From Planctomycetota bacterium (GTDB lineage: Bacteria; Planctomycetota; Phycisphaerae; Phycisphaerales; Phycisphaeraceae): a stretch of 64,000 nt of DNA. The position numbers and the translations under genes were made by a program. Below are positions 1 through 64,000 of the stretch, piece by piece. Under the pieces are notes generated by a model that was given only the letters and a program-made list of their open reading frames with translations, was not told the origin of the DNA and made no database searches. Numbering within the stretch: the first letter of the stretch is position 1; the number at the start of each line of letters is the position of its first letter. Location: assembly GCA_016350165.1 (NCBI GenBank), contig CP066225.1, positions 3,348,001 through 3,412,000 on the forward strand, in the 5' to 3' direction.

Positions 1-1
1 G

Positions 2-1201
2 GTGGTGCTGGGTGAATTGGATCAGGCGTTTCGTTGTCAGTGGCCTGCAGTGGCGGCGCGTGATGAATCAGGGCGGATTGTGGCAGTCTATCGGACGGGT
101 GATGAAGCGATCAGAGCGATGTGTGAGCCGTTGCGTGAGGCGTATGAGGTAAAGTGCGCGGAGCAGTGGCTTGAGGAGTTATGTAAGTTATATGTTGCGA
201 TGACACGTGCGAAGCATGGGTTATATATGATCGTGAAGGGGGCGGGGTTGACGAAGGGTGGGAAGCTTAGATCGCGTGGTAGTAGTTATGGTGCGCTGCT
301 TGTTGAGCGGTTGAAGGCGAGTGATGTTGAGGAAGAGGGGGCTGGTGGGCAGGTGTTTTATGAACATGGGAATGTTGATTGGTATGTAAATGATGGTGAG
401 GCGAAGAAGGAAGATGGAGATGAGGCTAATCAGAATGAGGAGTGTGTTGGGTCTATTGATAAGTTAGAGGCTGGGAAGGTTTTGGATGTTTTGGGGGCTG
501 TGTTTGGGAAGGGTGATGAAGAAGGGGAGGGTGGTGTTGAGCGGATGTGGACGACGGTAAGTCCGAGTTCATTGGAGGGAGCTGGGAGTGTGATGGCGGG
601 GGATGTGTTGAGTATTGAGAAGCAGGAGAGTGGGGGGCGGTTGTTTGGATCTCTGATTCACGAGTGGTTTAGTTTGTTTGGGTTCTGGGGTGATGAGCCT
701 GTGGTGGGGGATGTTGGGAAAGTGGAGTCGTTTGAGCTTACGAGTGAAGCGGATGCGGTGGATAGTTTACTTGTTGAGGTGGGTGTGAATGCGGTGCAGG
801 GGTTGACGGATGATGAGGTGAAGGAGCGGATTGGGCCGTTCAAGGCGATGTTAAAGCGGGAGGGTGTGCAGCGCACGCTTAGGCGGCGCGATGGTGGTGA
901 TGGCGATGAGTTATGGCGGGAACGCAACTTTGCGGTGCGTATTGAGGGTGGGAAGTTGATGCGCGGCGCGTTTGACCGGGTGGTTGTGCATAAGAATTGT
1001 GGTCAGGTAGTTGGCGCGACGTTGATTGATTACAAGACGGATAAGTATGAGGGGGAAGTGGGGTTGAAGGAGAAGGTGGATGTATATAGGCCACAGGTTG
1101 AGGCTTATCGAGTGGCGATCTGTAAATTGTTGAGGTTGCGAGAAGAGCAGGTTGAAGTGAAGTTGTTGTTTGTCGGGAGTGGTGAGGTCGTGTCTATTTG
1201 A
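2..1201 (+). CDS. AddA/RecB-like helicase-nuclease, C-terminal part (5' truncated)
   Basis: This is the C-terminal part of a UvrD/AddA-type DNA helicase-nuclease that resects double-strand breaks for recombination; the gene begins outside the window. About 400 residues are visible. Residues 64-75 (YVAMTRAKHGLY) match superfamily 1 helicase motif VI. The rest carries a RecB/AddB-family PD-(D/E)xK nuclease: GSLIHEW with H220, GAFDR with D325, LIDYKTD with D343 and K345, then a QxxxY element (Q365-Y369), so the nuclease active site looks complete. The acidic linker between the two parts (about residues 100-180) looks low in complexity. A partner addB gene would be expected upstream. AddA is favoured over RecB because the nuclease follows the helicase directly, but the missing N-terminus prevents certainty. 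The coding strand is very rich in G. Confidence 0.82.
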   Translation: MVLGELDQAFRCQWPAVAARDESGRIVAVYRTGDEAIRAMCEPLREAYEVKCAEQWLEELCKLYVAMTRAKHGLYMIVKGAGLTKGGKLRSRGSSYGALLVERLKASDVEEEGAGGQVFYEHGNVDWYVNDGEAKKEDGDEANQNEECVGSIDKLEAGKVLDVLGAVFGKGDEEGEGGVERMWTTVSPSSLEGAGSVMAGDVLSIEKQESGGRLFGSLIHEWFSLFGFWGDEPVVGDVGKVESFELTSEADAVDSLLVEVGVNAVQGLTDDEVKERIGPFKAMLKREGVQRTLRRRDGGDGDELWRERNFAVRIEGGKLMRGAFDRVVVHKNCGQVVGATLIDYKTDKYEGEVGLKEKVDVYRPQVEAYRVAICKLLRLREEQVEVKLLFVGSGEVVSI

Positions 1202-1294
1202 TGGTTAGTAATAGGGGGGACGCGAGCGTGGGGGAAGGGGGAGTTGTTTCACTATAGCGATGAGGAGTGTGTTAGAGGTGTGAGGTGGTGAGCG

Positions 1295-1313
1295 CGCCGA
1301 TCGTGGATCGGCG
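1295..1313. terminator. Hairpin after the helicase-nuclease gene
   Basis: A perfect 8-bp inverted repeat (CGCCGATC / GATCGGCG) with a 3-nt loop lies about 95 bp after the helicase stop, between that gene and the convergent zinc-ribbon gene. No T-run follows on either strand, so an intrinsic terminator is only possible; it could equally be an RNA-stabilising hairpin. Confidence 0.3.
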
Positions 1314-1385
1314 GTTACTTGAGTTGTAAGAGGTGCATTGGTTGTTGTAATCTTAATTTTGAGGTGATGAGAGTTTTTAGTTTGT

Positions 1386-3092
1386 TCATTGGTCGTTATT
1401 GATTGTGATAGATTTTTCTTTAAGTTCTTCGATGTCGTAGATGGATATGCCGCAGTTGTTGATGGGACTGAATGTTTTGCTACCAGCGGGCATGACTCCG
1501 TATTGACTGTAAAAACCGATCCAAAGTTTGTTGTCACTTAGATCGCTTGTGACGGCGTATTCAACAAATTCTCCGGCATCACTATGGATTTGTAAACGGA
1601 CAAAATCGGTGTTCGATAGTGGGGTGTTTTTATTGTAGTTGAAGCCGAGAGCTTTTGTGCCGCCTATTTGCTTTATTTTGAGGTTTGTTGCGTAGAAATC
1701 GTGAAGTAATACTGCAGTGTTGGTTAGATCTAAAGGCGCTGTTTGAAATGGTCTGCCAACTTCATAGGTGGGTAAATTAACTGGTTGTGCTTCATCGAGT
1801 TTTTTTAGTTTGTTGTCAACGAGATGTGTCCAGTAATAATTGTTTTCAGGTTTACTGAGGATTCTAACAACATTATAGACAGGTGTATCTTCTGGAATAT
1901 CATCCAACTCAGTTACGTAGGTTAGTTTCAGGTCTTGAAAAATAGTGGTTTGATCACGTTTGACGTTGTCGAGTGAAAGGGTTGTGGCTTTGATGGTTGG
2001 TTTGCCAGGTTCATGAAGTAGTAGGTAATCATCGAAAATGATTTGTTCTTTTTCGAGATCAAGAAGTTGAATGTGATCGTAGTAATGTGTTATTGATCCT
2101 TCACTGGGTTTTGTTTCTTCAATTGTAACTTGTCGGAGCGCGATGAGGTTATTTCCTAGCTCGTAAATACCTTGGATTGCAGCGATTTGAGCGGATGTTA
2201 ATGGTATTTGTTTAACGTTGCCGGTGTTGTTGTCGTAGATGAAAAACTGATCGGCTAGATTGACGAGGTATTTATTGTTGAATGAATAGCATAGAGGTTG
2301 GCTGATGGATGCATGGTTTGATATGTAGCCTTGAAAACGATCGAATTTTTTAGCGTAGCTATCGTGAACGTATGGATCGTAGTTTATTGATGCGAGGCGA
2401 CGTTGCGTGATTTTGTTTGTTTTTTTGTCGTGTTTTATGGCTCTAAGTTCGAGTTGAAAATCGCGTGAATAGAGGTTGGTAACTCTTGCGTATTTTTGGG
2501 GCAATTTTGATGCGAGGCCGTAGAGCCATTGTGAACGCCAATCGAACCAATGTTTGATACCTGAACCTGAGGTCCAAGAAGATTTCCAACTACCATACAT
2601 ATGAGCAGATCGCTTACTGCTGAAGGCTTGGTAGGAGAGTATAGAAATGAGGATGATAGCGATACCCCAAGTTATTGAGGTCGTGAAAAGTAAGGATGTC
2701 CAAGTGCATTGCCATTTGCGACGTGTTGGGATTTTGTGATTGAGTTTTTTGCCACACTCAGGACAAACGCTGGTTGATTGGTCGATGACGTAGCAGCATT
2801 TTTTGCAGTAAGGTTCGCCGACTTTTACATCGCGTAGTTTGTTGCGTTTTTTGAACCAGAGAATGATGAGGGTGAAGCCGAGAATGATGAGGATGATTGA
2901 GAGAAGTTCTGGCCACAGGTAGGTGATGATTTCCCAAACGTCGGTGTGAAGTACTTTGACCCATATTAGCATGTCGTCTTGTGTGCTATTGCTGATGGGT
3001 TGGAGGCTTTCGATTTCGTTGCCTTTGGGGAGGATGAGCTGTGCGATGGGTTCGACAGTTGGTAAGGGGTCGGGGATTTGTGGTGTGCTCAT
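1386..3092 (-). CDS. Zinc-ribbon membrane protein of unknown function
   Basis: A 568-residue protein that I do not recognise as a named family. Two hydrophobic segments, about residues 57-80 and 133-156, flank a short cytoplasmic-type zinc ribbon (C96-x2-C99 ... C110-x2-C113), giving a hairpin-anchored protein with a large C-terminal domain of about 400 residues. That domain contains mixed beta-rich sequence that could form a propeller, but no repeat is clear enough to say so. The start is supported by AGGAAG just upstream of the ATG. The ribbon-plus-membrane layout recurs in the protein at 51949-52803, so this may be a lineage-specific architecture. It converges on the helicase gene. Function is unknown; localisation to the inner membrane is inferred. 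Confidence 0.7.
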   Translation of the reverse strand: MSTPQIPDPLPTVEPIAQLILPKGNEIESLQPISNSTQDDMLIWVKVLHTDVWEIITYLWPELLSIILIILGFTLIILWFKKRNKLRDVKVGEPYCKKCCYVIDQSTSVCPECGKKLNHKIPTRRKWQCTWTSLLFTTSITWGIAIILISILSYQAFSSKRSAHMYGSWKSSWTSGSGIKHWFDWRSQWLYGLASKLPQKYARVTNLYSRDFQLELRAIKHDKKTNKITQRRLASINYDPYVHDSYAKKFDRFQGYISNHASISQPLCYSFNNKYLVNLADQFFIYDNNTGNVKQIPLTSAQIAAIQGIYELGNNLIALRQVTIEETKPSEGSITHYYDHIQLLDLEKEQIIFDDYLLLHEPGKPTIKATTLSLDNVKRDQTTIFQDLKLTYVTELDDIPEDTPVYNVVRILSKPENNYYWTHLVDNKLKKLDEAQPVNLPTYEVGRPFQTAPLDLTNTAVLLHDFYATNLKIKQIGGTKALGFNYNKNTPLSNTDFVRLQIHSDAGEFVEYAVTSDLSDNKLWIGFYSQYGVMPAGSKTFSPINNCGISIYDIEELKEKSITINNDQ

Positions 3093-3209
3093 CGTTGCTT
3101 CCTGGAGGGTTACTACGTTTGTGAAATAGATAATGTCGTCTTAATACAAAGACGCTAGCAGTAACACTCTGTTGCAACGAATTGGATGATTTGTGAAGGA
3201 AAATTTGGT

Positions 3210-3719
3210 TTAAGGTTCGCCGGCGAGTTGGCGTAGTGCGCGAGGGGGGAGTATCCAGTGGAGTAAGCCGGGGGAAGAGGGGAGGGCGGGTTCGTCTTTG
3301 CGGATGGGAGCTTCGATGAATGCGCAGGATGCTTTTTTGAGTTCGAGTGCGGCGGGCGAGGCTTTGGGGAAGCAGAGTTGTGTGATGAGTTGGGAGAGAA
3401 TGGGTTCGTGGCCGACGATGAGGATGTAGTCTTCGGTACGATCGCGAAGCATGCGGATGATTTTTTTAGATGGGCCCAGTGCGATTTCGTCGGCGAATTC
3501 AGGGTGGATGTCGAAGGTATCGCCGAGGAATGCGGCGGTTTGAGCGGCGCGAGCTTTTGGGGAAGTGAGGATTGCTTCGGGTCGGTCGATGATACGCGCG
3601 AGGCCTTGAGAGGCGAGTGAAGAGCGAGAGAGGCCGAGGGGGGTGAGTGGGCGCAGATCGTCTGGTTGGTTGGTTGTGCCGGGCTCGGCGATGCCGTGAC
3701 GGAAAAGTAGTAGACGCAT
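3210..3719 (-). CDS. sixA: SixA-like phosphohistidine phosphatase
   Basis: A 169-residue histidine-phosphatase (phosphoglycerate mutase superfamily) protein. The N-terminus MRLLLFRHGIAEPG holds the RHG catalytic motif (R7, H8, G9), where the histidine is the nucleophile. GHEPIL further on supplies the second conserved histidine and matches the SixA pattern. In E. coli SixA dephosphorylates phosphohistidine on signalling phosphotransfer proteins; here the substrate is unknown. The ATG has GGGGA at good spacing. It is the downstream end of the phosphate cluster on the same strand as phoU, about 150 bp away, but a shared transcript is not proven. Length fits the SixA family. Confidence 0.82.
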   Translation of the reverse strand: MRLLLFRHGIAEPGTTNQPDDLRPLTPLGLSRSSLASQGLARIIDRPEAILTSPKARAAQTAAFLGDTFDIHPEFADEIALGPSKKIIRMLRDRTEDYILIVGHEPILSQLITQLCFPKASPAALELKKASCAFIEAPIRKDEPALPSSPGLLHWILPPRALRQLAGEP

Positions 3720-3875
3720 GATGAATCCCCATGAGACAACGAAGACGGCAAGAACGCATGTGCTCTATTACGTCAATGGTAGCGATTTATGGGTTGAAGT
3801 GAAGAAAATTTAAGCGCGGGATTAGTGTTGTAAATGGTGTGATGGGTATGAGTAATGTGAAATAGAGGAGAGTGA

Positions 3876-4568
3876 TTAGTTTTCTGATGTGGCTTTGGCT
3901 TCGCGTTGAGCTTGAAGTTTAGCGTGGCGGACGATTTCGCCGTCGATCATGTAGATGACATCTTTGGCGATGTTGACGGCATGGTCGGCGATACGTTCGA
4001 GCTGACGCGAGACGTTTTGGAGATGTACGTACTGATCGATTTGGTCGGGATTTTCTTTCATGGCGGCGATGGTTTTGGCGTACATACCACGATGGATTTC
4101 ATCGACTTTATCATCGAGTTTGCGAACTTCGAGAGCGAGGTCTTTATCTTGGTCGATGAGTGCGCTAAGCGTTTTGTTTAGCATGTTTTGAACGATGCGA
4201 CCCATGCCGGGGAGATCGTATGGGAGTACGTCGATGCGTGATTCCTGTGCGAGGAAAGATGCTTGTTTGGCGATGGATGCTGCGAGGTCGCCGATGCGTT
4301 CGAGGTCGTGGTTGATTTTGAGTAGTGCTATGACAAAACGGAGGTCGTGTGCAACGGGTGTGTGGAGGGCGAGGGTGTGGAGGCACTCTTCTTCGAGGTC
4401 GATCTCGGCGAGGTCGATAACTTTGTCGTTTGCAATGACAGCGTTGGCGAGTTCAAGGTCACGGTCCTGGATGGCGTGGATGGCGCTGTGTAGCGCTTCC
4501 TCGACTTTTGAGCCGATGGAGAGGAGCTGAACTTTGAGTTTGTCTACTTGGCGAAGAAGATGAAGCAT
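3876..4568 (-). CDS. phoU: PhoU phosphate signalling regulator
   Basis: A 230-residue all-helical protein with the two repeated three-helix PhoU units. Each repeat carries the acidic metal-binding type of signature: HDLERIGDLA in the first half and RQLERIADHAVNIA in the second. PhoU restrains PhoR kinase activity and phosphate import when phosphate is plentiful, acting at the inner face of the membrane. Normally it is encoded with pstSCAB; no Pst genes occur in this window and the neighbours are a PiT transporter and sixA instead. A strong terminator after pit (4822-4845) separates the two, so phoU probably has its own promoter in 4569-4815. Charged C-terminal tail, otherwise standard length. 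Confidence 0.92.
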   Translation of the reverse strand: MLHLLRQVDKLKVQLLSIGSKVEEALHSAIHAIQDRDLELANAVIANDKVIDLAEIDLEEECLHTLALHTPVAHDLRFVIALLKINHDLERIGDLAASIAKQASFLAQESRIDVLPYDLPGMGRIVQNMLNKTLSALIDQDKDLALEVRKLDDKVDEIHRGMYAKTIAAMKENPDQIDQYVHLQNVSRQLERIADHAVNIAKDVIYMIDGEIVRHAKLQAQREAKATSEN

Positions 4569-4815
4569 TGTGTTAACTCACAGGTGTTTAAAGCGTTTTG
4601 CGAAAAACTCACTCGTTGACCACCTCGGAAGTCGTTCGATATCGATATCGTTTGAGTGATGTAAAAAGTGAATGGCTGCTCAATGTTACGAATCAAGTTC
4701 TATGCGCATTCACGCAAACAGCTTATGAAACTGTTAAACGGAAGCATCAGTTATACACGGTAATAAGGGTTCTAGCTACAGGGTTAACACTGCTAATAAA
4801 GCTAACGCAGTGCTA
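4569..4815. other. phoU upstream region
   Basis: This spacer holds the putative phoU promoter. A 72-codon open frame on the + strand (4598-4816) has no supportive start signal or recognisable features and is not called. Short GCTAA-containing sequences recur near 4790-4815, but I cannot assign them to a regulator. Confidence 0.3.
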
Positions 4816-4845
4816 ATAAAAAAGGCTCGCGAGAATGCGAGCCTT
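4816..4845 (-). terminator. Rho-independent terminator after pit
   Basis: On the - strand a perfect 9-bp stem (AAGGCTCGC / GCGAGCCTT, 4822-4830 with 4837-4845) closes a 6-nt loop and is followed by a T-run (A-run 4816-4821 on the + strand). It ends the DUF47-pit transcript. Confidence 0.88.
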
Positions 4846-4870
4846 GTTGGTTTTGAATGTTGTTGAGCGA

Positions 4871-6439
4871 TCATACAAAGATGATCTTGAGAGCGTAGAA
4901 GAAGAGGATCGCGAGACCTGCACCGGCTGGGATTGTGATGACCCAAGATGCGAAGATGTCGCGGATGGTGTTGAGGTTGATGGCTCCGATACCACGAGCG
5001 AGACCGACGCCGAGGACAGCACCGACGAGGGTATGAGTTGTGGAGATGGGGAGGCCGATGAGTGAGGCCATGAGGATGGTGACGGCGGCAGCGAATTCAG
5101 CGGTGAAACCACGTGTTGGCGTGAGTTCAGTGATTCTGCGACCGATGGTTTCCATGACGCGCCAGCCCCAAGTTGCGAGGCCGATGACGATGCCGACACC
5201 ACCGAGGATGAGTGCCCATTTCGGAACAGGAGCGGATGCGATAATTTCCTGAACCTTGAGTGTTTCGACAGCGGCGGACAGTGGGCCGATGGCGTTTGCG
5301 ACGTCGTTTGCACCGTGTGAGAAAGCGACGAAGCAAGCTGAAAGGATCTGGAGGTAGATGAAGATGCGTTCGACCTTCTGGAGTGCTGATTTGGTGACTT
5401 CAGGGTCGGAGCGTTTTTCAATATTTGTGGAGAGGCTTTCAAGTTGCAAGAGCAGGTCAGAAGCTTCTGCGGAGTTTGTGCCGGTGGTGTTGGCTGAGAT
5501 ACGACGGAGGTGTTTACGTGCTTTATCGACAGAGCGTTTGACGTAAACGGATTCGAAGTGATGTTGTTCTTCAACGTGGTCGTCGTCAATTTTTCGGATC
5601 ATGACCATGGTGATCATGGTGCCGATGACGCCGATGATGGTGGCCATGCTGAGGGTTGCGAGGATAGCGACAGGGTGAGTAGGCCCGAGCTTGTGGTTGC
5701 CGAAGTATGTGATGGATTCGATCCACTCCTGTCCCTTCCAGAAAGCTTTGAGGCCTTTGAAAGAGGTGACGAAGATCATCACGAAGAGGACGATGAAGAC
5801 GAGGAATGGAGCGACTTTTTTAGCAGCTTTGACGGGGTTGGGTTGGAAGAAGATGAGTTTGAGAATGATACGGAAGAGTATGTATGCGACCGCAGCAGCG
5901 AGGAGTGGGGAGAGAATCCATGAGGAAGCGATGCGAGTGACGCCAGTGAAGTCGGTGATGCCCCAATGGATGGCTTGTGGGCCGATGGCGACACAGCCGA
6001 AGCCGATGACGGCGCCGACGATGGAGTGCGTGGTTGAGACGGGCCAACCGAAGTAAGAGGCGAGTTGTAGCCATACACCAGCGGCGAGAAGCGAGGCGAT
6101 CATGCCTAATGAGAGTATGAGATATCCACTGTTTTCGTAGATAATATTGATCTCATTGGGGTCGAAGATACCTTTTCGGATGGTTTGTGAGACGGAGGAG
6201 CCGACGAAATACGCGCCGGCGAACTCGAAGATCGCGGCAACGATGATGGCTTGTTTGAGTGAAAGAGCGCCGGAGCCGACGGACGTACCCATGGCATTGG
6301 CGACGTCGTTGGCGCCGATGTTCCAAGCCATGTAGAAGCCGAAGCCGAGGGCGATGATGACTAGCATCTTTGCATCGAATGGCATGGCAGTAAACCAATC
6401 GAAGAAAGAGAGCGTTTGTATGATCGCGAAAGTGTTCAT
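4871..6439 (-). CDS. pit: PiT-family inorganic phosphate transporter
   Basis: A 522-residue inner-membrane protein importing phosphate with a coupling cation. The duplicated PiT signature GANDVANA occurs at residues 42-49 and 376-383, one per inverted half. The paired Thr-Thr-His motifs (VSTTHSIVGAV and ISTTHTLVGAV) are also in both halves. Hydrophobic helices cover the ends, and a charged loop of roughly 90 residues (about 275-365) lies between the halves and is probably cytoplasmic. It lies 174 bp after the DUF47 gene on the same strand, the usual DUF47-pit arrangement, where the DUF47 protein modulates the transporter. Length is typical of the longer PiT proteins. The start codon lacks an obvious ribosome site, so the exact N-terminus is uncertain. 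Confidence 0.93.
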   Translation of the reverse strand: MNTFAIIQTLSFFDWFTAMPFDAKMLVIIALGFGFYMAWNIGANDVANAMGTSVGSGALSLKQAIIVAAIFEFAGAYFVGSSVSQTIRKGIFDPNEINIIYENSGYLILSLGMIASLLAAGVWLQLASYFGWPVSTTHSIVGAVIGFGCVAIGPQAIHWGITDFTGVTRIASSWILSPLLAAAVAYILFRIILKLIFFQPNPVKAAKKVAPFLVFIVLFVMIFVTSFKGLKAFWKGQEWIESITYFGNHKLGPTHPVAILATLSMATIIGVIGTMITMVMIRKIDDDHVEEQHHFESVYVKRSVDKARKHLRRISANTTGTNSAEASDLLLQLESLSTNIEKRSDPEVTKSALQKVERIFIYLQILSACFVAFSHGANDVANAIGPLSAAVETLKVQEIIASAPVPKWALILGGVGIVIGLATWGWRVMETIGRRITELTPTRGFTAEFAAAVTILMASLIGLPISTTHTLVGAVLGVGLARGIGAINLNTIRDIFASWVITIPAGAGLAILFFYALKIIFV

Positions 6440-6613
6440 ACGAGACTGCAGTTCAAATTAAGGGAGGAAACTAAACATCTGCAATCAGGCGGGGCCTGGT
6501 AACAGAACCACAATGTCACTGCAATGAATTCAGGCGATCTTCATGTGCAGTGTTACAACTAAATTTACTTGTGACGTCTGTGGGTGAGCAGAGGAGGGGT
6601 GAGTAGGTTGAGC

Positions 6614-7288
6614 TTATTTAAGTTCAAGGGTGCTGCGGATGCGGTTAGCGAGCGATTCTGCGAGATTGGCGAGTTCGCCGACCTGACGGAAGATGCGTAG
6701 CCAGAGGTAGAATTCACCGTGGGTGAAATCTGCTTCGTGAGCAAAGAATATTTTGAGTAGTGTACGCTGAATGAGGTCAGCTTCGTGTTCGAGAACCGCG
6801 ACGCGGTGGACCATTTGAGCGACTTGTTGAGCTTCAGCACCGCCAAAAGATGACTCGAGCAATTCATCGAGACGTTTGACGATTTCAGTGACGGCGTCGA
6901 CGGCTTCCAAGTTCTTGTTGATGAACTCAACGAACTTTGGCTGAATGCTATCTGGGCAGTCAAGAGCCTTGAGAGTGAGGAGGGTGGCGAGGTTTTCGGT
7001 TTTGCCAGCGAGGCCGTCTTGGAGCGAGATGATGTCCAAGAGCTTGCTTCGGTCTACTGCAAGGAACATGCCCTTGCGGAGCGCGTTTTGAATATCGTGT
7101 TTGGTTTCGTCAGCAGCGTGTTCGAGCTTTGAGATTTGCTCAGTGATGCTCTCGACTTTTTCGGATTCGCCTTTCATAAAGGCTTCCGTGAGAGGCGTGA
7201 CGAGATTGACGCATTCCTTGACTTTGTCCATGTGCGTCTGGATGGGGATAAACGGTGATCGGCCGAACAGTTTCGCGATGGTACGCAT
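6614..7288 (-). CDS. DUF47 (PhoU-like) partner of the PiT transporter
   Basis: A helical PhoU-like protein of the DUF47/TIGR00153 family, which is typically encoded beside PiT transporters and regulates them. I place the start at 7288 (MRTIAKLFGR) because AAAGGG lies upstream at good spacing; longer in-frame starts at 7306 and 7312 exist. That gives 224 residues, close to the family norm. Features seen are the N-terminal FGRSPF element, then long amphipathic helices with ISKLEHAADETKHDI and VLEHEADLIQ, the acid-rich helices that resemble PhoU metal sites. It is the first gene of a two-gene operon with pit. The 775-bp region upstream carries a candidate Pho-box-like repeat at 7748-7773. Confidence 0.9.
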   Translation of the reverse strand: MRTIAKLFGRSPFIPIQTHMDKVKECVNLVTPLTEAFMKGESEKVESITEQISKLEHAADETKHDIQNALRKGMFLAVDRSKLLDIISLQDGLAGKTENLATLLTLKALDCPDSIQPKFVEFINKNLEAVDAVTEIVKRLDELLESSFGGAEAQQVAQMVHRVAVLEHEADLIQRTLLKIFFAHEADFTHGEFYLWLRIFRQVGELANLAESLANRIRSTLELK

Positions 7289-7312
7289 GGGGTTAAACCC
7301 TTTCATGAACAC

Positions 7313-8087
7313 GGATAATGATCACAAGGCAGGCTGAAACCGGCGATTTTGGGAATTGCCGGGTGGTTCAAAAATCTACCTACTGACACGTCTGGGGTTG
7401 GGTTTGGGCCCAAGTAGTGTGATCAGAACGAGTGTCGTTTTAGAGCGACTTCTAATGTGATCCACGCGTTGGCCATGAGGTCGATGCAGTGGACTGCAGC
7501 CCAATCACATTTTCGGCTGCTGATACTCTTTGGTAAAGCCTTGGAGTATTCACGTCAAAGGCACTATTTGCAGACATTTTAGTGTGTTGAACGCCTTAGT
7601 CTATTGGGAGCTAAAGCGCAATGATCGCCTGCGGGCCCACTCCGGAGCGTGCATTGTGACGAGAGGTTAGCGGTGTGTAAAGTGGATGTTAATCCGAAGT
7701 GAAAATGCTGATTTTTGGGGAAGGATTGGGTACAGCGCAAATGTTTTGTTAGAAAAAGGTTAGAAATGTTAATGAGGCGTTGTGCGCGTGAATTTACATA
7801 CTTAGATTGTGAACAGACAGGTATGAAATATGGATGGTGGATTCGAAATTCATAGAAGTTGGTGGTGTAAGAGGGCGGCTATGGCTTTGATTCTGAATAG
7901 ATATAGATAGTGCTGGTGTCGTTGAGTCATGTTAGGCGGTGTAGGGATGTGGGAATGCTTGAAGGGAGGTTGGTGTAGAAATTGCACACGCGTGCAAAAA
8001 TGAGGCTTGTCAGTAGGGGATGATATGAGGAATAAAGAGAGGTGAGGGTACGTTAAGGTGAAGCGGGACTGGTGGTGAAATACGACA
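7313..8087. other. Divergent regulatory region between DUF47-pit and the MBL gene
   Basis: A 775-bp intergenic region without a credible gene. It must hold the promoters of the leftward DUF47-pit operon and the rightward metallo-hydrolase gene. It contains the direct-repeat element at 7748-7773 and a short hairpin TTGCAC-ACGC-GTGCAA at 7982-7997 about 115 bp before the MBL start, which could be an operator. Nothing else stood out. Confidence 0.4.
7748..7773 (-). promoter_or_regulatory. Candidate Pho-box-like direct repeat
   Basis: On the + strand GTTAGA occurs at 7748 and again at 7759, exactly 11 bp apart, with a related GTTAAT at 7768. Read on the - strand this is TTAACATTT-CTAACCTTTTT-CTAACAA. 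Tandem (C)TTAAC/CTAAC-like units with an 11-bp period resemble the PHO boxes bound by PhoB-type regulators, notably the cyanobacterial form. It lies about 460 bp upstream of the DUF47 start, far for a direct site. The repeat is seen directly; the regulator is inferred. Confidence 0.35.
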
Positions 8088-8111
8088 ATGTGTGGGGTGA
8101 GGTTAGAAACG

Positions 8112-9146
8112 ATGAGCGGGATATCACGTCGTGAGATGTTGACGGGCAGTATGGCTGCGGGATGCGGCTGTCTGATGGGGAGTGTTGTGGCGAGTAGTGA
8201 TGGGGCGGCTTTGATTGGTGGTGAACAACAAGGTGAGGTTGTTTTTAAGAAGCCGTATGGGGGGGTGAAGCGATTGGGTGAGGGGGTGTATGCAGTGGTG
8301 TCAACGCCGTTCTTGTCGAATGGGAAAATTGGCGATCTAACGACGCACTGTAATGGTGGGCTCGTTGCTGGTGAGGATGGGGTTCTTGCGTTTGATGCGT
8401 ACCGAACGATGGAAGGTGCGGTTTGGGTTGGCGAAGTTTCAATGGCTTTGTTTGGACGCTTACCAACGCATGTGGCTTGTTCGCATTTTCATTTTGATCA
8501 TATCGGTGGCATTGCTGGGTTTTTTGACAAAGCTTACGTGCCTGAAATTATTATGACCGAGACGACGTATCGTTTGGCATTAGATCATTATGCGAAGGTT
8601 GTTGTGCCTGAAGATGGATCTGTTTATGGGGAGCATGGTTTGGAGAAGTGGGGTGGTCAGTTTGTAAGTCCAACGAATATTGTGATCAACGAAGAGGAAG
8701 GTCTAACTGTTGATTTGGGTGGTCGGGTTGTGAGGTTGACACCAATGCGTGGTCATACGCAGAGTGATTTAATTGCAGAGGTTGATGATCCTGCAGTGAC
8801 GTTTAGTGGTGATCTGGTTTGGAATGGTATCTTTCCAAACTTTATGTCAGCAATCCCGTCGTTATATGTTCGTTCAGTCGAAAAGATACTTGAACGGAAG
8901 AATGCAATCGTGATACCAGGGCATGGTATGGATGCTCGGGCTGATTCGATGGGGATGGTGAGTTATGGAGAATTGCAGCAGCTGATTGAGATGGAGGCAA
9001 AGCGTGATTATAAAAGAGGGCAAGCGATTGATCAGGCTGTTTCGGAATTTAAAATCCCTAAGCGACTAGGCTATTGGAAGTATTTTAAGCCGAATTTTCA
9101 CGAGGTTGCGTTTAAAGCTTGGTATCGTGAATTAGCTGAAAAATAA
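8112..9146 (+). CDS. Tat-exported metallo-beta-lactamase-fold hydrolase
   Basis: A 344-residue MBL-fold metal hydrolase. I choose the ATG at 8112 because GAGG precedes it and because it puts a twin-arginine signal (SRREMLTGSMAAG) at the very N-terminus; an in-frame ATG at 8088 would add eight residues. The binuclear metal motif HFHFDH is at H125, H127, D129, H130, followed by MRGHTQSD and IPGHGMD, which supply further histidines. A Cys in AAGCGC could be lipidated. Substrate is unknown: similar exported MBL proteins include quinoprotein-relay and lactonase or phosphodiesterase-like enzymes. Its setting between pit and phoR suggests organophosphate scavenging, but that is inference only. Its stop codon lies 2 bp from that of the convergent phoR. 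Confidence 0.8.
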   Translation: MSGISRREMLTGSMAAGCGCLMGSVVASSDGAALIGGEQQGEVVFKKPYGGVKRLGEGVYAVVSTPFLSNGKIGDLTTHCNGGLVAGEDGVLAFDAYRTMEGAVWVGEVSMALFGRLPTHVACSHFHFDHIGGIAGFFDKAYVPEIIMTETTYRLALDHYAKVVVPEDGSVYGEHGLEKWGGQFVSPTNIVINEEEGLTVDLGGRVVRLTPMRGHTQSDLIAEVDDPAVTFSGDLVWNGIFPNFMSAIPSLYVRSVEKILERKNAIVIPGHGMDARADSMGMVSYGELQQLIEMEAKRDYKRGQAIDQAVSEFKIPKRLGYWKYFKPNFHEVAFKAWYRELAEK

Positions 9147-9148
9147 GG

Positions 9149-10507
9149 TTAAATTGCGTTTGTCGGTGTGGTGGAATGTTTGAAGGGGAGATGGATACGG
9201 AAAGTTGAACCGGAGCCGAGAACTGAGTCAACGGAGACGCGCCCACCATGTGCTTCTGCGACGTGTTTGACGATGGAAAGTCCGAGACCGGTGCCACCGA
9301 GTTCGCGTGAACGTGCTTTATCTGTGCGATAGAAACGTTCGAAAATTCGAGGTAGATGTTCGGGTTCGATGCCACGACCTTCGTCGGTGATTGAGATGAT
9401 GACTTCTTGATCGGTGCGTTCGCCGATGATCTGGACGTCGGTGTTTTCAGGTGAGTATTTGATTGCGTTTGAAAGTAAGTTGACGACTGCTTGCTCGAGT
9501 AGTGGTGGGTTGGCTTTACATGAGAGTGAGTCGGGGCATATGACTTGAACGTGTGTGTTCTTCTCTTTGGCTATGGCGGAGCATGTTTCGTTAGCGCCGC
9601 GGATAACACCGATGACATTGGTGGACATGAGTTCAGCTCGGATGTCTTGGCCTTCTTGTTCTATTCGTGCGATAGACAATAAATCTTCAACGATAGCGGC
9701 TAGACGGTCTGACTGACGCAGAATGATATTGAGGAAACGCTTGCCGTCTTCAGTGACAAGTTCAGGATCATCTAAAACTGTTTCTACAGCTGCTTTGATT
9801 GCACTAACAGGTGTCTTCACTTCATGTGAAACATTAGCAACGAAGTCTTGACGTACAGATTCAAGACGGCGTAAACGTGTGACATCATGCAATACAAGAA
9901 CAACACCTGTACGAACACCTTCAGCATCACGAAGGATCGCAGATTGTGCTTGTAGTTGACGATCACCTTCTGGGTTGTCAGGTACACGAAGCGTTATCTC
10001 TGTAGAAATAGGGGTATTTTGACGTAGTGTCTGATGAACAAAAGATTGTAATGCAGTATTACGAACGACTTCTTGAATTGATCGGCCGATTGCAATGGTT
10101 GGTTCAACTTCAAGCATGTTTGCTGCAGCTTGGTTTAAGCTGATGATATGCTCGTCGAGATCAATTGCAACTACACCCTCAACCATGGATGTAAGAACTG
10201 TGCCAAGTTCATTACGCTGACGTACGACAGTTGAGAGACGGTCTTCGAGTTGCCTGGCCATGGAGTTGAGCGCTTCAGCGAGTTCGGCAATTTGAAGTGG
10301 ACCTTTGATTGCAACGCGTTGTGTGAGGTCGCCCTGAGCAAAGCGGCCGGCAGCTTCTCGCAATTCTTTAAGCGAACGACTTATCAGAACGAGAATAAAG
10401 ACGCAGACGCATGCAATGATGCCTGCACCGATGAGTACCATGATGATAGGTGACTCGCCGACTGCAAGTAATGTTGAAACTGGATCATGTGTGATCATCA
10501 AAGGCAT
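9149..10507 (-). CDS. phoR: PhoR-type sensor histidine kinase
   Basis: A 452-residue membrane histidine kinase. Domains in order: one transmembrane helix (about 20-43), HAMP (44-95), PAS (about 97-212), HisKA with FVANVSHEVKTP and phospho-acceptor H228, and an HATPase domain with the N box NLLSNAIKYS and the DEGRGI and GGTGLGLSIV ATP-lid motifs. There is almost no extracytoplasmic part, as in PhoR proteins that sense phosphate through PhoU and a transporter. It follows phoB on the same strand with a 194-bp gap, so it may be co-transcribed or have its own promoter. Assignment to PhoR rather than another kinase rests on architecture and the PhoU/PiT/porin context. Confidence 0.87.
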   Translation of the reverse strand: MPLMITHDPVSTLLAVGESPIIMVLIGAGIIACVCVFILVLISRSLKELREAAGRFAQGDLTQRVAIKGPLQIAELAEALNSMARQLEDRLSTVVRQRNELGTVLTSMVEGVVAIDLDEHIISLNQAAANMLEVEPTIAIGRSIQEVVRNTALQSFVHQTLRQNTPISTEITLRVPDNPEGDRQLQAQSAILRDAEGVRTGVVLVLHDVTRLRRLESVRQDFVANVSHEVKTPVSAIKAAVETVLDDPELVTEDGKRFLNIILRQSDRLAAIVEDLLSIARIEQEGQDIRAELMSTNVIGVIRGANETCSAIAKEKNTHVQVICPDSLSCKANPPLLEQAVVNLLSNAIKYSPENTDVQIIGERTDQEVIISITDEGRGIEPEHLPRIFERFYRTDKARSRELGGTGLGLSIVKHVAEAHGGRVSVDSVLGSGSTFRIHLPFKHSTTPTNAI

Positions 10508-10701
10508 GAAGCTAAAAGTCCTGTGTTTGAAGTGATTTTACGCCATGGTGATCGACTAATCCATATCAACATGCCTCGTGCTGGGGGTATGTGATAAATA
10601 TGAACGTTGAATGGACAGCGATTACGCTAATCATGAACACAGTGCGTAAGTAGATTTTGTAAAATATAAGATTAGAAACAGGCAGGGGTGTTGTCGTGTG
10701 A

Positions 10702-11442
10702 CTACTCTTTAAAGCGGTAGCCTACACCACGAACTGTTTCGATGTTGCGGCCAGCGTCTTTAAGCTTGCGACGTAATGCAACAACCTGTACATCAACTGA
10801 GCGATCTGTAACAGCAGCGAAACCTTCGTGAATGGTTTCGATAATTTGTTGCCTTGTAAAGACACGACCTGGCTTGCTCATGATAAGTGAAAGCAATTTA
10901 AACTCAGTAGCAGTCATGTCGATCGGATCGCCATTGGCAATGACTTCGTGACGATCAGGGTCGATGTGGATACCGCCGGCTGAGATGGTTGAGCCAGATT
11001 GTGCACTAAGTAATTCTGCTTCTGCACGACGGAGTACGGCACGGATGCGAGCCATGAGGATGCGTGGGCTGAATGGTTTTGTGATGTAGTCATCGGCACC
11101 CATTTCAAGGCCACGAACGATGTCGGATTCTTCGCCACGAGCGGTAAGCATGATGACGGGGATGTTGGCGGTATGTTCGCGTGATTTGAGAGTGCGGCAC
11201 ACTTCCAAGCCATCCATTGCGGGGAGCATAAGGTCGAGGAGAATCAGGTCGGGGGTCTGTGAGCGAACCTGTTTGAGGCCATCTTCACCAGTGGAGGCTG
11301 TGATTGTGTTAAAGCCTTCTCGGTTGAGATTGTATTTAAGAAGTTCCAGAAGATCCTGCTCATCCTCGACGAGTAAGATTGTGGTCATTTCTTCTTGTTG
11401 GCTGTTGGATGAAGCGGTCATTGTTGTGAATGTATCTCTCAT
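10702..11442 (-). CDS. phoB: PhoB-type response regulator
   Basis: A 246-residue OmpR/PhoB-family transcription factor. The receiver domain holds the acidic pair E26-D27, phospho-acceptor D70 (LILLDLMLP) and the conserved lysine in ITKPFSP. A winged-helix DNA-binding domain follows (about 150-245), with recognition-helix sequence TDRSVDVQVVALRRKL and the terminal RGVGYRF typical of this family. Two starts are reasonable: 11442 (AAGGAA upstream) and a site 18 codons later (MTTILLVEDEQ), which matches the usual PhoB N-terminus better; the longer form is given. With PhoR it should activate phosphate-starvation genes such as the adjacent porins and the pit operon. Confidence 0.9.
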   Translation of the reverse strand: MRDTFTTMTASSNSQQEEMTTILLVEDEQDLLELLKYNLNREGFNTITASTGEDGLKQVRSQTPDLILLDLMLPAMDGLEVCRTLKSREHTANIPVIMLTARGEESDIVRGLEMGADDYITKPFSPRILMARIRAVLRRAEAELLSAQSGSTISAGGIHIDPDRHEVIANGDPIDMTATEFKLLSLIMSKPGRVFTRQQIIETIHEGFAAVTDRSVDVQVVALRRKLKDAGRNIETVRGVGYRFKE

Positions 11443-11632
11443 GGCTCACGTTCCTTGGTGTTTGGCCTTTGAATGGCATAAGGATAACGCGGCATTGTTA
11501 AGGAATGATGAGATATGTTAGCCAAATTGTTAGGGAACTGTAAGAAATATCTGCGATGTGTAACTATTTGTATGTATTAGGGTTGTTGGGTTGATGAGAG
11601 GAAATAAGTGTGCGGATTTGGCACGATAGGCA

Positions 11633-11670
11633 TAAAAAAATAGCGACCCGGCGGTTGGCTGCCGGGTCGC
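11633..11670 (-). terminator. Rho-independent terminator after the first porin
   Basis: A perfect 10-bp GC-rich stem (GCGACCCGGC at 11643-11652 with GCCGGGTCGC at 11661-11670) is followed on the - strand by a T-run (A-run 11633-11640). It ends transcription of the porin at 11718-13208 before phoB. Confidence 0.92.
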
Positions 11671-11717
11671 ATATGTTTTCCCATTCCTGCGTTAAGCAGG
11701 CACAACATACGGGGGCG

Positions 11718-13208
11718 TTAGAACGCAATCTGGAATTGGCCGCGGATAGCAACAATGTTGTTGTCGCTGATACGTTGGCCAGGACCGTTGTTCAGACCAA
11801 GTGCTGGGCCGAACGGGTTACGAGCGAATGCATAGCTTTGAGCTTGTGGGATATCGCCTTGGAAGAACCAGACAACGTCCATGCTGAGCTTAGCATTCTG
11901 ACGAGCGAAGTAGTAGTTGAAGCCGAAGGTTGCGCCAATAATATCTTCTGCGCCAGCAGTACCATCGGTAAACCATTCGCCACGAACGAATGGCTGGAAT
12001 TCATCAGTCAGCATATAGGCCAAGTATGCAATCGCACCGTAGGAGTCACGATCTGTGAACTGTTCGGTAGGATTGATGTACTTAGAACCCATGAATGCAC
12101 CCATGATGCTCAAGCCATTTTGCTTCCACAATGCATCTGCAGTGTATGAGAAGTAGTCAGCGCCGCCACCAAGGTTACGAGTTACGCCGAGCTTAGCGAT
12201 TTCGTAGTTAACAGCTGCACCCACGAAGAATGCACTGTCATCACCACGCCAAGCGACGAAGTCGTCTTGCTGGTCCCAGTCGCCCCAGACTTTCCAGTCT
12301 GCACGGCCGGTGACGCCGAATTCAACAGCATTACTGCCGAAGACTGCGAAGCCATAGTTGTTAGAGTTAATTGTATTGTTGCCGTAGAGCTGCAGGCCGC
12401 CATCGTCGTTGAACGGGTTAAGGTTCACACGGCTACCGTTGTTGATCGAGGTGAAGATCTTGAAGTTTTCAAAACCTGTGTACTCAAGCAAGAACTGAGC
12501 TGTACGACCGATGTTGAAGAATTCGGTTGCAGAAGCACGGTCAACTGCGAGAAGATCAGTTTCGTACAGGAGGAATTCGCGAAGGAATGGGGTCTTCATA
12601 ACACCAGCATAAAGCTTGATGTCATCAGTGACCTGCTTACTCATTCCGGCTTCCTGCATGTAAACGAAGCCGTTTTGACGGAGAGTTCCGTCTGGTCCCT
12701 GATTCGTTGATGTATCGAATTCAGGAATGTTTGTAGCCAACTGGAAGAAATATCCCCATGACGGATCGATGATATGACCGTCAAGACGGATCTTCGCCCT
12801 GTTGAGCTGGAATTGGTTTTGATCGTCACCGCCGGTGCCGTTTGCTCTACTGTTCTGGAAGTTGGCAACGTAACGAATCTGTGCAAAAGCACTGATATTC
12901 ATTAAGAAGTTACCATCTGCAGATTTCAGGAAGAATTTGCCGTTGTCATTACCGGCCATCATGCCTTCCTGCAACAGGGTCGAGCGGGTTTCCGCATCCG
13001 ACAGCACGTCACGAATCAAGCCCTTGATCTCTGAAGCTCTGCGCTCGTTGAGCCAATTTTCGTCACTGTTTTGACGAAGTGCTGCGACTTCAGCACGCAG
13101 AGTATCGACCTCTGAGCGTAGTGCGTCAGCCTCACTGGCAAGAGCTGGTCCGGTCAGCCCCGCCAAGAGTGCCCCAGCGATCAGTGTCGTGGGTCGCTTG
13201 CCAAACAT
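11718..13208 (-). CDS. OprP/OprO-like phosphate-selective porin (paralog 1)
   Basis: A 496-residue outer-membrane porin. The N-terminus is a signal peptide ending near ALASEAD, then a coiled coil and a module shared with three neighbouring paralogs: NERRASEIKGLIRDVLSDAE, LLQEG, FFLKSADGNFLMN. The remainder is a beta-barrel with RYVANF, LNRAKIRLDG, TPFLREFLL and LLAVDRASATEFF, closing with aromatic-ended strands and a final IRGQFQIAF, a C-terminal phenylalanine typical of Bam substrates. The family is the Pfam phosphate-selective porin O/P group; actual selectivity is not provable here. GCAAGGAGACGC precedes the ATG. It has its own terminator and 380 bp of upstream region, so it is probably monocistronic and perhaps under PhoB. 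Confidence 0.85.
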   Translation of the reverse strand: MFGKRPTTLIAGALLAGLTGPALASEADALRSEVDTLRAEVAALRQNSDENWLNERRASEIKGLIRDVLSDAETRSTLLQEGMMAGNDNGKFFLKSADGNFLMNISAFAQIRYVANFQNSRANGTGGDDQNQFQLNRAKIRLDGHIIDPSWGYFFQLATNIPEFDTSTNQGPDGTLRQNGFVYMQEAGMSKQVTDDIKLYAGVMKTPFLREFLLYETDLLAVDRASATEFFNIGRTAQFLLEYTGFENFKIFTSINNGSRVNLNPFNDDGGLQLYGNNTINSNNYGFAVFGSNAVEFGVTGRADWKVWGDWDQQDDFVAWRGDDSAFFVGAAVNYEIAKLGVTRNLGGGADYFSYTADALWKQNGLSIMGAFMGSKYINPTEQFTDRDSYGAIAYLAYMLTDEFQPFVRGEWFTDGTAGAEDIIGATFGFNYYFARQNAKLSMDVVWFFQGDIPQAQSYAFARNPFGPALGLNNGPGQRISDNNIVAIRGQFQIAF

Positions 13209-13588
13209 GTAGCGTCTCCTTGCTTAAACATTGACTTTCTTTGGTTCCCAAACGTCCCCGTTATTGCCAACCTGAACGCAGGGAAAACAATCAATTAGTT
13301 CGATGAGCCGCACGTACGACTCAGTTTGTTCCTTCGGTTAATTCTGCGTAATTGATCATGTTTTTTTAAATAAATAGCAAAATCTTGCTATCGGTCTTCA
13401 CACCAAAAGCGGCTCTTTTACAAAGCTAAATTGCACAAAAGCACTTCTAGCACGAATGAATCAATTACTCAGACACTGCCAATACTCATTGTTACTAAGG
13501 GATACAACCAACTTATATGAATCAATTTAGATCTACGCAAAAATCCGCATACGCGTAAATCCATACAGCTTTGTCCGTTATCGACTTC
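13209..13588. other. Upstream region of porin 1
   Basis: A 380-bp spacer between the thioesterase stop and porin 1. It contains a small perfect hairpin TAGCAA-AATC-TTGCTA (13375-13390) following a T-run, and an A+T-rich stretch that probably includes the porin promoter. No gene is supported. Confidence 0.35.
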
Positions 13589-14089
13589 TCAACTCACGGA
13601 CTGTAAAAATTTATCAATCATTTCTTTGGACATCCGCTGGGGCCGCTCATTTTCACGGTTCATGAATATCCAATTCGTCACAGCTCGTGCAACTGTCTTA
13701 CCATCCGTGACGCGTACTACCTGATATCGTCTGATCGCTGTGAATCTCTCCATCTTATCGGGCCAAGTTGCGACAACTAGTTGATCACACCAAAACGACT
13801 GAGCGAGATATTCAACTTCATGTTTTCGAACAAAAAATGCCGCCCCTGTTTCCTGATAGAACGTCGTTCCATAACCTACTGCATCTGAATGTGCGACTGC
13901 TGCCTGCTCCATCCATTTTACATATGTGACGTTATTGACATGACCCTGACCATCGATATCACTTTTATCTAAGTTCACATGGTATATAAAGGGTTTTTTT
14001 ACATCAAATAAAATTTTATCGCCAGTCTCTGTGTATAAATCAATGCTAACCGGTTCAGATTTATTTTCGCATTCATGATTCATGTTCAT
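13589..14089 (-). CDS. 4HBT-fold acyl-CoA thioesterase
   Basis: A 166-residue hotdog-fold protein of the YbgC/4-hydroxybenzoyl-CoA thioesterase type, which hydrolyses acyl-CoA thioesters in the cytoplasm. The motif DIDGQGHVNNVTYVKWMEQA matches the family signature with the conserved Asp/His-Asn helix start; VKW and the later ATWPDKMERF and AVTNWIFMN strands fit the fold. An extra N-terminal 35 residues, rich in acidic residues, precede the domain, so the true start could be internal. It stands alone between porin genes on the same strand; nothing suggests a pathway. Substrate unknown. Confidence 0.82.
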   Translation of the reverse strand: MNMNHECENKSEPVSIDLYTETGDKILFDVKKPFIYHVNLDKSDIDGQGHVNNVTYVKWMEQAAVAHSDAVGYGTTFYQETGAAFFVRKHEVEYLAQSFWCDQLVVATWPDKMERFTAIRRYQVVRVTDGKTVARAVTNWIFMNRENERPQRMSKEMIDKFLQSVS

Positions 14090-14205
14090 GGCGTCTACCT
14101 ACTTGCCTTGTTTAATATCTAATACAAGGTTAGATGCTAATTAATACTTTATAAATAGCGTCTTTTAACCTTTATGATTTTCATTAAACACACTCGCAGA
14201 ACAAT

Positions 14206-14544
14206 CTATTCTTCTTGATTACCTTCTTGTTTGATCGTTGGATCAAGTGATCTAAGGTATGGCCATGAGTAGATTCCCGTATGATGGCCGTCTGAAAAAA
14301 AGATGCGGAGAGCATAGTTACCAACAAGTTCGATGTTCTCTGCTTCGACATGATCATCGCCTGCACCGGCTGGCAGAATGGTCAGCGGATTCGTTTTCAT
14401 CTCTTCACGCAACTTCTTTTCTTCTGCGCTAGGGGAGCTTTTTCGTAAAAACGAAATTTCGTAGACAGACGTGTGGCCATCCTCCCACTCAATCGTCAAC
14501 GCCTTGTCACGTTTCAGGTCAATATGTTTTGGTCGAATAGACAT
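14206..14544 (-). CDS. DUF971 (GBBH-like N-terminal domain) protein
   Basis: A 112-residue protein consisting of one DUF971 domain, the small fold also found at the N-terminus of gamma-butyrobetaine hydroxylase and in some Fe-S scaffold-associated proteins. Visible hallmarks are LTIEWEDGHTSVYEISFLR near the start and the terminal ALRIFFSDGHHTGIYSWPYL, where the His and Tyr-Ser-Trp positions are strongly conserved. AGGTGA precedes the ATG. It follows porin 2 on the same strand by about 70 bp, so read-through is possible. No catalytic function can be assigned. Confidence 0.85.
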   Translation of the reverse strand: MSIRPKHIDLKRDKALTIEWEDGHTSVYEISFLRKSSPSAEEKKLREEMKTNPLTILPAGAGDDHVEAENIELVGNYALRIFFSDGHHTGIYSWPYLRSLDPTIKQEGNQEE

Positions 14545-14613
14545 TCACCTATTGTAGCATCACAACCAGTTCATGTGCTCATGGCCAGGGACTCAAAGTC
14601 GTACCAGATCAAA

Positions 14614-16161
14614 TTAGAATTGAAGTTGTAATTGAGTACGAAATACAAACATATTGTTTTCGCTGAAGCTTCCGGTTGTACCCAGCCCATACAACGGGAT
14701 GAAAACGGGCTCAGTAAATGGATTGATTTCTAGTGAATTAAATGCATCGCCAGTAAAGAACCACACAATGTCTGAAGTCCATTTAACATTCTGTCTGCTG
14801 AAGTAAACATTCACACCTGTGTTCATCGCGACTGGATCGCCAGCCCCTTCTACGTCAGGGTGCATCCATTCAAATCGTAAAAAAGGCTGATACTTGCCTT
14901 CATGCAAATATGCAGCTTCAAGCTGTGCGCCAAACAAATCTCGATCTTGTATTTCTTGTGAAGCATGACGTATAAAAGCACCATAACCCATACCCGCCAA
15001 AAACCAGTTGTCGAAATGCCATGCCCCATCAACCGTAAAAGAAAGGTAATCACCATTGCCTGGAAAGATTGAGAAGTTATCTGTGATATCTTGATTCGCA
15101 ATTTGATAATTGATCGCAGCCCCTAGAATCGCAGTGTCCTCAGTGCCTGGCCACGCAACGTTCTTATATTGTAATAGCCATGTACCAAATAACCGCCAAT
15201 CCGCTCTTGCCGTTATTGATAATGTTGCTGGATCATTGCCAATCGTGTAATAACCGCGTGGTGGAATTAAAGACAAATCGCGTCGCGTACCATTACTAAG
15301 TGCTGCATAGAGTCTGACGTTCTCGCTGCCAAACCACTGCATTTGCAATTGCACCTGACGGTTTAGGTTGAAAAAATATGATGTCGCTGTTCGGTCAACT
15401 GAAAGTAATTCCGCAGCAGAAGCGAGTTGTGTACGTAGAAATGGCAACTTCATCAAGCCGAACATCATCTTGAAGTCATCATTGATAAAGTAGCTCGCAT
15501 AAGCTTCCTGTATAAATGTTCGTCCAAGGTCTGGAGGTGAAACCTCCAACTGCAATCTGAATCCGATTCGTTCGTCAACAACATTCCCATGCCACCAAAT
15601 ACGTGCGCGTCTTGTCTCAAACCCCAATTGTGTAGGCCCACCTGTAAACACATCTGTACTATCCGAAGGTGGTGGTCCAGCAGGGCGGCCATTCATCTGG
15701 TTAATCGCAAACCAGTTTTGCATAAAAGCATTGATATATAAGCGATATTTTGAATCAGCAGATTGCAGGAAGAATTGGCCACCTTGGTTTCCTGCATAGA
15801 TTCCACCACCATCGATTTGGTTCCTCGTGCTCGCATCCTCAAGAACATCATCGATCAAGCTACGTATCTCTCGCGTCCACCTTTCATCAAGTTCCTTCTT
15901 ATTGAATTGTTGATCGAGTGATTGTAATCGTGATTCTAGTTTCGCAACATGGCTTTCAAGTTCAGCAATACGTCTTTCTGGCGAGACTTCTTGTGCATAT
16001 ATTGATAAAGAGTTAACTGCAACAATAACAATAAATACACATAGGTATAAAGTTCTTACAACCAGATGTAGTTGTAAGCAATCGAGAGGAGACTGTAAGC
16101 AGATTCTGTGCATACTCCAGCAACTCATGGGGACGTGAAAGTTAAATGAGTCATGATGCAA
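14614..16161 (-). CDS. OprP/OprO-like porin (paralog 2)
   Basis: The most divergent of four tandem porin paralogs, up to 515 residues. It has the shared module in altered form (RWTREIRSLIDDVLEDAST, GGQFFLQSADSKYRLYIN), then beta-barrel landmarks such as TRRARIWWHGNV, LPFLRTQL and LLSVDRTATSYFFN, and ends in FRTQLQLQF. The start is uncertain: the frame opens at 16161, but the hydrophobic signal segment (CVFIVIVAVNSLSIYAQ) begins about 45 residues later, and no candidate start has a convincing ribosome site; the signal-proximal Met at about residue 18 is possible. Two hairpins occur upstream at 16273-16335. Selectivity is unknown; an anion or phosphate role is inferred from family and location. 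Confidence 0.78.
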   Translation of the reverse strand: MHHDSFNFHVPMSCWSMHRICLQSPLDCLQLHLVVRTLYLCVFIVIVAVNSLSIYAQEVSPERRIAELESHVAKLESRLQSLDQQFNKKELDERWTREIRSLIDDVLEDASTRNQIDGGGIYAGNQGGQFFLQSADSKYRLYINAFMQNWFAINQMNGRPAGPPPSDSTDVFTGGPTQLGFETRRARIWWHGNVVDERIGFRLQLEVSPPDLGRTFIQEAYASYFINDDFKMMFGLMKLPFLRTQLASAAELLSVDRTATSYFFNLNRQVQLQMQWFGSENVRLYAALSNGTRRDLSLIPPRGYYTIGNDPATLSITARADWRLFGTWLLQYKNVAWPGTEDTAILGAAINYQIANQDITDNFSIFPGNGDYLSFTVDGAWHFDNWFLAGMGYGAFIRHASQEIQDRDLFGAQLEAAYLHEGKYQPFLRFEWMHPDVEGAGDPVAMNTGVNVYFSRQNVKWTSDIVWFFTGDAFNSLEINPFTEPVFIPLYGLGTTGSFSENNMFVFRTQLQLQF

Positions 16162-16465
16162 TGAAACTTATGTATGTGTGTCTATAAAGCTCCTGTTTTA
16201 AATTAAGAGTGAAAGTTGCATGAGTACTTCAGGTAAAGTTAAGTAGTAGCACGTAGTATTAGCGATGAGCCCGCTCACTTCACAGTGAGCTTCTTCAGGT
16301 ACAAATAACCATATTGCCTATCGGTCTGGTTATTTGGTTACGTGCAATAATCCACCTGTTCTACGCTCTATATCTGATTTTGCAGGCCCGTATAACAAAA
16401 CGTATAACCGTAAGGCCAATAATCGACTGTCCCTAAGAGTGTTATCATTGATTATGTGCATAAAA
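16162..16465. other. Upstream region of porin 2 with two hairpins
   Basis: No gene is visible. Two perfect inverted repeats sit side by side: GCTCACT-TCAC-AGTGAGC (16273-16290) and AAATAACCA/TGGTTATTT (16303-16311 with 16327-16335). Neither has a T-run directly after it, so they may be operators or mRNA structures rather than terminators. Confidence 0.4.
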
Positions 16466-16497
16466 AAAGAGTGATCCAATAGTAGTGGATCACTCTT
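16462..16497 (-). terminator. Rho-independent terminator after porin 3
   Basis: A 12-bp perfect stem (AAGAGTGATCCA at 16467-16478 with TGGATCACTCTT at 16486-16497) followed on the - strand by a T-run (A-run from 16462). It terminates the porin at 16520-17782. Confidence 0.92.
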
Positions 16498-16519
16498 AGT
16501 TATTCAGTCTAACTTTATA

Positions 16520-17782
16520 TTAGAAAGCAAGCTGGAATTGAGCACGGAGTTCGGTGATATCGTGATCGTTCTCATCGAAACCTTCAATGTAGCGAACGAC
16601 ATCAGCAGTTAACTTGGCTTTATGCTTGTTCATAAAGTAGTTTGCACCGAATGTGATTGCCTTCTGTGTGTCTTGGCGGTCATTGTCAAGCCACTCGTAG
16701 CGAAGGTAAGGCTGAATATCATCATCCATGTTATATGCAAGGTCAGCGACAACACCATTGATTGTTATGTCACTATCATTGTCATTGAATGAAGATAGGC
16801 CACTATATGCTATTGCTGCAGTCCACTGTTTGGCTTTGTAGAGTGCATCAACAGTCCAAAGAAGCAGATCGCCATTTTTCGACATTGAGCGATCACCACG
16901 CTCATAATTAACACCAGCACCTACAAACAATGCATCTTGATCGCCAGTCCATGAGACGTAGTCGCATGCCTGATCCCAGTCGCCCGCCAATTTCCAATCA
17001 AAGCGTGTGGTTGAAGAGAAATCAGCATCATTTGTGGCCATGTCCCCATAACCCCATTGGCCGATACCATAGCCATTGCTGAGTGTTGTGTTCAGCTTCA
17101 TGTCTTCACTCAGGTCATACTTCACACCCAACTGAGTGCTGAAACCTGTATCGAACAATGCTGTAACAAATGAGCGGTTGTATGTAAGCAGTTTGCTTGA
17201 TGCGACCATTGTTTCACGCTGGAATGGAAGCCAGTTAACACCCATGTAAACTTGGGTATCTTCATTTAGCTTCACACTTGCTTGCGCTTCTTCCATATAC
17301 ACGCTGCCATCATTGCGATTTGTCGCAAGGCAGAATCGGTAGCCATAAACATCATTGACAGTACCGACCATGTATAACTTGGCACGATTTACTTGGAATG
17401 CATGCAAAGTTTCATTATCACGCTTGTCATAGTGTTGCGCTTTTGTGCCAAACTGAATATAGCCCGCAAGATTCATCTTGAAGCTGCCATCGGCACTTCG
17501 AAGAAAGAATTGGCCATCTTCACAACCAGCAAGAATACCATCCTGCAAGAGTGTTGCTCTCGCATCGGCATCAGCCAATACATCTTTGATCAAGCCTTTG
17601 ACTTCAGCTGCGTGTCGTTCACTCAGTGAATCAGAATTTTGTGCACGTTCAAGTGACTCAAGACGTTGTTCTGCAATTTGCAGCTGCTCTTCAACACTGT
17701 TGTGATGAGCAAATGCTGGAGCCGTTAGTGCTGCACTAAGTAATGCAGCTGTAGAAAACATAAAAATACGAGGTGAATGCAT
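16520..17782 (-). CDS. OprP/OprO-like porin (paralog 3)
   Basis: A 420-residue outer-membrane porin, the shortest of the four paralogs. The start at 17782 (MHSPRIFMFSTAALL) is chosen because GGAGAG precedes it; the open frame extends 12 codons further upstream. A signal peptide ends near APAFAHH, then a coiled coil and the shared module (SERHAAEVKGLIKDVLADAD, TLLQDGILAG, FFLRSADGSFKMN). Barrel landmarks include VNRAKLYMVG, MEEAQASVK, WLPFQRETM and the C-terminal LRAQFQLAF. It lacks the loop inserts present in paralogs 1 and 4, which may change the pore. It has its own terminator at 16462-16497, so it is monocistronic. Phosphate selectivity is inferred from family and context. Confidence 0.85.
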   Translation of the reverse strand: MHSPRIFMFSTAALLSAALTAPAFAHHNSVEEQLQIAEQRLESLERAQNSDSLSERHAAEVKGLIKDVLADADARATLLQDGILAGCEDGQFFLRSADGSFKMNLAGYIQFGTKAQHYDKRDNETLHAFQVNRAKLYMVGTVNDVYGYRFCLATNRNDGSVYMEEAQASVKLNEDTQVYMGVNWLPFQRETMVASSKLLTYNRSFVTALFDTGFSTQLGVKYDLSEDMKLNTTLSNGYGIGQWGYGDMATNDADFSSTTRFDWKLAGDWDQACDYVSWTGDQDALFVGAGVNYERGDRSMSKNGDLLLWTVDALYKAKQWTAAIAYSGLSSFNDNDSDITINGVVADLAYNMDDDIQPYLRYEWLDNDRQDTQKAITFGANYFMNKHKAKLTADVVRYIEGFDENDHDITELRAQFQLAF

Positions 17783-17886
17783 TAGTCTCTCCATAACTGA
17801 AAAATTCATCCATGACACAGGCAGTATTTCGAGACACAGGCGATTGATTTATCGAAATGATTTTTAGGATGTAACAAATATGTTTT

Positions 17887-17922
17887 AAAAAGAGCGATCC
17901 ACGGTTGGATGTGGATCGCTCT
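17887..17922 (-). terminator. Rho-independent terminator after porin 4
   Basis: A 12-bp perfect stem (AGAGCGATCCAC at 17891-17902, GTGGATCGCTCT at 17911-17922) followed on the - strand by a short T-run (A-run 17887-17890). It ends the transcript of the porin at 18039-19394 before porin 3. Confidence 0.9.
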
Positions 17923-18038
17923 TTTCGTTTCAGCTCTTATTCATGAAAATTCATGAAGAGCGTGACCGGACGTCAAATTTTTAGCAGCAAAAGTATGAAT
18001 AACTAACTGGCGATCCATACATGCATTGCTGCGCTTGA

Positions 18039-19394
18039 TTAGAACGCAAGCTGGAACTGTGCACGAGCAACAACCAAGTCGTTGTTGTCGTAGTCGTTGC
18101 CATCTGAGTTCAAACCAAGACCATTGCTGAATGGATTTGCACCGAATGCGTTAGATACGCCGTCGATGTCGCCTTTGAAGAACCAAACCAAGTCGGTTGT
18201 GATCTTCGCATTGTGCTTCGCTAGGAAGTAGTTAACACCAACAGTTGCGCCTTGGATCTCATCGGCGTCAACGCCGTCAATGTCCATCCACTCATAGCGA
18301 ATAAATGGCTGGATCTTGTCATCCATGTTATATGCCAACTGAGCGAGTACACCGTAGTGATCCGCATCGCCAGTTGCATCGTCAGCGAAGACGTGTGCAC
18401 CGTTGATTGCCAATGATGCAGTCCACTGATTTGCTTTGTACAGGGTGTCAAGAGTCCATGCACCGTAATCAAGGTCAACATTCATGCCACGGTCGCCACG
18501 CTGGTAGTTAGCAGCTGCACCTACGAACCATGCACGGTCATCACCAGTCCATGCAACGTAGTCTTTGCTTTGGCCCCAGTCGCCTGCGAGCTTAACATCA
18601 GCGCGAGCAACCAAAGAAATGTCGCCGACCATTTGGCCGTATTCAACATAGCCACCATCGTCAGAAGCGGTATCGTTACCAGCTGCGACTGCAACCTTCA
18701 CGTTTTCTGAAGCATCCCAGTTTGCACCGACGAATGCGCCACGACCGAGTGTGAAGAATTCAGTAACTGATGCACGGTCAACTGCGAGCAACTTGCTTGA
18801 GCTGGTAAGCTCTTCGCGAAGGAATGGAAGCTTGTCGATACCACCAACAAATGTCAGCTCATCGTTGTACTTCCAGCTAACTGCTGCGTCTTCCATGCTG
18901 ACGCTGCCGTCGTTGCGGTCCGTTGCCAAAGTCAGCTTGAAGCCGAATTCGTCATTAACTGTACCTTTGAATTTAAGCTTAGCGCGACGAACGTTGAAAG
19001 CGTGAAGCGTTTCGTTATCATCGCCACCAGTTGTGCGGTCATCAAGGAAGTTCGCCATGTAGCGGAACTGGATCTGACCACCAATCTTCATTTTGAAGCT
19101 GTCGTCAGCACTTTTGAGGTAGAAGCCCTTGCCGTCGTGACCAGCAAGAACGCCGTCCTGCAAGAGAGTAGCACGAGTGTCTGCGTCAGCGAGAACGTCG
19201 CTGATCAAACCCTTGATTTCTTCTGCACGACGCTCGTTCAGCCAATCCTGGCTTTGTGCCTGCTCAAGAGCAGCGAGCTTCTGTTGTACTTTTGCGAGCT
19301 GAGCTGCGAGCTCTGCTTCGCTTGCCATTGCTGGGACTGTCATGCCCAGTGCCATGGCGCCTGCGACCAATGCTGAGGTCTTTTTAGAAAGCAT
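18039..19394 (-). CDS. OprP/OprO-like porin (paralog 4)
   Basis: A 451-residue outer-membrane porin. The start at 19394 (MLSKKTSALVAGAMALG) has CAAGGAGACG upstream, almost the same leader sequence as porin 1; the open frame continues 60 codons upstream but that part lacks any sense. After a signal peptide (cleavage near AMASEAE) come a coiled coil and the shared module (NERRAEEIKGLISDVLADAD, TLLQDGVLAGHDGKGFYLKS), then the barrel with FNVRRAKLKFKG, DKLPFLREEL, LLAVDRASVTEFF and C-terminal VVARAQFQLAF. It is the outermost gene of the porin array, preceded by over 1 kb with little else, suggesting an independent and possibly strong promoter. Confidence 0.87.
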   Translation of the reverse strand: MLSKKTSALVAGAMALGMTVPAMASEAELAAQLAKVQQKLAALEQAQSQDWLNERRAEEIKGLISDVLADADTRATLLQDGVLAGHDGKGFYLKSADDSFKMKIGGQIQFRYMANFLDDRTTGGDDNETLHAFNVRRAKLKFKGTVNDEFGFKLTLATDRNDGSVSMEDAAVSWKYNDELTFVGGIDKLPFLREELTSSSKLLAVDRASVTEFFTLGRGAFVGANWDASENVKVAVAAGNDTASDDGGYVEYGQMVGDISLVARADVKLAGDWGQSKDYVAWTGDDRAWFVGAAANYQRGDRGMNVDLDYGAWTLDTLYKANQWTASLAINGAHVFADDATGDADHYGVLAQLAYNMDDKIQPFIRYEWMDIDGVDADEIQGATVGVNYFLAKHNAKITTDLVWFFKGDIDGVSNAFGANPFSNGLGLNSDGNDYDNNDLVVARAQFQLAF

Positions 19395-19858
19395 TGAAAC
19401 GTCTCCTTGGACTTGCGATTGTCTTCCTGACTCGCTTCGCGTCCCACAAGTCTTCGCAATCGCGTTTATGGTTTTAGGGATAATGGTGTACGTCCGGTTA
19501 TCCTTAACAGTGAACGGGCCCTGTGTGCTGTGGGATAGCTTCACAACAGCCTTTATTCGCTGGGTAGTAAACAATTTTCATTTGGGGTTTGGATGCCTAA
19601 GACAGGGGCCTACATTTATAGATAGGCCGGCAGGCATGCTCGTCGATGACAACACCTGACTCCAGAAACTGCTCACATATAACGCAAACAGCCCATGGAC
19701 ATCTTCCGCAATCAGCTCAGCTATCAGTTCTCCCGCTGACAGCTTCTCTCCTCTTCCTCACCAGAATCAGCACGAATCTCACCATTCGCTCGAACCAACT
19801 CAACACATCCTCAGTAAGCTTACTTTCATCTCCAGCTCACCAGTCGATTCAAATGGCA
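19395..19858. other. Leader region of porin 4
   Basis: About 460 bp upstream of porin 4 with no supported gene; open frames here on the + strand lack start signals and look like shadows. One CTTAAC motif occurs near 19504 but no repeat array that would make a clear Pho box. The + strand becomes markedly C-rich from about 19650. Confidence 0.3.
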
Positions 19859-20068
19859 TCAATTCCATGCCGTACCAAGCTCATCGCGCAATAATACTCT
19901 CGCAATTCGCTCAAGATGCTCCAGTGACCCTGATCGCAGGCTCATCTCATCGCGCACGGACAATTCAATAGAAAGATCAACGATCTCACTGTGCCGTCGC
20001 AATACATCCAAACGCCACGGTGATTTCGTTTTGAAATAATGACCTTCGTGGTGATACTTCTCTATCAA
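19859..20068 (-). CDS. Possible small protein, 69 residues
   Basis: A short open frame whose translation reads like a real small soluble protein: basic and aromatic N-terminus (MIEKYHHEGHYFKTKSPW), then two amphipathic helices (VLRRHSEIVDLSIEL and LEHLERIARVLLRDEL). I recognise no family. It lies alone in a 1.15-kb region between porin 4 and the PEGA lipoprotein, without a strong ribosome site, so it may be a remnant of a larger gene or chance. Reported because the composition differs from the shadow frames around it. Confidence 0.35.
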   Translation of the reverse strand: MIEKYHHEGHYFKTKSPWRLDVLRRHSEIVDLSIELSVRDEMSLRSGSLEHLERIARVLLRDELGTAWN

Positions 20069-20145
20069 AGTTTCACGATCAAAACTACAAAACTACTTTC
20101 ACTACTCTACAACTAAGTTGTCAATCGCCAGCCGAAGCCAGCTAT

Positions 20146-20203
20146 GGGCGTGTATACCCGATAACATAAATCGGGTAACTGATGCCCCTAAGTATAATTT
20201 TTT
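20146..20203 (+). other. Nested RNA-like hairpin with downstream T-run
   Basis: An outer GGGC/GCCC pairing (20146-20149 with 20184-20187) encloses an inner perfect 7-bp pairing ACCCGAT/ATCGGGT (20156-20162 with 20170-20176), separated by 6-7 nt internal loops, and a T-run follows at 20198-20203. It could be a small structured RNA or a terminator without a visible gene. No known riboswitch consensus fits; I considered fluoride (crcB) because of the CTGATG near the 3' side, but its 5' half is missing. Confidence 0.25.
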
Positions 20204-20547
20204 AAGGAAGAATGTGTAACCCAGCAAGTGTTATCACTTTATTAACGAAAAGAGTATTAGGTCAGAATTCAGTTAATTCTGGAACCATCTAAGCTTTGCC
20301 TACTTATTTTAACTAACTGTTATACAAGTATTAGCATTCTATTTGCCTACTCACGCCCATGCAGATCATTCACTTATTCAAAGAAAATCATGACGTCGCA
20401 TAAAAACCACTGGCTTATCCACATTGAGCACCTGTTAGAAGTTTTTTTCGTACCAATAACCTTCGAAGCATTCCATGCTCCGATAACTTGCTTCTATTTT
20501 TGTCTTATCTAGATCACGCTGAAATCAGCATAACGTATGCGAAATGA
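20204..20547. other. Empty spacer before the PEGA lipoprotein
   Basis: About 340 bp of A+T-rich sequence with no open frame, repeat or site that I can support. Confidence 0.3.
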
Positions 20548-21072
20548 CTACATATTTTCTTCAATCGGTTCGCCTTCGAACGTTGGCTCACCTTCTTCTG
20601 TCACCGTAATATTCTCAGTCTGCTCTCCAGCCTCTGCACTCGGAAGTGGTTCCGTACCATCCGTCCACTTCTTCATCTGAGCAGCATTCTCCAGCAACTC
20701 ATCCGGCGTCTCAGGACGTTTCACATAAGGCTCCAACTCAAATTCCCAATCAATCAAAACCGTGTTATCCGTGAACACTTCAGCAAAGAAATCAATCGGC
20801 GGGGTCTCCCAACCCGGTGCTATCGCTTCCGCCGTCGTCCACAGCGGCAAATACCCATCTTTCGTCAGCCGCACATCGTAAGTGCCGTACCAAAGGAAAT
20901 TCACCTCCACCGGCGTCCTCCCCACCTCCTGATCATTCAAATACACCAACGCCCCATCAGGATGTGAATTGATCTTGATCTTTCTTTGTACGCAACCACC
21001 TGCCAATACAGTACTTGCAATCAGTCCGCTCAGCAGTAAACCACTTCTCATCATTTTCGCATCTCGCTTCAT
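20548..21072 (-). CDS. PEGA-domain lipoprotein
   Basis: An exported lipoprotein of about 174 residues. The signal peptide ends in the lipobox LAGGC, so Cys is lipidated and the protein anchored in the envelope. Right after comes a PEGA domain: INSHPDGALVYLNDQEVGRTPVEV, followed by GTYDVRLTKDGYLPLW, the typical beta-sandwich repeat. The C-terminal 50 residues are acidic and probably disordered. The start is placed at 21072 (MKRDAKMMRSG); alternatives at 21114, 21081 and 21054 exist. PEGA domains are thought to contact surface or cell-wall structures; no precise function is known. It overlaps nothing and is close to recX on the same strand, with which it may be co-transcribed. Confidence 0.8.
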   Translation of the reverse strand: MKRDAKMMRSGLLLSGLIASTVLAGGCVQRKIKINSHPDGALVYLNDQEVGRTPVEVNFLWYGTYDVRLTKDGYLPLWTTAEAIAPGWETPPIDFFAEVFTDNTVLIDWEFELEPYVKRPETPDELLENAAQMKKWTDGTEPLPSAEAGEQTENITVTEEGEPTFEGEPIEENM

Positions 21073-21138
21073 GCCACCCATTCTAACGACTACGCTCAAA
21101 ATCGTCCCCTGCAAACGTGCCTCATCTTCGCATTATCT

Positions 21139-21858
21139 TCACGAGTCCCAATCCGCTTCCATTTCCGTATCATTCCCTTCAATCTGCTCGCGTACCTGCT
21201 CCATCACATAGCTCAGCACATCCCCGCCAAACCCTCGCCTCGCCAGTGCCCCATACAACCGCCGTCTCCTCACATCAGGCTCCAACCGTTTCATCGTCCG
21301 CAGCTTCTTCTCAGCAAAACCCAACGCCGCTTCCCTTTGATCATCCACCTCCACAAACTCACTCAGCAACTGCTCAATCAGTGGACCCTTCAACCCTTTC
21401 TCAAAACATTTCTGTTTAATTAACCCCGGCCCAGCCGCCTTCTTGCCCATCAAATCCCGCAGCAACATCCTTCCATACGCTTCATCATCCAGCAGCTTCA
21501 ACTCATACAACCGCTCCACCACCATGTCCGCTGTCCCCGTACCAAAATCCTTCTCCCGCAATTTATCCCTCACCTGCTTTTCACTCATCGACCGTCTCGA
21601 CAACGATCGCATCGCACTCCGAAACGCTTTATCAAACACCGATGCCGCTTCAATCTTCATCTCCAGCTCACGAGTCACCAACATCCCCACTTTGAGATCA
21701 AGATCCGCAATAAGCCGTAGTGTCATCGTCGCAAGTACTTTTCCACCCACCTTAATCATCGCGCGGTGCGGGTCCCGCTTCGTAGGCACAAGCCCACTGA
21801 TTTTCCGCATCACATCCCCACCTTCCCCCAATCCTGATTGATTTCGTTCCTGATCCAT
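21139..21858 (-). CDS. recX: RecX regulatory protein
   Basis: A 239-residue RecX-family protein, which binds RecA filaments and limits recombinase activity. The family signature is clear in the middle: LSRRSMSEKQVRDKLREKDF, then the paired helical repeats with YELKLLDDEAYGRMLLRD, GPGLIKQKCFEKGL and RRRRLYGALARRGFGGDVLSYV. The N-terminal 90 residues are an extension beyond the minimal RecX (about 150 residues), as seen in longer RecX proteins. Start uncertain between 21858 and 21810 (AAGGTGGGG upstream of the latter). recA is not in the window. It lies just upstream of the PEGA lipoprotein gene on the same strand and is divergent from the DinB-fold gene. Confidence 0.86.
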   Translation of the reverse strand: MDQERNQSGLGEGGDVMRKISGLVPTKRDPHRAMIKVGGKVLATMTLRLIADLDLKVGMLVTRELEMKIEAASVFDKAFRSAMRSLSRRSMSEKQVRDKLREKDFGTGTADMVVERLYELKLLDDEAYGRMLLRDLMGKKAAGPGLIKQKCFEKGLKGPLIEQLLSEFVEVDDQREAALGFAEKKLRTMKRLEPDVRRRRLYGALARRGFGGDVLSYVMEQVREQIEGNDTEMEADWDS

Positions 21859-21924
21859 GCTTTCATTCTACATCAAGCACCAACCGATTCATCCCATAAA
21901 CCACACTTCTCGCATTGGACATCC

Positions 21925-22464
21925 ATGAACGCCATCCAATTCATCCATCGAGCATTCGAACACCGCTGTTGGGCTAATCACCAACTCATCGCCGCAGCCC
22001 AATCTCTCACCCCCTCTCAACTCACACAAATCTTCCCCATCGGGCAGGGCTCCGTTCTCGCAACTCTCGTTCATCTCTACGCAGCAGAACTCGTGTGGCT
22101 TGAAGCACTTCACAACAATAAAAACGCGCTACTCCCCGTTACTGACGGTGCTCCAAACGCCGGAACCCCCGGCACCATCCCCCTGAATAACTTCAAACAA
22201 CTCATCTCCGACTGGAAGTCACTCGAAAACCGTTGGCAACAATACCTCAACAACCTCACCGAAGATGATCTCGACAAATTCTTCATACGCACCAACTCAC
22301 GCGAAAACAAAGACTACCGCCTCCCCGTCGTCGACATCCTCATCCACGTCAACACGCACGCAAACTACACCTATTCCCAACTCAACAACATGCTCCGTCA
22401 GCTCAGCCAACCCATTCCCTACATCAACATGTCCGCACTTAGTCGCCAACAACACAATCAATAA
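21925..22464 (+). CDS. DinB-family protein
   Basis: A 179-residue DinB/YfiT-type four-helix bundle. The start at 21925 (MNAIQFIHRAFEHRCWAN) excludes an upstream in-frame extension of 29 codons that overlaps recX. Three metal-ligand histidines are visible: ATLVHLYAAELVWLEAL and DILIHVNTHANYTYSQL (HxxxH), the usual arrangement. Family members act as thiol-dependent transferases or hydrolases (for example with bacillithiol or mycothiol), but most remain uncharacterised, so no substrate is proposed. It is divergent from recX. Coding strand strongly C-rich. Confidence 0.82.
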   Translation: MNAIQFIHRAFEHRCWANHQLIAAAQSLTPSQLTQIFPIGQGSVLATLVHLYAAELVWLEALHNNKNALLPVTDGAPNAGTPGTIPLNNFKQLISDWKSLENRWQQYLNNLTEDDLDKFFIRTNSRENKDYRLPVVDILIHVNTHANYTYSQLNNMLRQLSQPIPYINMSALSRQQHNQ

Positions 22465-22573
22465 TCCACCACAAAAGACACAAGTTAACCATCGCAATTT
22501 TCATATATCCTCATCCATCCAATTCGATTAACATCGTCAACAGACCTACAAACCACGATTGATCGGAATAGTT

Positions 22574-23353
22574 ATGTCATCAAGCAAAATCCCCGTCGGC
22601 CTCCAAATCTACTCCATCCGCCAGGACGCAGAAAAAGACCTCCCACGTGTTCTCAAAGAAATCGCATCATGGGGCATCGACGGCGTCGAATTCGCTGGTT
22701 TCTACAACCATTCCGCTTCCGACATCAGAAAAATGCTCGACGACAACAACCTCAAAGTCTTCTCATCACACACGCCTATCCATCTGTTAGAAGCCGACCT
22801 CTTCGAACAAGCCGACTTCCACGCAGAAATCGGCTGTGACAGTCTCATCGTTAACTGGATTCCACTCAATAAACGTGATTCCGAAGAAGCAACCAAACAA
22901 ACTGCCGAACAGTTCACTCAACTCCTCAATCAACTCAAAACCTACAACCAACACTTCGGTTTCCACTGCCACGCTGAAGATGTCATCCCACTTTCAACAG
23001 GCAAATCACCCTGGCAGATCCTTGGTGAAAACACACCTGATGCTTTCATCATGCAGTACGACACAGCCAACGGCATGCACGGCGGCGCCGACCCCGTCCT
23101 CCCAATCAAGCAAATGCCCGGCCGCTCAAAAATCCTTCACCTCAAAGAATTTAAAGGCACACCCGGCACCGAATCCGGTCAAGGCAAAGCCGTCCTCGGT
23201 GAAGGCGACGTCCCATGGCAAGATGTCTTCGAAGCAGCCGAAACCGTCGGAGGCACCGAAGTCTATATCATCGAACAAGAAGGCCATCCAACCCTCTCAC
23301 CCATGGATGCCGCACGCAAATGCGTCGAAAACCTCAAAGCAATGGGTAAATAG
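22574..23353 (+). CDS. Sugar phosphate isomerase/epimerase-like TIM barrel protein
   Basis: A 259-residue xylose-isomerase-like TIM barrel of the AP-endonuclease 2 superfamily, which includes sugar isomerases and epimerases such as IolE-type enzymes. The start at 22574 (MSSSKIPVGLQIYSIR) fits the canonical first strand; five extra upstream codons are ignored. Seen along the barrel: GIDGVEFAGFYNHS, SSHTPIHLL, FHCHAEDV, MQYDTANGMHGGADP, ILHLKEFKG and the final YIIEQEG, which place His, Asp and Glu metal ligands at expected strand ends. Planctomycetes carry many such genes in sugar degradation; the substrate here cannot be told. It stands between dinB-like and thiC, no obvious operon. Confidence 0.82.
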   Translation: MSSSKIPVGLQIYSIRQDAEKDLPRVLKEIASWGIDGVEFAGFYNHSASDIRKMLDDNNLKVFSSHTPIHLLEADLFEQADFHAEIGCDSLIVNWIPLNKRDSEEATKQTAEQFTQLLNQLKTYNQHFGFHCHAEDVIPLSTGKSPWQILGENTPDAFIMQYDTANGMHGGADPVLPIKQMPGRSKILHLKEFKGTPGTESGQGKAVLGEGDVPWQDVFEAAETVGGTEVYIIEQEGHPTLSPMDAARKCVENLKAMGK

Positions 23354-23519
23354 ACCCAATTCACCTCAAATTGACAGAAAAGCACCCCAAAACCTTACGC
23401 ACCAAACACGTGAGGTTTTTACATGCTTACCCATACTTTCTTGCCACCACCTTGTTAATCCAACTCAAAACGCCTATCCTCATACCTGTTTGAGCATGAT
23501 TTTTCACATGCTCAAAACC

Positions 23520-23715
23520 TCGCTAGGGGTGTCCCCCCGGCCCTCGGAATTTTGATTTCTTTCATTCGGATGTCCAATAACGTCCGGCTGAAACCAGTCA
23601 ACACTTCCGGGGGCGGGGGGGACTGAGAATCACCCTTAGAACCTGATCAGCAAACAGCATGCCTCGGCCGTCGCCAAGCCGCATCAACATGCAAGTGAGC
23701 TGCGTAGGGAAGCGA
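23520..23715 (+). promoter_or_regulatory. TPP riboswitch (THI element) controlling thiC
   Basis: The conserved core is clear: CTGAGA (near 23621), ACCCTTAGAACCTGATC (23634-23650) and GCGTAGGGAAGC (23702-23713). P1 pairs TCGCT (23520-23524) with AGCGA (23711-23715); P2 pairs GGGTG with CACCC; P3 is a C-run/G-run stem (CCCCCC around 23532 with GGGGGG around 23612). P3 is extended by roughly 75 nt compared with the short E. coli form, and the P4/P5 arm is also long. Binding of thiamin pyrophosphate should lower thiC expression. The 3' GGGAAGC can pair with a downstream GCTTCCC that can also pair with the thiC ribosome site, indicating translational control. Confidence 0.93.
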
Positions 23716-23742
23716 ATCACCTCCCAAACGTGATTCCATGCA

Positions 23743-23769
23743 GCTTCCCACCAGCAATAGAAAGGAAGT
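23743..23769 (+). promoter_or_regulatory. Predicted thiC ribosome-site sequestering hairpin
   Basis: CTTCC at 23744-23748 can pair with GGAAG at 23764-23768, the thiC Shine-Dalgarno sequence that sits 6 nt before the ATG (23775), with a G-T wobble extending the stem. The same CTTCC lies in GCTTCCC (23743-23749), complementary to GGGAAGC (23707-23713) at the 3' end of the riboswitch. The two pairings exclude each other. Seen by eye, not folded computationally. Confidence 0.6.
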
Positions 23770-23774
23770 CCAGC

Positions 23775-25643
23775 ATGGACGACGTAACCAAAAACATTAA
23801 TTCGCAGGCCGCTTCCGACATCGAATCCCTCGGCCTCGACCTCCCCGAACTGGGCCTTAATCCCGGTACCTCCCAAAATATCACAACCCCAGGCTCATTC
23901 GCCCGCAAACCTGTCATCAAACCAGGTCGTGCCGGCGCTGCAACCTTCTCATCTCCAGACACGCCAGGCATGCCGCCACTCCCAACTAAAACCGCTTGGG
24001 ACTTCATGCCAGCCGACTGGACATGCACCGATACACAAAACTACGAAACCGCAGACGCTTGGCAACCGCCCGTTGGCTTCGCGCCTATCACACAGTTAGA
24101 GCACGCTCGTGTCGGCAACATCACACCTGAAATGAAACGCGTCGCCGAACGTGAAGAGCACCTCACTCCTCGCCAAGTACGTGATGAAGTTGCAGCAGGT
24201 CGTCTCGTCATCCCTGCAAACAAAAACCACCTCAAGCACAACCTCGACCCCATGGCCATCGGTCGTTCAACCAAAACTAAAATCAACGCAAACATGGGTG
24301 CATCACCCGTCTCCTCAGGCACCGATGAAGAACTCGAAAAACTCGAGTGGGCCAAGCGTTGGGGTGCCGACACCGTCATGGACCTCTCAACCGGCGGCGA
24401 CATCGACGGCTGTCGCGAAGCAATCATCAAAGCATCAACTCTCCCCATCGGTACCGTCCCAATCTACTCCATGATCATCGGCCTCAAAATCGAAGACCTC
24501 ACCGAAGAAATCGTCCTCGACTCAATCAAACACCAAGCAGAGCAGGGCGTTGACTACTTCACCATCCACGCAGGCATCACACAAAAACATCTCAAGTTTG
24601 CAAAGAACCGTCTCATCGGCCTCGTCTCACGTGGTGGCTCACTCCTCGCCAAATGGATGCTCACACATAACAAAGAAAACCTCATGAACACCGCATGGGA
24701 AAAAATCTGCGACGTCATGCACGACTACGACGTCACATTCTCCATCGGTGACGGCTGCCGCCCCGGTGGTCTCGCAGATGCAACTGACGCCATCCAACTT
24801 GCAGAACTCTGTGAACTCGGCAAACTCACCGAGCGTGCATGGCGCAAAGGTATCCAAGTCATGATCGAAGGCCCCGGCCACGTTCCATTCGACCAGATCG
24901 AATACAACATGAAAATCGAACGCACCATCTGTCACGGTGCACCGTTTTACGTTCTCGGCCCAATCGTTACCGACATCTTCCCCGGCTACGACCACATCAC
25001 CTCATGTATCGGTGCAACAGCAGCCGCATACCACGGCGCTTCAATGCTCTGTTATGTCACACCAAAAGAACACGTCGGCCTCCCCAAGAAAGACGACGTC
25101 AAACAAGGTTGTATCGCATACAAGATTGCAGCACACGCCGCCGACGTCGCCCTCGGCTTCCCCGGCACACGTAACCAAGACGACGACCTCACACGTGCTC
25201 GCGCCGCACTCAATTGGCAGAAACACTTTGATCTCTCATTCGACCCAGACACCGCTCGTGCATACCACGACGAAGATCTCGACGTCGATACAGACTTCTG
25301 TGCAATGTGTGGCCACGACTGGTGCTCTGTTCGCATCTCAAAGGAAATCCAAGAATGGGCCTCCGGCAAAGCTGAAGGTTACGATCGCGGTAAACCAAAA
25401 GTTTCCGCTGCTCTCACCGACGATCAAAAACAAATCCTCGAAGAGCGTGGCTACCTCTCACCTGAAGAGATCCACAAACTCGCCTCCAAAACCAAAGGCA
25501 CCGTCCACGCACAAGACGAATCAGGCAAAGCATCATGTCACTCCGACTACGTCGACGACGACGAAGCCAAGAAGATGCAAGGTGCAGACGAACTTGTCCA
25601 AGTCGACGTCCGCCCAGCCCTCGGTCTCGGCAAAAACGACTAA
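23775..25643 (+). CDS. thiC: Phosphomethylpyrimidine synthase ThiC
   Basis: A 622-residue radical SAM enzyme that converts aminoimidazole ribotide to hydroxymethylpyrimidine phosphate in thiamin synthesis. The C-terminal Fe-S motif CAMCGHDWC (C509, C512, C517) is intact, and the core holds ThiC landmarks: INANMGASPVSS, VMDLSTGGDID, PIGTVPIYS, DYFTIHAGI, RPGGLADATD and EGPGHVPFDQI. The start at 23775 is set by AAAGGAAG at 6 nt spacing; the frame opens 15 codons earlier. The N-terminal region of about 130 residues corresponds to the extended type of ThiC. It is preceded by a TPP riboswitch and followed by a terminator, so it is a single-gene transcript regulated by TPP. Codons are strongly C-ending. 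Confidence 0.97.
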   Translation: MDDVTKNINSQAASDIESLGLDLPELGLNPGTSQNITTPGSFARKPVIKPGRAGAATFSSPDTPGMPPLPTKTAWDFMPADWTCTDTQNYETADAWQPPVGFAPITQLEHARVGNITPEMKRVAEREEHLTPRQVRDEVAAGRLVIPANKNHLKHNLDPMAIGRSTKTKINANMGASPVSSGTDEELEKLEWAKRWGADTVMDLSTGGDIDGCREAIIKASTLPIGTVPIYSMIIGLKIEDLTEEIVLDSIKHQAEQGVDYFTIHAGITQKHLKFAKNRLIGLVSRGGSLLAKWMLTHNKENLMNTAWEKICDVMHDYDVTFSIGDGCRPGGLADATDAIQLAELCELGKLTERAWRKGIQVMIEGPGHVPFDQIEYNMKIERTICHGAPFYVLGPIVTDIFPGYDHITSCIGATAAAYHGASMLCYVTPKEHVGLPKKDDVKQGCIAYKIAAHAADVALGFPGTRNQDDDLTRARAALNWQKHFDLSFDPDTARAYHDEDLDVDTDFCAMCGHDWCSVRISKEIQEWASGKAEGYDRGKPKVSAALTDDQKQILEERGYLSPEEIHKLASKTKGTVHAQDESGKASCHSDYVDDDEAKKMQGADELVQVDVRPALGLGKND

Positions 25644-25684
25644 TCGTCTTTGCTCTATAACACATAGAAATGAATTCTTCTCAG

Positions 25685-25708
25685 CCCGCCTATATGGCGG
25701 GTTTTTTT
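25685..25708 (+). terminator. Rho-independent terminator after thiC
   Basis: CCCGCC (25685-25690) pairs with GGCGGG (25696-25701) across a 5-nt loop and is followed by seven Ts (25702-25708). Confidence 0.92.
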
Positions 25709-26122
25709 AATGTTATCAATACTGACTCGTCAATATTTCGAACTCTACTTATCAAATGTGCATTACGAAGAAGTTACCCGACTACAGATTTGTTTTTGCA
25801 ACCGCCTTCCCTATCGTATTTCTTGCAATGCCTAGTGGAATTAAATTAATGTATTTCTACTATTTACCAATGCGTAAGCAACGTACTTTGATGTGTCGTG
25901 CTTAGTCGTGCTTAGCATTGCGAGTTGGTTGGGTCAGGTAAACAGTATCGAATTAACTAAAACACAGATTGTGCGTATATCCATTAACCGTAGTTTGTCT
26001 GGCAAGAGACGACGACAAACACTTAGCCTTGTTAATCAGAACATCTCCTTGGTTAGACGAATACGCTTGGTTATTGCATCAAACAGGTCACGGCACTTTT
26101 TATTAAGTTAGGTAGTCAATTT
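25709..26122. other. Spacer between thiC and the PEP-CTERM-like gene
   Basis: About 410 bp with no supported gene. A 10-bp tandem repeat TCGTGCTTAG TCGTGCTTAG occurs near 25895-25915. An open frame on + at 25893-26111 has basic, low-complexity translation without a start signal and is not called. The downstream gene's promoter is presumably here. Confidence 0.3.
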
Positions 26123-26755
26123 ATGAAAAAAGTATTTTCAGTCGCGGTCATTACATTCGTTTGGTTAGGTGTAGCTACTATATCCCAGGCTGTACCCGTT
26201 CAGCTTGACGTTCAAGGCAAAATTACAAATGTCAGCTTGGATAATGGGAATCTTTTTGGCCCTGTTAGCGTCGGAGATGCATACACCCTTACCTATGTTT
26301 TTGAAGTGACGGATGATAACTACACGCCCAATGCTTCCGGGGTTACGGGGCGAGTGGATAATCCATTTCTCTCAGCTACAGTCACAATTAATGACGAGGC
26401 ATATGATGTAGCCATTACCGATGCGTTTAGTGCAATCACGACCTCGGGTATCTTTGGCTCGAATGATCTTTTGGTTGGCTTCTCGCCTTCGGGAAGTGAA
26501 CAGGCAAATGCGAGATTGGTTTTCCCTCCTGATGCATTCACAAACACTGAAACATTTGAACTGCCAAACACAGATCAATTAGTGACCAGCCAAAGTGAAG
26601 CTATTTTTGGTCTCGGCTCAGATTTTCTCGGCCGTGGTAACGTTTCTTCGTATACCGTAACGCCTCTCGCAGTATCTGTACCTTCGCCCGCAGCATTTGG
26701 AGCCAGCTCATTATTGCTTCCATTGATGCTTAAACGTCAAAAGAAGCAAGCTTAG
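26123..26755 (+). CDS. Exported protein with PEP-CTERM-like (VPSP) sorting tail
   Basis: A 210-residue secreted protein. It begins with a signal peptide (MKKVFSVAVITFVWLGVATI, cleavage near SQAV), continues with a beta-rich domain (residues 25-180) and ends with a sorting signal: VPSPAAFGASSLLLPLML followed by basic KRQKK. This resembles PEP-CTERM but has VPSP in place of V/I-PEP, a variant common in planctomycetes; such tails direct processing by an exosortase at the membrane. The mature domain resembles other short PEP-CTERM proteins (a DxxxNGN region followed by GDAYTLTYVFEV) of unknown role. No exosortase gene is in the window. It has its own terminator downstream. Confidence 0.78.
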   Translation: MKKVFSVAVITFVWLGVATISQAVPVQLDVQGKITNVSLDNGNLFGPVSVGDAYTLTYVFEVTDDNYTPNASGVTGRVDNPFLSATVTINDEAYDVAITDAFSAITTSGIFGSNDLLVGFSPSGSEQANARLVFPPDAFTNTETFELPNTDQLVTSQSEAIFGLGSDFLGRGNVSSYTVTPLAVSVPSPAAFGASSLLLPLMLKRQKKQA

Positions 26756-26835
26756 TTTATACAGTTGTTTATGCTATTTAGATCTTGAAATATGATTCGC
26801 ATAATGGATGTGAATCAATAATAAAAACTCAAACA

Positions 26836-26875
26836 AAAGCATCAGCCTTCCTCAGCGAGTGGCTGATGCTTTTTT
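26836..26875 (+). terminator. Rho-independent terminator
   Basis: AAAGCATCAGCC (26836-26847) pairs perfectly with GGCTGATGCTTT (26861-26872), with a T-run to 26875. It lies about 80 bp after the PEP-CTERM-like gene; the A-run on the other side would let it work in both directions. Confidence 0.9.
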
Positions 26876-27064
26876 ATTCAAGTAAACTGAAAATTCAATA
26901 CAACAATCACACATGCATTGTATATAGAAAATATGTTATATCTAAAAATTTTATGAGATGTTGTTCCAAACGCTATACTACGCTATTCACTCATTACTAA
27001 ATATGCTAAAACTATGCAGTACATAAACACACGTTGAATATTCCGTAGCAAAAGATAATTTAAA

Positions 27065-27556
27065 ATGAAGACCCCTATCATAGTTATGTCAGCCTTCATG
27101 CTGTTCGTCATCATTACTGCAGCATTCATGTTCATTGGTAATCAAAGCCGCGAGTCATTTCATCAAGGCCCCTATACCTGCCTTGCTTCCGACGATTCAC
27201 AAATCACATTCGACCTCATCGGCTGGGATGGCACGAACATCGAAAACGCAAATTGCATCATCCTCGCCACTGGCCCAAACCATTCGTTCGACCTCACTCT
27301 AAATCAGCACGTCAAGATCAACGCTAACGCTATCCCCATCACTCAATTCTATTCCAATAAAATCAATATCATTCGCCCTGACGGCTACATCGTACCTGTG
27401 AATCTATCACGCAAAAATTTGCAAATATGGATTAACAACTACCAAGCAAACGCACCACTACCCGCATGGTACTTCCAAGTACTTAATATAGATTCCGAAA
27501 TACTGATGCTCCCCAAAGCCCTCGAAGTGTCGTCTCAGACCATACCAATCTTTTAA
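27065..27556 (+). CDS. Membrane-anchored hypothetical protein
   Basis: A 163-residue protein with one N-terminal hydrophobic segment (about residues 4-25, IIVMSAFMLFVIITAAFMF), acting as signal anchor or uncleaved signal, followed by a soluble extracytoplasmic domain of about 135 residues with beta-rich sequence (ITFDLIGWDGTNIENANCIIL). I recognise no family. Two cysteines (in YTCLAS and ANCIIL) could form a disulfide. It stands alone; the region downstream carries a G+C-rich palindromic stretch (27643-27738). Confidence 0.6.
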   Translation: MKTPIIVMSAFMLFVIITAAFMFIGNQSRESFHQGPYTCLASDDSQITFDLIGWDGTNIENANCIILATGPNHSFDLTLNQHVKINANAIPITQFYSNKINIIRPDGYIVPVNLSRKNLQIWINNYQANAPLPAWYFQVLNIDSEILMLPKALEVSSQTIPIF

Positions 27557-27642
27557 AGCGACGCCTAACACGCAAAATAAACTCCTAATCCACTCGCATA
27601 TAAAACTAACGATACGCTAAAGTGAAACAGCTCAACCCATAG

Positions 27643-27738
27643 CCGCGGATCTTTCCGGGGATGGGCCGCGGAAGCCTCACCCCTCCACCCCATAATTAAA
27701 CCAAATCTTTCGCCCGCCCCTCAATGGCCGGTCCGGCC
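27643..27738. repeat. G+C-rich stretch with palindromes
   Basis: Within A+T-richer surroundings this 96-bp stretch has CCGCGG twice (27643-27648, 27666-27671) and a 13-bp perfect palindrome GGCCGGTCCGGCC (27726-27738). It may fold as RNA or be a remnant; no gene covers it. Confidence 0.3.
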
Positions 27739-27849
27739 TCATAGAGGACCCAACCCAAAACACTTAATAAACCGCACCTACCCACATCACAACAAATATG
27801 CTAAAACACAGCAGCAAACCAGACGCAACCCCAAACCTCCGAGGCAATT

Positions 27850-28737
27850 ATGGTAAACACATTAGCTCAAAGTGTTGAAAATCCTGAGTCCCCTTCATTA
27901 ACACATAGATCAAAATTGCCTGATAGCGAAAATAATAAAAATAAGAGTAAGTGGAGTTTCGTGAAAAGTGAATTGGGATTAATAATTTTGCTTCCTGCAT
28001 TAGTGCTGTTTATTTCCTATGGATATGAGCTGGGCTATGCATTGACAATTAAGATCCCAATTCAGCTAATACAACCAGCTAACACACGCGTGATTGCTGT
28101 AGCAGTAGGATCATTGTGTATAGCAATAGCCATATTTCTTGTGACAGTCATGTTGCTCACAGTGTGTTTGCCGCTTAAAGATAAAAAGCAGGCTTCTGTA
28201 ATATTTGTTTTTGGTTTGTTTGTTTTTATGGTTTATTCAATTTTAGTATATACAGCATTACTTGATTATTTATGGATAGGAATATTATTTGCCGCACCGT
28301 TGTCAATTGGTGGGTTATTAGTTTCAGCAAGAAAAATGTTTGGCAGTAAAACACCACTTTACATGAGAAAAATTGTTATCACTGCTTATAGAATGGATAA
28401 AAATTCAGATATTGCGCTTGGTGAAATATCCAAAATCATCGGTTTACGAAACATAATTATATCACTGCTGATTCTTGCTTTGTTTGTATATTCAGTTTCA
28501 CTCGGTGGCTTAGAGGCACGTATTAGCACTTTTTACTCCCAACTTACCTACCAAGGCAATCCCTATCTCCTGCTTAGAACCTACGGCGACAATGTCGTCC
28601 TCGGCCGTTATGAAGATAATCACCTCACCGGTGACATTGTCCTCGTCTCCCAGCAAGACCTCCACGGTATAACAATCAAGCCCTACAACGGTGGCCCGCC
28701 ACAATTCAAACTACAAACAAACCCAACCAACGACTGA
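27850..28737 (+). CDS. Multi-pass membrane protein, paralog A of a tandem pair
   Basis: A 295-residue protein with about five hydrophobic segments (roughly 40-65, 85-108, 116-138, 140-157 and 205-220), with a soluble C-terminal domain of about 70 residues. I recognise no named family. The C-terminal domain is closely similar to that of the next gene: both hold YxQLTYQxxPYLxLRTYG, then V(V/I)LGRY and SxQ(D/E)LxGI. That domain has SH3-like spacing and probably lies outside the membrane. Base composition changes sharply: the first 220 codons are A+T-rich and skew-neutral, but from about 28520 codons become C-ending like those of the paralog, pointing to a gene-conversion tract. Start GTG/ATG choice is not in doubt. 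Confidence 0.65.
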   Translation: MVNTLAQSVENPESPSLTHRSKLPDSENNKNKSKWSFVKSELGLIILLPALVLFISYGYELGYALTIKIPIQLIQPANTRVIAVAVGSLCIAIAIFLVTVMLLTVCLPLKDKKQASVIFVFGLFVFMVYSILVYTALLDYLWIGILFAAPLSIGGLLVSARKMFGSKTPLYMRKIVITAYRMDKNSDIALGEISKIIGLRNIIISLLILALFVYSVSLGGLEARISTFYSQLTYQGNPYLLLRTYGDNVVLGRYEDNHLTGDIVLVSQQDLHGITIKPYNGGPPQFKLQTNPTND

Positions 28738-28791
28738 TAACTCATCGCGAATCTAAAGTGTTTCACCTCATAGCACCGACCCAATGATAAG

Positions 28792-29577
28792 GTGAAACTC
28801 AGCATAAAAAACGCCAAAGACAAAGATGACGATTTTAAAATCGGTCTTCTTGAAATCCTCGCCATCGCCATGCTCCCCGCAGCGACCTATGGCATCACAT
28901 ATACCTATGAAAACGCATTCGCCACCAGCATGGGTATCCCCCTCGGCTTCGTCGAACCTGATAAAGCAGCACTCATCAAAGTTGTCACCGCCGCTCTCAT
29001 CATCATCACCTCTTACGCAATCGCCGTCTTCCTCATCGCAGGGCTCTCCTATCTCTTCACCAAATCCCTCAAATACGCATTCTGTTTCGCAATGGTTGTC
29101 TACTCACTACTCGCATCCGCAACCAGTTTCGCCTACGGCTACATCATGCATTGTGCTACCACAGGTTTCATCCTCGGCATCCTCACTCTCATCGTCTGCC
29201 TCATTATCTTTATGAAGTCCTATCAAAAACCGTCCACCGAAGATTCATCAAGCAACCAAGACGTCAAAAGCATCATCAACTGGACCCGCACACTTTGGCT
29301 TGTCATCTCATTCACCGTCATCATGTTCTTCATGCTCGCAGAAGTGGCAGGTAAATACGAAGCAAAAGTCTCAGGCAAATACTATCAACTGACCTATCAA
29401 GACAAACCCTATCTCATGCTTAGAACCTACGGTAGCAGCGTCATTCTCGGCCGCTACCATGCTCCATACCTCACCCACGAAATTATTCTAATCTCCAAAC
29501 AAGAACTCCAAGGCATCCCCATCTACCCCTACCACGGCGGCGCACCAACATTCAAAGACACATCGAAAAATAATTAG
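28792..29577 (+). CDS. Multi-pass membrane protein, paralog B of a tandem pair
   Basis: A 261-residue protein beginning with a GTG codon (MKLSIKNAKDKDDDFKIGLL), five predicted hydrophobic segments (about 19-34, 55-85, 95-116, 120-140 and 180-200) and the same soluble C-terminal domain as the preceding gene. Identical short nucleotide stretches (for example TGCTTAGAACCTACGG) recur in both C-termini. The whole gene is C-rich in codons. It lies 54 bp after paralog A, so the two are likely co-transcribed. Function is unknown; the conserved C-domain with invariant Gly-Arg-Tyr suggests a binding module. Confidence 0.62.
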   Translation: MKLSIKNAKDKDDDFKIGLLEILAIAMLPAATYGITYTYENAFATSMGIPLGFVEPDKAALIKVVTAALIIITSYAIAVFLIAGLSYLFTKSLKYAFCFAMVVYSLLASATSFAYGYIMHCATTGFILGILTLIVCLIIFMKSYQKPSTEDSSSNQDVKSIINWTRTLWLVISFTVIMFFMLAEVAGKYEAKVSGKYYQLTYQDKPYLMLRTYGSSVILGRYHAPYLTHEIILISKQELQGIPIYPYHGGAPTFKDTSKNN

Positions 29578-29610
29578 GTTAAACCTAAGACGGCAAACTA
29601 AAATTTAAAC

Positions 29611-29736
29611 ATGTTCATTTTCTACTCAAACAAAAAAGGTTGTCTACCTTCACTGCTCATCACCTTCATCGGCAGCATCATCCTGCTCGCCATCCTGTTA
29701 CTCATCAACCTTTATCTCAACGGCTACTTCACTTGA
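29611..29736 (+). CDS. Small membrane protein, 41 residues
   Basis: A 41-codon frame starting MFIFYSNKKGCLPSLLI and continuing into one strong hydrophobic helix (about residues 13-36) and ending NGYFT. The basic NKK near the N-terminus predicts N-in topology. Codons match the C-rich use of the preceding paralog, 33 bp upstream, and it lies directly after that gene, which supports a real translated microprotein belonging to the same transcript. No family known. Confidence 0.55.
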   Translation: MFIFYSNKKGCLPSLLITFIGSIILLAILLLINLYLNGYFT

Positions 29737-30176
29737 TTCACATCTTCAATGTTCAAATCGAAGCTCAAAGCTTAGGTTCTCAGATCACCAATTGTTATCT
29801 ACTGTTGGTACATTAGATCGAGGAGCAATTTATTGGTTTTTAGCTTTCAGGGGCGCGCACGATATGAAATTTTGGTCATTTTTTAGCTTATTTCTCGCCC
29901 ATTTTTGACTGTTTCTTCCCAAAAACGCGCCATTTCTTAGACGTTTTGCACTGTTTTGAGCCATTTTTTCAGTCCACATGCACGTCAGCCGAAATTTTCG
30001 TGCGCGCAAAATCGCTTTTTATGTCATATGTAAAACAAAACATCCTATAAGCGCGCACGAAAAAAATCTCCAAACAAAAAAGTTACGACAGTCAGCCGCA
30101 ACTTTTCGTCTAATCACTAGATAGTTGGCAATGTTTATTGAGACTGCACAGAGTTCCAAACTGAACTTTCCAGAAG
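29737..30176. other. Intergenic region carrying repeat element A
   Basis: About 440 bp with no gene. It contains the T-rich segment bounded by GCGCGCAC/GTGCGCGC motifs described separately at 29853-30063; the rest shows nothing. Confidence 0.4.
29853..30063. repeat. Candidate dispersed element A with GTGCGCGC ends
   Basis: GCGCGCACGA (29853-29862) and its inverse TCGTGCGCGC (29998-30007) enclose a T-rich segment with repeats of CCATTT, GACTGTTT and GTTTTG. A third copy, GCGCGCACGA at 30051-30060, forms a perfect 13-bp inverted repeat with 29995-30007 (TTTTCGTGCGCGC / GCGCGCACGAAAA). A similarly built segment occurs at 46063-46345. It may be a non-coding mobile repeat or a structured RNA. Confidence 0.5.
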
Positions 30177-30899
30177 TTAAACCAGCGTGCGGTTTTTGCG
30201 GATGGAAACCATGTAGTTTTGGAGATGCTTGCCGGGGCAGGCGGTGGGCATGAGTTCGCGGTGGGTGAAAACCTTCTTCGCTGGGACGCGATATTTGCCT
30301 TGCAGTTGTTTCAGGAAACGGGTCAGTGAATCGAGTTGCTGGCGGGAGGGTTGTTGATTATTGAAGTGGCCCATGACCATGATGCCGACGTTGTGGGGGT
30401 TGTGCTTCTTCACATGAGCGCCCTGTAGACCCACAGGTCGGCCTTCCCAGATGCGACCTTCACGGTCGATGCAGTAGTGGTAACCAATGTCGGCCCAGTG
30501 ACTTGCGTGGCCGCTACGGATAGATTCCATACGCTTGGCTGCGATTTGGTAACTGCATTTGGTCATCATGATCGCGTCATGGTGGACGGTGATGGCGCTG
30601 ACGCCTTTCATCTTATTGGCTTGGGAAAGTTTTGGGCCTTTACGCGCCCAGCTAGCACGACTGATGACTTCGAGGCTACCTACATTGTGGACAACGCGTG
30701 GAAGTGGTTTGGGTTGATGAGGTGTGGCTGGATGAGAGCCGGGCGTGGCGGATGGGTGATTGGGGTAGTTGCGGTTGGCGATGTCGTAACCGCCGAGTGG
30801 TGGTGGGGAGTACATTTCACAACCACTTAACATCAGTGCGTAGCTACACATACCGCCGATGCCTGCACGTAAGAACTTCCGCCTATCGATCTTTTTCAC
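30177..30899 (-). CDS. Tat/lipoprotein PGRP-type N-acetylmuramoyl-L-alanine amidase
   Basis: A 240-residue peptidoglycan amidase that cleaves the bond between N-acetylmuramic acid and L-alanine. I place the start at GTG 30899 (MKKIDRRKFLRAG), which has GGAG upstream; the longer frame begins with TTG. The N-terminus combines a twin-arginine motif (DRRKFLRAG) with a lipobox LSGC (C27), so it is probably a Tat-exported lipoprotein. A proline-rich linker (30-70) precedes the PGRP/amidase_2 domain, with zinc ligands H106 or H107, H213 and C221 (TACPG), plus Y140, so it looks active. It stands alone, convergent with nothing near, and divergent from the glycosyltransferase-like pair. Confidence 0.88.
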   Translation of the reverse strand: MKKIDRRKFLRAGIGGMCSYALMLSGCEMYSPPPLGGYDIANRNYPNHPSATPGSHPATPHQPKPLPRVVHNVGSLEVISRASWARKGPKLSQANKMKGVSAITVHHDAIMMTKCSYQIAAKRMESIRSGHASHWADIGYHYCIDREGRIWEGRPVGLQGAHVKKHNPHNVGIMVMGHFNNQQPSRQQLDSLTRFLKQLQGKYRVPAKKVFTHRELMPTACPGKHLQNYMVSIRKNRTLV

Positions 30900-31197
30900 T
30901 GCAATTGCTCCGTCAATCTGGCCCAACCAAGCGACACTTCATGTATCGAAAATATAGTGTACCACCACACGAATCCATTCGGCTTAAGCTTCAATCATAC
31001 AATCGACTTGGGCGATGAAACAGCAAAATTCTTTTACTGGCATTAAACAGGATTTGGGTTAAGATTTGTTGTGAAAGCCTGCCTTTTTGTTGTAACAATA
31101 GTTCATAACACGATTTGCCGATGTATCAGTTGGATACGGTTGGTGATGTGGTCGTGATTGATGGATGAATTAGTAGAGAATTAACTGAAAAAGAATC

Positions 31198-32145
31198 ATG
31201 AGCATGCGTTCACTTACCGGGGGCGATTCAGGAAAGGCATCGATGGCCAAGAGTTTAGGGACAGGGGATATCACGCTGTTTACACTGCCGCGGGCGTATC
31301 TGGGACAGGATGCGATTGTGCAGGAGAACGCGATTCGTTCGTGGCGACGGTTGGGTTACACGATTCATTTGATGGGTAATGAGTATGGTGTGTTTGAGAC
31401 GGCAATCGAGTCGGCTCAGCAATATACACCTGAATTAGCAGCTTCAAAGAATGGGAAGGTGCTGTTGAATGCAGCGTTTGAAGTGGCGGCTGAGCGGGCG
31501 AAGACACCTTATATTGCATATTTGAATCCGAACATTGTTTTGACGCAGCCGATTGATGTTGAAGTGGTGGGGCTGCCGAGCGATTTTGTCGGGGTGGGAA
31601 GGCATTGGGATATCACGGTTGATTTTCTGGTGGATTTTCAGAATAAGAAGCATTTGAATAATTTTAGAAGGCATATTTTGAAGTCGGGTGCGCTGCATTC
31701 GGCATCGGATTTGAGTTATGTGATTATGCCTCGCGATTCGGTGCTAAAGAAGTTGAATGATGTGGAAGTGCATCAGGCGGGGTGGGGTAATGTGGTTGTT
31801 GATATGGCTTGGAAGTTGGGGCTGCCGATCGTTGAACTGACGGCTTGCTTCCATGCGATCAATCAGATGACGGTTGATGAAAAAGAGAAGATTGGTCAGG
31901 TGCAGATGCATCCATCACTACATGATGTATCGCATGCGACGTATCGCGCGGATTCAAATCAGAAAATACATCCACGCCATCAACAGTTGGCACGGATGCA
32001 TTATGATTTGGCGAAGGATGCTGAGGCTGAGGTGTGGGCGCGGGCTAAGCATGCGATAGACTTTATTCCGCATTTTACATATTCGCATTTTTATGATGAT
32101 CCGCCTTTGGAATTGCCTTCGGTGAAGTCGATCCCGAAAGTTTGA
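31198..32145 (+). CDS. Glycosyltransferase-like protein, paralog 1
   Basis: A 315-residue cytoplasmic protein that looks like a nucleotide-diphospho-sugar (GT-A type) transferase. Pattern: TLFTLPRAYLGQDAIVQENAIRSW near residue 25, then LGYTIHLMGNEYGVFE, VLLNAAFEVAAERAKTPYIAYLNPNIVL. In paralog 2 the last part is YINADIML, a DxD-like position where a metal would bind; here the Asp is replaced by Asn-Pro-Asn, so this copy may be inactive or bind differently. The family resembles plant and algal transferase-like proteins of unassigned acceptor. Start is uncertain (31198, or in-frame Met at 31243). The next gene is a paralog on the same strand. Confidence 0.65.
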   Translation: MSMRSLTGGDSGKASMAKSLGTGDITLFTLPRAYLGQDAIVQENAIRSWRRLGYTIHLMGNEYGVFETAIESAQQYTPELAASKNGKVLLNAAFEVAAERAKTPYIAYLNPNIVLTQPIDVEVVGLPSDFVGVGRHWDITVDFLVDFQNKKHLNNFRRHILKSGALHSASDLSYVIMPRDSVLKKLNDVEVHQAGWGNVVVDMAWKLGLPIVELTACFHAINQMTVDEKEKIGQVQMHPSLHDVSHATYRADSNQKIHPRHQQLARMHYDLAKDAEAEVWARAKHAIDFIPHFTYSHFYDDPPLELPSVKSIPKV

Positions 32146-32437
32146 TGCGTAATATATAGAATTTGATTGAAGGTTCATACGGTTCTTAATGATTGTATGA
32201 ATTTTCATTTTGGGTTGTTTTGTACTTTGGAATGAGTGGTTTTTTAAACGTTACTGTGTTGTGAATCATGTCTGAGGGTTTACTTGTTGGTTTTATCGCT
32301 TTTTTGCGAGATTATTTCCTCGTTGATTAGTAGGTTGTTTCGTTAAAAGCAGGTGATGATATTGGACTGCTGGCGAAACATGTACTTTTCTATACGGGAG
32401 ATAAGCACGCAAAAGGCAATCATGCTGATGGGTAAAA
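32146..32437. other. Spacer between the glycosyltransferase-like paralogs
   Basis: About 290 bp, T-rich, with no gene; it probably carries the promoter of the second paralog. Confidence 0.3.
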
Positions 32438-33424
32438 GTGGGATATTCAATGTTGGCATCTTTGACGACGGAGGATGTGACGCTGTTCGCTTTGCCGAAG
32501 GCGTTTGTGGGGCATAGCGCGGTTATCCAAGAGAACGCGATTAGTTCATGGGTAAAGATGGGGTATCAGGTGTTACTGCTTGGTAGGGATGAGGGGATCG
32601 CTGCAGCTGCGAAGCGGTTGGGCGTTGAGCATGTTGAAGCGGTTGAGGAGACGGAACTTGGGACGCCGTTGCTTAGCTCTGCGTTTCGGATTGCACGTGA
32701 TCATGTACGCACAAAATATATGGGGTATATCAATGCGGATATTATGTTGACGCATGGTGTTGACCTGATTTTACCTAGTTTACAAGGCGATTTTGTGTGC
32801 GTTGGCCAACGAACGGATGTGGATGTTGAGGTGGTTATTGATCTGGATGATGATGAAGCATGTTTCGCGTTGGTAGATCGGGTGCATCAGGAAGGGCGAT
32901 TGCATCCTGTATCGGGGATCGATTATTTTTTACTGCCACGTGAGTCGAAGATGTGTATGTTGCCTGATTTTGCAGTGGGGCGTCCGGGTTGGGATAACTG
33001 GTTTTTGGATCGAGCGCAGCGGCTGAGTTTACCTGTGATTGATTTAACGGGTTATATGGCTGTGATCCATCAGAATCATGATTACGGACATATCAAAAAG
33101 CAGCGAGGTAGTGGTTGGGATAATCCTGAAACAGATATGAACCGTGAGATAGCGGGCGGGCGGTATTGTGATATTGGCAGTGCGGGGTATCGGGTGAATG
33201 AAGATGGGGAAGTGTTTGCGAGATGGTCAAAACTTGCACGGATGCATTACAGGATTTTGAAACATGGGGAATGTGGTGTATTCAGAAGGATGATGCATGG
33301 TTTGAAGGTGTTGCTTTATTGGATGAGGGGGAAGGTGCATGATGATGTGATTGTTGAGGCAGCGAAGATTGATGGCGAGAGATTTGTGACGCGGGTGAAG
33401 CGAATGGAAGAGGCTGCACGTTAG
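32438..33424 (+). CDS. Glycosyltransferase-like protein, paralog 2
   Basis: A 328-residue homolog of the previous gene; the N-terminal pattern DVTLFALPKAFVGHSAVIQEN is shared almost residue by residue. YINADIML provides the DxD-like element; ISGIDYFLLPRES and RPGWDNWFLDRAQR correspond to acceptor-side segments seen also in paralog 1. The start could be GTG 32438 or ATG 32450; neither has a strong ribosome site. The tandem pair with some 290 bp between them suggests duplication then divergence, paralog 2 keeping the metal site. It lies just upstream of an O-methyltransferase, which might modify the same glycan; this is conjecture. Confidence 0.68.
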   Translation: MGYSMLASLTTEDVTLFALPKAFVGHSAVIQENAISSWVKMGYQVLLLGRDEGIAAAAKRLGVEHVEAVEETELGTPLLSSAFRIARDHVRTKYMGYINADIMLTHGVDLILPSLQGDFVCVGQRTDVDVEVVIDLDDDEACFALVDRVHQEGRLHPVSGIDYFLLPRESKMCMLPDFAVGRPGWDNWFLDRAQRLSLPVIDLTGYMAVIHQNHDYGHIKKQRGSGWDNPETDMNREIAGGRYCDIGSAGYRVNEDGEVFARWSKLARMHYRILKHGECGVFRRMMHGLKVLLYWMRGKVHDDVIVEAAKIDGERFVTRVKRMEEAAR

Positions 33425-33486
33425 AAAAGGGTGTTAAGGTGAGGTATGCATTGCTTTGTGGGTGGATGAGGTTATATAGTTAGGTT

Positions 33487-34152
33487 ATGAAAGATAAACA
33501 TCTAATGGCGAATGATGGTTTGTATCAATACATCAGGCAAGCGAACACGCGTGAGGATGGATTGCTTGAGGAATTGAGGGAGAAGACGGAGCAGTTGCCA
33601 GAGGCGTTGATGCAGATTTCGCCTGACCAAGGAGCATTTATGCATATCCTTGCGAAGACGATGGGCGCGAAGAAGGCTTTGGAAGTGGGGACGTTTACGG
33701 GCTACTCAGCGATTTGTGTCGCGAGAGCGCTTGGCGAAGATGGGAAGCTGGTGTGCTGCGATGTGAGTGAAGAGTGGACGAGGATTGCGAAGGCGTATTG
33801 GGAGAAGGCAGGGCTTTCGGATCGGATTGAATTGCATCTGCGGCCTGCAGTGGAAACGCTTGATCGGCTGATCAAGACGGGTGAGCAGGGGACGTTTGAT
33901 TTTGCGTTCATTGATGCGGATAAGGTTTCATATGATGCTTATTATGAGCGAGCGTTGCAGCTTGTGAGGCAAGGCGGCTTGTTGCTGTTTGATAATTGTC
34001 TGCGTCATGGTGCGGTGCTTGATGATATTGAGACACTTGATCCGGATGGGGCAGCGATTGTGCGGTTGAATGAGAAGCTGCATAAAGATGAGCGAGTTGA
34101 TGCCACGCTGTTGGGAATTGCGGATGGGATATATATGGTGAGAAAACGCTAA
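33487..34152 (+). CDS. Class I SAM O-methyltransferase (Methyltransf_3)
   Basis: A 221-residue SAM-dependent O-methyltransferase of the caffeoyl-CoA/catechol type. The SAM pocket is visible: ALEVGTFTGYSAICVARAL (motif I), VCCDVSEEWTRIAKAYW, then FDFAFIDADKVSYDAYYE, whose Asp residues bind the divalent metal, and LLLFDNCLRHGAVLD. Length fits. Substrate unknown; small catechols or glycan components are possible. It follows the glycosyltransferase-like pair on the same strand, about 60 bp away. Confidence 0.85.
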   Translation: MKDKHLMANDGLYQYIRQANTREDGLLEELREKTEQLPEALMQISPDQGAFMHILAKTMGAKKALEVGTFTGYSAICVARALGEDGKLVCCDVSEEWTRIAKAYWEKAGLSDRIELHLRPAVETLDRLIKTGEQGTFDFAFIDADKVSYDAYYERALQLVRQGGLLLFDNCLRHGAVLDDIETLDPDGAAIVRLNEKLHKDERVDATLLGIADGIYMVRKR

Positions 34153-34251
34153 AAACGAAAAATATTCTGAAATAATGTTAGACTTCCTGAGAACTTCTGA
34201 TTTACTAAGCGTCTATTTAGTAGAAAGAAGAATTTTTCTGGGAGTTTTCAT

Positions 34252-36060
34252 ATGCACACAATGAAGATTTTACTCGTTCTGGTCACGCTATTGATTGTTG
34301 GTAGCAGTGTTAATGGGCAAACGTTTTATACGGTGACGGCACCTGAGACAGATACGACGAAGATGTCGCTTCCTGAGCCTGAAGATGAACTTGTTGTGAA
34401 TCATCGAGCGATTACACGTTATGAGAAATGGCGAGTGGAGCCGGGCGATACGAATGCGGTGTGGCTGCGTTTTACGGATGACTCGATTGTTTACAACATC
34501 GGCAAGCAATCGTGCAGATCGGCTTGGGCGAAAAAACTGTCGCATGAGATTGACATTGAGCGGTATCCGATTTTGACGTTCACGTATCGCACGAATACGA
34601 AGGCTGTGTCGAAGTATTGGGCGTTGTGGGGCGATGTTGTTGGTGAAGATGATCCTAAGAATGGATTGTATATGGTCCATGTGAATGATCTGATTCCTGA
34701 TAATCAGAAGCATACGATCACGATGGACCTGCGGAAGATCAAGCGGAAGGTATCAATTGACAGATTGGCGATTGCGTATCGATCGACGTCACATGAATTG
34801 CCAGCGGAGTTGGAGATTTTTGAGATCAAGTTTAGTGCTGTGAATGATGCGAAGGCGCCGCCTGTGTATCGTCGTGGTGAGCCTTGCACGTTCCTTGTGA
34901 CGGATGAACAGGGGCAGCCGATTGAGGGCGCGTTTGTTGCATTGTCTCAGGATATTTTGAACTTACAGACGGCTGGTCATACGGGTGTTGATGGTATGGT
35001 GACGTTGCAGCCTTATGAGATTGATAGCAGTAGCATGACGGGCATGATTACGCATCCGGGTATGTTTAAGATGCCGATTCATTCGCTGCGAAGTGCGCCA
35101 ATGTATAAGCATTATGATCGCACGATTTATCCTGTCACGATGTTTGAATTGGCTGATTTTAAAGGTCGAGTGAATGATATGGCATCGCGTCCGATTGCGA
35201 ATACTTCAATTCAGATGGATGTGCTTTTTAATAAGACGGTGTTTCATATGCCGGGCGTTCGTAGTTCGTGGCGTTTTGTAACGCACACTGATGAAAAGGG
35301 GAAATTTAGTTACCCGTTGCCAAAGAATTTGGTGAAGCGCATTAGTATTGAAATTGATCATAATGATTTTGAGCCATTGCCGTTGTCGCATAATGCTCAA
35401 AATCAACTGAGGTCAGGCGATTATTTGGTGACGTTGTTGCCAAAGAAACACATTACGGGTTTTGTGTTGGATGCGAATACGCATGAGCCGATTTCCGGCG
35501 CGAGATTGGTGAGACAAAATACTTGCCATACATATAAACCGACTGATTTCTCGGATGAAAATGGTTATTTCTCATTCCCACTATCATCGAAGAGTAGTTC
35601 GGATCAGACAGATCATGATATTGTTGTAACGCATCCTACTCGTGGTACAAGTACGGTTAAGTTTAATGCTCCGAGTAAGGACGAAAAGTTAGCATCGTTT
35701 AATCCAAGGCCAATACGGATTTATTTGAATCCTGAATATCAGGTTGGTGCAGCACCGCCGAGTCATTTGTATGTGAGTGGTGAGGTTGTCGATTTTGAAA
35801 CGCAGAAGCCGATTAAAAATTTCACGATTAAGGTTGGTTTGATTCCACCGGGTAAGGAAACGGTTTATTTCCAGAGTAATCGTAAATCATCGCAATCAAA
35901 AAATGGAAATACGTTCCGCGTGAATTTAAATAATCCTTCGCAGCCACAGGTTTTGGTGATTCGTGCGAAGGGGTATATGCCTTACACGACGACGCCTTTG
36001 TCGTTTGCAAATAATGAGTCATCATCTCCGAAGTTGAAGATTGAGATGATTAAAGATTAA
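34252..36060 (+). CDS. Secreted protein with carboxypeptidase-regulatory-like domains
   Basis: A 602-residue exported protein. A signal peptide (MKILLVLVTLLIVGSSVNG, cleavage before QTF) is followed by an N-terminal carbohydrate-binding-like beta domain (about 60-200, with YRTNTKAVSKYWALWGD) and then repeated CarboxypepD_reg/Ig-like units, for example CTFLVTDEQGQPIEGAFVAL, ITGFVLDANTHEPISGARLV and VSGEVVDFETQKPIKNFTI. Such repeats form beta sandwiches on extracellular proteins. Function unknown; perhaps a cell-surface glycan-interacting protein. It is followed by a terminator (36092-36121). G+T-rich coding strand. Confidence 0.72.
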   Translation: MHTMKILLVLVTLLIVGSSVNGQTFYTVTAPETDTTKMSLPEPEDELVVNHRAITRYEKWRVEPGDTNAVWLRFTDDSIVYNIGKQSCRSAWAKKLSHEIDIERYPILTFTYRTNTKAVSKYWALWGDVVGEDDPKNGLYMVHVNDLIPDNQKHTITMDLRKIKRKVSIDRLAIAYRSTSHELPAELEIFEIKFSAVNDAKAPPVYRRGEPCTFLVTDEQGQPIEGAFVALSQDILNLQTAGHTGVDGMVTLQPYEIDSSSMTGMITHPGMFKMPIHSLRSAPMYKHYDRTIYPVTMFELADFKGRVNDMASRPIANTSIQMDVLFNKTVFHMPGVRSSWRFVTHTDEKGKFSYPLPKNLVKRISIEIDHNDFEPLPLSHNAQNQLRSGDYLVTLLPKKHITGFVLDANTHEPISGARLVRQNTCHTYKPTDFSDENGYFSFPLSSKSSSDQTDHDIVVTHPTRGTSTVKFNAPSKDEKLASFNPRPIRIYLNPEYQVGAAPPSHLYVSGEVVDFETQKPIKNFTIKVGLIPPGKETVYFQSNRKSSQSKNGNTFRVNLNNPSQPQVLVIRAKGYMPYTTTPLSFANNESSSPKLKIEMIKD

Positions 36061-36091
36061 AGTCAAAGCGAAAAAGCCCTCTCTCAGGCTT

Positions 36092-36121
36092 CCCTGTGGC
36101 GTTTGTTACAGGGTTTTTTTA
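36092..36121 (+). terminator. Rho-independent terminator
   Basis: CCCTGT (36092-36097) pairs with ACAGGG (36108-36113), followed by a T-run to about 36120. It closes the secreted-protein transcript. Confidence 0.85.
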
Positions 36122-36152
36122 TGCTCGGAAATAAGTGGTTATAATCTGAGGC

Positions 36153-36473
36153 ATGATTATTCCTCCGAACAAATTGTCTGCAGATGCACTTGCTGGTTTG
36201 ATTGAAGAGTATGTCACACGTGATGGTACAAATCTTGCTGAGATGGGTAGTAAGGCAGATATGATCCGTCGTGCAGTTGAAAGCAAGCGATTGTTGGTTG
36301 TGTTTGACGAACAGTCAGAATCGGTAAATCTGATGACGCCTGAGGATTATCAGAAGGCTGAGCTTGCCGCAGAACAAGCGGCAGAGCAGGGGGATGATGT
36401 GACGTATTGCGAAGATTATTCAGAGGCAGAGCAGGAATGGGTAGATCAGCGATACGACGATGATGAATGTTGA
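36153..36473 (+). CDS. YheU-family (UPF0270) protein with acidic tail
   Basis: A 106-residue protein. The first 70 residues match the YheU/UPF0270 pattern: MIIPPNKLSADALAGLIEEY, then VTRDGTNLAEM, and RLLVVFDEQSESVNLM. E. coli YheU is about 72 residues, so this one has an added C-terminal tail that is strongly acidic with many E/D and a predicted helix. The function of YheU is unknown. It sits alone after a terminator, 32 bp beyond its end, and is convergent with the lipoprotein gene at 36532. Confidence 0.75.
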   Translation: MIIPPNKLSADALAGLIEEYVTRDGTNLAEMGSKADMIRRAVESKRLLVVFDEQSESVNLMTPEDYQKAELAAEQAAEQGDDVTYCEDYSEAEQEWVDQRYDDDEC

Positions 36474-36531
36474 ATGAATAAGAATGCTGATTGAATAGAT
36501 AGCGTTTTTATATGTATTGTCTAATCGTATG

Positions 36532-37014
36532 TTAGTCTTTTTTATTAAGCTCATTGGTGACGAGAGATTTATCCGGTTCATGAGTGATGCGGTTGATATT
36601 TTCAGAGATGTAGTGTTTAGTGTTTTTATGGAAATCGCGATGTCGGATGAGTGAACGAAGTGCGATGGCCTGCATGTGTGGATCTTTGAGACTAAAAGCG
36701 GTTTTAGCGTATTCGTGCTGTACGTTTTTGCTGAGTCGTTTCTGTTGGGTGATATCGAGCAGAGCACTGGCTTGATCAGTTGTGCTATTCATATCGGATA
36801 TGGTTTTAATTTTCTGGAGTATTCGCTCATCATCTTGACTTGAGATAATGACTGCAACACCTGCAGTTAAAGTGTTGCCATATTCAGTGCCCCACACAGG
36901 ATCGCTTTCAGGTTCGGAAATGACGTAGGAAGTCGTTTCACAGCCGAGTGTTGTGAAGAGGCTGATGATGAGAATGAGTAAGTATGTCAGATTGATTTTG
37001 GATTGCAGTTTCAT
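36532..37014 (-). CDS. Lipoprotein of unknown function
   Basis: A 160-residue exported lipoprotein: signal MKLQSKINLTYLLILIISLF ends in the lipobox TTLGC. The mature part has a short linker with SEPESDPVWGTEYG and then amphipathic helices (ILQKIKTISDMN, DITQQKRLSKNVQ, ALRSLIRHRDFHKN), probably an alpha-helical repeat. No family recognised. It converges on the YheU-family gene and its start is about 240 bp from the divergent alcohol dehydrogenase gene. Confidence 0.62.
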   Translation of the reverse strand: MKLQSKINLTYLLILIISLFTTLGCETTSYVISEPESDPVWGTEYGNTLTAGVAVIISSQDDERILQKIKTISDMNSTTDQASALLDITQQKRLSKNVQHEYAKTAFSLKDPHMQAIALRSLIRHRDFHKNTKHYISENINRITHEPDKSLVTNELNKKD

Positions 37015-37254
37015 GAATCTGATCCTTGATTGGTGGCAAGTATGAAGCCGATAATGTTGGTTGGCCTAGTGCCTGTCGGCTGGAGTGATGGAAAACACTG
37101 CCTTAAACGACATTTTCTCTTTTTACCTGAAAAGTTGGTGTTTGTGCAGTCTTTTTCGTGAAAAGAGAGTGATAAATCACGCCCGATTCTACCTAGAATC
37201 AACCCAGCTTGACGATGATCACACAGACAACAACTTCGTTTAATGGAGTTAACG

Positions 37255-38268
37255 ATGCAGGAATACAACGCATATGCAGCTTATGAGCAGGGAGCGGCCC
37301 TGAAGCCATTTTCATATGACCCAGGATCGCTTGGGCCTGACGATGTGGAGATCAAGGTGACACATTGTGGTCTATGTCATTCTGACTTGGCGATGATTGA
37401 TAACGATTGGGGGAACGCAAAGTATCCGCTCGTACCTGGTCATGAGGTGATTGGCATCGTCACGCAGATGGGGCCTGATGTCGATAATCTTGATTATGGT
37501 GATGTTGTCGGACTCGGTTGGCAGTGCGGCTCGTGCATGGATTGTGAATGGTGTGAGTTTGGTGATCACAATTTATGTTCTGATGCGGAAGATACGATCG
37601 TCGGGCATCATGGTGGTTTTGCAGACTATGTACGTACGCATAAACGTTTTGCGATACGAGTACCCAAGCAATTGAAACCAGTTAATGCTGCACCACTACT
37701 TTGTGCAGGCATAACAGTTTTTAATCCATTTGTGCAGAATAACATCACAGCAATGGATCGGGTTGGTGTTGTGGGTATAGGTGGCTTGGGTCATATCGCG
37801 CTTCAGTTTGCTCATGCGTTTGGTTGTCATACGACTGCGTTCTCTTCTAATTTGAGTAAAGAAACAGAAGCAAAATCATTGGGTGCAGTCGAGTTTGTCA
37901 ATACTTCTGATGAACATCAACTCAAACAAGCAACTCGCTCATGCGACTTTATAATTGTGACAGCTAATGCCGATTTGCCATGGAGTGAATATGTTCGATT
38001 GCTCAGGCCAAAGGGGAATATGTGTTTTGTTGGCATACCTCCTTCACCAATTACGTTACATGCATTTGATTTGATTGTAGGCCAGAAAGCTGTTTCAGGA
38101 TCGCCTATTGGTTCGCCGACGACGATTGAGCGGATGTTTGATTTTGCTGCATTAAATCACATTAAAGCAGTAACGGAAACATTTGCATTTGAGGATGTTA
38201 ATCAGGCAATTAATAAGCTTAAAAGTGGACAGGTTCGCTATCGTGCGGTGTTAACCAATGAAAAATAG
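37255..38268 (+). CDS. Zinc-dependent alcohol dehydrogenase (YahK/cinnamyl type)
   Basis: A 337-residue NAD(P)-dependent medium-chain alcohol dehydrogenase. The start at 37255 has GGAG at 6 nt spacing; an ATG four codons earlier is less likely. Catalytic zinc ligands: C38 (in VTHCGLCHSD) and H63-E64 (PGHEVIG). The structural zinc site C94-x2-C97-x2-C100-x7-C108 is complete. The Rossmann turn is GVVGIGGLGHIALQF. The pattern fits the YahK-like aldehyde reductase group, which reduces medium aldehydes or cinnamyl-type substrates. It stands alone, divergent from the lipoprotein gene. Confidence 0.88.
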   Translation: MQEYNAYAAYEQGAALKPFSYDPGSLGPDDVEIKVTHCGLCHSDLAMIDNDWGNAKYPLVPGHEVIGIVTQMGPDVDNLDYGDVVGLGWQCGSCMDCEWCEFGDHNLCSDAEDTIVGHHGGFADYVRTHKRFAIRVPKQLKPVNAAPLLCAGITVFNPFVQNNITAMDRVGVVGIGGLGHIALQFAHAFGCHTTAFSSNLSKETEAKSLGAVEFVNTSDEHQLKQATRSCDFIIVTANADLPWSEYVRLLRPKGNMCFVGIPPSPITLHAFDLIVGQKAVSGSPIGSPTTIERMFDFAALNHIKAVTETFAFEDVNQAINKLKSGQVRYRAVLTNEK

Positions 38269-38409
38269 ACTAATCGCAGGATAGATTAAGATTGCCATCA
38301 ACGAATTGGTGTGATCGTGATACTAAAAATCATGCGCAATCCGAATAAAGCCAATCTATAATGAGTTAGGTAGAGGAACTCGAAAGTAACGACGCATATA
38401 ACAATCCTT

Positions 38410-39813
38410 ATGAATCAGCACTTTGATCAATCTCAGCCGAAACGTATACGCGACATGATCGAAATGGTCCATGCATTGTCCAATGCACAAACGCCTGATG
38501 AGGTGTTAGCTGTTTTTTCAAAACGTCGTGTGGAGGATACATTCGATCGTTCGGGGTATATTTCTCTTTCTACACGCAATCTTTCTAAGGGGCATTTTCG
38601 TATCACACGATTTTTGACTGCTGATGACTGGAATCAGATTCAATCAATGCCGCCTTGGAAGGAGTCATCCGATCTGCCGATTCATAACACTGGCTTTTTT
38701 GCAGATTTAGTCTCTAATGAGCAGCCAGTGGTATATACCAATCTTGATATCATCAACGATCCTGTTTTTGCAGATATACTTGCGCCTTACAAATCACTCA
38801 TTGCGGTGCCGTTGTATGAGCATGGCAAGATCAATAACTGGGCTATCGAAATCTCCCAAGCTCCTTCTGTATACGATGAAGATTCACTTGAGGATATGTT
38901 GCTAAAAGCTAATCTGGTTGGTGGTACGGTTCGTCACGTTATTACAACCCGGAAGCTGCAACGAGCTAACCATGAGATAGAAATGGAAGTCAAGCGTATT
39001 GCCGATATTCAACGCGCTTTGCTGCCTGCTTCATTACCTGATTTGCCAGATATTAAATTTGCAGTCAGCTATGAAACGTTCGATCATGCAGGCGGCGACA
39101 TGTACTTCTTTCATTCACTTGCCGATGGTCGGCTTGCGATCATGATCGGAGATGTTGCAGGACATGGACCCGCTGCGGCAGTTGTTATGGCGATGGTTGA
39201 AACACTCGTTTCAGCATATCCACAGGAAACAATCACTGCTGGGGAGATGTTATCATTCTTAAATGATCAACTTTGCAGTAAACATATTCAAAATACATTT
39301 GTGACAGCTTTTTATGCGATTTATGATCCGATTCAAAAAACTCTTCGATTTTCACGAGCAGGACATCCACCGCCTCTGTTACGTTCAATCGGACAGCCTG
39401 TTGAATACTGCATACTCAATCAAGAAATAGAAGAGGGACAGATCTCTATTCAGTCACTGCATCCCCCGCAATCATTTCCACCCAAAGATAATATAATCGT
39501 GCAGCAATTAGATCACGCAGGAGGTTTGCCGCTTGGTCTCTTCCCGCACAAGATTTATGAGGAAGCTGTCATACGTCTGCATCCTGGTCAGACGATTGCA
39601 TTTTACACCGATGGAATAACCGACACACGCAACCCTGATGGTTCTTTCTTTGGCGTCAGTGGTATACAGCAAGCACTTCATGAATGTTCAGGCGAAACCG
39701 AATGTGCTGTTTCAACCATCATGCAGCATGTACGAGATTTCGAATCAGGTGCAAGGCCAACCGACGATCAAACTTTGGTTGTGATGCGTCTTGGGCCAGA
39801 TGACGCAGATTAA
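38410..39813 (+). CDS. GAF plus SpoIIE/RsbU-type PP2C phosphatase
   Basis: A 467-residue regulator. N-terminal GAF-like sensor domain (about 10-185), a coiled-coil linker with ANHEIEMEVKRIADIQRALLP, and a PP2C-like SpoIIE phosphatase domain (about 210-465). Metal-binding aspartates are seen in GGDMYFFH and MIGDVAGHGPAAAVVMAMVE, and in FYTDGITDT and the final TDDQTLVV. Such proteins dephosphorylate anti-sigma antagonist proteins in partner-switching cascades; partners are not in this window. A second protein of the same type lies at 41293 on the other strand. About 140 bp separates it from the alcohol dehydrogenase upstream. Confidence 0.85.
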   Translation: MNQHFDQSQPKRIRDMIEMVHALSNAQTPDEVLAVFSKRRVEDTFDRSGYISLSTRNLSKGHFRITRFLTADDWNQIQSMPPWKESSDLPIHNTGFFADLVSNEQPVVYTNLDIINDPVFADILAPYKSLIAVPLYEHGKINNWAIEISQAPSVYDEDSLEDMLLKANLVGGTVRHVITTRKLQRANHEIEMEVKRIADIQRALLPASLPDLPDIKFAVSYETFDHAGGDMYFFHSLADGRLAIMIGDVAGHGPAAAVVMAMVETLVSAYPQETITAGEMLSFLNDQLCSKHIQNTFVTAFYAIYDPIQKTLRFSRAGHPPPLLRSIGQPVEYCILNQEIEEGQISIQSLHPPQSFPPKDNIIVQQLDHAGGLPLGLFPHKIYEEAVIRLHPGQTIAFYTDGITDTRNPDGSFFGVSGIQQALHECSGETECAVSTIMQHVRDFESGARPTDDQTLVVMRLGPDDAD

Positions 39814-39942
39814 CATCATTCTTACAAGGCACATACGTGACTAACATTCCGCAATGCGCATGATTTTGTGGAGATTGCTATCATATCGGCTTACCCAATG
39901 TACTACTCCTTGCCTGCTATGTGCATGAAAGGTTTTTGATCC

Positions 39943-40767
39943 ATGCCGCAACCGATCCTCTACGAAACGCACACGCATACGACACTATGTAAACATGCAG
40001 ACGGTTCAATCTCCGATTATGCCGATCATGCAATTGCGCGTAACTTGGCCGGTCTCACTGTGACATGCCACAACCCTTTGCCGGACAATCTTTCGATTGC
40101 CGTTCGTATGCGCGAAGATCAGCTCCCTGAATACCTTAAGCTCGTCGCAGATGCAAAAGCAAAATATGCAAACAAACTCGATGTTTTAACAGGCATGGAA
40201 TTCGATTTTGCTCCTGAATTTATTCCTTACCTGCAAAATCAAATCGAGTCGACGAAGTTCGATTACTGCTTAGGTTCCATTCATCCGCAAACAGACTATT
40301 ACATGGATAGATACCATTCTGATGACCCGTTTGAGAATCAGAAAATTTATTTTGATATGATTGCAAAGGTTGCAGAATCCAAACTATTTGACTGCGTTTC
40401 GCATCCAGACTTGATTAAGATCTTTACTAAAAAGCACTGGAATTACGAAGCAATTGAACCTGTAATTATCGATATGCTCGATCGTGTTGCAGTCACAAAC
40501 GTTGCAATGGAATTAAATACTTCAGGTGAAATAAAGTCGTTCCCAGAATTTAATCCGTCAACCCGTATTCTTGAAAAAATGTTCAAGCGCAGCATTCCAG
40601 TAGTCATCGGCTCTGATTCACATACACCAAAACGTGTCGCGGATCGTTGGGAAAAAGCACTCAACACGCTCGCATCAGTTGGCTACACTGAAATCAACTA
40701 CTTCAAAAATCGTGAACGTATCGCAGTACCAATTCAAAATGCACTCGCTTCATTGACGCCTGCATAA
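39943..40767 (+). CDS. PHP-domain phosphatase, histidinol-phosphatase-like
   Basis: A 274-residue PHP-fold metal-dependent phosphatase of the HisJ/HisK type. Metal-binding histidines are in YETHTHTTLCKHADG at the start, LTVTCHNPL, then GSIHPQ, CVSHPDLI and IGSDSHTP near the end, in the order expected. If it is histidinol-phosphatase it would remove phosphate from L-histidinol phosphate; the His operon is not here, so the role is uncertain and other PHP phosphatases fit. It is followed by a terminator (40791-40814) between it and the convergent parvulin gene. Confidence 0.8.
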   Translation: MPQPILYETHTHTTLCKHADGSISDYADHAIARNLAGLTVTCHNPLPDNLSIAVRMREDQLPEYLKLVADAKAKYANKLDVLTGMEFDFAPEFIPYLQNQIESTKFDYCLGSIHPQTDYYMDRYHSDDPFENQKIYFDMIAKVAESKLFDCVSHPDLIKIFTKKHWNYEAIEPVIIDMLDRVAVTNVAMELNTSGEIKSFPEFNPSTRILEKMFKRSIPVVIGSDSHTPKRVADRWEKALNTLASVGYTEINYFKNRERIAVPIQNALASLTPA

Positions 40768-40790
40768 AAGATCAAACGTACCCATTAAAA

Positions 40791-40818
40791 AACTCACCTG
40801 AAATCAGGTGAGTTTTTA
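40791..40818. terminator. Bidirectional Rho-independent terminator
   Basis: AACTCACCTG (40791-40800) pairs with CAGGTGAGTT (40805-40814) with an AAAT loop, with a T-run to the right and an A-run to the left. It can serve the PHP gene and the convergent parvulin gene at 40886. Confidence 0.88.
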
Positions 40819-40885
40819 TTTTATATTTGCAACTAAGTGGGGTGTTTAAAAGATCTCAATCACCAGCATCTTAGTCATACAGATT

Positions 40886-41173
40886 TTAGCCAATACGTTT
40901 TTCAACGATCAGCAGGTGGTAGCCGAACTGCGTCTTGACAGGTTCGCTGACTTGGCCGATTGGTAAATCACCAAATACAACTGCATCGAATTCAGGTACC
41001 ATATCGCCTTGGCCAAATTCACCGAGTGAGCCACCAGCACGACCTGAAGGGCACTGAGACTTCTGCTTCGCAACGTCTGCGAAAGAAGACACGCCGCCTT
41101 CGATTTCTTTTTTCAATTCCAAAGCTTCGTCTTCGGTTGAGACTAAAATATGACTTGCGACTGCACGTGCCAT
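40886..41173 (-). CDS. PpiC-type parvulin peptidyl-prolyl isomerase
   Basis: A 95-residue single-domain parvulin. The pattern matches PpiC: SHILVSTEDEALELKKEI, SFADVAKQKSQCPSGRAGG, SLGEFGQGDMVPEFDAVVF, and the terminal VKTQFGYHLLIVEKR. It catalyses cis-trans isomerisation before proline. No signal peptide, so cytoplasmic. It stands alone, convergent with the PHP gene. Gene name ppiC would fit by homology, but is not assigned because several parvulins share this size. Confidence 0.9.
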   Translation of the reverse strand: MARAVASHILVSTEDEALELKKEIEGGVSSFADVAKQKSQCPSGRAGGSLGEFGQGDMVPEFDAVVFGDLPIGQVSEPVKTQFGYHLLIVEKRIG

Positions 41174-41292
41174 GTTATGCTCCTAAATATGGATCATTCC
41201 TCGTTCCCGACTGCCACGCAGTCAGCAAATATACTCTACACATAATCATAAATTATGCACATTATTCTGGATTTTAGCCGCTATCCACAACG

Positions 41293-42582
41293 TTATCGAA
41301 ACTTCACACGCATTATCGAAACATCGTCCATAAACGTCTCGCTTCCCTGATATTTTTGCAGCTGATTGATTAGCGTGTCCAAATTATCGCCCTCTTTATC
41401 CCGATATTTTATCAGCATCTCATTGAACCGTTTGAGCCCAAGCAGTTCTCCGACGCCGTTCTGTTTGATCTCAAACGCGCCGTCACTGAACAGATACAAT
41501 TCTGCACCTTCTGAAATCTGTGAAGATTCTTCATAGGCATCAAATTGCTCAGCAGGCATCGCGCCAATCATAAAGTTCGGTTCACCCAATCCCTTCACGA
41601 ACTCTTCCCCTTGGCTCAGCAGAGAAGCAGGGTGATGGCCACCGCATGAGTGAAGTAGCGTTCGGTCAGTATCGTTGTATACACCATACCAAATCGTGAA
41701 AAATTTATTCTGATGTAATGACATCGGAAAGGCTCTATTCAACGATTCGATTACACTTTTTGGTTCACCAAATCGCGTACGTGGCAGCGTCTGATTTCGA
41801 ATCGTATTAAACACACTCGATGCTAACAGCGATGAACTCACACCATGTCCACACACATCAATTAAATACACAGCCGTTCGATGTCGATCAATCGCATGAT
41901 ATCCCAGTAAATCTCCACCTAAAACAGAGCTTGAAAGATATCGCCAATCAATCTCCAGAGGCCCACCGCTCGCAATCGGATCAGGTATCAATGACTGCAT
42001 ATAGGCAGAAGCATCATGCAATTCTTGCCGCAACTTACTTTGCATTCGCTCTAACTTACGCTTAGTTTCAATTAGTTCATGTTGTGTACCGATCAAATCT
42101 ACCATTCGTAGCTCATGTTCCGTCAATGCCACCAATTCTTTCATCAGCAAAATCACGCGCTCATCCAAATGTCGTGGCTGCTTGTCTGCTAAACATAATG
42201 TTCCAATATTATGACCACCCGGTCCCTTCAGAGGAAAGCCCGCATAAAATCGAATCATCGGTCTGCCCAGCACCAACGGATTATCACAAAACCGTTCATC
42301 CTTTGTTGCATCCTCTACAATCAAAGGCTCTTCCTGCAAAATTGTGTGACCGCAGAAAGACTCATCTCGTCCCGTCTGATTAAAAGATAGGCCACACTTG
42401 GCTTTAAGCCACTGCCGATCAGAATCGATCATCGCAATATAAGACATCGGCACGCCTGCCACGCCGCAAGCCAAATGCACAATCCCTTCATATCGCCTCT
42501 CACTTGGTGTGTCCAAAATCCGAAGCGCTCGCAAATCAGCGATACGTTCGACCTCGTCCCGCGGCAATACCGGTGCTACCAT
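41293..42582 (-). CDS. GAF plus SpoIIE/RsbU-type PP2C phosphatase (second copy)
   Basis: A 429-residue regulator from ATG 42582 (MVAPVLPRDEVERI), chosen because GGTGG precedes it; the open frame begins eight codons earlier. The N-terminal GAF domain (about 20-170) has the bacterial pattern LRALRILDTPSERRYEGIV, SFCGHTIL and FYAGFPL. A coiled-coil linker follows and then the SpoIIE phosphatase with GGDLLGYHAID, VYLIDVCGHGVSSSL and FSDGAFEI. Sensor ligand unknown. It differs from the 38410 protein in its N-terminal GAF, so the two probably respond to different signals. The coding sequence is C-rich on the + strand, unlike the earlier phosphatase. Confidence 0.85.
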   Translation of the reverse strand: MVAPVLPRDEVERIADLRALRILDTPSERRYEGIVHLACGVAGVPMSYIAMIDSDRQWLKAKCGLSFNQTGRDESFCGHTILQEEPLIVEDATKDERFCDNPLVLGRPMIRFYAGFPLKGPGGHNIGTLCLADKQPRHLDERVILLMKELVALTEHELRMVDLIGTQHELIETKRKLERMQSKLRQELHDASAYMQSLIPDPIASGGPLEIDWRYLSSSVLGGDLLGYHAIDRHRTAVYLIDVCGHGVSSSLLASSVFNTIRNQTLPRTRFGEPKSVIESLNRAFPMSLHQNKFFTIWYGVYNDTDRTLLHSCGGHHPASLLSQGEEFVKGLGEPNFMIGAMPAEQFDAYEESSQISEGAELYLFSDGAFEIKQNGVGELLGLKRFNEMLIKYRDKEGDNLDTLINQLQKYQGSETFMDDVSIMRVKFR

Positions 42583-42892
42583 TGCGTCGCCACCTTTTAT
42601 ACCCAATGTTGACTTAATCTAACCCGATACTCACCTTCATCAGGCTCGCACGGTTTTCCCTAATCGCAACACCCTCACTTCTTCAACCATCTTAGAACCC
42701 TCTTTCATTCCAATCCTTCTTCACTTTCCCGTTTAATTTACATCGACTCATTCCTCATGCCACTTCTGTTACCCTATCTCCGCTGCAATTCCCCATCCAC
42801 ACGCATATTTCTACCTAACCTCACCACTCGACTATCTCATCATTTCTCCATGCAAACGTGTTATCACGCCCAAAACATATTAAAATACTTCT

Positions 42893-43114
42893 ATGGATAC
42901 CGATAAACGAATCACAAACGTTGAAGAGAAGATCGCTTATCTCGAAAACACTGTTGCGGACCTAAATGAGGTCGTCACAACCCTCAACAATGAAGTGCAA
43001 AGTCTTCAGCGAGAAAACTCGCGCATGCACTCTCAACTCCTCGAACACCGCGAAGCGCTCTCGCAAATCTCACCTGCTCCTTCACTCGAAGATGAGAAAC
43101 CTCCTCACTATTAA
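42893..43114 (+). CDS. slyX: SlyX-family protein
   Basis: A 73-residue coiled-coil protein. It matches SlyX: ITNVEEKIAYLENTVADLNE, then VQSLQRENSRMHSQL and the conserved ending PPHY. SlyX is a small cytoplasmic protein of unknown function. It lies 128 bp before the diacylglycerol-kinase-like gene on the same strand. Confidence 0.87.
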   Translation: MDTDKRITNVEEKIAYLENTVADLNEVVTTLNNEVQSLQRENSRMHSQLLEHREALSQISPAPSLEDEKPPHY

Positions 43115-43241
43115 GCGCTTAGGATATATATCTTCACTGATAAACACACATAATCCACACAGCAGTGATCGTACATCCTGACATCTCACCTCGTCTGTTC
43201 CTTCCATTAACAGCTTTAAGCAATGGAACTGAGTACGCATT

Positions 43242-44216
43242 ATGAGTCAGTCCACCGTTTACATCTTCGCAAACCCCTACTCCGGCAGCGGTGAAAACAA
43301 ACGTTATGTCGCTGAACTCGTTGAGCATCTCGCTGCCCAAAACATTCAAGGCCAGCCCGTTTGGGAACTGGAACAACGTCACAAAATCCTTACCGATCCA
43401 AACCTCCCCCAACATTGCAACACTGTCGTCTCAGCAGGTGGTGATGGTTCCCTCGGCGACGTCGTCAACGAACTCAATCTTGCAAACAATCTGCCTCACA
43501 TCAACATCGCCATCCTTCCTTTGGGTAACGAAAACCTTGTCGCAAAAGAATTCAACTTCTCGCTCGATACCAAAACTCTCGCTAACGCCATCGCACGCAA
43601 TCAGCACACCAGTATCGACCTCGGCCAAATAACTTCGCAAACCAATCAGCAGTCAGAACCTTCACCTTATCAAGGTAACTGCTTCACCTTTATGCTTTCA
43701 GCTGGTTTCGATGCGCAAGTCGTCTACAACTTCGATCATTGGCGAAAGAACACTTCTTCCACAAATACAAACGCCAAGAAACGTGCAACGCGTCTGAACT
43801 ACATCCCCATCATCACAAAAACTGCCTTCACTTATCCCTTCCCTCAAATCGAAATGACCACCGACGACGGCCAAACCATCACCGGTTGTTATATCTTCGC
43901 GTTCCTCATCGATCAGTACGCAGGCGGACTCTCCATCCCCGATCAGGTCATCACCAACGACGGCAAAATCGATTGGGTCGTCTTTCAAAAACCCGGTTGC
44001 CTCAATGCACTCAAATACATGACGCTCATTGCACTTAAAAAACACCTTAAAACAAAGCATGTTATTACAGGTCGCTCAAAATCACTCACCATCAAACCCC
44101 TCAATAGCACCGATCAAATCCCCGTACAAATCGACGGCGATATCGGCGGGCGACTCCCCCTCGCATTAACCACACACAAGCAAGCCCTTCGAATTCTCGA
44201 TATTAATGCTGATTAA
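43242..44216 (+). CDS. Diacylglycerol-kinase catalytic domain protein
   Basis: A 324-residue lipid-kinase-like protein. The pattern ANPYSGSGENKR, VVSAGGDGSLGDVVNEL (ATP-binding GGDG) and LPLGNENLVAKEF matches the DAGK catalytic domain; the last element has NEN where classic DgkB/YegS have GTxN, so donor binding may differ. Members phosphorylate diacylglycerol or ceramide/sphingosine lipids at the membrane. Ends with QIDGDIGGRLPL, the conserved C-terminal beta element. No signal peptide. Substrate unknown. Strongly C-rich codons. Confidence 0.82.
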   Translation: MSQSTVYIFANPYSGSGENKRYVAELVEHLAAQNIQGQPVWELEQRHKILTDPNLPQHCNTVVSAGGDGSLGDVVNELNLANNLPHINIAILPLGNENLVAKEFNFSLDTKTLANAIARNQHTSIDLGQITSQTNQQSEPSPYQGNCFTFMLSAGFDAQVVYNFDHWRKNTSSTNTNAKKRATRLNYIPIITKTAFTYPFPQIEMTTDDGQTITGCYIFAFLIDQYAGGLSIPDQVITNDGKIDWVVFQKPGCLNALKYMTLIALKKHLKTKHVITGRSKSLTIKPLNSTDQIPVQIDGDIGGRLPLALTTHKQALRILDINAD

Positions 44217-44287
44217 AACATAACCATTGCATGCCCATTCATCACGCGGCATAATCACATTAAACAATCAGCATTCGGGGTATAAAA

Positions 44288-45460
44288 ATGAAACGGCTTA
44301 CTCTCTGTCAGCTTATCGCTTTGTACGTGATGCTCATGCTCACGACATCAATCAATGCAGCCATGCGACCAAGTTTCTCATTGGACGTAATGCAATACGC
44401 GACCGACATCGTGATCGCAGAACAAGTGCATCGTGCAAAAGATCGTATCAGAATCATTAAAACCCTACGTGGTCAACTCCGAACAGATCAAATCATTCAT
44501 ATACCCAGCTTCAAAAACTTTCAGCCAACATATCGTCTAACTTGGCTAAGTGAAGAAGACAAAATTGAATTCACATCAAAAAACAAACGCATGATTCTCT
44601 TCCTGCGTGATCGAAGAAGTCCTATTCAAGAAGCATATTTAAGCCGAATCGAAGATCATAATCCCGAAATCCGCGAACAGGAAAGTAAAGCACTCGCTAG
44701 CGAAGGACGTTGGGCCGGTGCACATACTTGGGATAACCACATTAAGTACTCAACACTTTGGATCGAAAAAGATGGTGTTTATTGTTTTAAACAAGTCACG
44801 AATCCCGGGCCAAGCTACTTTACGACTTACAAATGGGACGAAAGCATTACGATCAATAAAATCGAAGATGATAATCGCAGCTTCAATTCTTATGCATCCA
44901 TCATCACTATTTACAACAACGACATTCGTGCATCTAAATTACAGGATTGGCTCGCCAAGCATCCCAACGATCAACATGCCTATAAACAACTTGCCAAGTG
45001 CAACGAATTCGGCCGCAAGCTGATACTGCAAATGATTGATCAGGATTACAAAGAACCTGCCCATCAGCAGCACTATCTTCTATATGCATTTGTCGAAGAA
45101 TATAGAGAGCAGGCACTCAAGACATGTTTGCCAATTTTGGATCGCGAAATAAAGCTTTGGCAAGACCATCTCACTTTTCTCACACAGTCACAAAACGCAT
45201 CGCATATCCCACTGCAAAATTCAGCCAGACGCTTAGCCTGCAATAGTTATAAGCGATTAATGACGTTACTCGATATCTATACAGAAAAACAATACCTTCC
45301 TGCAAAAGATTCGATTCAGCAGCTCAGTCAATTGATTGAAGAAAACGAGATCATTGTAAATGGTGAGGACCAGGCGTATAAACTGCATCAACAATGCAGA
45401 ACATACATGCAAGAGATTCAAGCGAAGCTAAACCAAAAGAAACCAACTAAGCAGCCATAA
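44288..45460 (+). CDS. Exported protein of unknown function
   Basis: A 390-residue protein with a signal peptide (MKRLTLCQLIALYVMLMLTT, cleavage near NAA). The first 200 residues contain a beta-rich region (DIVIAEQVHRAKDRIRIIKT and WAGAHTWDNHIKYSTLWI), the rest is mostly helical with TPR-like spacing (LAKCNEFGRKLILQM, LLYAFVEEYREQALK). I recognise no family. It follows the DAGK-like gene by 71 bp on the same strand. Planctomycetes have many such secreted proteins of unknown role. Confidence 0.62.
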   Translation: MKRLTLCQLIALYVMLMLTTSINAAMRPSFSLDVMQYATDIVIAEQVHRAKDRIRIIKTLRGQLRTDQIIHIPSFKNFQPTYRLTWLSEEDKIEFTSKNKRMILFLRDRRSPIQEAYLSRIEDHNPEIREQESKALASEGRWAGAHTWDNHIKYSTLWIEKDGVYCFKQVTNPGPSYFTTYKWDESITINKIEDDNRSFNSYASIITIYNNDIRASKLQDWLAKHPNDQHAYKQLAKCNEFGRKLILQMIDQDYKEPAHQQHYLLYAFVEEYREQALKTCLPILDREIKLWQDHLTFLTQSQNASHIPLQNSARRLACNSYKRLMTLLDIYTEKQYLPAKDSIQQLSQLIEENEIIVNGEDQAYKLHQQCRTYMQEIQAKLNQKKPTKQP

Positions 45461-45467
45461 ACATCCA

Positions 45468-45884
45468 TCAACCCTTTGGAACTTTAACCAGCAGCTCACC
45501 TTTTAATTCAGAGTTACACCAGTCTTCCGCGATCTTTTCGCCTTCAAAACGAGATACCACCATGTCATGCCAAACCACTTTCTTCCCCGAAGCGGGTATC
45601 CCTTTCATATCCGCTTGATGTACGCCGCTTACTTTTCGCTGCCACGTCACCTTATTTTCATCATGTGATAAAAACGTAATCTTCTCAATCTTGATCTTCC
45701 CAATCGCTTTATGCAGTTGTTTGATATACCGTTTCGCAAACGCATGGCCTTCATATTTTTTATCTTCAGCATAAGCCACATACGTCTCAGTAAAATACTC
45801 TTCAACGGCAGCAGTTTTACCCTTATTAATCAACTCATCATTCGCAAAACGAATGCGCTCTTCATAACTCTGTGTCACAGACAT
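45468..45884 (-). CDS. SnoaL-fold protein
   Basis: A 138-residue protein of the SnoaL-like (NTF2 fold) group, a cone-shaped alpha+beta barrel often found in polyketide cyclases and small-molecule isomerases. Seen: ANDELINKGKTAAVEEYFTE at the N-terminus, then FAKRYIKQLHKAIGKIKIEK, VTWQRKVSGVH and WHDMVVSRFEGEKIAEDW. No catalytic residues can be assigned. It converges on the exported-protein gene. No polyketide genes are near, so a stand-alone role in detoxification or unknown metabolism is likelier. Confidence 0.72.
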   Translation of the reverse strand: MSVTQSYEERIRFANDELINKGKTAAVEEYFTETYVAYAEDKKYEGHAFAKRYIKQLHKAIGKIKIEKITFLSHDENKVTWQRKVSGVHQADMKGIPASGKKVVWHDMVVSRFEGEKIAEDWCNSELKGELLVKVPKG

Positions 45885-46062
45885 GTTTTATCTCCTTGTG
45901 TGTGATGCAGAGTAGCACAGACTGATCAAACCCATCAATTATATTTTGGGTATTCAAGATTTTTGTCGATGCAGCAGATATATCAGTCTAATCAGTGGTT
46001 AGATGTTTGGTCTTGTAGCAAAACCCGTGCCACAAAATCGAAAAATCATCGTTTTCGCTTTT

Positions 46063-46345
46063 GTGCGCGCGTTTTGCGCAGAACGCTGTAAGTCCTTATT
46101 TTTCGCCGGACTAACTTTCCATTTCTTGACCATTTCTGACCATTCCACACGATTCTTTGACTGTTTTGCGCCGTTTCTGGCGATTCTTGGTTACAGGAAA
46201 ACCAGCAAAAATTAAAAATCGTGCGCGCATTCGCGCTGTTTTCACGCAATAATCTGATTAAACATGACCACACCTGCCATCACAATCATTGATCGCGATA
46301 CATCATCACACACATCATTGGCCTTATCTATAATCAAGCGCGCAC
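46063..46345. repeat. Candidate dispersed element B with GTGCGCGC ends
   Basis: GTGCGCGC at 46063-46070 and again at 46221-46228, and the inverse GCGCGCAC at 46338-46345. Between the first two the + strand is T-rich with CCATTTCTTGACC, GACTGTTTTGCGCC and similar words, like those in 29853-30063. The order of T-rich core then a closing inverted pair is the same, so these may be copies of one element of about 160-280 bp. Confidence 0.45.
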
Positions 46346-46468
46346 ATTCCGATCGCTTCATCAACATAAGAAACTCCCGCACAGACAATCGTAAAACACA
46401 ACTATAAAATGCATTAAACATTCGCCCAAGCAAAGATGTACGCGCAAGATTAAAAATGAACATATTGC

Positions 46469-46553
46469 GACATGTATGGCAATTAATGAAATATATTGAA
46501 AAAATTTGGTATATTGTGTGAGTATATAAAGCAAATTATGCCAATTACATGTC
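46469..46553. promoter_or_regulatory. Imperfect inverted repeat around the lut promoter
   Basis: GACATGTA followed by TGGCAATT (46469-46484) faces ATGCCAATTACATGTC (46538-46553). The outer 8 bp are perfect and the inner TGGCA is shared with a 2-bp shift. The A+T-rich part between them includes TTGAAA and TATATAA, so this could be an operator for a lactate-responsive repressor such as a GntR-type LutR. No regulator gene is nearby. Confidence 0.35.
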
Positions 46554-46599
46554 AATACGCTTCAATTGGCCCGGAATTGGCACCGAAAATGGGAACATT

Positions 46600-47349
46600 A
46601 TGAAGGTCGCACTTTTCGTAACTTGTTTAGCTGACAACTTTTATCCTCGTACCGGCATCGCGGTCGTCAAGATCCTTGAGCACCTCGGCTGTGAAGTTCT
46701 CTTTCCACAGAACCAGACATGCTGCGGTCAGCCTCAGTGGAACAACGGCTTCGCCGACGAAACCCGATCGCTTGCTAAGAAAATGATACAAGTCTTTGAA
46801 GGTTATGACTTTGTGGTCACGCCATCCGGCTCATGCGCAGCCATGATCCGCGAACACTACGAAGAGGCCTTCGAGGATATGCCCGACTGGAAAAGGCGTG
46901 CAAAGGATTTGTCAGACAGGACTTACGAATTTATTGAATTTCTCATCAAGGTCGCCAAGATCGATCTTCGCGAATTCGGCGCAAAATGGGAAGGCGACGT
47001 AACTTACCATTACTCCTGTCACTTACGTGGTTTAGGTATGACCGATGAAGCCGTTCAACTCCTCAAGCAGATCGACGGCGCCCGCTTCCATCCCATGGAA
47101 AAATACAACCAGTGTTGCGGTTTCGGCGGCACATTTGCCATGAAATTTCCAGAGGTAAGTGGTGAAATGGCAAGAGATAAAGTGAGTTGCATTGAGCAGA
47201 GCGGAGCCGATGTCGTCGTCGTCAACGACTCCGGTTGCAGTATGAACATCGAAGGCACATGCAGACGTGAAGGCGTGGACAAAAAGTTCATGAGCCTTGC
47301 TGAACTGATCGCAGAGAGCCTTGGTTTGCTCGAACCTGTGGAAGCATAA
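46600..47349 (+). CDS. lutA: L-lactate utilisation protein LutA (Fe-S oxidoreductase)
   Basis: A 249-residue CCG-domain Fe-S protein, one of three subunits that oxidise L-lactate to pyruvate without cytochrome. Start 46600 (MKVALFVTCLADNFYPRTG) gives the standard LutA N-terminus; the frame opens 17 codons earlier. Two cysteine-rich CCG domains are visible: CQ-type sequence NQTCCGQPQWNNG and later SGSCAAM, SCHLRGLG, then YNQCCGFGGTFAMKFPE and NDSGCSMNIEG. Position 58 bp before lutB and lutC after supports an operon. GGGA precedes the ATG by 5 nt. Confidence 0.92.
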   Translation: MKVALFVTCLADNFYPRTGIAVVKILEHLGCEVLFPQNQTCCGQPQWNNGFADETRSLAKKMIQVFEGYDFVVTPSGSCAAMIREHYEEAFEDMPDWKRRAKDLSDRTYEFIEFLIKVAKIDLREFGAKWEGDVTYHYSCHLRGLGMTDEAVQLLKQIDGARFHPMEKYNQCCGFGGTFAMKFPEVSGEMARDKVSCIEQSGADVVVVNDSGCSMNIEGTCRREGVDKKFMSLAELIAESLGLLEPVEA

Positions 47350-47407
47350 AGACTCGTTTGCGTTGCTTTAAGTGATGATAAAATAAGTGGTTAGCGTAAG
47401 ATTGGAT

Positions 47408-49000
47408 ATGACTCAGATGCAGAATAATCAGTCAGATCAAGGCGGAACATGTGGTGCAGGTTGTGGATGTGGGCATGGTGCAGGTGACGGTGCGAACGGG
47501 CAGGGTGATGGGCATAACCATCTGTCTGGTCATGAGTTACTGTTCCCAGATATGCCTTTTAAGGGCATGAAGAAACGCATCAAGGGGGCGGTGAAGGATG
47601 TGCAGCTACAGCAGTTCGTCAACGACGCGACACTCAAAAAAGATGTCGCGCGTACTGCAATGATGAACGATACGTTTGGACCCAACGTATTGGCAGTCAA
47701 GGAGTTAGCCGGATCAATCAAACAGCATACGCTAGATCATCTCGATCGGTATCTTGAGCAATTCATCGAAAACGCTGAAAAAACCGGCACCGTCGTGCAT
47801 CTCGCAAAAGATGCAGCACAAGCAAAAGAAATCGCGTTAACTATTGCCAAGCAAAAGGGTTCCAAACTCTGCGTCAAAAGTAAGAGCATGGTCACCGAGG
47901 AAGTCGAGCTCCTCGACGGCCTGGAATCGATCGGTGTCGAAACCATCGAAACCGACCTCGGTGAATTCATCCTGCAGCTCGATGGTGATGCGCCATCGCA
48001 CATTGTGACGCCTATGATTCACAAAAATCGTGTGTCAGTTGCAAAAGCATTCACACGCGAACTCGGTGCGGAATACACGGAAGACCCACAAGCTTTAACA
48101 ACGATCGCACGTGAGTACTTGCGTAAAAAGTTTGCAGAGGCAGATCTTGGGATGTCGGGCGGGAACTTCTTGGTTGCGGAAACAGGTGGAGTGGTGATTT
48201 GTACGAACGAGGGGAATGGGCGGTTGAGTACGTCGGTGGCGAAGACACATATCGCGATGGTGGGGATAGAAAAGTTGATTCCGAAACAGGAACATTTGGG
48301 TGTGATGTTGAAGGTGCTTGCTCGTAGTAGTACTGGGCAACCTTTAACTTGCTATACGCATATTATGACGGGGCCTAAGCGTGAGATAGAGCTTGATGGG
48401 CCTGAAGAAATGCACGTGATTCTGGTTGATAATGGCAGGACGAATGCGCTTGGGGCGGATACACGTGAAATGCTTCGATGTATTCGTTGTGGTGCGTGTT
48501 TGAATACTTGTCCTGTTTACAGAAAGGTTGGCGGGCATAGTTATGGCGCGGTGTATCCGGGGCCGATTGGATCGATATTGACACCGATGTTAAGAGGTAT
48601 GGATAACTACAAGGATATGCCGAATGCGAGCTCGCTTTGTGGGGCTTGTTATGACGCATGTCCGGTGCGGATTAATATTCCGAAGCAATTGATTCATCAT
48701 CGTCGTGTGATGAATGAACAGAAGATGAATCACTGGTTTGAACGATTTGTGATGAAGAGTTGGACGGTGGCTTATGGGAGTAAGCCGTTGTATCTGATGA
48801 GTAATAAGATGAATAAGGTGGTGAGCAGGTTGATGAGTGGTAAGAAAGATAAGGGGGGTAAGTATGTTGATCATGGCTGGTCTAAGAAGATGATTGGGCC
48901 CCTGAAGGGATGGACGGATCAAAAGGATTTGATGAGCCCGCCGAGCAAGAGTTTCAGGCAATGGTGGAATAGTGAGCACGATTCAAAAGGAGGTAAGTGA
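47408..49000 (+). CDS. lutB: L-lactate utilisation protein LutB with an unusual N-terminus
   Basis: A 530-residue iron-sulfur LutB. A LUD domain (about 60-300) is followed by ferredoxin-type motifs C358-x2-C361-x2-C364-x3-C368 and C411-x2-C414-x3-C418 and a C-terminal extension (DUF3390-like) to residue 530. The first 40 residues are odd: rich in Gly, His and Cys (GGTCGAGCGCGHGAG), unlike usual LutB starts, and might bind metal. The start at 47408 is chosen as an ATG; GTG 47387 is possible. Codon use switches abruptly from C-tending to strongly G-rich at about nt 48120-48150, inside the LUD domain. The stop overlaps the lutC start. Confidence 0.9.
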   Translation: MTQMQNNQSDQGGTCGAGCGCGHGAGDGANGQGDGHNHLSGHELLFPDMPFKGMKKRIKGAVKDVQLQQFVNDATLKKDVARTAMMNDTFGPNVLAVKELAGSIKQHTLDHLDRYLEQFIENAEKTGTVVHLAKDAAQAKEIALTIAKQKGSKLCVKSKSMVTEEVELLDGLESIGVETIETDLGEFILQLDGDAPSHIVTPMIHKNRVSVAKAFTRELGAEYTEDPQALTTIAREYLRKKFAEADLGMSGGNFLVAETGGVVICTNEGNGRLSTSVAKTHIAMVGIEKLIPKQEHLGVMLKVLARSSTGQPLTCYTHIMTGPKREIELDGPEEMHVILVDNGRTNALGADTREMLRCIRCGACLNTCPVYRKVGGHSYGAVYPGPIGSILTPMLRGMDNYKDMPNASSLCGACYDACPVRINIPKQLIHHRRVMNEQKMNHWFERFVMKSWTVAYGSKPLYLMSNKMNKVVSRLMSGKKDKGGKYVDHGWSKKMIGPLKGWTDQKDLMSPPSKSFRQWWNSEHDSKGGK

Positions 49001-49707
49001 TGGGTTCTAATCAGGTATTAGGTGAGAGCCGGGCGAGTTTTTTGGGTCGTGTAAGAGAAGCTTTGGGTAAAGACAAAGCAGGCGCGGGTAAGGATGTGGT
49101 GTGGTCTGAGTCTGCGCCTGAGGTGAACGAAGATATTTTTCGGTTGTGTCAGGCTGATGATGATCTGGTTGGGCGGTTTGAGAAGGAAGCGACTGGTGTG
49201 GGGATGATTGTAAGTGTGGTTGAGAAGGATGGGGCGCGTGATGTGATTCGGGGGTTGTTTGGGAAATATAAAACAAAGAAGGTTGTTAAGGGCTGGTGTG
49301 ATAAACTGACTAACCTTGAGTTAGAAGGGTTGGTGAGTGAAGTGGGCGCGGAATTGTTTGTTCCTGCGGGTGAAGCAAATTTTGAAGGTCAGTATGATGC
49401 GCAGATTGGCTTGACGGATGTTGCTGCGGCGCTAGCTGAGACGGGCACGTTGGTGATGGAGAGTAGTGAATTGAGTCGTGGATCGAGTCTAGTGCCTGAG
49501 GTTCATTTGGCGGTGGTGAGAGAGAGTGATCTTGTTGCGGATATGATTGATTATTGGGTAAGGTTTAAGGGTGTTGGGAATGTGGATCAGCCGAGTTCGA
49601 AGGTGTTTGTGACGGGGCCTAGCAAGACGGCGGATATTGAGGGTGTTCTGATTAAGGGTGTTCATGGCCCGCGTGAGGTTGAGATTGTTGTGGTGAAGGG
49701 GATGTAG
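49000..49707 (+). CDS. lutC: L-lactate utilisation protein LutC
   Basis: A 235-residue LUD-domain protein, third subunit of the LutABC L-lactate oxidase system. The ATG at 49000 overlaps the lutB stop (ATGA-type overlap) and is preceded by a strong GGAGG at 7 nt, so the genes are translationally coupled. Conserved features: N-terminal ASFLGRVREALGK, then LTDVAAALAETGTLVM, SRGSSLVPEVHLAVV and the ending VFVTGPSKTADIEGVLIKGVHGPREVEIVVV. Strongly G-rich in codons, matching the second half of lutB rather than its start. Confidence 0.93.
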   Translation: MGSNQVLGESRASFLGRVREALGKDKAGAGKDVVWSESAPEVNEDIFRLCQADDDLVGRFEKEATGVGMIVSVVEKDGARDVIRGLFGKYKTKKVVKGWCDKLTNLELEGLVSEVGAELFVPAGEANFEGQYDAQIGLTDVAAALAETGTLVMESSELSRGSSLVPEVHLAVVRESDLVADMIDYWVRFKGVGNVDQPSSKVFVTGPSKTADIEGVLIKGVHGPREVEIVVVKGM

Positions 49708-49725
49708 CATTGAATTGGGATGTAA

Positions 49726-50196
49726 TTATGAGCAGGAAATAACACCACGAATTAACTCACGAAATTTCTTTGCTCCATATTCACCAGAAATTTCAGCTGC
49801 CTGCCTATACAGTGTATGTGGGTTTATATTCAGTGTGATAATTTTGGGCTCCATTGCTTGAAGCTGGAGTACGTTATCTCTCATGTCAGGACTAAAGTCG
49901 CAAATTGAATGGGCTAGAATCGCAAGGTAAATGATGTTGTGGTTGTTTGTATCTTTAGCTTGGTTAAATGCCAGACTGCAAAAACCTATGTAGCTGCAGT
50001 CTTGCTGTGAGACCAGTTGTCGTATTGCTTGACGGTCAGAATTTGTAGTTGATTTGTAATAATCTGTAAGTTTGAGATATGGCTGGGTTAATTCAATATC
50101 TATTTCCTGAGCGTATTCAGATTTTCTGAATTTATATGGGGGCATCTGCTTGTAGCTAGAATGAAGTTTAGCGATCAATTCCTGCATGTCTTTCAT
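49726..50196 (-). CDS. Hypothetical helical protein
   Basis: A 156-residue protein that appears alpha-helical throughout, with motifs such as ELIAKLHSSYKQMPPYKFR, RQAIRQLVSQQDCSY and LAILAHSICDFSPDMRDNVL that could form HEAT-like repeats. No family recognised and no signal peptide. Overall composition is A+T-rich compared with its neighbours. It converges with lutC (stop 19 bp away) and is divergent from the RuBisCO-like gene by about 105 bp. Confidence 0.5.
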   Translation of the reverse strand: MKDMQELIAKLHSSYKQMPPYKFRKSEYAQEIDIELTQPYLKLTDYYKSTTNSDRQAIRQLVSQQDCSYIGFCSLAFNQAKDTNNHNIIYLAILAHSICDFSPDMRDNVLQLQAMEPKIITLNINPHTLYRQAAEISGEYGAKKFRELIRGVISCS

Positions 50197-50301
50197 TTTA
50201 AACAGTGTACCTTTACGCGAATGTTAAGGACAGTGCTTGAATTTCGCTTTCAGTATTCAGTTTGTATTGATTGGTTGTTGGGCTGGCGATAGGATGCGGG
50301 G

Positions 50302-51906
50302 ATGACTGAAGCTGAGAAAATTGTAGCGACGTATGTGGTGAGGTGTCGTGCTGCTGAGATTGAAGAGCAGGCGATGGGTATTGCGCTGGAGCAGACGGTT
50401 GAAGTACCGATGGGGTTGGTGAAGAAAGAAGCGTGGGTGAGTGAGCATGTGGTGGGTGAGGTGAGACGGGTTAGAGAAGTGGGTGAGTTGGGTGAAGAGA
50501 AGTTATTTGAGGTTGAGATTGGGTATGCGAGTTGGTTGGCGAATGGACAGTTGCCACAGCTACTTAATTTGCTGTATGGGAACATCTCAATCCAGAATAA
50601 TATTCGGTTGGTGGATGTGGTATTTGGTGAAGGTTTTTTGGGTAAGTTTAAAGGCTCTAATCATGGGATAGATGGAGTGAGAAGAAAATTGGGTGTGTTG
50701 GGTCGCCCACTTTTGGCGACGGCAATTAAACCTCGGGGTGTGGGTGATGAAAGGTATGCGGAGATAGCGAGGGGGTTTGCGATAGGGGGAGGGGATATTG
50801 TGAAGGATGACCATAATCTGGTGGACGATTCGGTGGAGGCGTTTGAGGAGAGGGTGCGGTTGTGTCATGAAGCGGTGATGGATGTGAATGTGAGGACTGG
50901 GCGAAATTGCCTATATTTCCCGAATGTTTGCGCGAAGTATGGTGAGTTGGATCGGTATCTGGAGGTGGTGAAAAGGATTGGGATCAGTGGGGTTTTGATT
51001 TCGCCGATGCTGGTGGGGTTGGATGCGGTGAGATATGTTGCAGAGAAGTATGGTGTGGTGGTGATGTCGCATCCGACGCATGCGGGTACGTTTTTTCATG
51101 ATCGTGAGCATGGGATTGAGCCAGGGGTTTTACTGGGGTCTATCTATCGATTAGCTGGTGTAGATATTACGGTGTATCCTAATTATGGCGGACGGTTTGG
51201 TTTTACAAAGGAAGAGTGTTTAGAGATAGCTGAGCGGATGAAGTGTGAGATGGGCGGATTGAAGGCTGGGTTTGGGGCACCGGCTGGTGGGATGAAGTTA
51301 GAGAATATGGAAGAGATGATGAAGGTGTATGGGGAAGATGTTGTTTGTCTAGTAGGTGGCGGATTACTTTCTTATGGAGAGGGTGTTGAGGAGGGGACGA
51401 GGGTGTTTAAGCAGGCAATTTGCGATGTTTTTGAAGGGGAAGAGGTTGAGCCGAAGCGGGAGATGATGGGCGCTTGTGAGATTGGTGGTGTGCGTGATGG
51501 AGAGATGGTGGAGGTTTTGCGGTGTGAGGATTGGTACTGGTCTGGGCGGGAAGTGAGTGAGTATAAAGCGGCGGGTGGGGATCTTCCTTTTGAGAAGGTT
51601 GCGCGGCAGGAGTTGATCGGTAAGTTTGGTGAGAAGACGCAGTTTGATTTGCGGTACTTTGAGATTGGGCTGGGTGGGTATTCGAGTGAAGAGAAGCATG
51701 TTCATGAGCATGTGATTATTGTGGTGAGAGGGAAGGGGAGATTGCGATTGGATGGCGGTGAGAAGGTTGAGGAGTTGGGGGTGATGGATGTTGCGTATGT
51801 TGAGCCGGGACGGGTACATCAGTTAGTTTGCGATGAGGAGGAAGGGGAGCCGTTTGGATTTTTTTGCATTGTTGATCATGAGAGAGATCGGCCGGTTAAG
51901 CCTTGA
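50302..51906 (+). CDS. RuBisCO-like protein (form IV) fused to a cupin
   Basis: A 534-residue fusion. Residues about 1-425 form a RuBisCO large-subunit fold: TAIKPRGVG (K143, like K175), GGGDIVKDDHNL (K168, D169, D170, with H171 in place of the usual E204), VMSHPTHAGTFF (H257, H260), YPNYGGRF and GGMKLENM (K332, like K334). The E204 change and overall form place it in the RuBisCO-like, not carboxylase, group; enolase, isomerase or decarboxylase roles on sugar or thio-sugar phosphates are known there. Residues 446-522 are a cupin with HVHEH (H466, H468, H470) and PGRVHQL (H506), a metal-binding set. I know no characterised fusion of this kind. No methionine-salvage genes adjoin it. G-rich codons throughout. 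Confidence 0.87.
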   Translation: MTEAEKIVATYVVRCRAAEIEEQAMGIALEQTVEVPMGLVKKEAWVSEHVVGEVRRVREVGELGEEKLFEVEIGYASWLANGQLPQLLNLLYGNISIQNNIRLVDVVFGEGFLGKFKGSNHGIDGVRRKLGVLGRPLLATAIKPRGVGDERYAEIARGFAIGGGDIVKDDHNLVDDSVEAFEERVRLCHEAVMDVNVRTGRNCLYFPNVCAKYGELDRYLEVVKRIGISGVLISPMLVGLDAVRYVAEKYGVVVMSHPTHAGTFFHDREHGIEPGVLLGSIYRLAGVDITVYPNYGGRFGFTKEECLEIAERMKCEMGGLKAGFGAPAGGMKLENMEEMMKVYGEDVVCLVGGGLLSYGEGVEEGTRVFKQAICDVFEGEEVEPKREMMGACEIGGVRDGEMVEVLRCEDWYWSGREVSEYKAAGGDLPFEKVARQELIGKFGEKTQFDLRYFEIGLGGYSSEEKHVHEHVIIVVRGKGRLRLDGGEKVEELGVMDVAYVEPGRVHQLVCDEEEGEPFGFFCIVDHERDRPVKP

Positions 51907-51948
51907 GTGGGATAGACTAATCGATGAATAGATAGTTTCGGGGTTTTA

Positions 51949-52803
51949 ATGAGTTTGGATAAAACCATAATACAAGTTGAAGATTCTCAGGTGATGACGG
52001 ATGCGTATTGCTGCATTGGTTGTGGGTATAACTTGCGTACGTTGAAGTTGGATGGATGTTGCCCGGAGTGTGGTAAGGCGGTGAAGGAGAGTTTGTCGTT
52101 GGTGCGTAACAAGGCAGTGTTGCTGACGTTGTCGAAGGGGTTTGGTCCGATGAAGACGTTTGCGGCGCTGTTGGGCATAGCAATTATGTTTTTACTGTTG
52201 ATGATGGTTGTTGAGGCTGCTTTGGTGGCGCTGGGGTTGTTTGGTGTTATGTCGGTTCTTCTTTCGTTTGTTGCGTTAGCAATGGGGGTGAAGCCGATGA
52301 CGGTGAGGTTGCCTTGTGTTGAAGGGAGGGTAAGAAGAGAGGGGGTTGCTCGATTTGTTGGTTGGGTGCTGTGTGTGATGTATGTGATGCCGATGTTGAC
52401 GCTTGTGTTCATGTTCTCGGATGGTAGCCACAAAATGATGTTTTGGTTTGGGGTGCTTTCGATTGTTGGGGCTCCTTTGGCGATTATGCTTTTTTGTTGG
52501 GTTTGGAGCATGCATGTTGGTGAATTAGGGCATCGGCTTGGGATGAAAAAATTGAGTATTCGCATGATGGTGATGGGGAGGATTGCGAAGTATGTGTTTT
52601 TGCCATCAGGGATTGGTTGTGTGTTGATGGTACTAAGTGTCGATATGGATTTGATTAATTTTGATCATCGCTGGGTTTTTGTGACTACAGTTGTTGCTAT
52701 TGGTGTTGGGATGCTTAGTATGGTCAATCTGTTTATGCTTTGTGTTAGCTTAGAGGTGATGGGGAATCGTGTTGATAAAATGTTGGCGCAATTAGATCGT
52801 TAG
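51949..52803 (+). CDS. Zinc-ribbon multi-pass membrane protein
   Basis: A 284-residue protein with an N-terminal zinc ribbon (CIGCGYNLRTL and GCCPECGKAV, two CxxC pairs) and about six hydrophobic helices from residue 65 to the end (for example MFLLLMMVVEAALVALGLF). The layout is like other planctomycete zinc-ribbon membrane proteins and loosely like 1386-3092. Function unknown. It lies 42 bp after the RuBisCO-like gene on the same strand and could be co-transcribed; no functional link is visible. Confidence 0.7.
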   Translation: MSLDKTIIQVEDSQVMTDAYCCIGCGYNLRTLKLDGCCPECGKAVKESLSLVRNKAVLLTLSKGFGPMKTFAALLGIAIMFLLLMMVVEAALVALGLFGVMSVLLSFVALAMGVKPMTVRLPCVEGRVRREGVARFVGWVLCVMYVMPMLTLVFMFSDGSHKMMFWFGVLSIVGAPLAIMLFCWVWSMHVGELGHRLGMKKLSIRMMVMGRIAKYVFLPSGIGCVLMVLSVDMDLINFDHRWVFVTTVVAIGVGMLSMVNLFMLCVSLEVMGNRVDKMLAQLDR

Positions 52804-52850
52804 AGGAAGTTGTATGCGAGTAATTAATCCGCGGGTTGTTTTGTTTGGGG

Positions 52851-53102
52851 ATGAAGAATGTGGTGATATGCTTGGAAGTTGTGTTGTATTTTATGGGCGG
52901 ATTAGGGTTGTTTGCGATCTTGTATTGGCTTTCTTTTTCAATATACAGTGCGGTTATGTTTTGTGCTTTTGGTGTGGTATTTAGAAGGTTGAAAAGTGTT
53001 TTAAATTGGTATTTGAAATTTTTGATTAAAGAGAATTTAGAGTTAAATAAGGCGAAGAAAGCGGGGCGAGAGATTAGTTTTCGGGATGTTCGTGGCCGAT
53101 GA
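52851..53102 (+). CDS. Small two-helix membrane protein (frame uncertain)
   Basis: About 83 residues: MKNVVICLEVVLYFMGGLGL, then a hydrophobic pair and a basic cytoplasmic tail (LELNKAKKAGREISFRDVRG). The ATG at 52851 has only a weak ribosome site. A second frame from ATG 52814 has a better one (GAGGAAG) and runs to a stop at 52984 (MRVINPRVVLFGDEECGDML). Either frame may be real, or a frameshift links them. The 3' end overlaps the convergent deaminase gene by 29 bp. Confidence 0.4.
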   Translation: MKNVVICLEVVLYFMGGLGLFAILYWLSFSIYSAVMFCAFGVVFRRLKSVLNWYLKFLIKENLELNKAKKAGREISFRDVRGR

Positions 53103-53529
53103 TGAGTGCCCATTTTTGAGGGTTTTGGTCGATCCATGTTTGAAGCATGTCGATGCAGGTGTGGTCGTTGAGAATGTCGTATGAGATGTTGTGGCGTGCG
53201 AGTGCGTTGCGTGCGCCGGGGACGGTGGTGTCGTCGCCGATGACGATGTGTGGGATTTGGTAGAAGGTGATGAGGCCTGAACACATGAGGCAGGGTGAGA
53301 GGGTGGTGGCGAGGGTGAAGGATTTCCAATCGTTGCGAATGCCGACGGAGCGTGCTGCGCACATTTCGGCGTGGGCGGTTGGATCTTTGGTTTGAAAGAT
53401 GAGGTTATGACCTCGGCCGACGATGTTTCCTTGAGCGTCCATGATTGCGGAGCCGATGGGGACGCCGCCTTCTGCGAGGCCTTGGCGTGCTTCTTCGATG
53501 GCGATGTTGAGTAGTTCTTGTTCGGTCAT
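53074..53529 (-). CDS. Yeast-type cytosine deaminase-like nucleoside deaminase
   Basis: A 151-residue zinc-dependent deaminase of the CDA fold. Zinc ligands H53 (in PTAHAEM, with catalytic E55) and C80, C83 (SPCLMCSG). Overall pattern (AEGGVPIGSAIMDAQGN, VGRGHNLIFQ, TTLSPCLMCSG) matches yeast FCY1 cytosine deaminase closely, more than TadA tRNA deaminases. It would convert cytosine to uracil in pyrimidine salvage; guanine or other bases are possible. GGATTC-type ribosome site upstream of the ATG (AAGGA). Convergent with the small membrane protein. Confidence 0.85.
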   Translation of the reverse strand: MTEQELLNIAIEEARQGLAEGGVPIGSAIMDAQGNIVGRGHNLIFQTKDPTAHAEMCAARSVGIRNDWKSFTLATTLSPCLMCSGLITFYQIPHIVIGDDTTVPGARNALARHNISYDILNDHTCIDMLQTWIDQNPQKWALIIGHEHPEN

Positions 53530-53792
53530 GATGTGAATCCTTGAAGATAGTAAAAGCAGGCTAAGTGCATTGTATGTCTGTGGTTGCGTGTGTATGTAGG
53601 GATTTATCGGGGAGTTTAGTGAAGAAAAATCAGGGTTGTGGGTTGCATCAAGCCGATAGAATTATTAATGTAAGTAATAACTTACAAAACAAAAAGCGAT
53701 TTAAAGCGTCTATGTTGTAGGGGATGGTGGTGGCGATTGGATGTGGGTGAGGGATTGATGGGGCATTGATGTTGTTGAAATGAAAGGAATGC

Positions 53793-54188
53793 ATGATGGC
53801 TGAAGTGAATCTGATTTTTGGATGGGCGTGGGTGATGATGGGGATTTTTGTGGGGGCTGTGGTGGGGATGTTTTTTGTGAGGGAAGAGTTTATGGGTGGG
53901 TATGGGAGTTGGCGGAGAAGGATGGTGAGGTTAGGGCATATTGCGTTTATGGGGATGGCGGCTGTGAATATTGGATTTGCGTTGACAGTGAAGACGTATG
54001 GATTGAGTGATTTTGATGGGGTTTGGCTGGTAAGTTTGTGTTTTTTGATTGGTGGGATTGGGATGCCTTTGGTTTGTTTATTGTCGGCTTGGAAGAAGTG
54101 CTTGCGTCATGCGTTTTGTGTGCCGGTGGTTGCGCTGGTGGTGGGGCTTGGAGGATTGGGGATGGCGTTTGTGGTTAGTACGATTTAG
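53793..54188 (+). CDS. Small multi-pass membrane protein
   Basis: A 131-residue protein with four hydrophobic helices (about 8-28, 48-65, 78-100 and 108-128). AAAGGAA lies before the ATG. No family recognised; the sequence RRRMVRLGHIAFMGMAAVNI resembles small conserved membrane proteins often found near electron-transport or respiratory genes, but nothing here supports that. Very G-rich. Confidence 0.5.
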   Translation: MMAEVNLIFGWAWVMMGIFVGAVVGMFFVREEFMGGYGSWRRRMVRLGHIAFMGMAAVNIGFALTVKTYGLSDFDGVWLVSLCFLIGGIGMPLVCLLSAWKKCLRHAFCVPVVALVVGLGGLGMAFVVSTI

Positions 54189-54243
54189 GTATGGCTAATC
54201 AATGGTTAGATGGGAATTTGATTGATAATAAATAGGGCAAGTT

Positions 54244-54594
54244 ATGTTCAATAAAAGTTTGTTTGGAATCATGATAACGTCTGGTTTGGTGGCATTGTCT
54301 TTAGTAATGACAGGTAGTTTATTTCTCGGGGTTTTTCTTGGGTTTTTGCTTTTAAGTATTTTTGGATTTGTGTGGTTACTTTTTAGAGACAAGAGAATAT
54401 CACCATCTATTATGGCTGGATTCATGTTGCTATTTTTAGGTGTTCCAGTACTTGTGTGGATGTTGAATATTTCTGGGCCAGTTCCTGAGTTCTTTCCAGC
54501 TTTGTGTTTTGCTCCGGGTGTAATCGTTTTGGGGTGGGGGATTTTAAGTCAGTTTTTTCTTGGCTATTTTGAAACAGAAGAAGCAATAGATTGA
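54244..54594 (+). CDS. Small multi-pass membrane protein
   Basis: A 116-residue protein with four hydrophobic segments (about 8-24, 27-47, 55-73 and 86-106) and a charged C-terminus (TEEAID). No family recognised. It lies 55 bp after the previous small membrane protein and 34 bp before the radical SAM gene, so the three could share a transcript. Confidence 0.5.
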   Translation: MFNKSLFGIMITSGLVALSLVMTGSLFLGVFLGFLLLSIFGFVWLLFRDKRISPSIMAGFMLLFLGVPVLVWMLNISGPVPEFFPALCFAPGVIVLGWGILSQFFLGYFETEEAID

Positions 54595-54628
54595 ATGACA
54601 ATCTATTGAAGAAGAAGGGATCATTAAG

Positions 54629-55978
54629 ATGAATAAAGATAATAAAAATTTTAAAGTTGGATTGGTCGCGATGAGTGGTGTGAGGGCGTGTGATGGGGAA
54701 TTGCTGGAATTGGGGTTGACGTTGCCGGGGTTTGTGGAGCGGAGTGAGACGATTGCATCATTACCAAGCTTGGGGTTGTTGACGTTGGCGGCGATGACGC
54801 CGGAGTGGTGTGATGTGAGCTATCATGAGGTGGATCAGATTGATGATTGGGTGATTGAAGAGAATACGTTTGATGTGGTGGCGATCAGTACGTTTAGTGC
54901 GCAGGTGAAGGAAGCGTATGAGTTGTGTGGTCGGTTGAAAGAGAAGGGTGTGAAGCATGTGGTGATGGGAGGATTGCATGTGACGGCGATGCCTGAGGAA
55001 GCATTGAAGTATTGTGATGCGGTGATTGTTGGTGAGGGTGAGCCTGTGTGGGTAGAGGTTTTAGAGGATGCGAAAAAGGGGGAAATAAAAGGGATTTATA
55101 GGGCAGATGATGCTTTTGATTTGGCGGATGCGCCGGTACCAGCGTATGAACTTTTGAATATTGAGAGGTATAACCGTTTGACGGTACAGACTTCAAGGGG
55201 ATGCCCTTTTAAATGTGAGTTTTGTGCGAGCTCGATTTTGTTGACGGAAAAATATAAGCAGAAGCCGATGGGGAAGGTGTTGGCTGAGGTGGATAAGATA
55301 TGTGAGATTTGGAAGCGGCCGTTTGTTGAGTTTGCGGATGATAATAGTTTTGTGAATCGTGGGTACTGGAAAAAGTTGTTGCCTGAATTAGCAAAACGAA
55401 AAATAAAATGGTTTACAGAGACGGATTTGAATGTGGCTTGGGATGATGAGTTGTTGCGAATGATGAGAGAGAGTGGGTGCGCTGAGGTTTTGATTGGTTT
55501 AGAAAGTCCGGTTGAAGCGGGACTTGATGGTTTGGAGACGAAGGGTAATTGGAAGTACAGGCAGTTATGTAAGTATAAGGATGGGATCGCGCGGATTCAG
55601 GAAGCGGGAATCCGTGTGAATGGCTGTTTTATTTTGGGTTTGGATGGGCATGATGAGGGTATTTTTGAACGGGTGAGTGTATTTGCGGATGAGTTGGAGC
55701 TGTATGATGTGCAGGTGACATATTTAACGGCGTTTCCGGGGACGCCACTCTATGCGAGGCTTAGACGAGAGGGAAGGTTGCTGGAAGAGGGGGCTTGGGA
55801 GAAATGTACGCTTTTTGATGTGACTTACGAGCCTCGAGGGATGAGTGCGTCAGCTTTACGTGAAGGTTTCCATGGTTTGGTGAAGAAGCTGTATGACGAG
55901 GAGAGTACTGCAAGAAGACGTGAAGGATTTAAGGAGAAATTCAGACGGGCATCGCGGATGCAGAAATGTGTGGTGTAG
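54629..55978 (+). CDS. B12-binding-domain-type radical SAM protein
   Basis: A 449-residue radical SAM enzyme. The Fe-S motif C192-x3-C196-x2-C199 (SRGCPFKCEFC) is intact. The N-terminal 150 residues form a Rossmann-type domain like the cobalamin-binding domain (FDVVAISTFSAQVKEAYEL and HVVMGGLHVTAMPEEAL), though the classical DxHxxG His loop is not seen, so cobalamin may be bound without it or lost. Then GIYRADD and the TIM-barrel part with VEFADDNSFVNRGYWKKLLP, LIGLESP and YDVQVTYLTAFPGTPLY. This resembles the BchE/HpnR/Mg-protoporphyrin cyclase-like group. Substrate unknown. Confidence 0.83.
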   Translation: MNKDNKNFKVGLVAMSGVRACDGELLELGLTLPGFVERSETIASLPSLGLLTLAAMTPEWCDVSYHEVDQIDDWVIEENTFDVVAISTFSAQVKEAYELCGRLKEKGVKHVVMGGLHVTAMPEEALKYCDAVIVGEGEPVWVEVLEDAKKGEIKGIYRADDAFDLADAPVPAYELLNIERYNRLTVQTSRGCPFKCEFCASSILLTEKYKQKPMGKVLAEVDKICEIWKRPFVEFADDNSFVNRGYWKKLLPELAKRKIKWFTETDLNVAWDDELLRMMRESGCAEVLIGLESPVEAGLDGLETKGNWKYRQLCKYKDGIARIQEAGIRVNGCFILGLDGHDEGIFERVSVFADELELYDVQVTYLTAFPGTPLYARLRREGRLLEEGAWEKCTLFDVTYEPRGMSASALREGFHGLVKKLYDEESTARRREGFKEKFRRASRMQKCVV

Positions 55979-56145
55979 AGGTGATGGAGTGAGAAAGGTG
56001 GCTTGGGGTGGGTGTAAAAAGAGAGAGGTAGGGTGGCCGGGCGAGGTTGGTGGTGGTTGATTTGTGTGCGGATTGGTATATTGGTTGCATCTTCAGTGGA
56101 AGCTGGGATATTGTAATTGGTAACCATTTCGGGAAAGGTTTTGCT

Positions 56146-58392
56146 ATGTTTCTGCGGGGTCTGATTGTTGCGATTTTGATGGTAGGGGTTGGAGGATTGT
56201 TGTGTGTTTGTGGTGATGAGGTTTGGGGTGAAGATGTGGTTGCGGTAAACGATAAATGGCAGGTTGCAGAGCGTAGCTATCATGATGTTCAGGCGGAGCG
56301 TGAAGCATTTTTGCGTGGTCGTTATGCGCGTTTGTTTGAGATGTATCGTAGGGAGGGAGAGGATGGACTGAGTGATTTGGGGCGAGATTTTTTTGAAGCG
56401 TTTGAGATGTGGTTGGTTTATCGATATGAGCATGATCGTCCTTATGGAACGTCGCATACGAAGGTTAATGTTGGGGCATTAAAACGCAAGGCTAATCAAC
56501 TGTTAGATGAAGGGGTGGCTAATCCTGTGATGGGGATGGCGATTGGTACGTTGATGTCTTTTGATGAAGATGATGAGCGTTTGGGTGATCTGATAGAGAA
56601 TAGCGGTAGAGCGATTGCTGACAGGCGTGATGGTGATGTGATTATGCGGTTTGAGACGCTTCGCCGATTCTCGTATTACATGTGGAATTATAGAAAGAAT
56701 AAGGTTGATTGGCAGGAGCATCTGGATCAGGTAACGAGTGCATGGATTGATGTTCTTGCATCGGTGAAGGGTAATGCACGCGAAGCAGAGATTGTGCTGT
56801 GGCGATTTAGTTCGATGATGCGCTCGTACAGGATTTGGACGAAAGGGTTGCGACATCGCGTGGCTGATAAGCTTGAAACGCGTGGTGAAGAGTTGGATGA
56901 ATGGTTGTATTGCTATGTGATGGGGAAGTATTACTACTCGCGCGCATGGGCAGCGAAAGGTGAACGAGATGATAGTAAGGTTAAAGATGGTTGGGGGATG
57001 ATGTGTGAGTATAGTCAAGCATACATGATGAAGGGGGACGAGTATATGCAGCGTGCGTGGGAGTTAGAGAAAGATGTTGTTTTGATTCCACGTGCATTGT
57101 TGAAATCTCAGATTGGGCAGGGGAAATTAGAAGGGGAGGTGGTGCAGCGATGGTTGAAAGAAGTAGTTGCGATTCAGTGTGATGATTGGATGAGCTGGTG
57201 GCATATGCTGCATTGGATGAATGTGAAGGTGAGTGACGATACATCGAGAATGATGTTGTCGCTTGGCAGGCAGGCGCTTGATTTGAATCGTCCGGATACG
57301 AAAATGCCTCGGGTTTATGTGGATGCGTTGCGGAATGTGGTTAAGCGAGCAAAGGGTGATTGGCGAGTGCTTCGTAAGGATGGGGTGATGGCGGATGTGA
57401 AACGGTCGTATGAGGCTATATTGAATGAGCCGAGGTATGAGGGCTCGGTTGCTGCGTGGGGTTCATGTTATGGGGTATTGCTTTGGTATGGTGGTGAGAG
57501 GGAAGCGGCACGTGAGGCGTTTATCAAACTGGGTGATTATTATGATCCGAGTGTTGCGCAGTGGTTGGGTGCTTTGCCGATGGTATTGCCTGGAGAGGTG
57601 CTTGCGAAAACAGGTGAGAATGTTGACTTGCTGAAAAAAGCAGATTTACTGAAACATAAAAAGAAATTTAGTGAAGCTATTCATGAGTTAGATGGTTTGC
57701 TGGCAAAGATTAAAGCAGATGGGAGAGCAAGTCATGATGAAAGTAGGTTTGTTGAATGGGTGAAATATGATGCTGAAAGACGGAAGCGGTTTAATGCGGG
57801 GAAATGGGCACCGTTGATTGATGATGAATGGCAGTTATATGATTGGGTTAACGTGACGCCTGGCTGGAAATGGGTTAATGGCGCGATGCTTGGTAGTTAT
57901 GTGGAGGAAAAAAAGCATCGGTATGCGATGAGTCATGGGAGTTGGGGTAAAGAGTATGTTTTAAGAGGCCGATTTGAAGTTGAGGGTAAGCCTTCGGAGA
58001 AGCAGTTTGCTGGTATTTTCTTTCATGCATATAACGATGAAGAGAATGATGTTTCGGGAGGGAATGTGCAGTTTTATCCGGGGATGAATGTGATTGGCTT
58101 TGGCTATCCGGATGAAAAAGAAAGATTCTTGTATGACAGAAAAATTGAAAATGGTTTTGATTTTGAAGTTTGGGTAACAGTTGATGAAGTGATTGTGAAG
58201 GTTAATGGGAAGTGGCAAGGGCGGTATTTTTATAAGAGTGGTACTGATGCGGCTAAGCGACATGTCGGCTTGACGAGTGGTGCGTGGGATAGTCAGCGAG
58301 GCCAAATGCTGTTTAAAGAATTGAAAATACGTAAGCCTAATCAAGAAGAAATTGAAGAGGCCAAGATGGATTATTTTCGGAATGGTCTCTAG
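56146..58392 (+). CDS. Large exported protein with LamG-like C-terminal domain
   Basis: A 748-residue secreted protein from ATG 56146 (MFLRGLIVAILMVGVGGLL, GGGAAAGG upstream); the open frame begins 33 codons earlier. Signal cleavage is near VCG. The middle (residues about 60-540) is helical with TPR-like or DUF4034-like repeats containing many Trp, Tyr and Asp residues. The C-terminal 190 residues form a concanavalin/LamG-type beta sandwich (DEWQLYDWVNVTPGWKWVNG, KEYVLRGRFEVEG, VKVNGKWQGRY). Such proteins are frequent in planctomycetes and may act in polysaccharide binding. No enzyme motif found. Its end is 1 bp from that of the convergent permease gene. Confidence 0.65.
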   Translation: MFLRGLIVAILMVGVGGLLCVCGDEVWGEDVVAVNDKWQVAERSYHDVQAEREAFLRGRYARLFEMYRREGEDGLSDLGRDFFEAFEMWLVYRYEHDRPYGTSHTKVNVGALKRKANQLLDEGVANPVMGMAIGTLMSFDEDDERLGDLIENSGRAIADRRDGDVIMRFETLRRFSYYMWNYRKNKVDWQEHLDQVTSAWIDVLASVKGNAREAEIVLWRFSSMMRSYRIWTKGLRHRVADKLETRGEELDEWLYCYVMGKYYYSRAWAAKGERDDSKVKDGWGMMCEYSQAYMMKGDEYMQRAWELEKDVVLIPRALLKSQIGQGKLEGEVVQRWLKEVVAIQCDDWMSWWHMLHWMNVKVSDDTSRMMLSLGRQALDLNRPDTKMPRVYVDALRNVVKRAKGDWRVLRKDGVMADVKRSYEAILNEPRYEGSVAAWGSCYGVLLWYGGEREAAREAFIKLGDYYDPSVAQWLGALPMVLPGEVLAKTGENVDLLKKADLLKHKKKFSEAIHELDGLLAKIKADGRASHDESRFVEWVKYDAERRKRFNAGKWAPLIDDEWQLYDWVNVTPGWKWVNGAMLGSYVEEKKHRYAMSHGSWGKEYVLRGRFEVEGKPSEKQFAGIFFHAYNDEENDVSGGNVQFYPGMNVIGFGYPDEKERFLYDRKIENGFDFEVWVTVDEVIVKVNGKWQGRYFYKSGTDAAKRHVGLTSGAWDSQRGQMLFKELKIRKPNQEEIEEAKMDYFRNGL

Positions 58393-58393
58393 A

Positions 58394-59524
58394 TTAAGAG
58401 GTTTGATTGCTGATCAATTTGAGCTTGCGTAGATGTAATGGAATGAGAGGGAGTGTTGCGATTGCGAGGAGGATGAGCGACGCGATTGCGATTGGTTGAG
58501 GTATGAGATGCTGTGAGTTGGCAAGTTGAGCTGAGAGATTGATGTTTAGTGATGATGCGAGGAAATCGGTCGCTAGTCCTGCGCCTAATGAACAAACTGC
58601 GATTGAGGCGAGGTATATAGTGGTTGCCGAGGTACCGATTTCGCGGCGAATGATTGCGAGGGAGCCGATGTTTGTAGCGGGGCCCGCGAGTAGGAAGACG
58701 ATCGTTGTGCCAGGCGAAATGCCTGCGAGTAGCATTGCAGCAGCAAGAGGTGTTGAAGCGGTTGCGCATATATAAAGTGGTATGCCAACAACAAGCATGA
58801 GTAACATTGGAAGAATGCCTGAGCCTACTTCAGTGAGTTTTTCAGGAGGTATATAGGTTTGGACCGCAGCAGCTATTAGTAAGCCAATGATGAGCCAAAC
58901 TGCGATGTCACGATAGAGATCTGTGAATGCATATCTGGCGATGTCTATTAGCTTGTTAGATGATTGGGAGGTGGAAGTTGTGCAGCAAGACGTTGCTGGT
59001 TGCGGTTGTGAAGAGCAGCATGAGCTTGCTGCGTCGGTATTGACTTGTGAAGAAGAGCAGCATGAAGCATCATTGTCTAATGGTTGGTTCGGGGAGATTT
59101 GGGATTCAGGCGGATCTTTGGTTAGCGTTTCAGTGAAGATGCCTGCAGTTATAGCTGTGATGATTGCTGCGACAGGTCTGACGATAGTGAGGAAGGGGCC
59201 GAGCAAAGCGTAAGAAACGGCAATTGAATCGATGCCATTTTCAGGTGTTGCGATGAGGAAGGAGGCAGTCGAACCACGTGATGCGCCTGAACGGCGCAAG
59301 GTGATCGCGGCAGGTAGTACGGAACATGAACATAATGGTAATGGGGTACCAAGGATGGCAGCTCTTGTTATGGCGACAGGGCCTCGGCCTGAAAAATATC
59401 GTTTCAGAATATCTTCAGGCAGGAAGAACTTGATTAGTGCAGCGACGATGAGCCCAAGAATCAGCCATGGGGCTGCATCCAAGGATAAGTCATAAAGATT
59501 TGTGAGAAAATTCTGTAAGGGCAT
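58394..59524 (-). CDS. SO_0444-type metal-efflux permease
   Basis: A 376-residue inner-membrane permease of the SO_0444/ArsP-like (DUF318) group, thought to export Cu, Zn or arsenic species. Start 59524 (MPLQNFLTNLYDLSLDAAPW) has GGAGAG upstream. Two halves of four helices carry the family signature TPLPLCSCSVLPAA in the first and VGIPLYICATAST in the second. The central cytoplasmic loop is very rich in Cys pairs (SCCSSSQVN, SSCCSSQPQ, ATSCCTTS), an obvious metal-binding stretch. Ends with a short basic tail. It is alone in its transcript; the region upstream carries a promoter with an operator-like palindrome, but that reads toward the prepilin. Confidence 0.85.
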   Translation of the reverse strand: MPLQNFLTNLYDLSLDAAPWLILGLIVAALIKFFLPEDILKRYFSGRGPVAITRAAILGTPLPLCSCSVLPAAITLRRSGASRGSTASFLIATPENGIDSIAVSYALLGPFLTIVRPVAAIITAITAGIFTETLTKDPPESQISPNQPLDNDASCCSSSQVNTDAASSCCSSQPQPATSCCTTSTSQSSNKLIDIARYAFTDLYRDIAVWLIIGLLIAAAVQTYIPPEKLTEVGSGILPMLLMLVVGIPLYICATASTPLAAAMLLAGISPGTTIVFLLAGPATNIGSLAIIRREIGTSATTIYLASIAVCSLGAGLATDFLASSLNINLSAQLANSQHLIPQPIAIASLILLAIATLPLIPLHLRKLKLISNQTS

Positions 59525-59856
59525 TGTGTTGCTCTCCGTGTGTTGTAAAGGCAACTGGCGTAGAGAGATAATTATTTCATAAACAGATGGGTACTATCCT
59601 AAAAAGCATTGTTGTATGTGAGCGATGTGAATTGCAATTGTCGCAATATGTGTGTTTTTTAAATAAAACTTGACAAGAAGATAGTTATTATAGCATAATG
59701 GCTATAATTAAATTGTCTTGTAGTATGTCAAGTTGTCGGGTTGAGTGATAGATAATTCTCTTTAACAGCTGATCTCGGCAAGTATGAATTTGGAATACTG
59801 CGTTTGCATGGTATTTACTCGCATCTGCATCAAATCATCTAACTTCAGGAGATAGC
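59525..59856. other. Intergenic region between permease and prepilin
   Basis: About 330 bp with no gene. The right half contains a strong promoter-like element at 59670-59708 and an 8-bp inverted repeat; the left half carries the permease promoter, of which I see no clear boxes. Confidence 0.4.
59670..59708 (+). promoter_or_regulatory. Promoter with palindrome upstream of the prepilin
   Basis: TTGACA (59670-59675) and CATAAT (59694-59699) with an 18-bp spacer form a good sigma-70 type promoter reading toward the prepilin gene. ATTATAGC (59687-59694) and GCTATAAT (59701-59708) form a perfect 8-bp inverted repeat with a 6-bp centre, over the -10 box, so it looks like a repressor site. The first gene downstream is 150 bp away. 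Confidence 0.5.
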
Positions 59857-60651
59857 ATGATGGTACTAAATTCCTATCGAAGGAGTGCTTTCACGTTAAT
59901 TGAACTTTTAGTAGTTATATCAATCATTGCTTTATTAATTGGGATTCTCTTGCCTGCTTTGGGGGCTGCTAGAAAGACTGCTCAGGGAGTATCATGTGCA
60001 TCAAATATGAGACAACTAGGGACAGCATTTGTTGCGTATCAGATTGATTACGATGGTGTGTATGTGATCAATCAAGGGAATGATAATCCATGGGACTTAT
60101 TGTTGAAGCCTTACTTTTATAATCACAGGGAAGAGGGGAACGAAAAGCGGACTGGATCGGAAGATCCAATACTGCGATGTCCATCGGATGAAGTGGAGCG
60201 TACGCCACGGTGGAATATAGATGAAGATTATATGCACGTAAGGTCTTATTCAGCGAATGCTGTAACGCAGGATGATTCCGCGGGACGTAAAAGTTTTGGT
60301 GTCGTTGTTGTGAAAACCAATGGAGGTGATCCATATACAACAGGTGACCCAGAGAAGATTTTAGATACGGATATCAAAAATGCCTCGGGTACGGTTGCAT
60401 TGTTTGAATGGCATCATGAGAATAATTGGCAGATGTGGTGGCCGATGAGTTTTCGCTTGGGATGGCTTGATCAAGAGTTTCCAATTTCAGATGCGACGGC
60501 CAATGCTGATGAAAAGCGAGCATGGTATTACGCACACCCAAGTGATACGCAAAACTTCCTGTTTTGTGATGGCCATGTTGAACGGTTAGCTCCAGAGCAG
60601 ATTTCGCCAGAAGATCAGCGCTCGATGTTTTCGCGTTTGGCTGGATACTAA
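59857..60651 (+). CDS. Type II-secretion/pilin-like protein with H-x-DG motif
   Basis: A 264-residue planctomycete prepilin-type protein. The N-terminus [20 protein letters not shown] is a type IV prepilin signal with Ala before the FTLIEL (usual residue is Gly) and a hydrophobic stalk, cut by a prepilin peptidase. The C-terminal part ends with the H-x(10)-DG signature ([13 protein letters not shown]) typical of the large family of such proteins in planctomycetes (DUF1559-like, normally H-x9-DG). They may be pseudopilins of a secretion or pilus-like machine. GGAG precedes the ATG. Followed by a terminator. Confidence 0.88.
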
Positions 60652-61096
60652 ATCAATAGCTCAAAAGGAATTTTTTGCAGTGTGAAATCGAATGAAGCAG
60701 CAGATCTAAAATCTGCTGCTTTTTGTTTCTAACGACGTCGTTTTGAAATGGCATATAGGCAAATGGGCGATTAAGGATAAACTTAAAAAATGCGATAAAA
60801 CGACTAAATAGTGCTGTGAAAAAAGGCAATAAGGCAGAATAAATTGGTTAAAATAAGCGAGCAACAGTTGCTTTGATTTGTTTCGAGTGGTATAAATTAT
60901 CGTGACTTCTGTATGTGCTCCAATGTTCATGTTTGATGTGTGACTTTTATTTTTTGAATGATGAGAAGTCGTTTATGTTTGTTCATTTTGAGATATCACA
61001 AACAAAGGTAGTCGTTAACTACTCTGGGTGTTGTGGTGTGTTTGCATATAAGTAATACGGATCATTTCAAATTAGAAAAATCGGAAAGGGAAAGTC
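60652..61096. other. Intergenic region before the PEP-CTERM protein
   Basis: About 445 bp, A+T-rich, without a gene except the terminator at 60695. A 12-bp palindrome AACGACGTCGTT lies at 60731-60742. The promoter of the PEP-CTERM gene is presumably near 61020-61070; its boxes are not clear. Confidence 0.35.
60695..60725 (+). terminator. Rho-independent terminator after the prepilin gene
   Basis: AAGCAGCAGAT (60695-60705) pairs with ATCTGCTGCTT (60711-60721) around a 5-nt loop, then a T-run. Confidence 0.9.
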
Positions 61097-61966
61097 ATGA
61101 GATCATATTGTAAACTATTGGGTGCGCTTGCAGTAAGCTCTGCAATTGCAGGTAGTGCTTCTGCAGCTACTTTATCATTGGGTGAATCTATCTTTATTGA
61201 TGTGCAGGCTGGTGATGGTGCGGGCGGCAACTTAACTGGACTTGCTTCTGATGGAAAGCAGTACAATGATGTTCCATTGCACATAACGGATGGTGGTTCA
61301 ACTGTATCATCGCACCGATATATTGGTACTTTAATTAATGGTTTGGTAACTACAGCAGGTGCTGCGACATCTGTTGGCTTAGATTTGCGTGAGTCTTTTC
61401 AAGAGCAGGATATTATCGCTTATGATGATATCACAGGTGACCCATACATTGCATCGACAGAATCGCTATATGCTAACGGCTCTCTAAGTGGTATAGCAGA
61501 TTCAACTGGATGGTTTGTTGATTCCGCGGCAAAAGATATGTGGCAAGCATCTGGTTGGGAAGGTGAAATTGAGCAGAATCTTCAAAATAGCGCGACTGTC
61601 GCACTTACAGGTTTGGATGCAGGGGCTCTGTACGATCTTAAGACATTCCATTCAACAAAGTGGACTCATAAGGCTTCAACAGGTGGTAACTCACGTGATT
61701 TCCGTGTAATCGCAAATGGTATTGAAGTTTATGACAATGCATACAATGGCGTGCTTGTAAGCTTTGATGCGTTAGCTGCAGATGAAAATGGTGAAATCAT
61801 TATTGAAGTTAGAGGTGGTGATTGGCTGGCGGGTATGGGTGCTAGTTCAAGAAACTACATATACCTGAACGCGTTGTCACTATCTAAAGTTGCTGATATT
61901 CCAGAGCCCGCAAGTCTTGCATTGCTCGGTCTTGGTGGTTTGATGATCTTGCGTCGTCGTGCGTAA
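61097..61966 (+). CDS. PEP-CTERM protein
   Basis: A 289-residue exported protein. Signal peptide (about 1-23, ending AGSASA) and a beta-rich extracellular domain with GLDLRESFQEQD, YDLKTFHSTKWTH and IIIEVRGGDW, which could bind carbohydrate. The C-terminus is a classical PEP-CTERM sorting signal: IPEPASLALLGLGGLMIL followed by RRRA. It would be cut and attached by an exosortase at the cell envelope. GGGAAAG upstream of the ATG. Terminator downstream at 62063-62096. Confidence 0.9.
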   Translation: MRSYCKLLGALAVSSAIAGSASAATLSLGESIFIDVQAGDGAGGNLTGLASDGKQYNDVPLHITDGGSTVSSHRYIGTLINGLVTTAGAATSVGLDLRESFQEQDIIAYDDITGDPYIASTESLYANGSLSGIADSTGWFVDSAAKDMWQASGWEGEIEQNLQNSATVALTGLDAGALYDLKTFHSTKWTHKASTGGNSRDFRVIANGIEVYDNAYNGVLVSFDALAADENGEIIIEVRGGDWLAGMGASSRNYIYLNALSLSKVADIPEPASLALLGLGGLMILRRRA

Positions 61967-62062
61967 TATAAACTTGAAGATAATACTCATTGAGAATCAA
62001 ATGTTTTTCAATGAGATTAGGTAGAAGATAAGCGTCTACTCATTAAATATACCTGAAGTGTG

Positions 62063-62096
62063 AACCGGTACCGAAAAATTGGTGCCGGTTTTTATT
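62063..62096 (+). terminator. Rho-independent terminator after the PEP-CTERM gene
   Basis: AACCGGTACC (62063-62072) pairs with GGTGCCGGTT (62081-62090) with one G-T wobble, followed by a T-rich tract. Confidence 0.88.
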
Positions 62097-62118
62097 TACA
62101 GGTTTAGTGGTATGATTT

Positions 62119-63549
62119 TTAATTCAATTGCATCTCTTCGAGTTGTTTGCCTTTGGTTTCGCGTATCCAAACGATGACGAAGATGAATGAAAGCAATGCA
62201 AAGAACGTGTAAACGGAATAGGAACCCGCAAGGCCGATGGATGCAAGCATTGGAGGGAAGCTAAGTGTAATAAGAAAATTAGCTAACCACTGTGCTGCTG
62301 CGCCGATTGACAATGCTGCTGCACGGATGCGGTTTGGGAACATCTCGCCAAGGAGTACCCATACTACGGGGCCCCATGAAACACCGAAGAAGAATACGAA
62401 TAGGTTTATGACGGTGAGGCCGAGAATCGCTTGATTGCGTGAGAGTACCAGTCGACCATGTTCATCAAGATGCCCTGTAGAGAAAATGACCGTCAGTAGT
62501 AAAAGGTTGAAGAACATGCCGAGTGATCCAGCTGCAAGCAATGGTTTTCTACCAATCTTGTCTATCAGCAAGATAGCCACGATGGTTGCAGAGACGTTAA
62601 CGGCACCAGATAGAATATTTGTCTGCAGTGCTTGGGCTTCAGTAAAACCAGCTGCTTCCCATAGGTAAGCGCCGTAATAGATGACGACGTTGATGCCGAC
62701 GAATTGTTGGAAGATGGAAAGGATTATCCCAATCCAAACGATGCCATGAACGCGTTTGGTTTTTGTGTGAATCAGATCGCGAAGACGCGGTGTGCGATCA
62801 AATTCGAGCGTATCTTTAATTTGTTCAATAAGCAGATGTACGTTGCCGCCACGTGTTTTAAGGAAGATTGATTTTGCTTGTTCATGGCATCCGCAAGCAA
62901 CAAGATGTCGTGGAGACTCTGGTACGAGTATTGCGCCAATAAAGAAAACGGCTGATGGTATGGCTTCCATCCAGAACATCCATCGCCATGCCGCAAATCC
63001 GAGTATCCATGGTTGAATTGCGCTGCCTGCGGATTTAGCGATGAAGTAGTTTGCTATAAACGCAGAGAAAATACCCAGAACGATTGCGAGTTGCTGTAGT
63101 GAGCCGAGTCCGCCTCGAATATGTTTAGGCGCAATTTCAGCGATATATGCTGGTGAGATAACTGAGGCTGCTCCGACAGCGATGCCGCCAATGATACGTG
63201 CGGTGACAAAGACTCCCGAATCGTTTGCCATGCCAGAACCGAGCGCTGAAATCATAAACGCGATTGCAGTCACAATCATCGTTGGTTTGCGGCCAAATTG
63301 ATCTGCGCACCGACCTGCAATCAATGCACCGAAAACACAGCCGAGTAAGATGGAGGCAACGTTAAAGCCTGTGCCGATGTTTGAAGCATCGAATGCCATT
63401 TGTAACGCAGGAATAGTGCCGTTAATGACACCTGAATCGTATCCAAAAAGAAAACCACCGACTGCCGCGACACACGAAAGCATGATCACGTAGAAGAGGT
63501 TTCCCGTTGGATGGGATTCATGACTGGATGACTGTTCTTGTTCGCTCAT
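62119..63549 (-). CDS. Sugar porter-family MFS transporter
   Basis: A 476-residue inner-membrane sugar transporter with 12 predicted helices. Family signatures: FGYDSGVINGTIPALQ in helix 1, RCADQFGRKPTM, the PESPRHLV motif after helix 6, QQFVGINVVIYYGAYLWEAAGF in helix 7 (hexose-binding glutamines), DKIGRKPLL and ETKGKQLEEM at the C-terminus. Likely a cation-coupled hexose or pentose symporter. A close paralog follows upstream on the same strand (63756-64000), suggesting a tandem pair with different substrates. AGGTGTGGG precedes the ATG. Confidence 0.9.
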   Translation of the reverse strand: MSEQEQSSSHESHPTGNLFYVIMLSCVAAVGGFLFGYDSGVINGTIPALQMAFDASNIGTGFNVASILLGCVFGALIAGRCADQFGRKPTMIVTAIAFMISALGSGMANDSGVFVTARIIGGIAVGAASVISPAYIAEIAPKHIRGGLGSLQQLAIVLGIFSAFIANYFIAKSAGSAIQPWILGFAAWRWMFWMEAIPSAVFFIGAILVPESPRHLVACGCHEQAKSIFLKTRGGNVHLLIEQIKDTLEFDRTPRLRDLIHTKTKRVHGIVWIGIILSIFQQFVGINVVIYYGAYLWEAAGFTEAQALQTNILSGAVNVSATIVAILLIDKIGRKPLLAAGSLGMFFNLLLLTVIFSTGHLDEHGRLVLSRNQAILGLTVINLFVFFFGVSWGPVVWVLLGEMFPNRIRAAALSIGAAAQWLANFLITLSFPPMLASIGLAGSYSVYTFFALLSFIFVIVWIRETKGKQLEEMQLN

Positions 63550-63755
63550 CTGCCCACACCTATAAATAAAAGGAAGGCCACGAAAAGAAGATCGGCATAG
63601 CGGCGTGGATGGATGACGTTATTTGAGTGATCTGAGGTAAGACAGGATATGCTTGCGGGAGAGCGTGTAATGGGCAGTAGGTAAGAGATCGGATGTGTTA
63701 TTGGGATGGTGCCGCAGGCAACATATTCCATGACCAATAATAGGCTGCAGCGGGA

Positions 63756-64000
63756 CTACATTTCCTCAAGATGCTTGCCTTTGGTTTCTCGTACGAAAAT
63801 TAGAGTAAAGATTAGTGAAAGTATTGCGAAAAAAGCGTAAATGAGATATGAACCGGACAGTTTAATTGTTGAAAGAAGTAATGGGAATGTCAGTGTAACC
63901 AGGAAATTGGCTATCCATTGAGCAAAAGCTGCGATACCAATTGCTGCTCCTCGAATCCGATTGTTAAAGATCTCTCCGAGCAGTGTCCAGACAACCGGTC
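63756..64000 (-). CDS. Second sugar porter-family MFS transporter, 5' truncated by window end
   Basis: Only the last 81 codons are in the window. The translation (PVVWTLLGEIFNNRIRGAAIG, then AQWIANFLVTLTFPLLLS, YLIYAFFAILSLIFTLIFV, and RETKGKHLEEM before the stop at 63756-63758) aligns with the C-terminal part of the neighbouring transporter almost throughout. It is therefore a tandem duplicate. Whether it is intact cannot be said, as its start lies beyond 64000. The 206-bp gap to the first transporter holds no credible gene. Confidence 0.85.
   Translation of the reverse strand, partial: PVVWTLLGEIFNNRIRGAAIGIAAFAQWIANFLVTLTFPLLLSTIKLSGSYLIYAFFAILSLIFTLIFVRETKGKHLEEM

Follow-up and report, generated by a model that had tools for sequence, protein, structure and literature searches.

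In R. rubrum, the Deep-Ykr RuBisCO-like protein (RLP) Rru_A1998 is described as converting 5-methylthioribulose-1-phosphate to 1-methylthioxylulose-5-phosphate, from which the cupin Rru_A2000 forms methanethiol and 1-deoxyxylulose-5-phosphate (DXP) (PMC4958253). The same paper places both genes in a similar organization in R. palustris, Meiothermus, Nitrococcus, and Halorhodospira; together with R. rubrum, these are the organisms named there for the methylthioadenosine (MTA)-isoprenoid shunt. For R. palustris, the same roles are reported to be supported by metabolite data and by knock-outs of rlp1 (RPA2169) and the cupin gene (RPA2170); that paper names glutathione, in its introduction, as the thiol used by the R. 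rubrum cupin (PMC5893883).

Both activities are already known from separate proteins. The window, a 64,000-nucleotide stretch of DNA from a Planctomycetota bacterium, contains a gene in which an RLP domain and a cupin domain share one open frame (Table 1). Searches of an open-licence literature library found no description of such a fusion. The encoded protein probably combines the RLP isomerase and the cupin methylsulfurylase of the MTA-isoprenoid shunt, both being predicted activities.

The fused gene and its distribution

The frame begins with ATG and encodes two domains recognized by Pfam. RuBisCO_large spans residues 122-383 (91 bits against a cut-off of 30.1), and Cupin_2 spans residues 453-514 and passes narrowly (27.9 bits against 27.2). 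Two ordered domains were also found in an AlphaFold2 model built from a 10-row input alignment (mean pLDDT 85.6), with residues 382-403 between them having a pLDDT below 50. A profile search found no second RuBisCO_large match in the 5.23-Mb genome, the assembly of which is a single contig. The amino-acid make-up of the window RLP departs from the rest of the tree alignment, and by eye it is rich in Gly, Glu, and Val.

Table 1. Coordinates of the fused gene and its features in the window.
Feature	Position	Strand	Basis
RLP-cupin fusion, whole gene	50302..51906	+	open frame, 534 aa plus stop; 12 further fused homologs
RuBisCO-like domain, residues 5-383, DeepYkr-type RLP, predicted 5-methylthioribulose-1-P 1,3-isomerase	50314..51450	+	phmmer, tree, model vs 3qfw
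K168-D-D-H171, counterpart of RuBisCO K201-D202-D203-E204	50803..50814	+	alignment
N294-YGGRF299, in place of catalytic loop 6; R298 at K334 position	51181..51198	+	alignment
Interdomain linker, about residues 384-403	51451..51510	+	low pLDDT in model
Linker motif G390-A-C392-E393	51469..51480	+	conserved among 13 fused proteins
Cupin domain, about residues 404-534, predicted 1-methylthioxylulose-5-P methylsulfurylase	51511..51903	+	phmmer to 3ibm, 3kgz, 3jzv
E464-x-H466-x-H468-x-H470, putative metal ligands	51691..51711	+	invariant in 22/22 cupins incl. Rru_A2000
H506-Q507, second cupin motif	51817..51822	+	invariant in 22/22 cupins

The fused chain is present in 13 genomes including the window's own, one copy being a 394-aa fragment at a contig end. 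The mean pairwise identity of these proteins is 48%, and two of them (L020 and L021) are 97% identical. A search for related loci returned seven, of which four hold one-frame fusions, in metagenome-assembled genomes (MAGs) of KSB1 (L002), Planctomycetaceae (L003 and L005), and Sumerlaeaceae (L004), and three hold adjacent separate RLP and cupin genes, in Meiothermus (L008, and L006, where the cupin was recovered only in part) and in a Gemmatimonadetes MAG (L007). The occurrence of the domains as separate adjacent genes in other bacteria would be compatible with a sequencing or assembly error that joined two genes in the window; however, the same in-frame fusion in 13 genomes of different assemblies, 12 of them with the linker cysteine, leaves the probability of such an artefact negligible. 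The gene fusion is genuine, with both domains in one open frame. An earlier note, made from the window's DNA alone, had described a form IV-like RLP and a metal-type cupin in one chain, and Pfam, the tree, and the homologs bear this out. The note had also named a sequencing error and a lack of two-domain homologs as threats to its reading; the same two-domain chain was found in 12 other genomes.

Within the phylum, 79 of 392 genomes had some match at E 0.001. Seven carry the one-frame fusion (G000, G373, G216, G277, G231, G321, and G283; that of G277 is a contig-end fragment), and 20 of the 27 same-phylum genomes with a clade RLP have no cupin in the examined flank of 1.5 kb or less, this flank being short in L024 and L025, where no more than 180 bp separate the RLP gene from the end of the contig. 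Because these 20 RLPs are unfused and have no cupin in the flank, functions may differ within the clade. In the window's own family, 4 of 51 genomes had a match at E 1e-15, all spanning both domains (G000, G420, G425, and G231), and the sole other genome of the same genus had no match to the fusion gene, which indicates that the gene is dispensable. Fused RLPs stand mostly together in the tree, with three label changes needed and a patchy distribution; a single origin of the fusion would be compatible with this tree, as would several. Several of the fusion hosts are MAGs and may include misplaced contigs.

On a plasmid of Terrarubrum flagellatum (L061:4827-7374), the genes for RLP, cupin, and cysE (serine O-acetyltransferase) are consecutive. 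This row hints at an O-acetylserine product as the destination of methanethiol or sulfur in that organism.

Relatives and active sites of the two domains

The best PDB sequence match of the RLP domain is 3qfw, a Rubisco-like protein of R. palustris (phmmer, E 4e-73 over residues 5-376), which is also the first Foldseek match of the model. Structural superposition of the model on 3qfw gave Z 46.4 and rmsd 1.6 over 347 aligned residues with 38% identity; the two structural comparisons put the identity at 35-38%. The structural alignment rows span residues 1-378 only, and the identity of the cupin rests on sequence. In a maximum-likelihood tree (39 rows), one group of 31 rows with support 100/99 unites the window RLP, its relatives in fused, paired, and solo form, 3qfw, and two plasmid RLPs. 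MtnW is the neighbouring branch, and Photo, OiaX, and form I are also separate; the reference rows are named by their annotation, Photo is a label given here to L067, and the Rru_A1998 sequence is absent from the rows. The tree with known forms, which the earlier note had proposed as a check, thus sets the RLP domain beside 3qfw and apart from all four of these. We infer that 3qfw is R. palustris RLP1, because R. palustris is reported to have two RLPs (PMC5893883) and 2qyg is titled rlp2.

The window RLP and 3qfw have an active-site pattern of K143, K168, D170, H171, H257, and R298 in common. Positions were matched to RuBisCO residues K175, K177, K201, D203, E204, R295, K334, and S379-G381. 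On this numbering, the earlier note had correctly equated K143 with K175, K168 with K201, and D170 with D203, and had correctly placed H171 at the E204 position. Its choice of K332 as the counterpart of K334 was wrong: the residues just before K332 are PAGGM (327-331), which correspond to S379-G381, and the loop-6 residue is R298. The His at the E204 position is a signature of the whole clade including 3qfw and no peculiarity of the window protein, since 31 of the 33 clade members have KDDH (L066 has KEDH, and L016 has neither) and all 8 sequences outside have KDDE. GGRF occurs in 33/33 members and in 0/8 outside (41 sequences, the 39 tree rows plus L081 and L082).

Several identities were rejected for this domain. 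Compared with form I of Nitrobacter, R145, H171, P258, and R298 replace K177, E204, R295, and K334, which does not fit RuBisCO forms I-III. OiaX (3-oxo-isoapionate-4-P decarboxylase) forms a separate branch in the tree, and the chain scored 67.5 bits against its NCBIfam model, far below the cut-off of 700. The substrates that the earlier note had suggested, DK-MTP-1P and 3-oxo-isoapionate phosphates, found no support, the domain lying outside MtnW and OiaX in the tree and far below the NCBIfam cut-offs.

By phmmer, the cupin domain matched 3ibm (E 5e-26), 3kgz (2e-16), and 3jzv (4e-16) much more strongly than TM1459 (3e-5); 3jzv is the entry named uncharacterized protein Rru_A2000. E464, H466, H468, H470, D496, H506, Q507, C522, R528, D529, and P531 are invariant in all 22 aligned cupins (10 fused, 4 paired, 5 solo, and 3 PDB, with TM1459 and later-fetched solo cupins left out). 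Among these residues are the four putative His ligands, H466, H468, H470, and H506, that the earlier note had picked out. A GFxCxVxxxRDxP tail is common to the window cupin and the Rru_A2000-type cupins. No Pfam ARD match was found in the fusion protein up to E 0.1, and Rru_A2000-type cupins were matched instead, so that an identity as acireductone dioxygenase (MtnD) was rejected.

A tblastn search for cupin relatives in plasmids and phages returned one record each. No RLP was found beside the Thiodictyon cupin from this search (L091) among the 14 features shown. The other record, labelled Bacteriophage sp., contains a 34% relative of the cupin (MT835914.1:13910-14290) and is possibly bacterial DNA in a phage record. 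A 747-aa frame (L057) that looked like another cupin fusion was judged by eye to be spurious and GC-rich.

Pathway genes and genome context

Profile searches of the window's own genome found genes expected for the MTA-isoprenoid shunt, namely MTAP (mtnP; 286.5 bits, cut-off 274.85), mtnA (422 bits, cut-off 279), and O-acetylhomoserine sulfhydrylase (677.7 bits, cut-off 495.1). The genome also contains dxs (567.4 bits joined, cut-off 465.95), and the shunt would therefore serve for salvage and not be the sole source of DXP. Neither an acireductone dioxygenase (ARD) match nor an MtnB match above cut-off was found in this genome. Two class II aldolase-like places score below the MtnB cut-off. One of them (L080) is above threshold for an AraD-type subfamily model, and the scanned part of the other (L079) is above threshold for none; these places leave room for an Ald2-type route.

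Among sampled same-phylum genomes, mtnA was found in 27 of 27 with a clade RLP and in 337 of 392 overall (Fisher p 0.02, relatedness ignored). This co-occurrence is weak support for the pathway, because mtnA is common in the phylum. Across the 91 loci examined, neither mtnA nor mtnP lies beside the fusion; mtnA was seen only at its own loci, in two regions taken around it, and at L065 and L066. The last two are plasmid loci with clade RLPs. In Ensifer sp. PDNC004 (L065:1680-7104), a same-strand run consists of mtnK, mtnA, two transketolase-type halves, and then the RLP; in Ponticoccus alexandrii (L066:1-5957), the run comprises mtnA, a molybdopterin oxidoreductase, a thiamine-diphosphate enzyme, a transketolase C-terminal half, and the RLP. 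Both runs support 5-methylthioribulose-1-phosphate as the substrate of the clade RLP.

Clustering of 365 predicted proteins from 28 loci revealed no shared fusion neighbour that points to a pathway, in agreement with the earlier note, which had seen none among the genes around the fusion. One cluster, the ubiquitous ABC-transporter ATPase family, recurs at the fusion loci L002, L004, and L044 and also at L050, at a distance of over 4 kb; another, at L007, L045, and L046, consists of UvrD-type helicases (L007 and L045 scanned). Upstream in the window (47387-49000), a LutB-family protein has an unusual Cys/His/Gly-rich N-terminal stretch (GTCGAGCGCGHGAGDGANGQGDGHNHLSGH).

Two further observations concern solo RLPs. 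The plasmid runs L065 and L066 contain no cupin in the stretch shown, where transketolase cleavage is possibly another fate of the RLP product. In L052-L055, solo clade RLPs of one family (f22) lie beside two related genes, GAPDH by Pfam in L053; these genomes showed no cupin match in the phylum-wide search and may use another substrate such as 5-deoxyribulose-1-P.

Predicted function and comparison with known systems

Homology to Rru_A2000 and to the R. palustris RLP, together with the unlinked mtnA and mtnP genes, indicates the MTA-isoprenoid shunt as the pathway. MtnP and MtnA would make 5-methylthioribulose-1-phosphate from methylthioadenosine, and the RLP domain would isomerize it to 1-methylthioxylulose-5-phosphate by a RuBisCO-type enolization at K168/D170/H171. 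The tethered cupin, together with a thiol, would then remove the methylthio group to release 1-deoxyxylulose-5-phosphate and methanethiol. The former would feed isoprenoids, and O-acetylhomoserine sulfhydrylase could return the latter to methionine. The earlier note's idea that the cupin works on the product of the RLP seems right on these grounds, and any channelling between the two sites is putative.

A different assignment would make the RLP a DK-MTP-1P enolase (MtnW) and the cupin acireductone dioxygenase-like, with the fusion serving universal methionine salvage. MtnD is also a cupin, MtnW is the nearest branch of the tree, the MtnW structures 2oek and 2zvi (Z 45.9 each) are tied with 3qfw, and MtnW models are the top-scoring NCBIfam families for the chain. 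The scores, however, remain under the cut-offs (TIGR03332, 167.9 bits against 513.6; NF007095, 218.9 against 409), and the RLP lies outside the MtnW branch, for which reasons MtnW identity was rejected. The RLP has KDDH and GGRF where MtnW has KDDE and YGSV, the cupin matches Rru_A2000-type cupins with no ARD match listed, and the genome has no ARD and no MtnB over cut-off, so that this assignment appears very improbable. Equally improbable is the alternative, raised by the earlier note, in which the cupin would serve as a product-binding sensor or regulatory domain governing the RLP. It can draw on a weak AraC_binding match under the Pfam cut-off, but the conserved signature of a characterized enzyme family is invariant in the cupin, and the separate R. 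palustris cupin is reported to act as an enzyme (PMC5893883).

It is somewhat less improbable, although still doubtful, that the RLP acts on a related phosphate, for example 5-deoxyribulose-1-P from 5'-deoxyadenosine, or is promiscuous, and that the cupin has a different or accessory role. For an archaeon, the processing of 5'-deoxyadenosine by MtnP- and MtnA-like enzymes has been proposed (PMC6079011), and 1,3-isomerization of 5-deoxyribulose-1-P would, by inferred chemistry, yield DXP directly. Moreover, 18 of 20 same-phylum solo-RLP genomes had no cupin match at E 1e-3, the exceptions being G058 (E 4e-23) and G037 (E 8.5e-6), with at most three candidate places scored per genome. Nevertheless, the cupins of the fused and paired forms show strict conservation and belong to the Rru_A2000 type, and without a methylthio leaving group this is difficult to account for.

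The fused proteins have a further feature in the linker, which is otherwise unconserved: among the 13, A391 is present in 11, C392 in 12, and E393 in all, the fragment L014 being the only one without the Cys. Unfused RLPs showed no [AS]CE within their last 50 residues, nor did separate cupins in the stretch examined before them; this Cys-Glu motif is new and was seen in fused proteins only. No match to glutathione synthetase (PF02955; control matched in 9/14) or BshC (control matched in 3/14) was found in the window's own genome, which may have other thiols or synthetases. A tentative and rather unlikely idea is that C392/E393 supplies the thiol from within the chain, swinging to the cupin site, where it would attack the methylthio group or take it over as a transient Cys-S-S-CH3. 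The linker thiol would then stand in for free glutathione in bacteria without glutathione or bacillithiol, and separate cupins of the same phylum would achieve the same through a C-terminal CxxC tail. A structural or regulatory role would fit the motif as well.

A CxxC tail (such as CEIC) ends 6 of 9 separate same-phylum cupins found at E 1e-20 or better (L039/L056, L049, L057, L059, L060, and L083) and is missing from L058, L084, and L085. Neither the fused proteins nor the PDB homologs, in their aligned parts, have this tail.

If the predicted activities hold, the fusion physically links two steps that are elsewhere connected by gene organization, proteomics, and knock-outs. The MTA-isoprenoid shunt would extend to KSB1, Sumerlaeaceae, and Planctomycetaceae MAGs and to the window's own family, and the fusion suggests a source of methanethiol in these groups. 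The linker cysteine makes the identity of the thiol driving the cupin step addressable by point mutation.

In comparison with Rru_A1998 and RLP1, the window RLP groups with 3qfw and has the same KDDH, NxGGRF, HP, and PAGG signature; it differs in forming one covalent chain with its partner. Over the cupin domain, homology to Rru_A2000 and RPA2170 includes every putative metal ligand as well as the RDxP tail, whereas the window cupin is C-terminal in a fusion and preceded by a linker with a conserved Cys-Glu. Glutathione is given as the thiol for Rru_A2000, while the window's host genome has no glutathione synthetase match. MtnW (2oek, 2zvi) shares the RLP fold but has KDDE and no GGRF on its separate branch. 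The Tetrahymena MtnBD fusion (PMC3698126), mentioned in PMC5893883 and PMC6302742, is a precedent for fused methionine-salvage steps; it joins other enzymes, of the universal pathway, whereas the fusion in the window would join two steps of the MTA-isoprenoid shunt.
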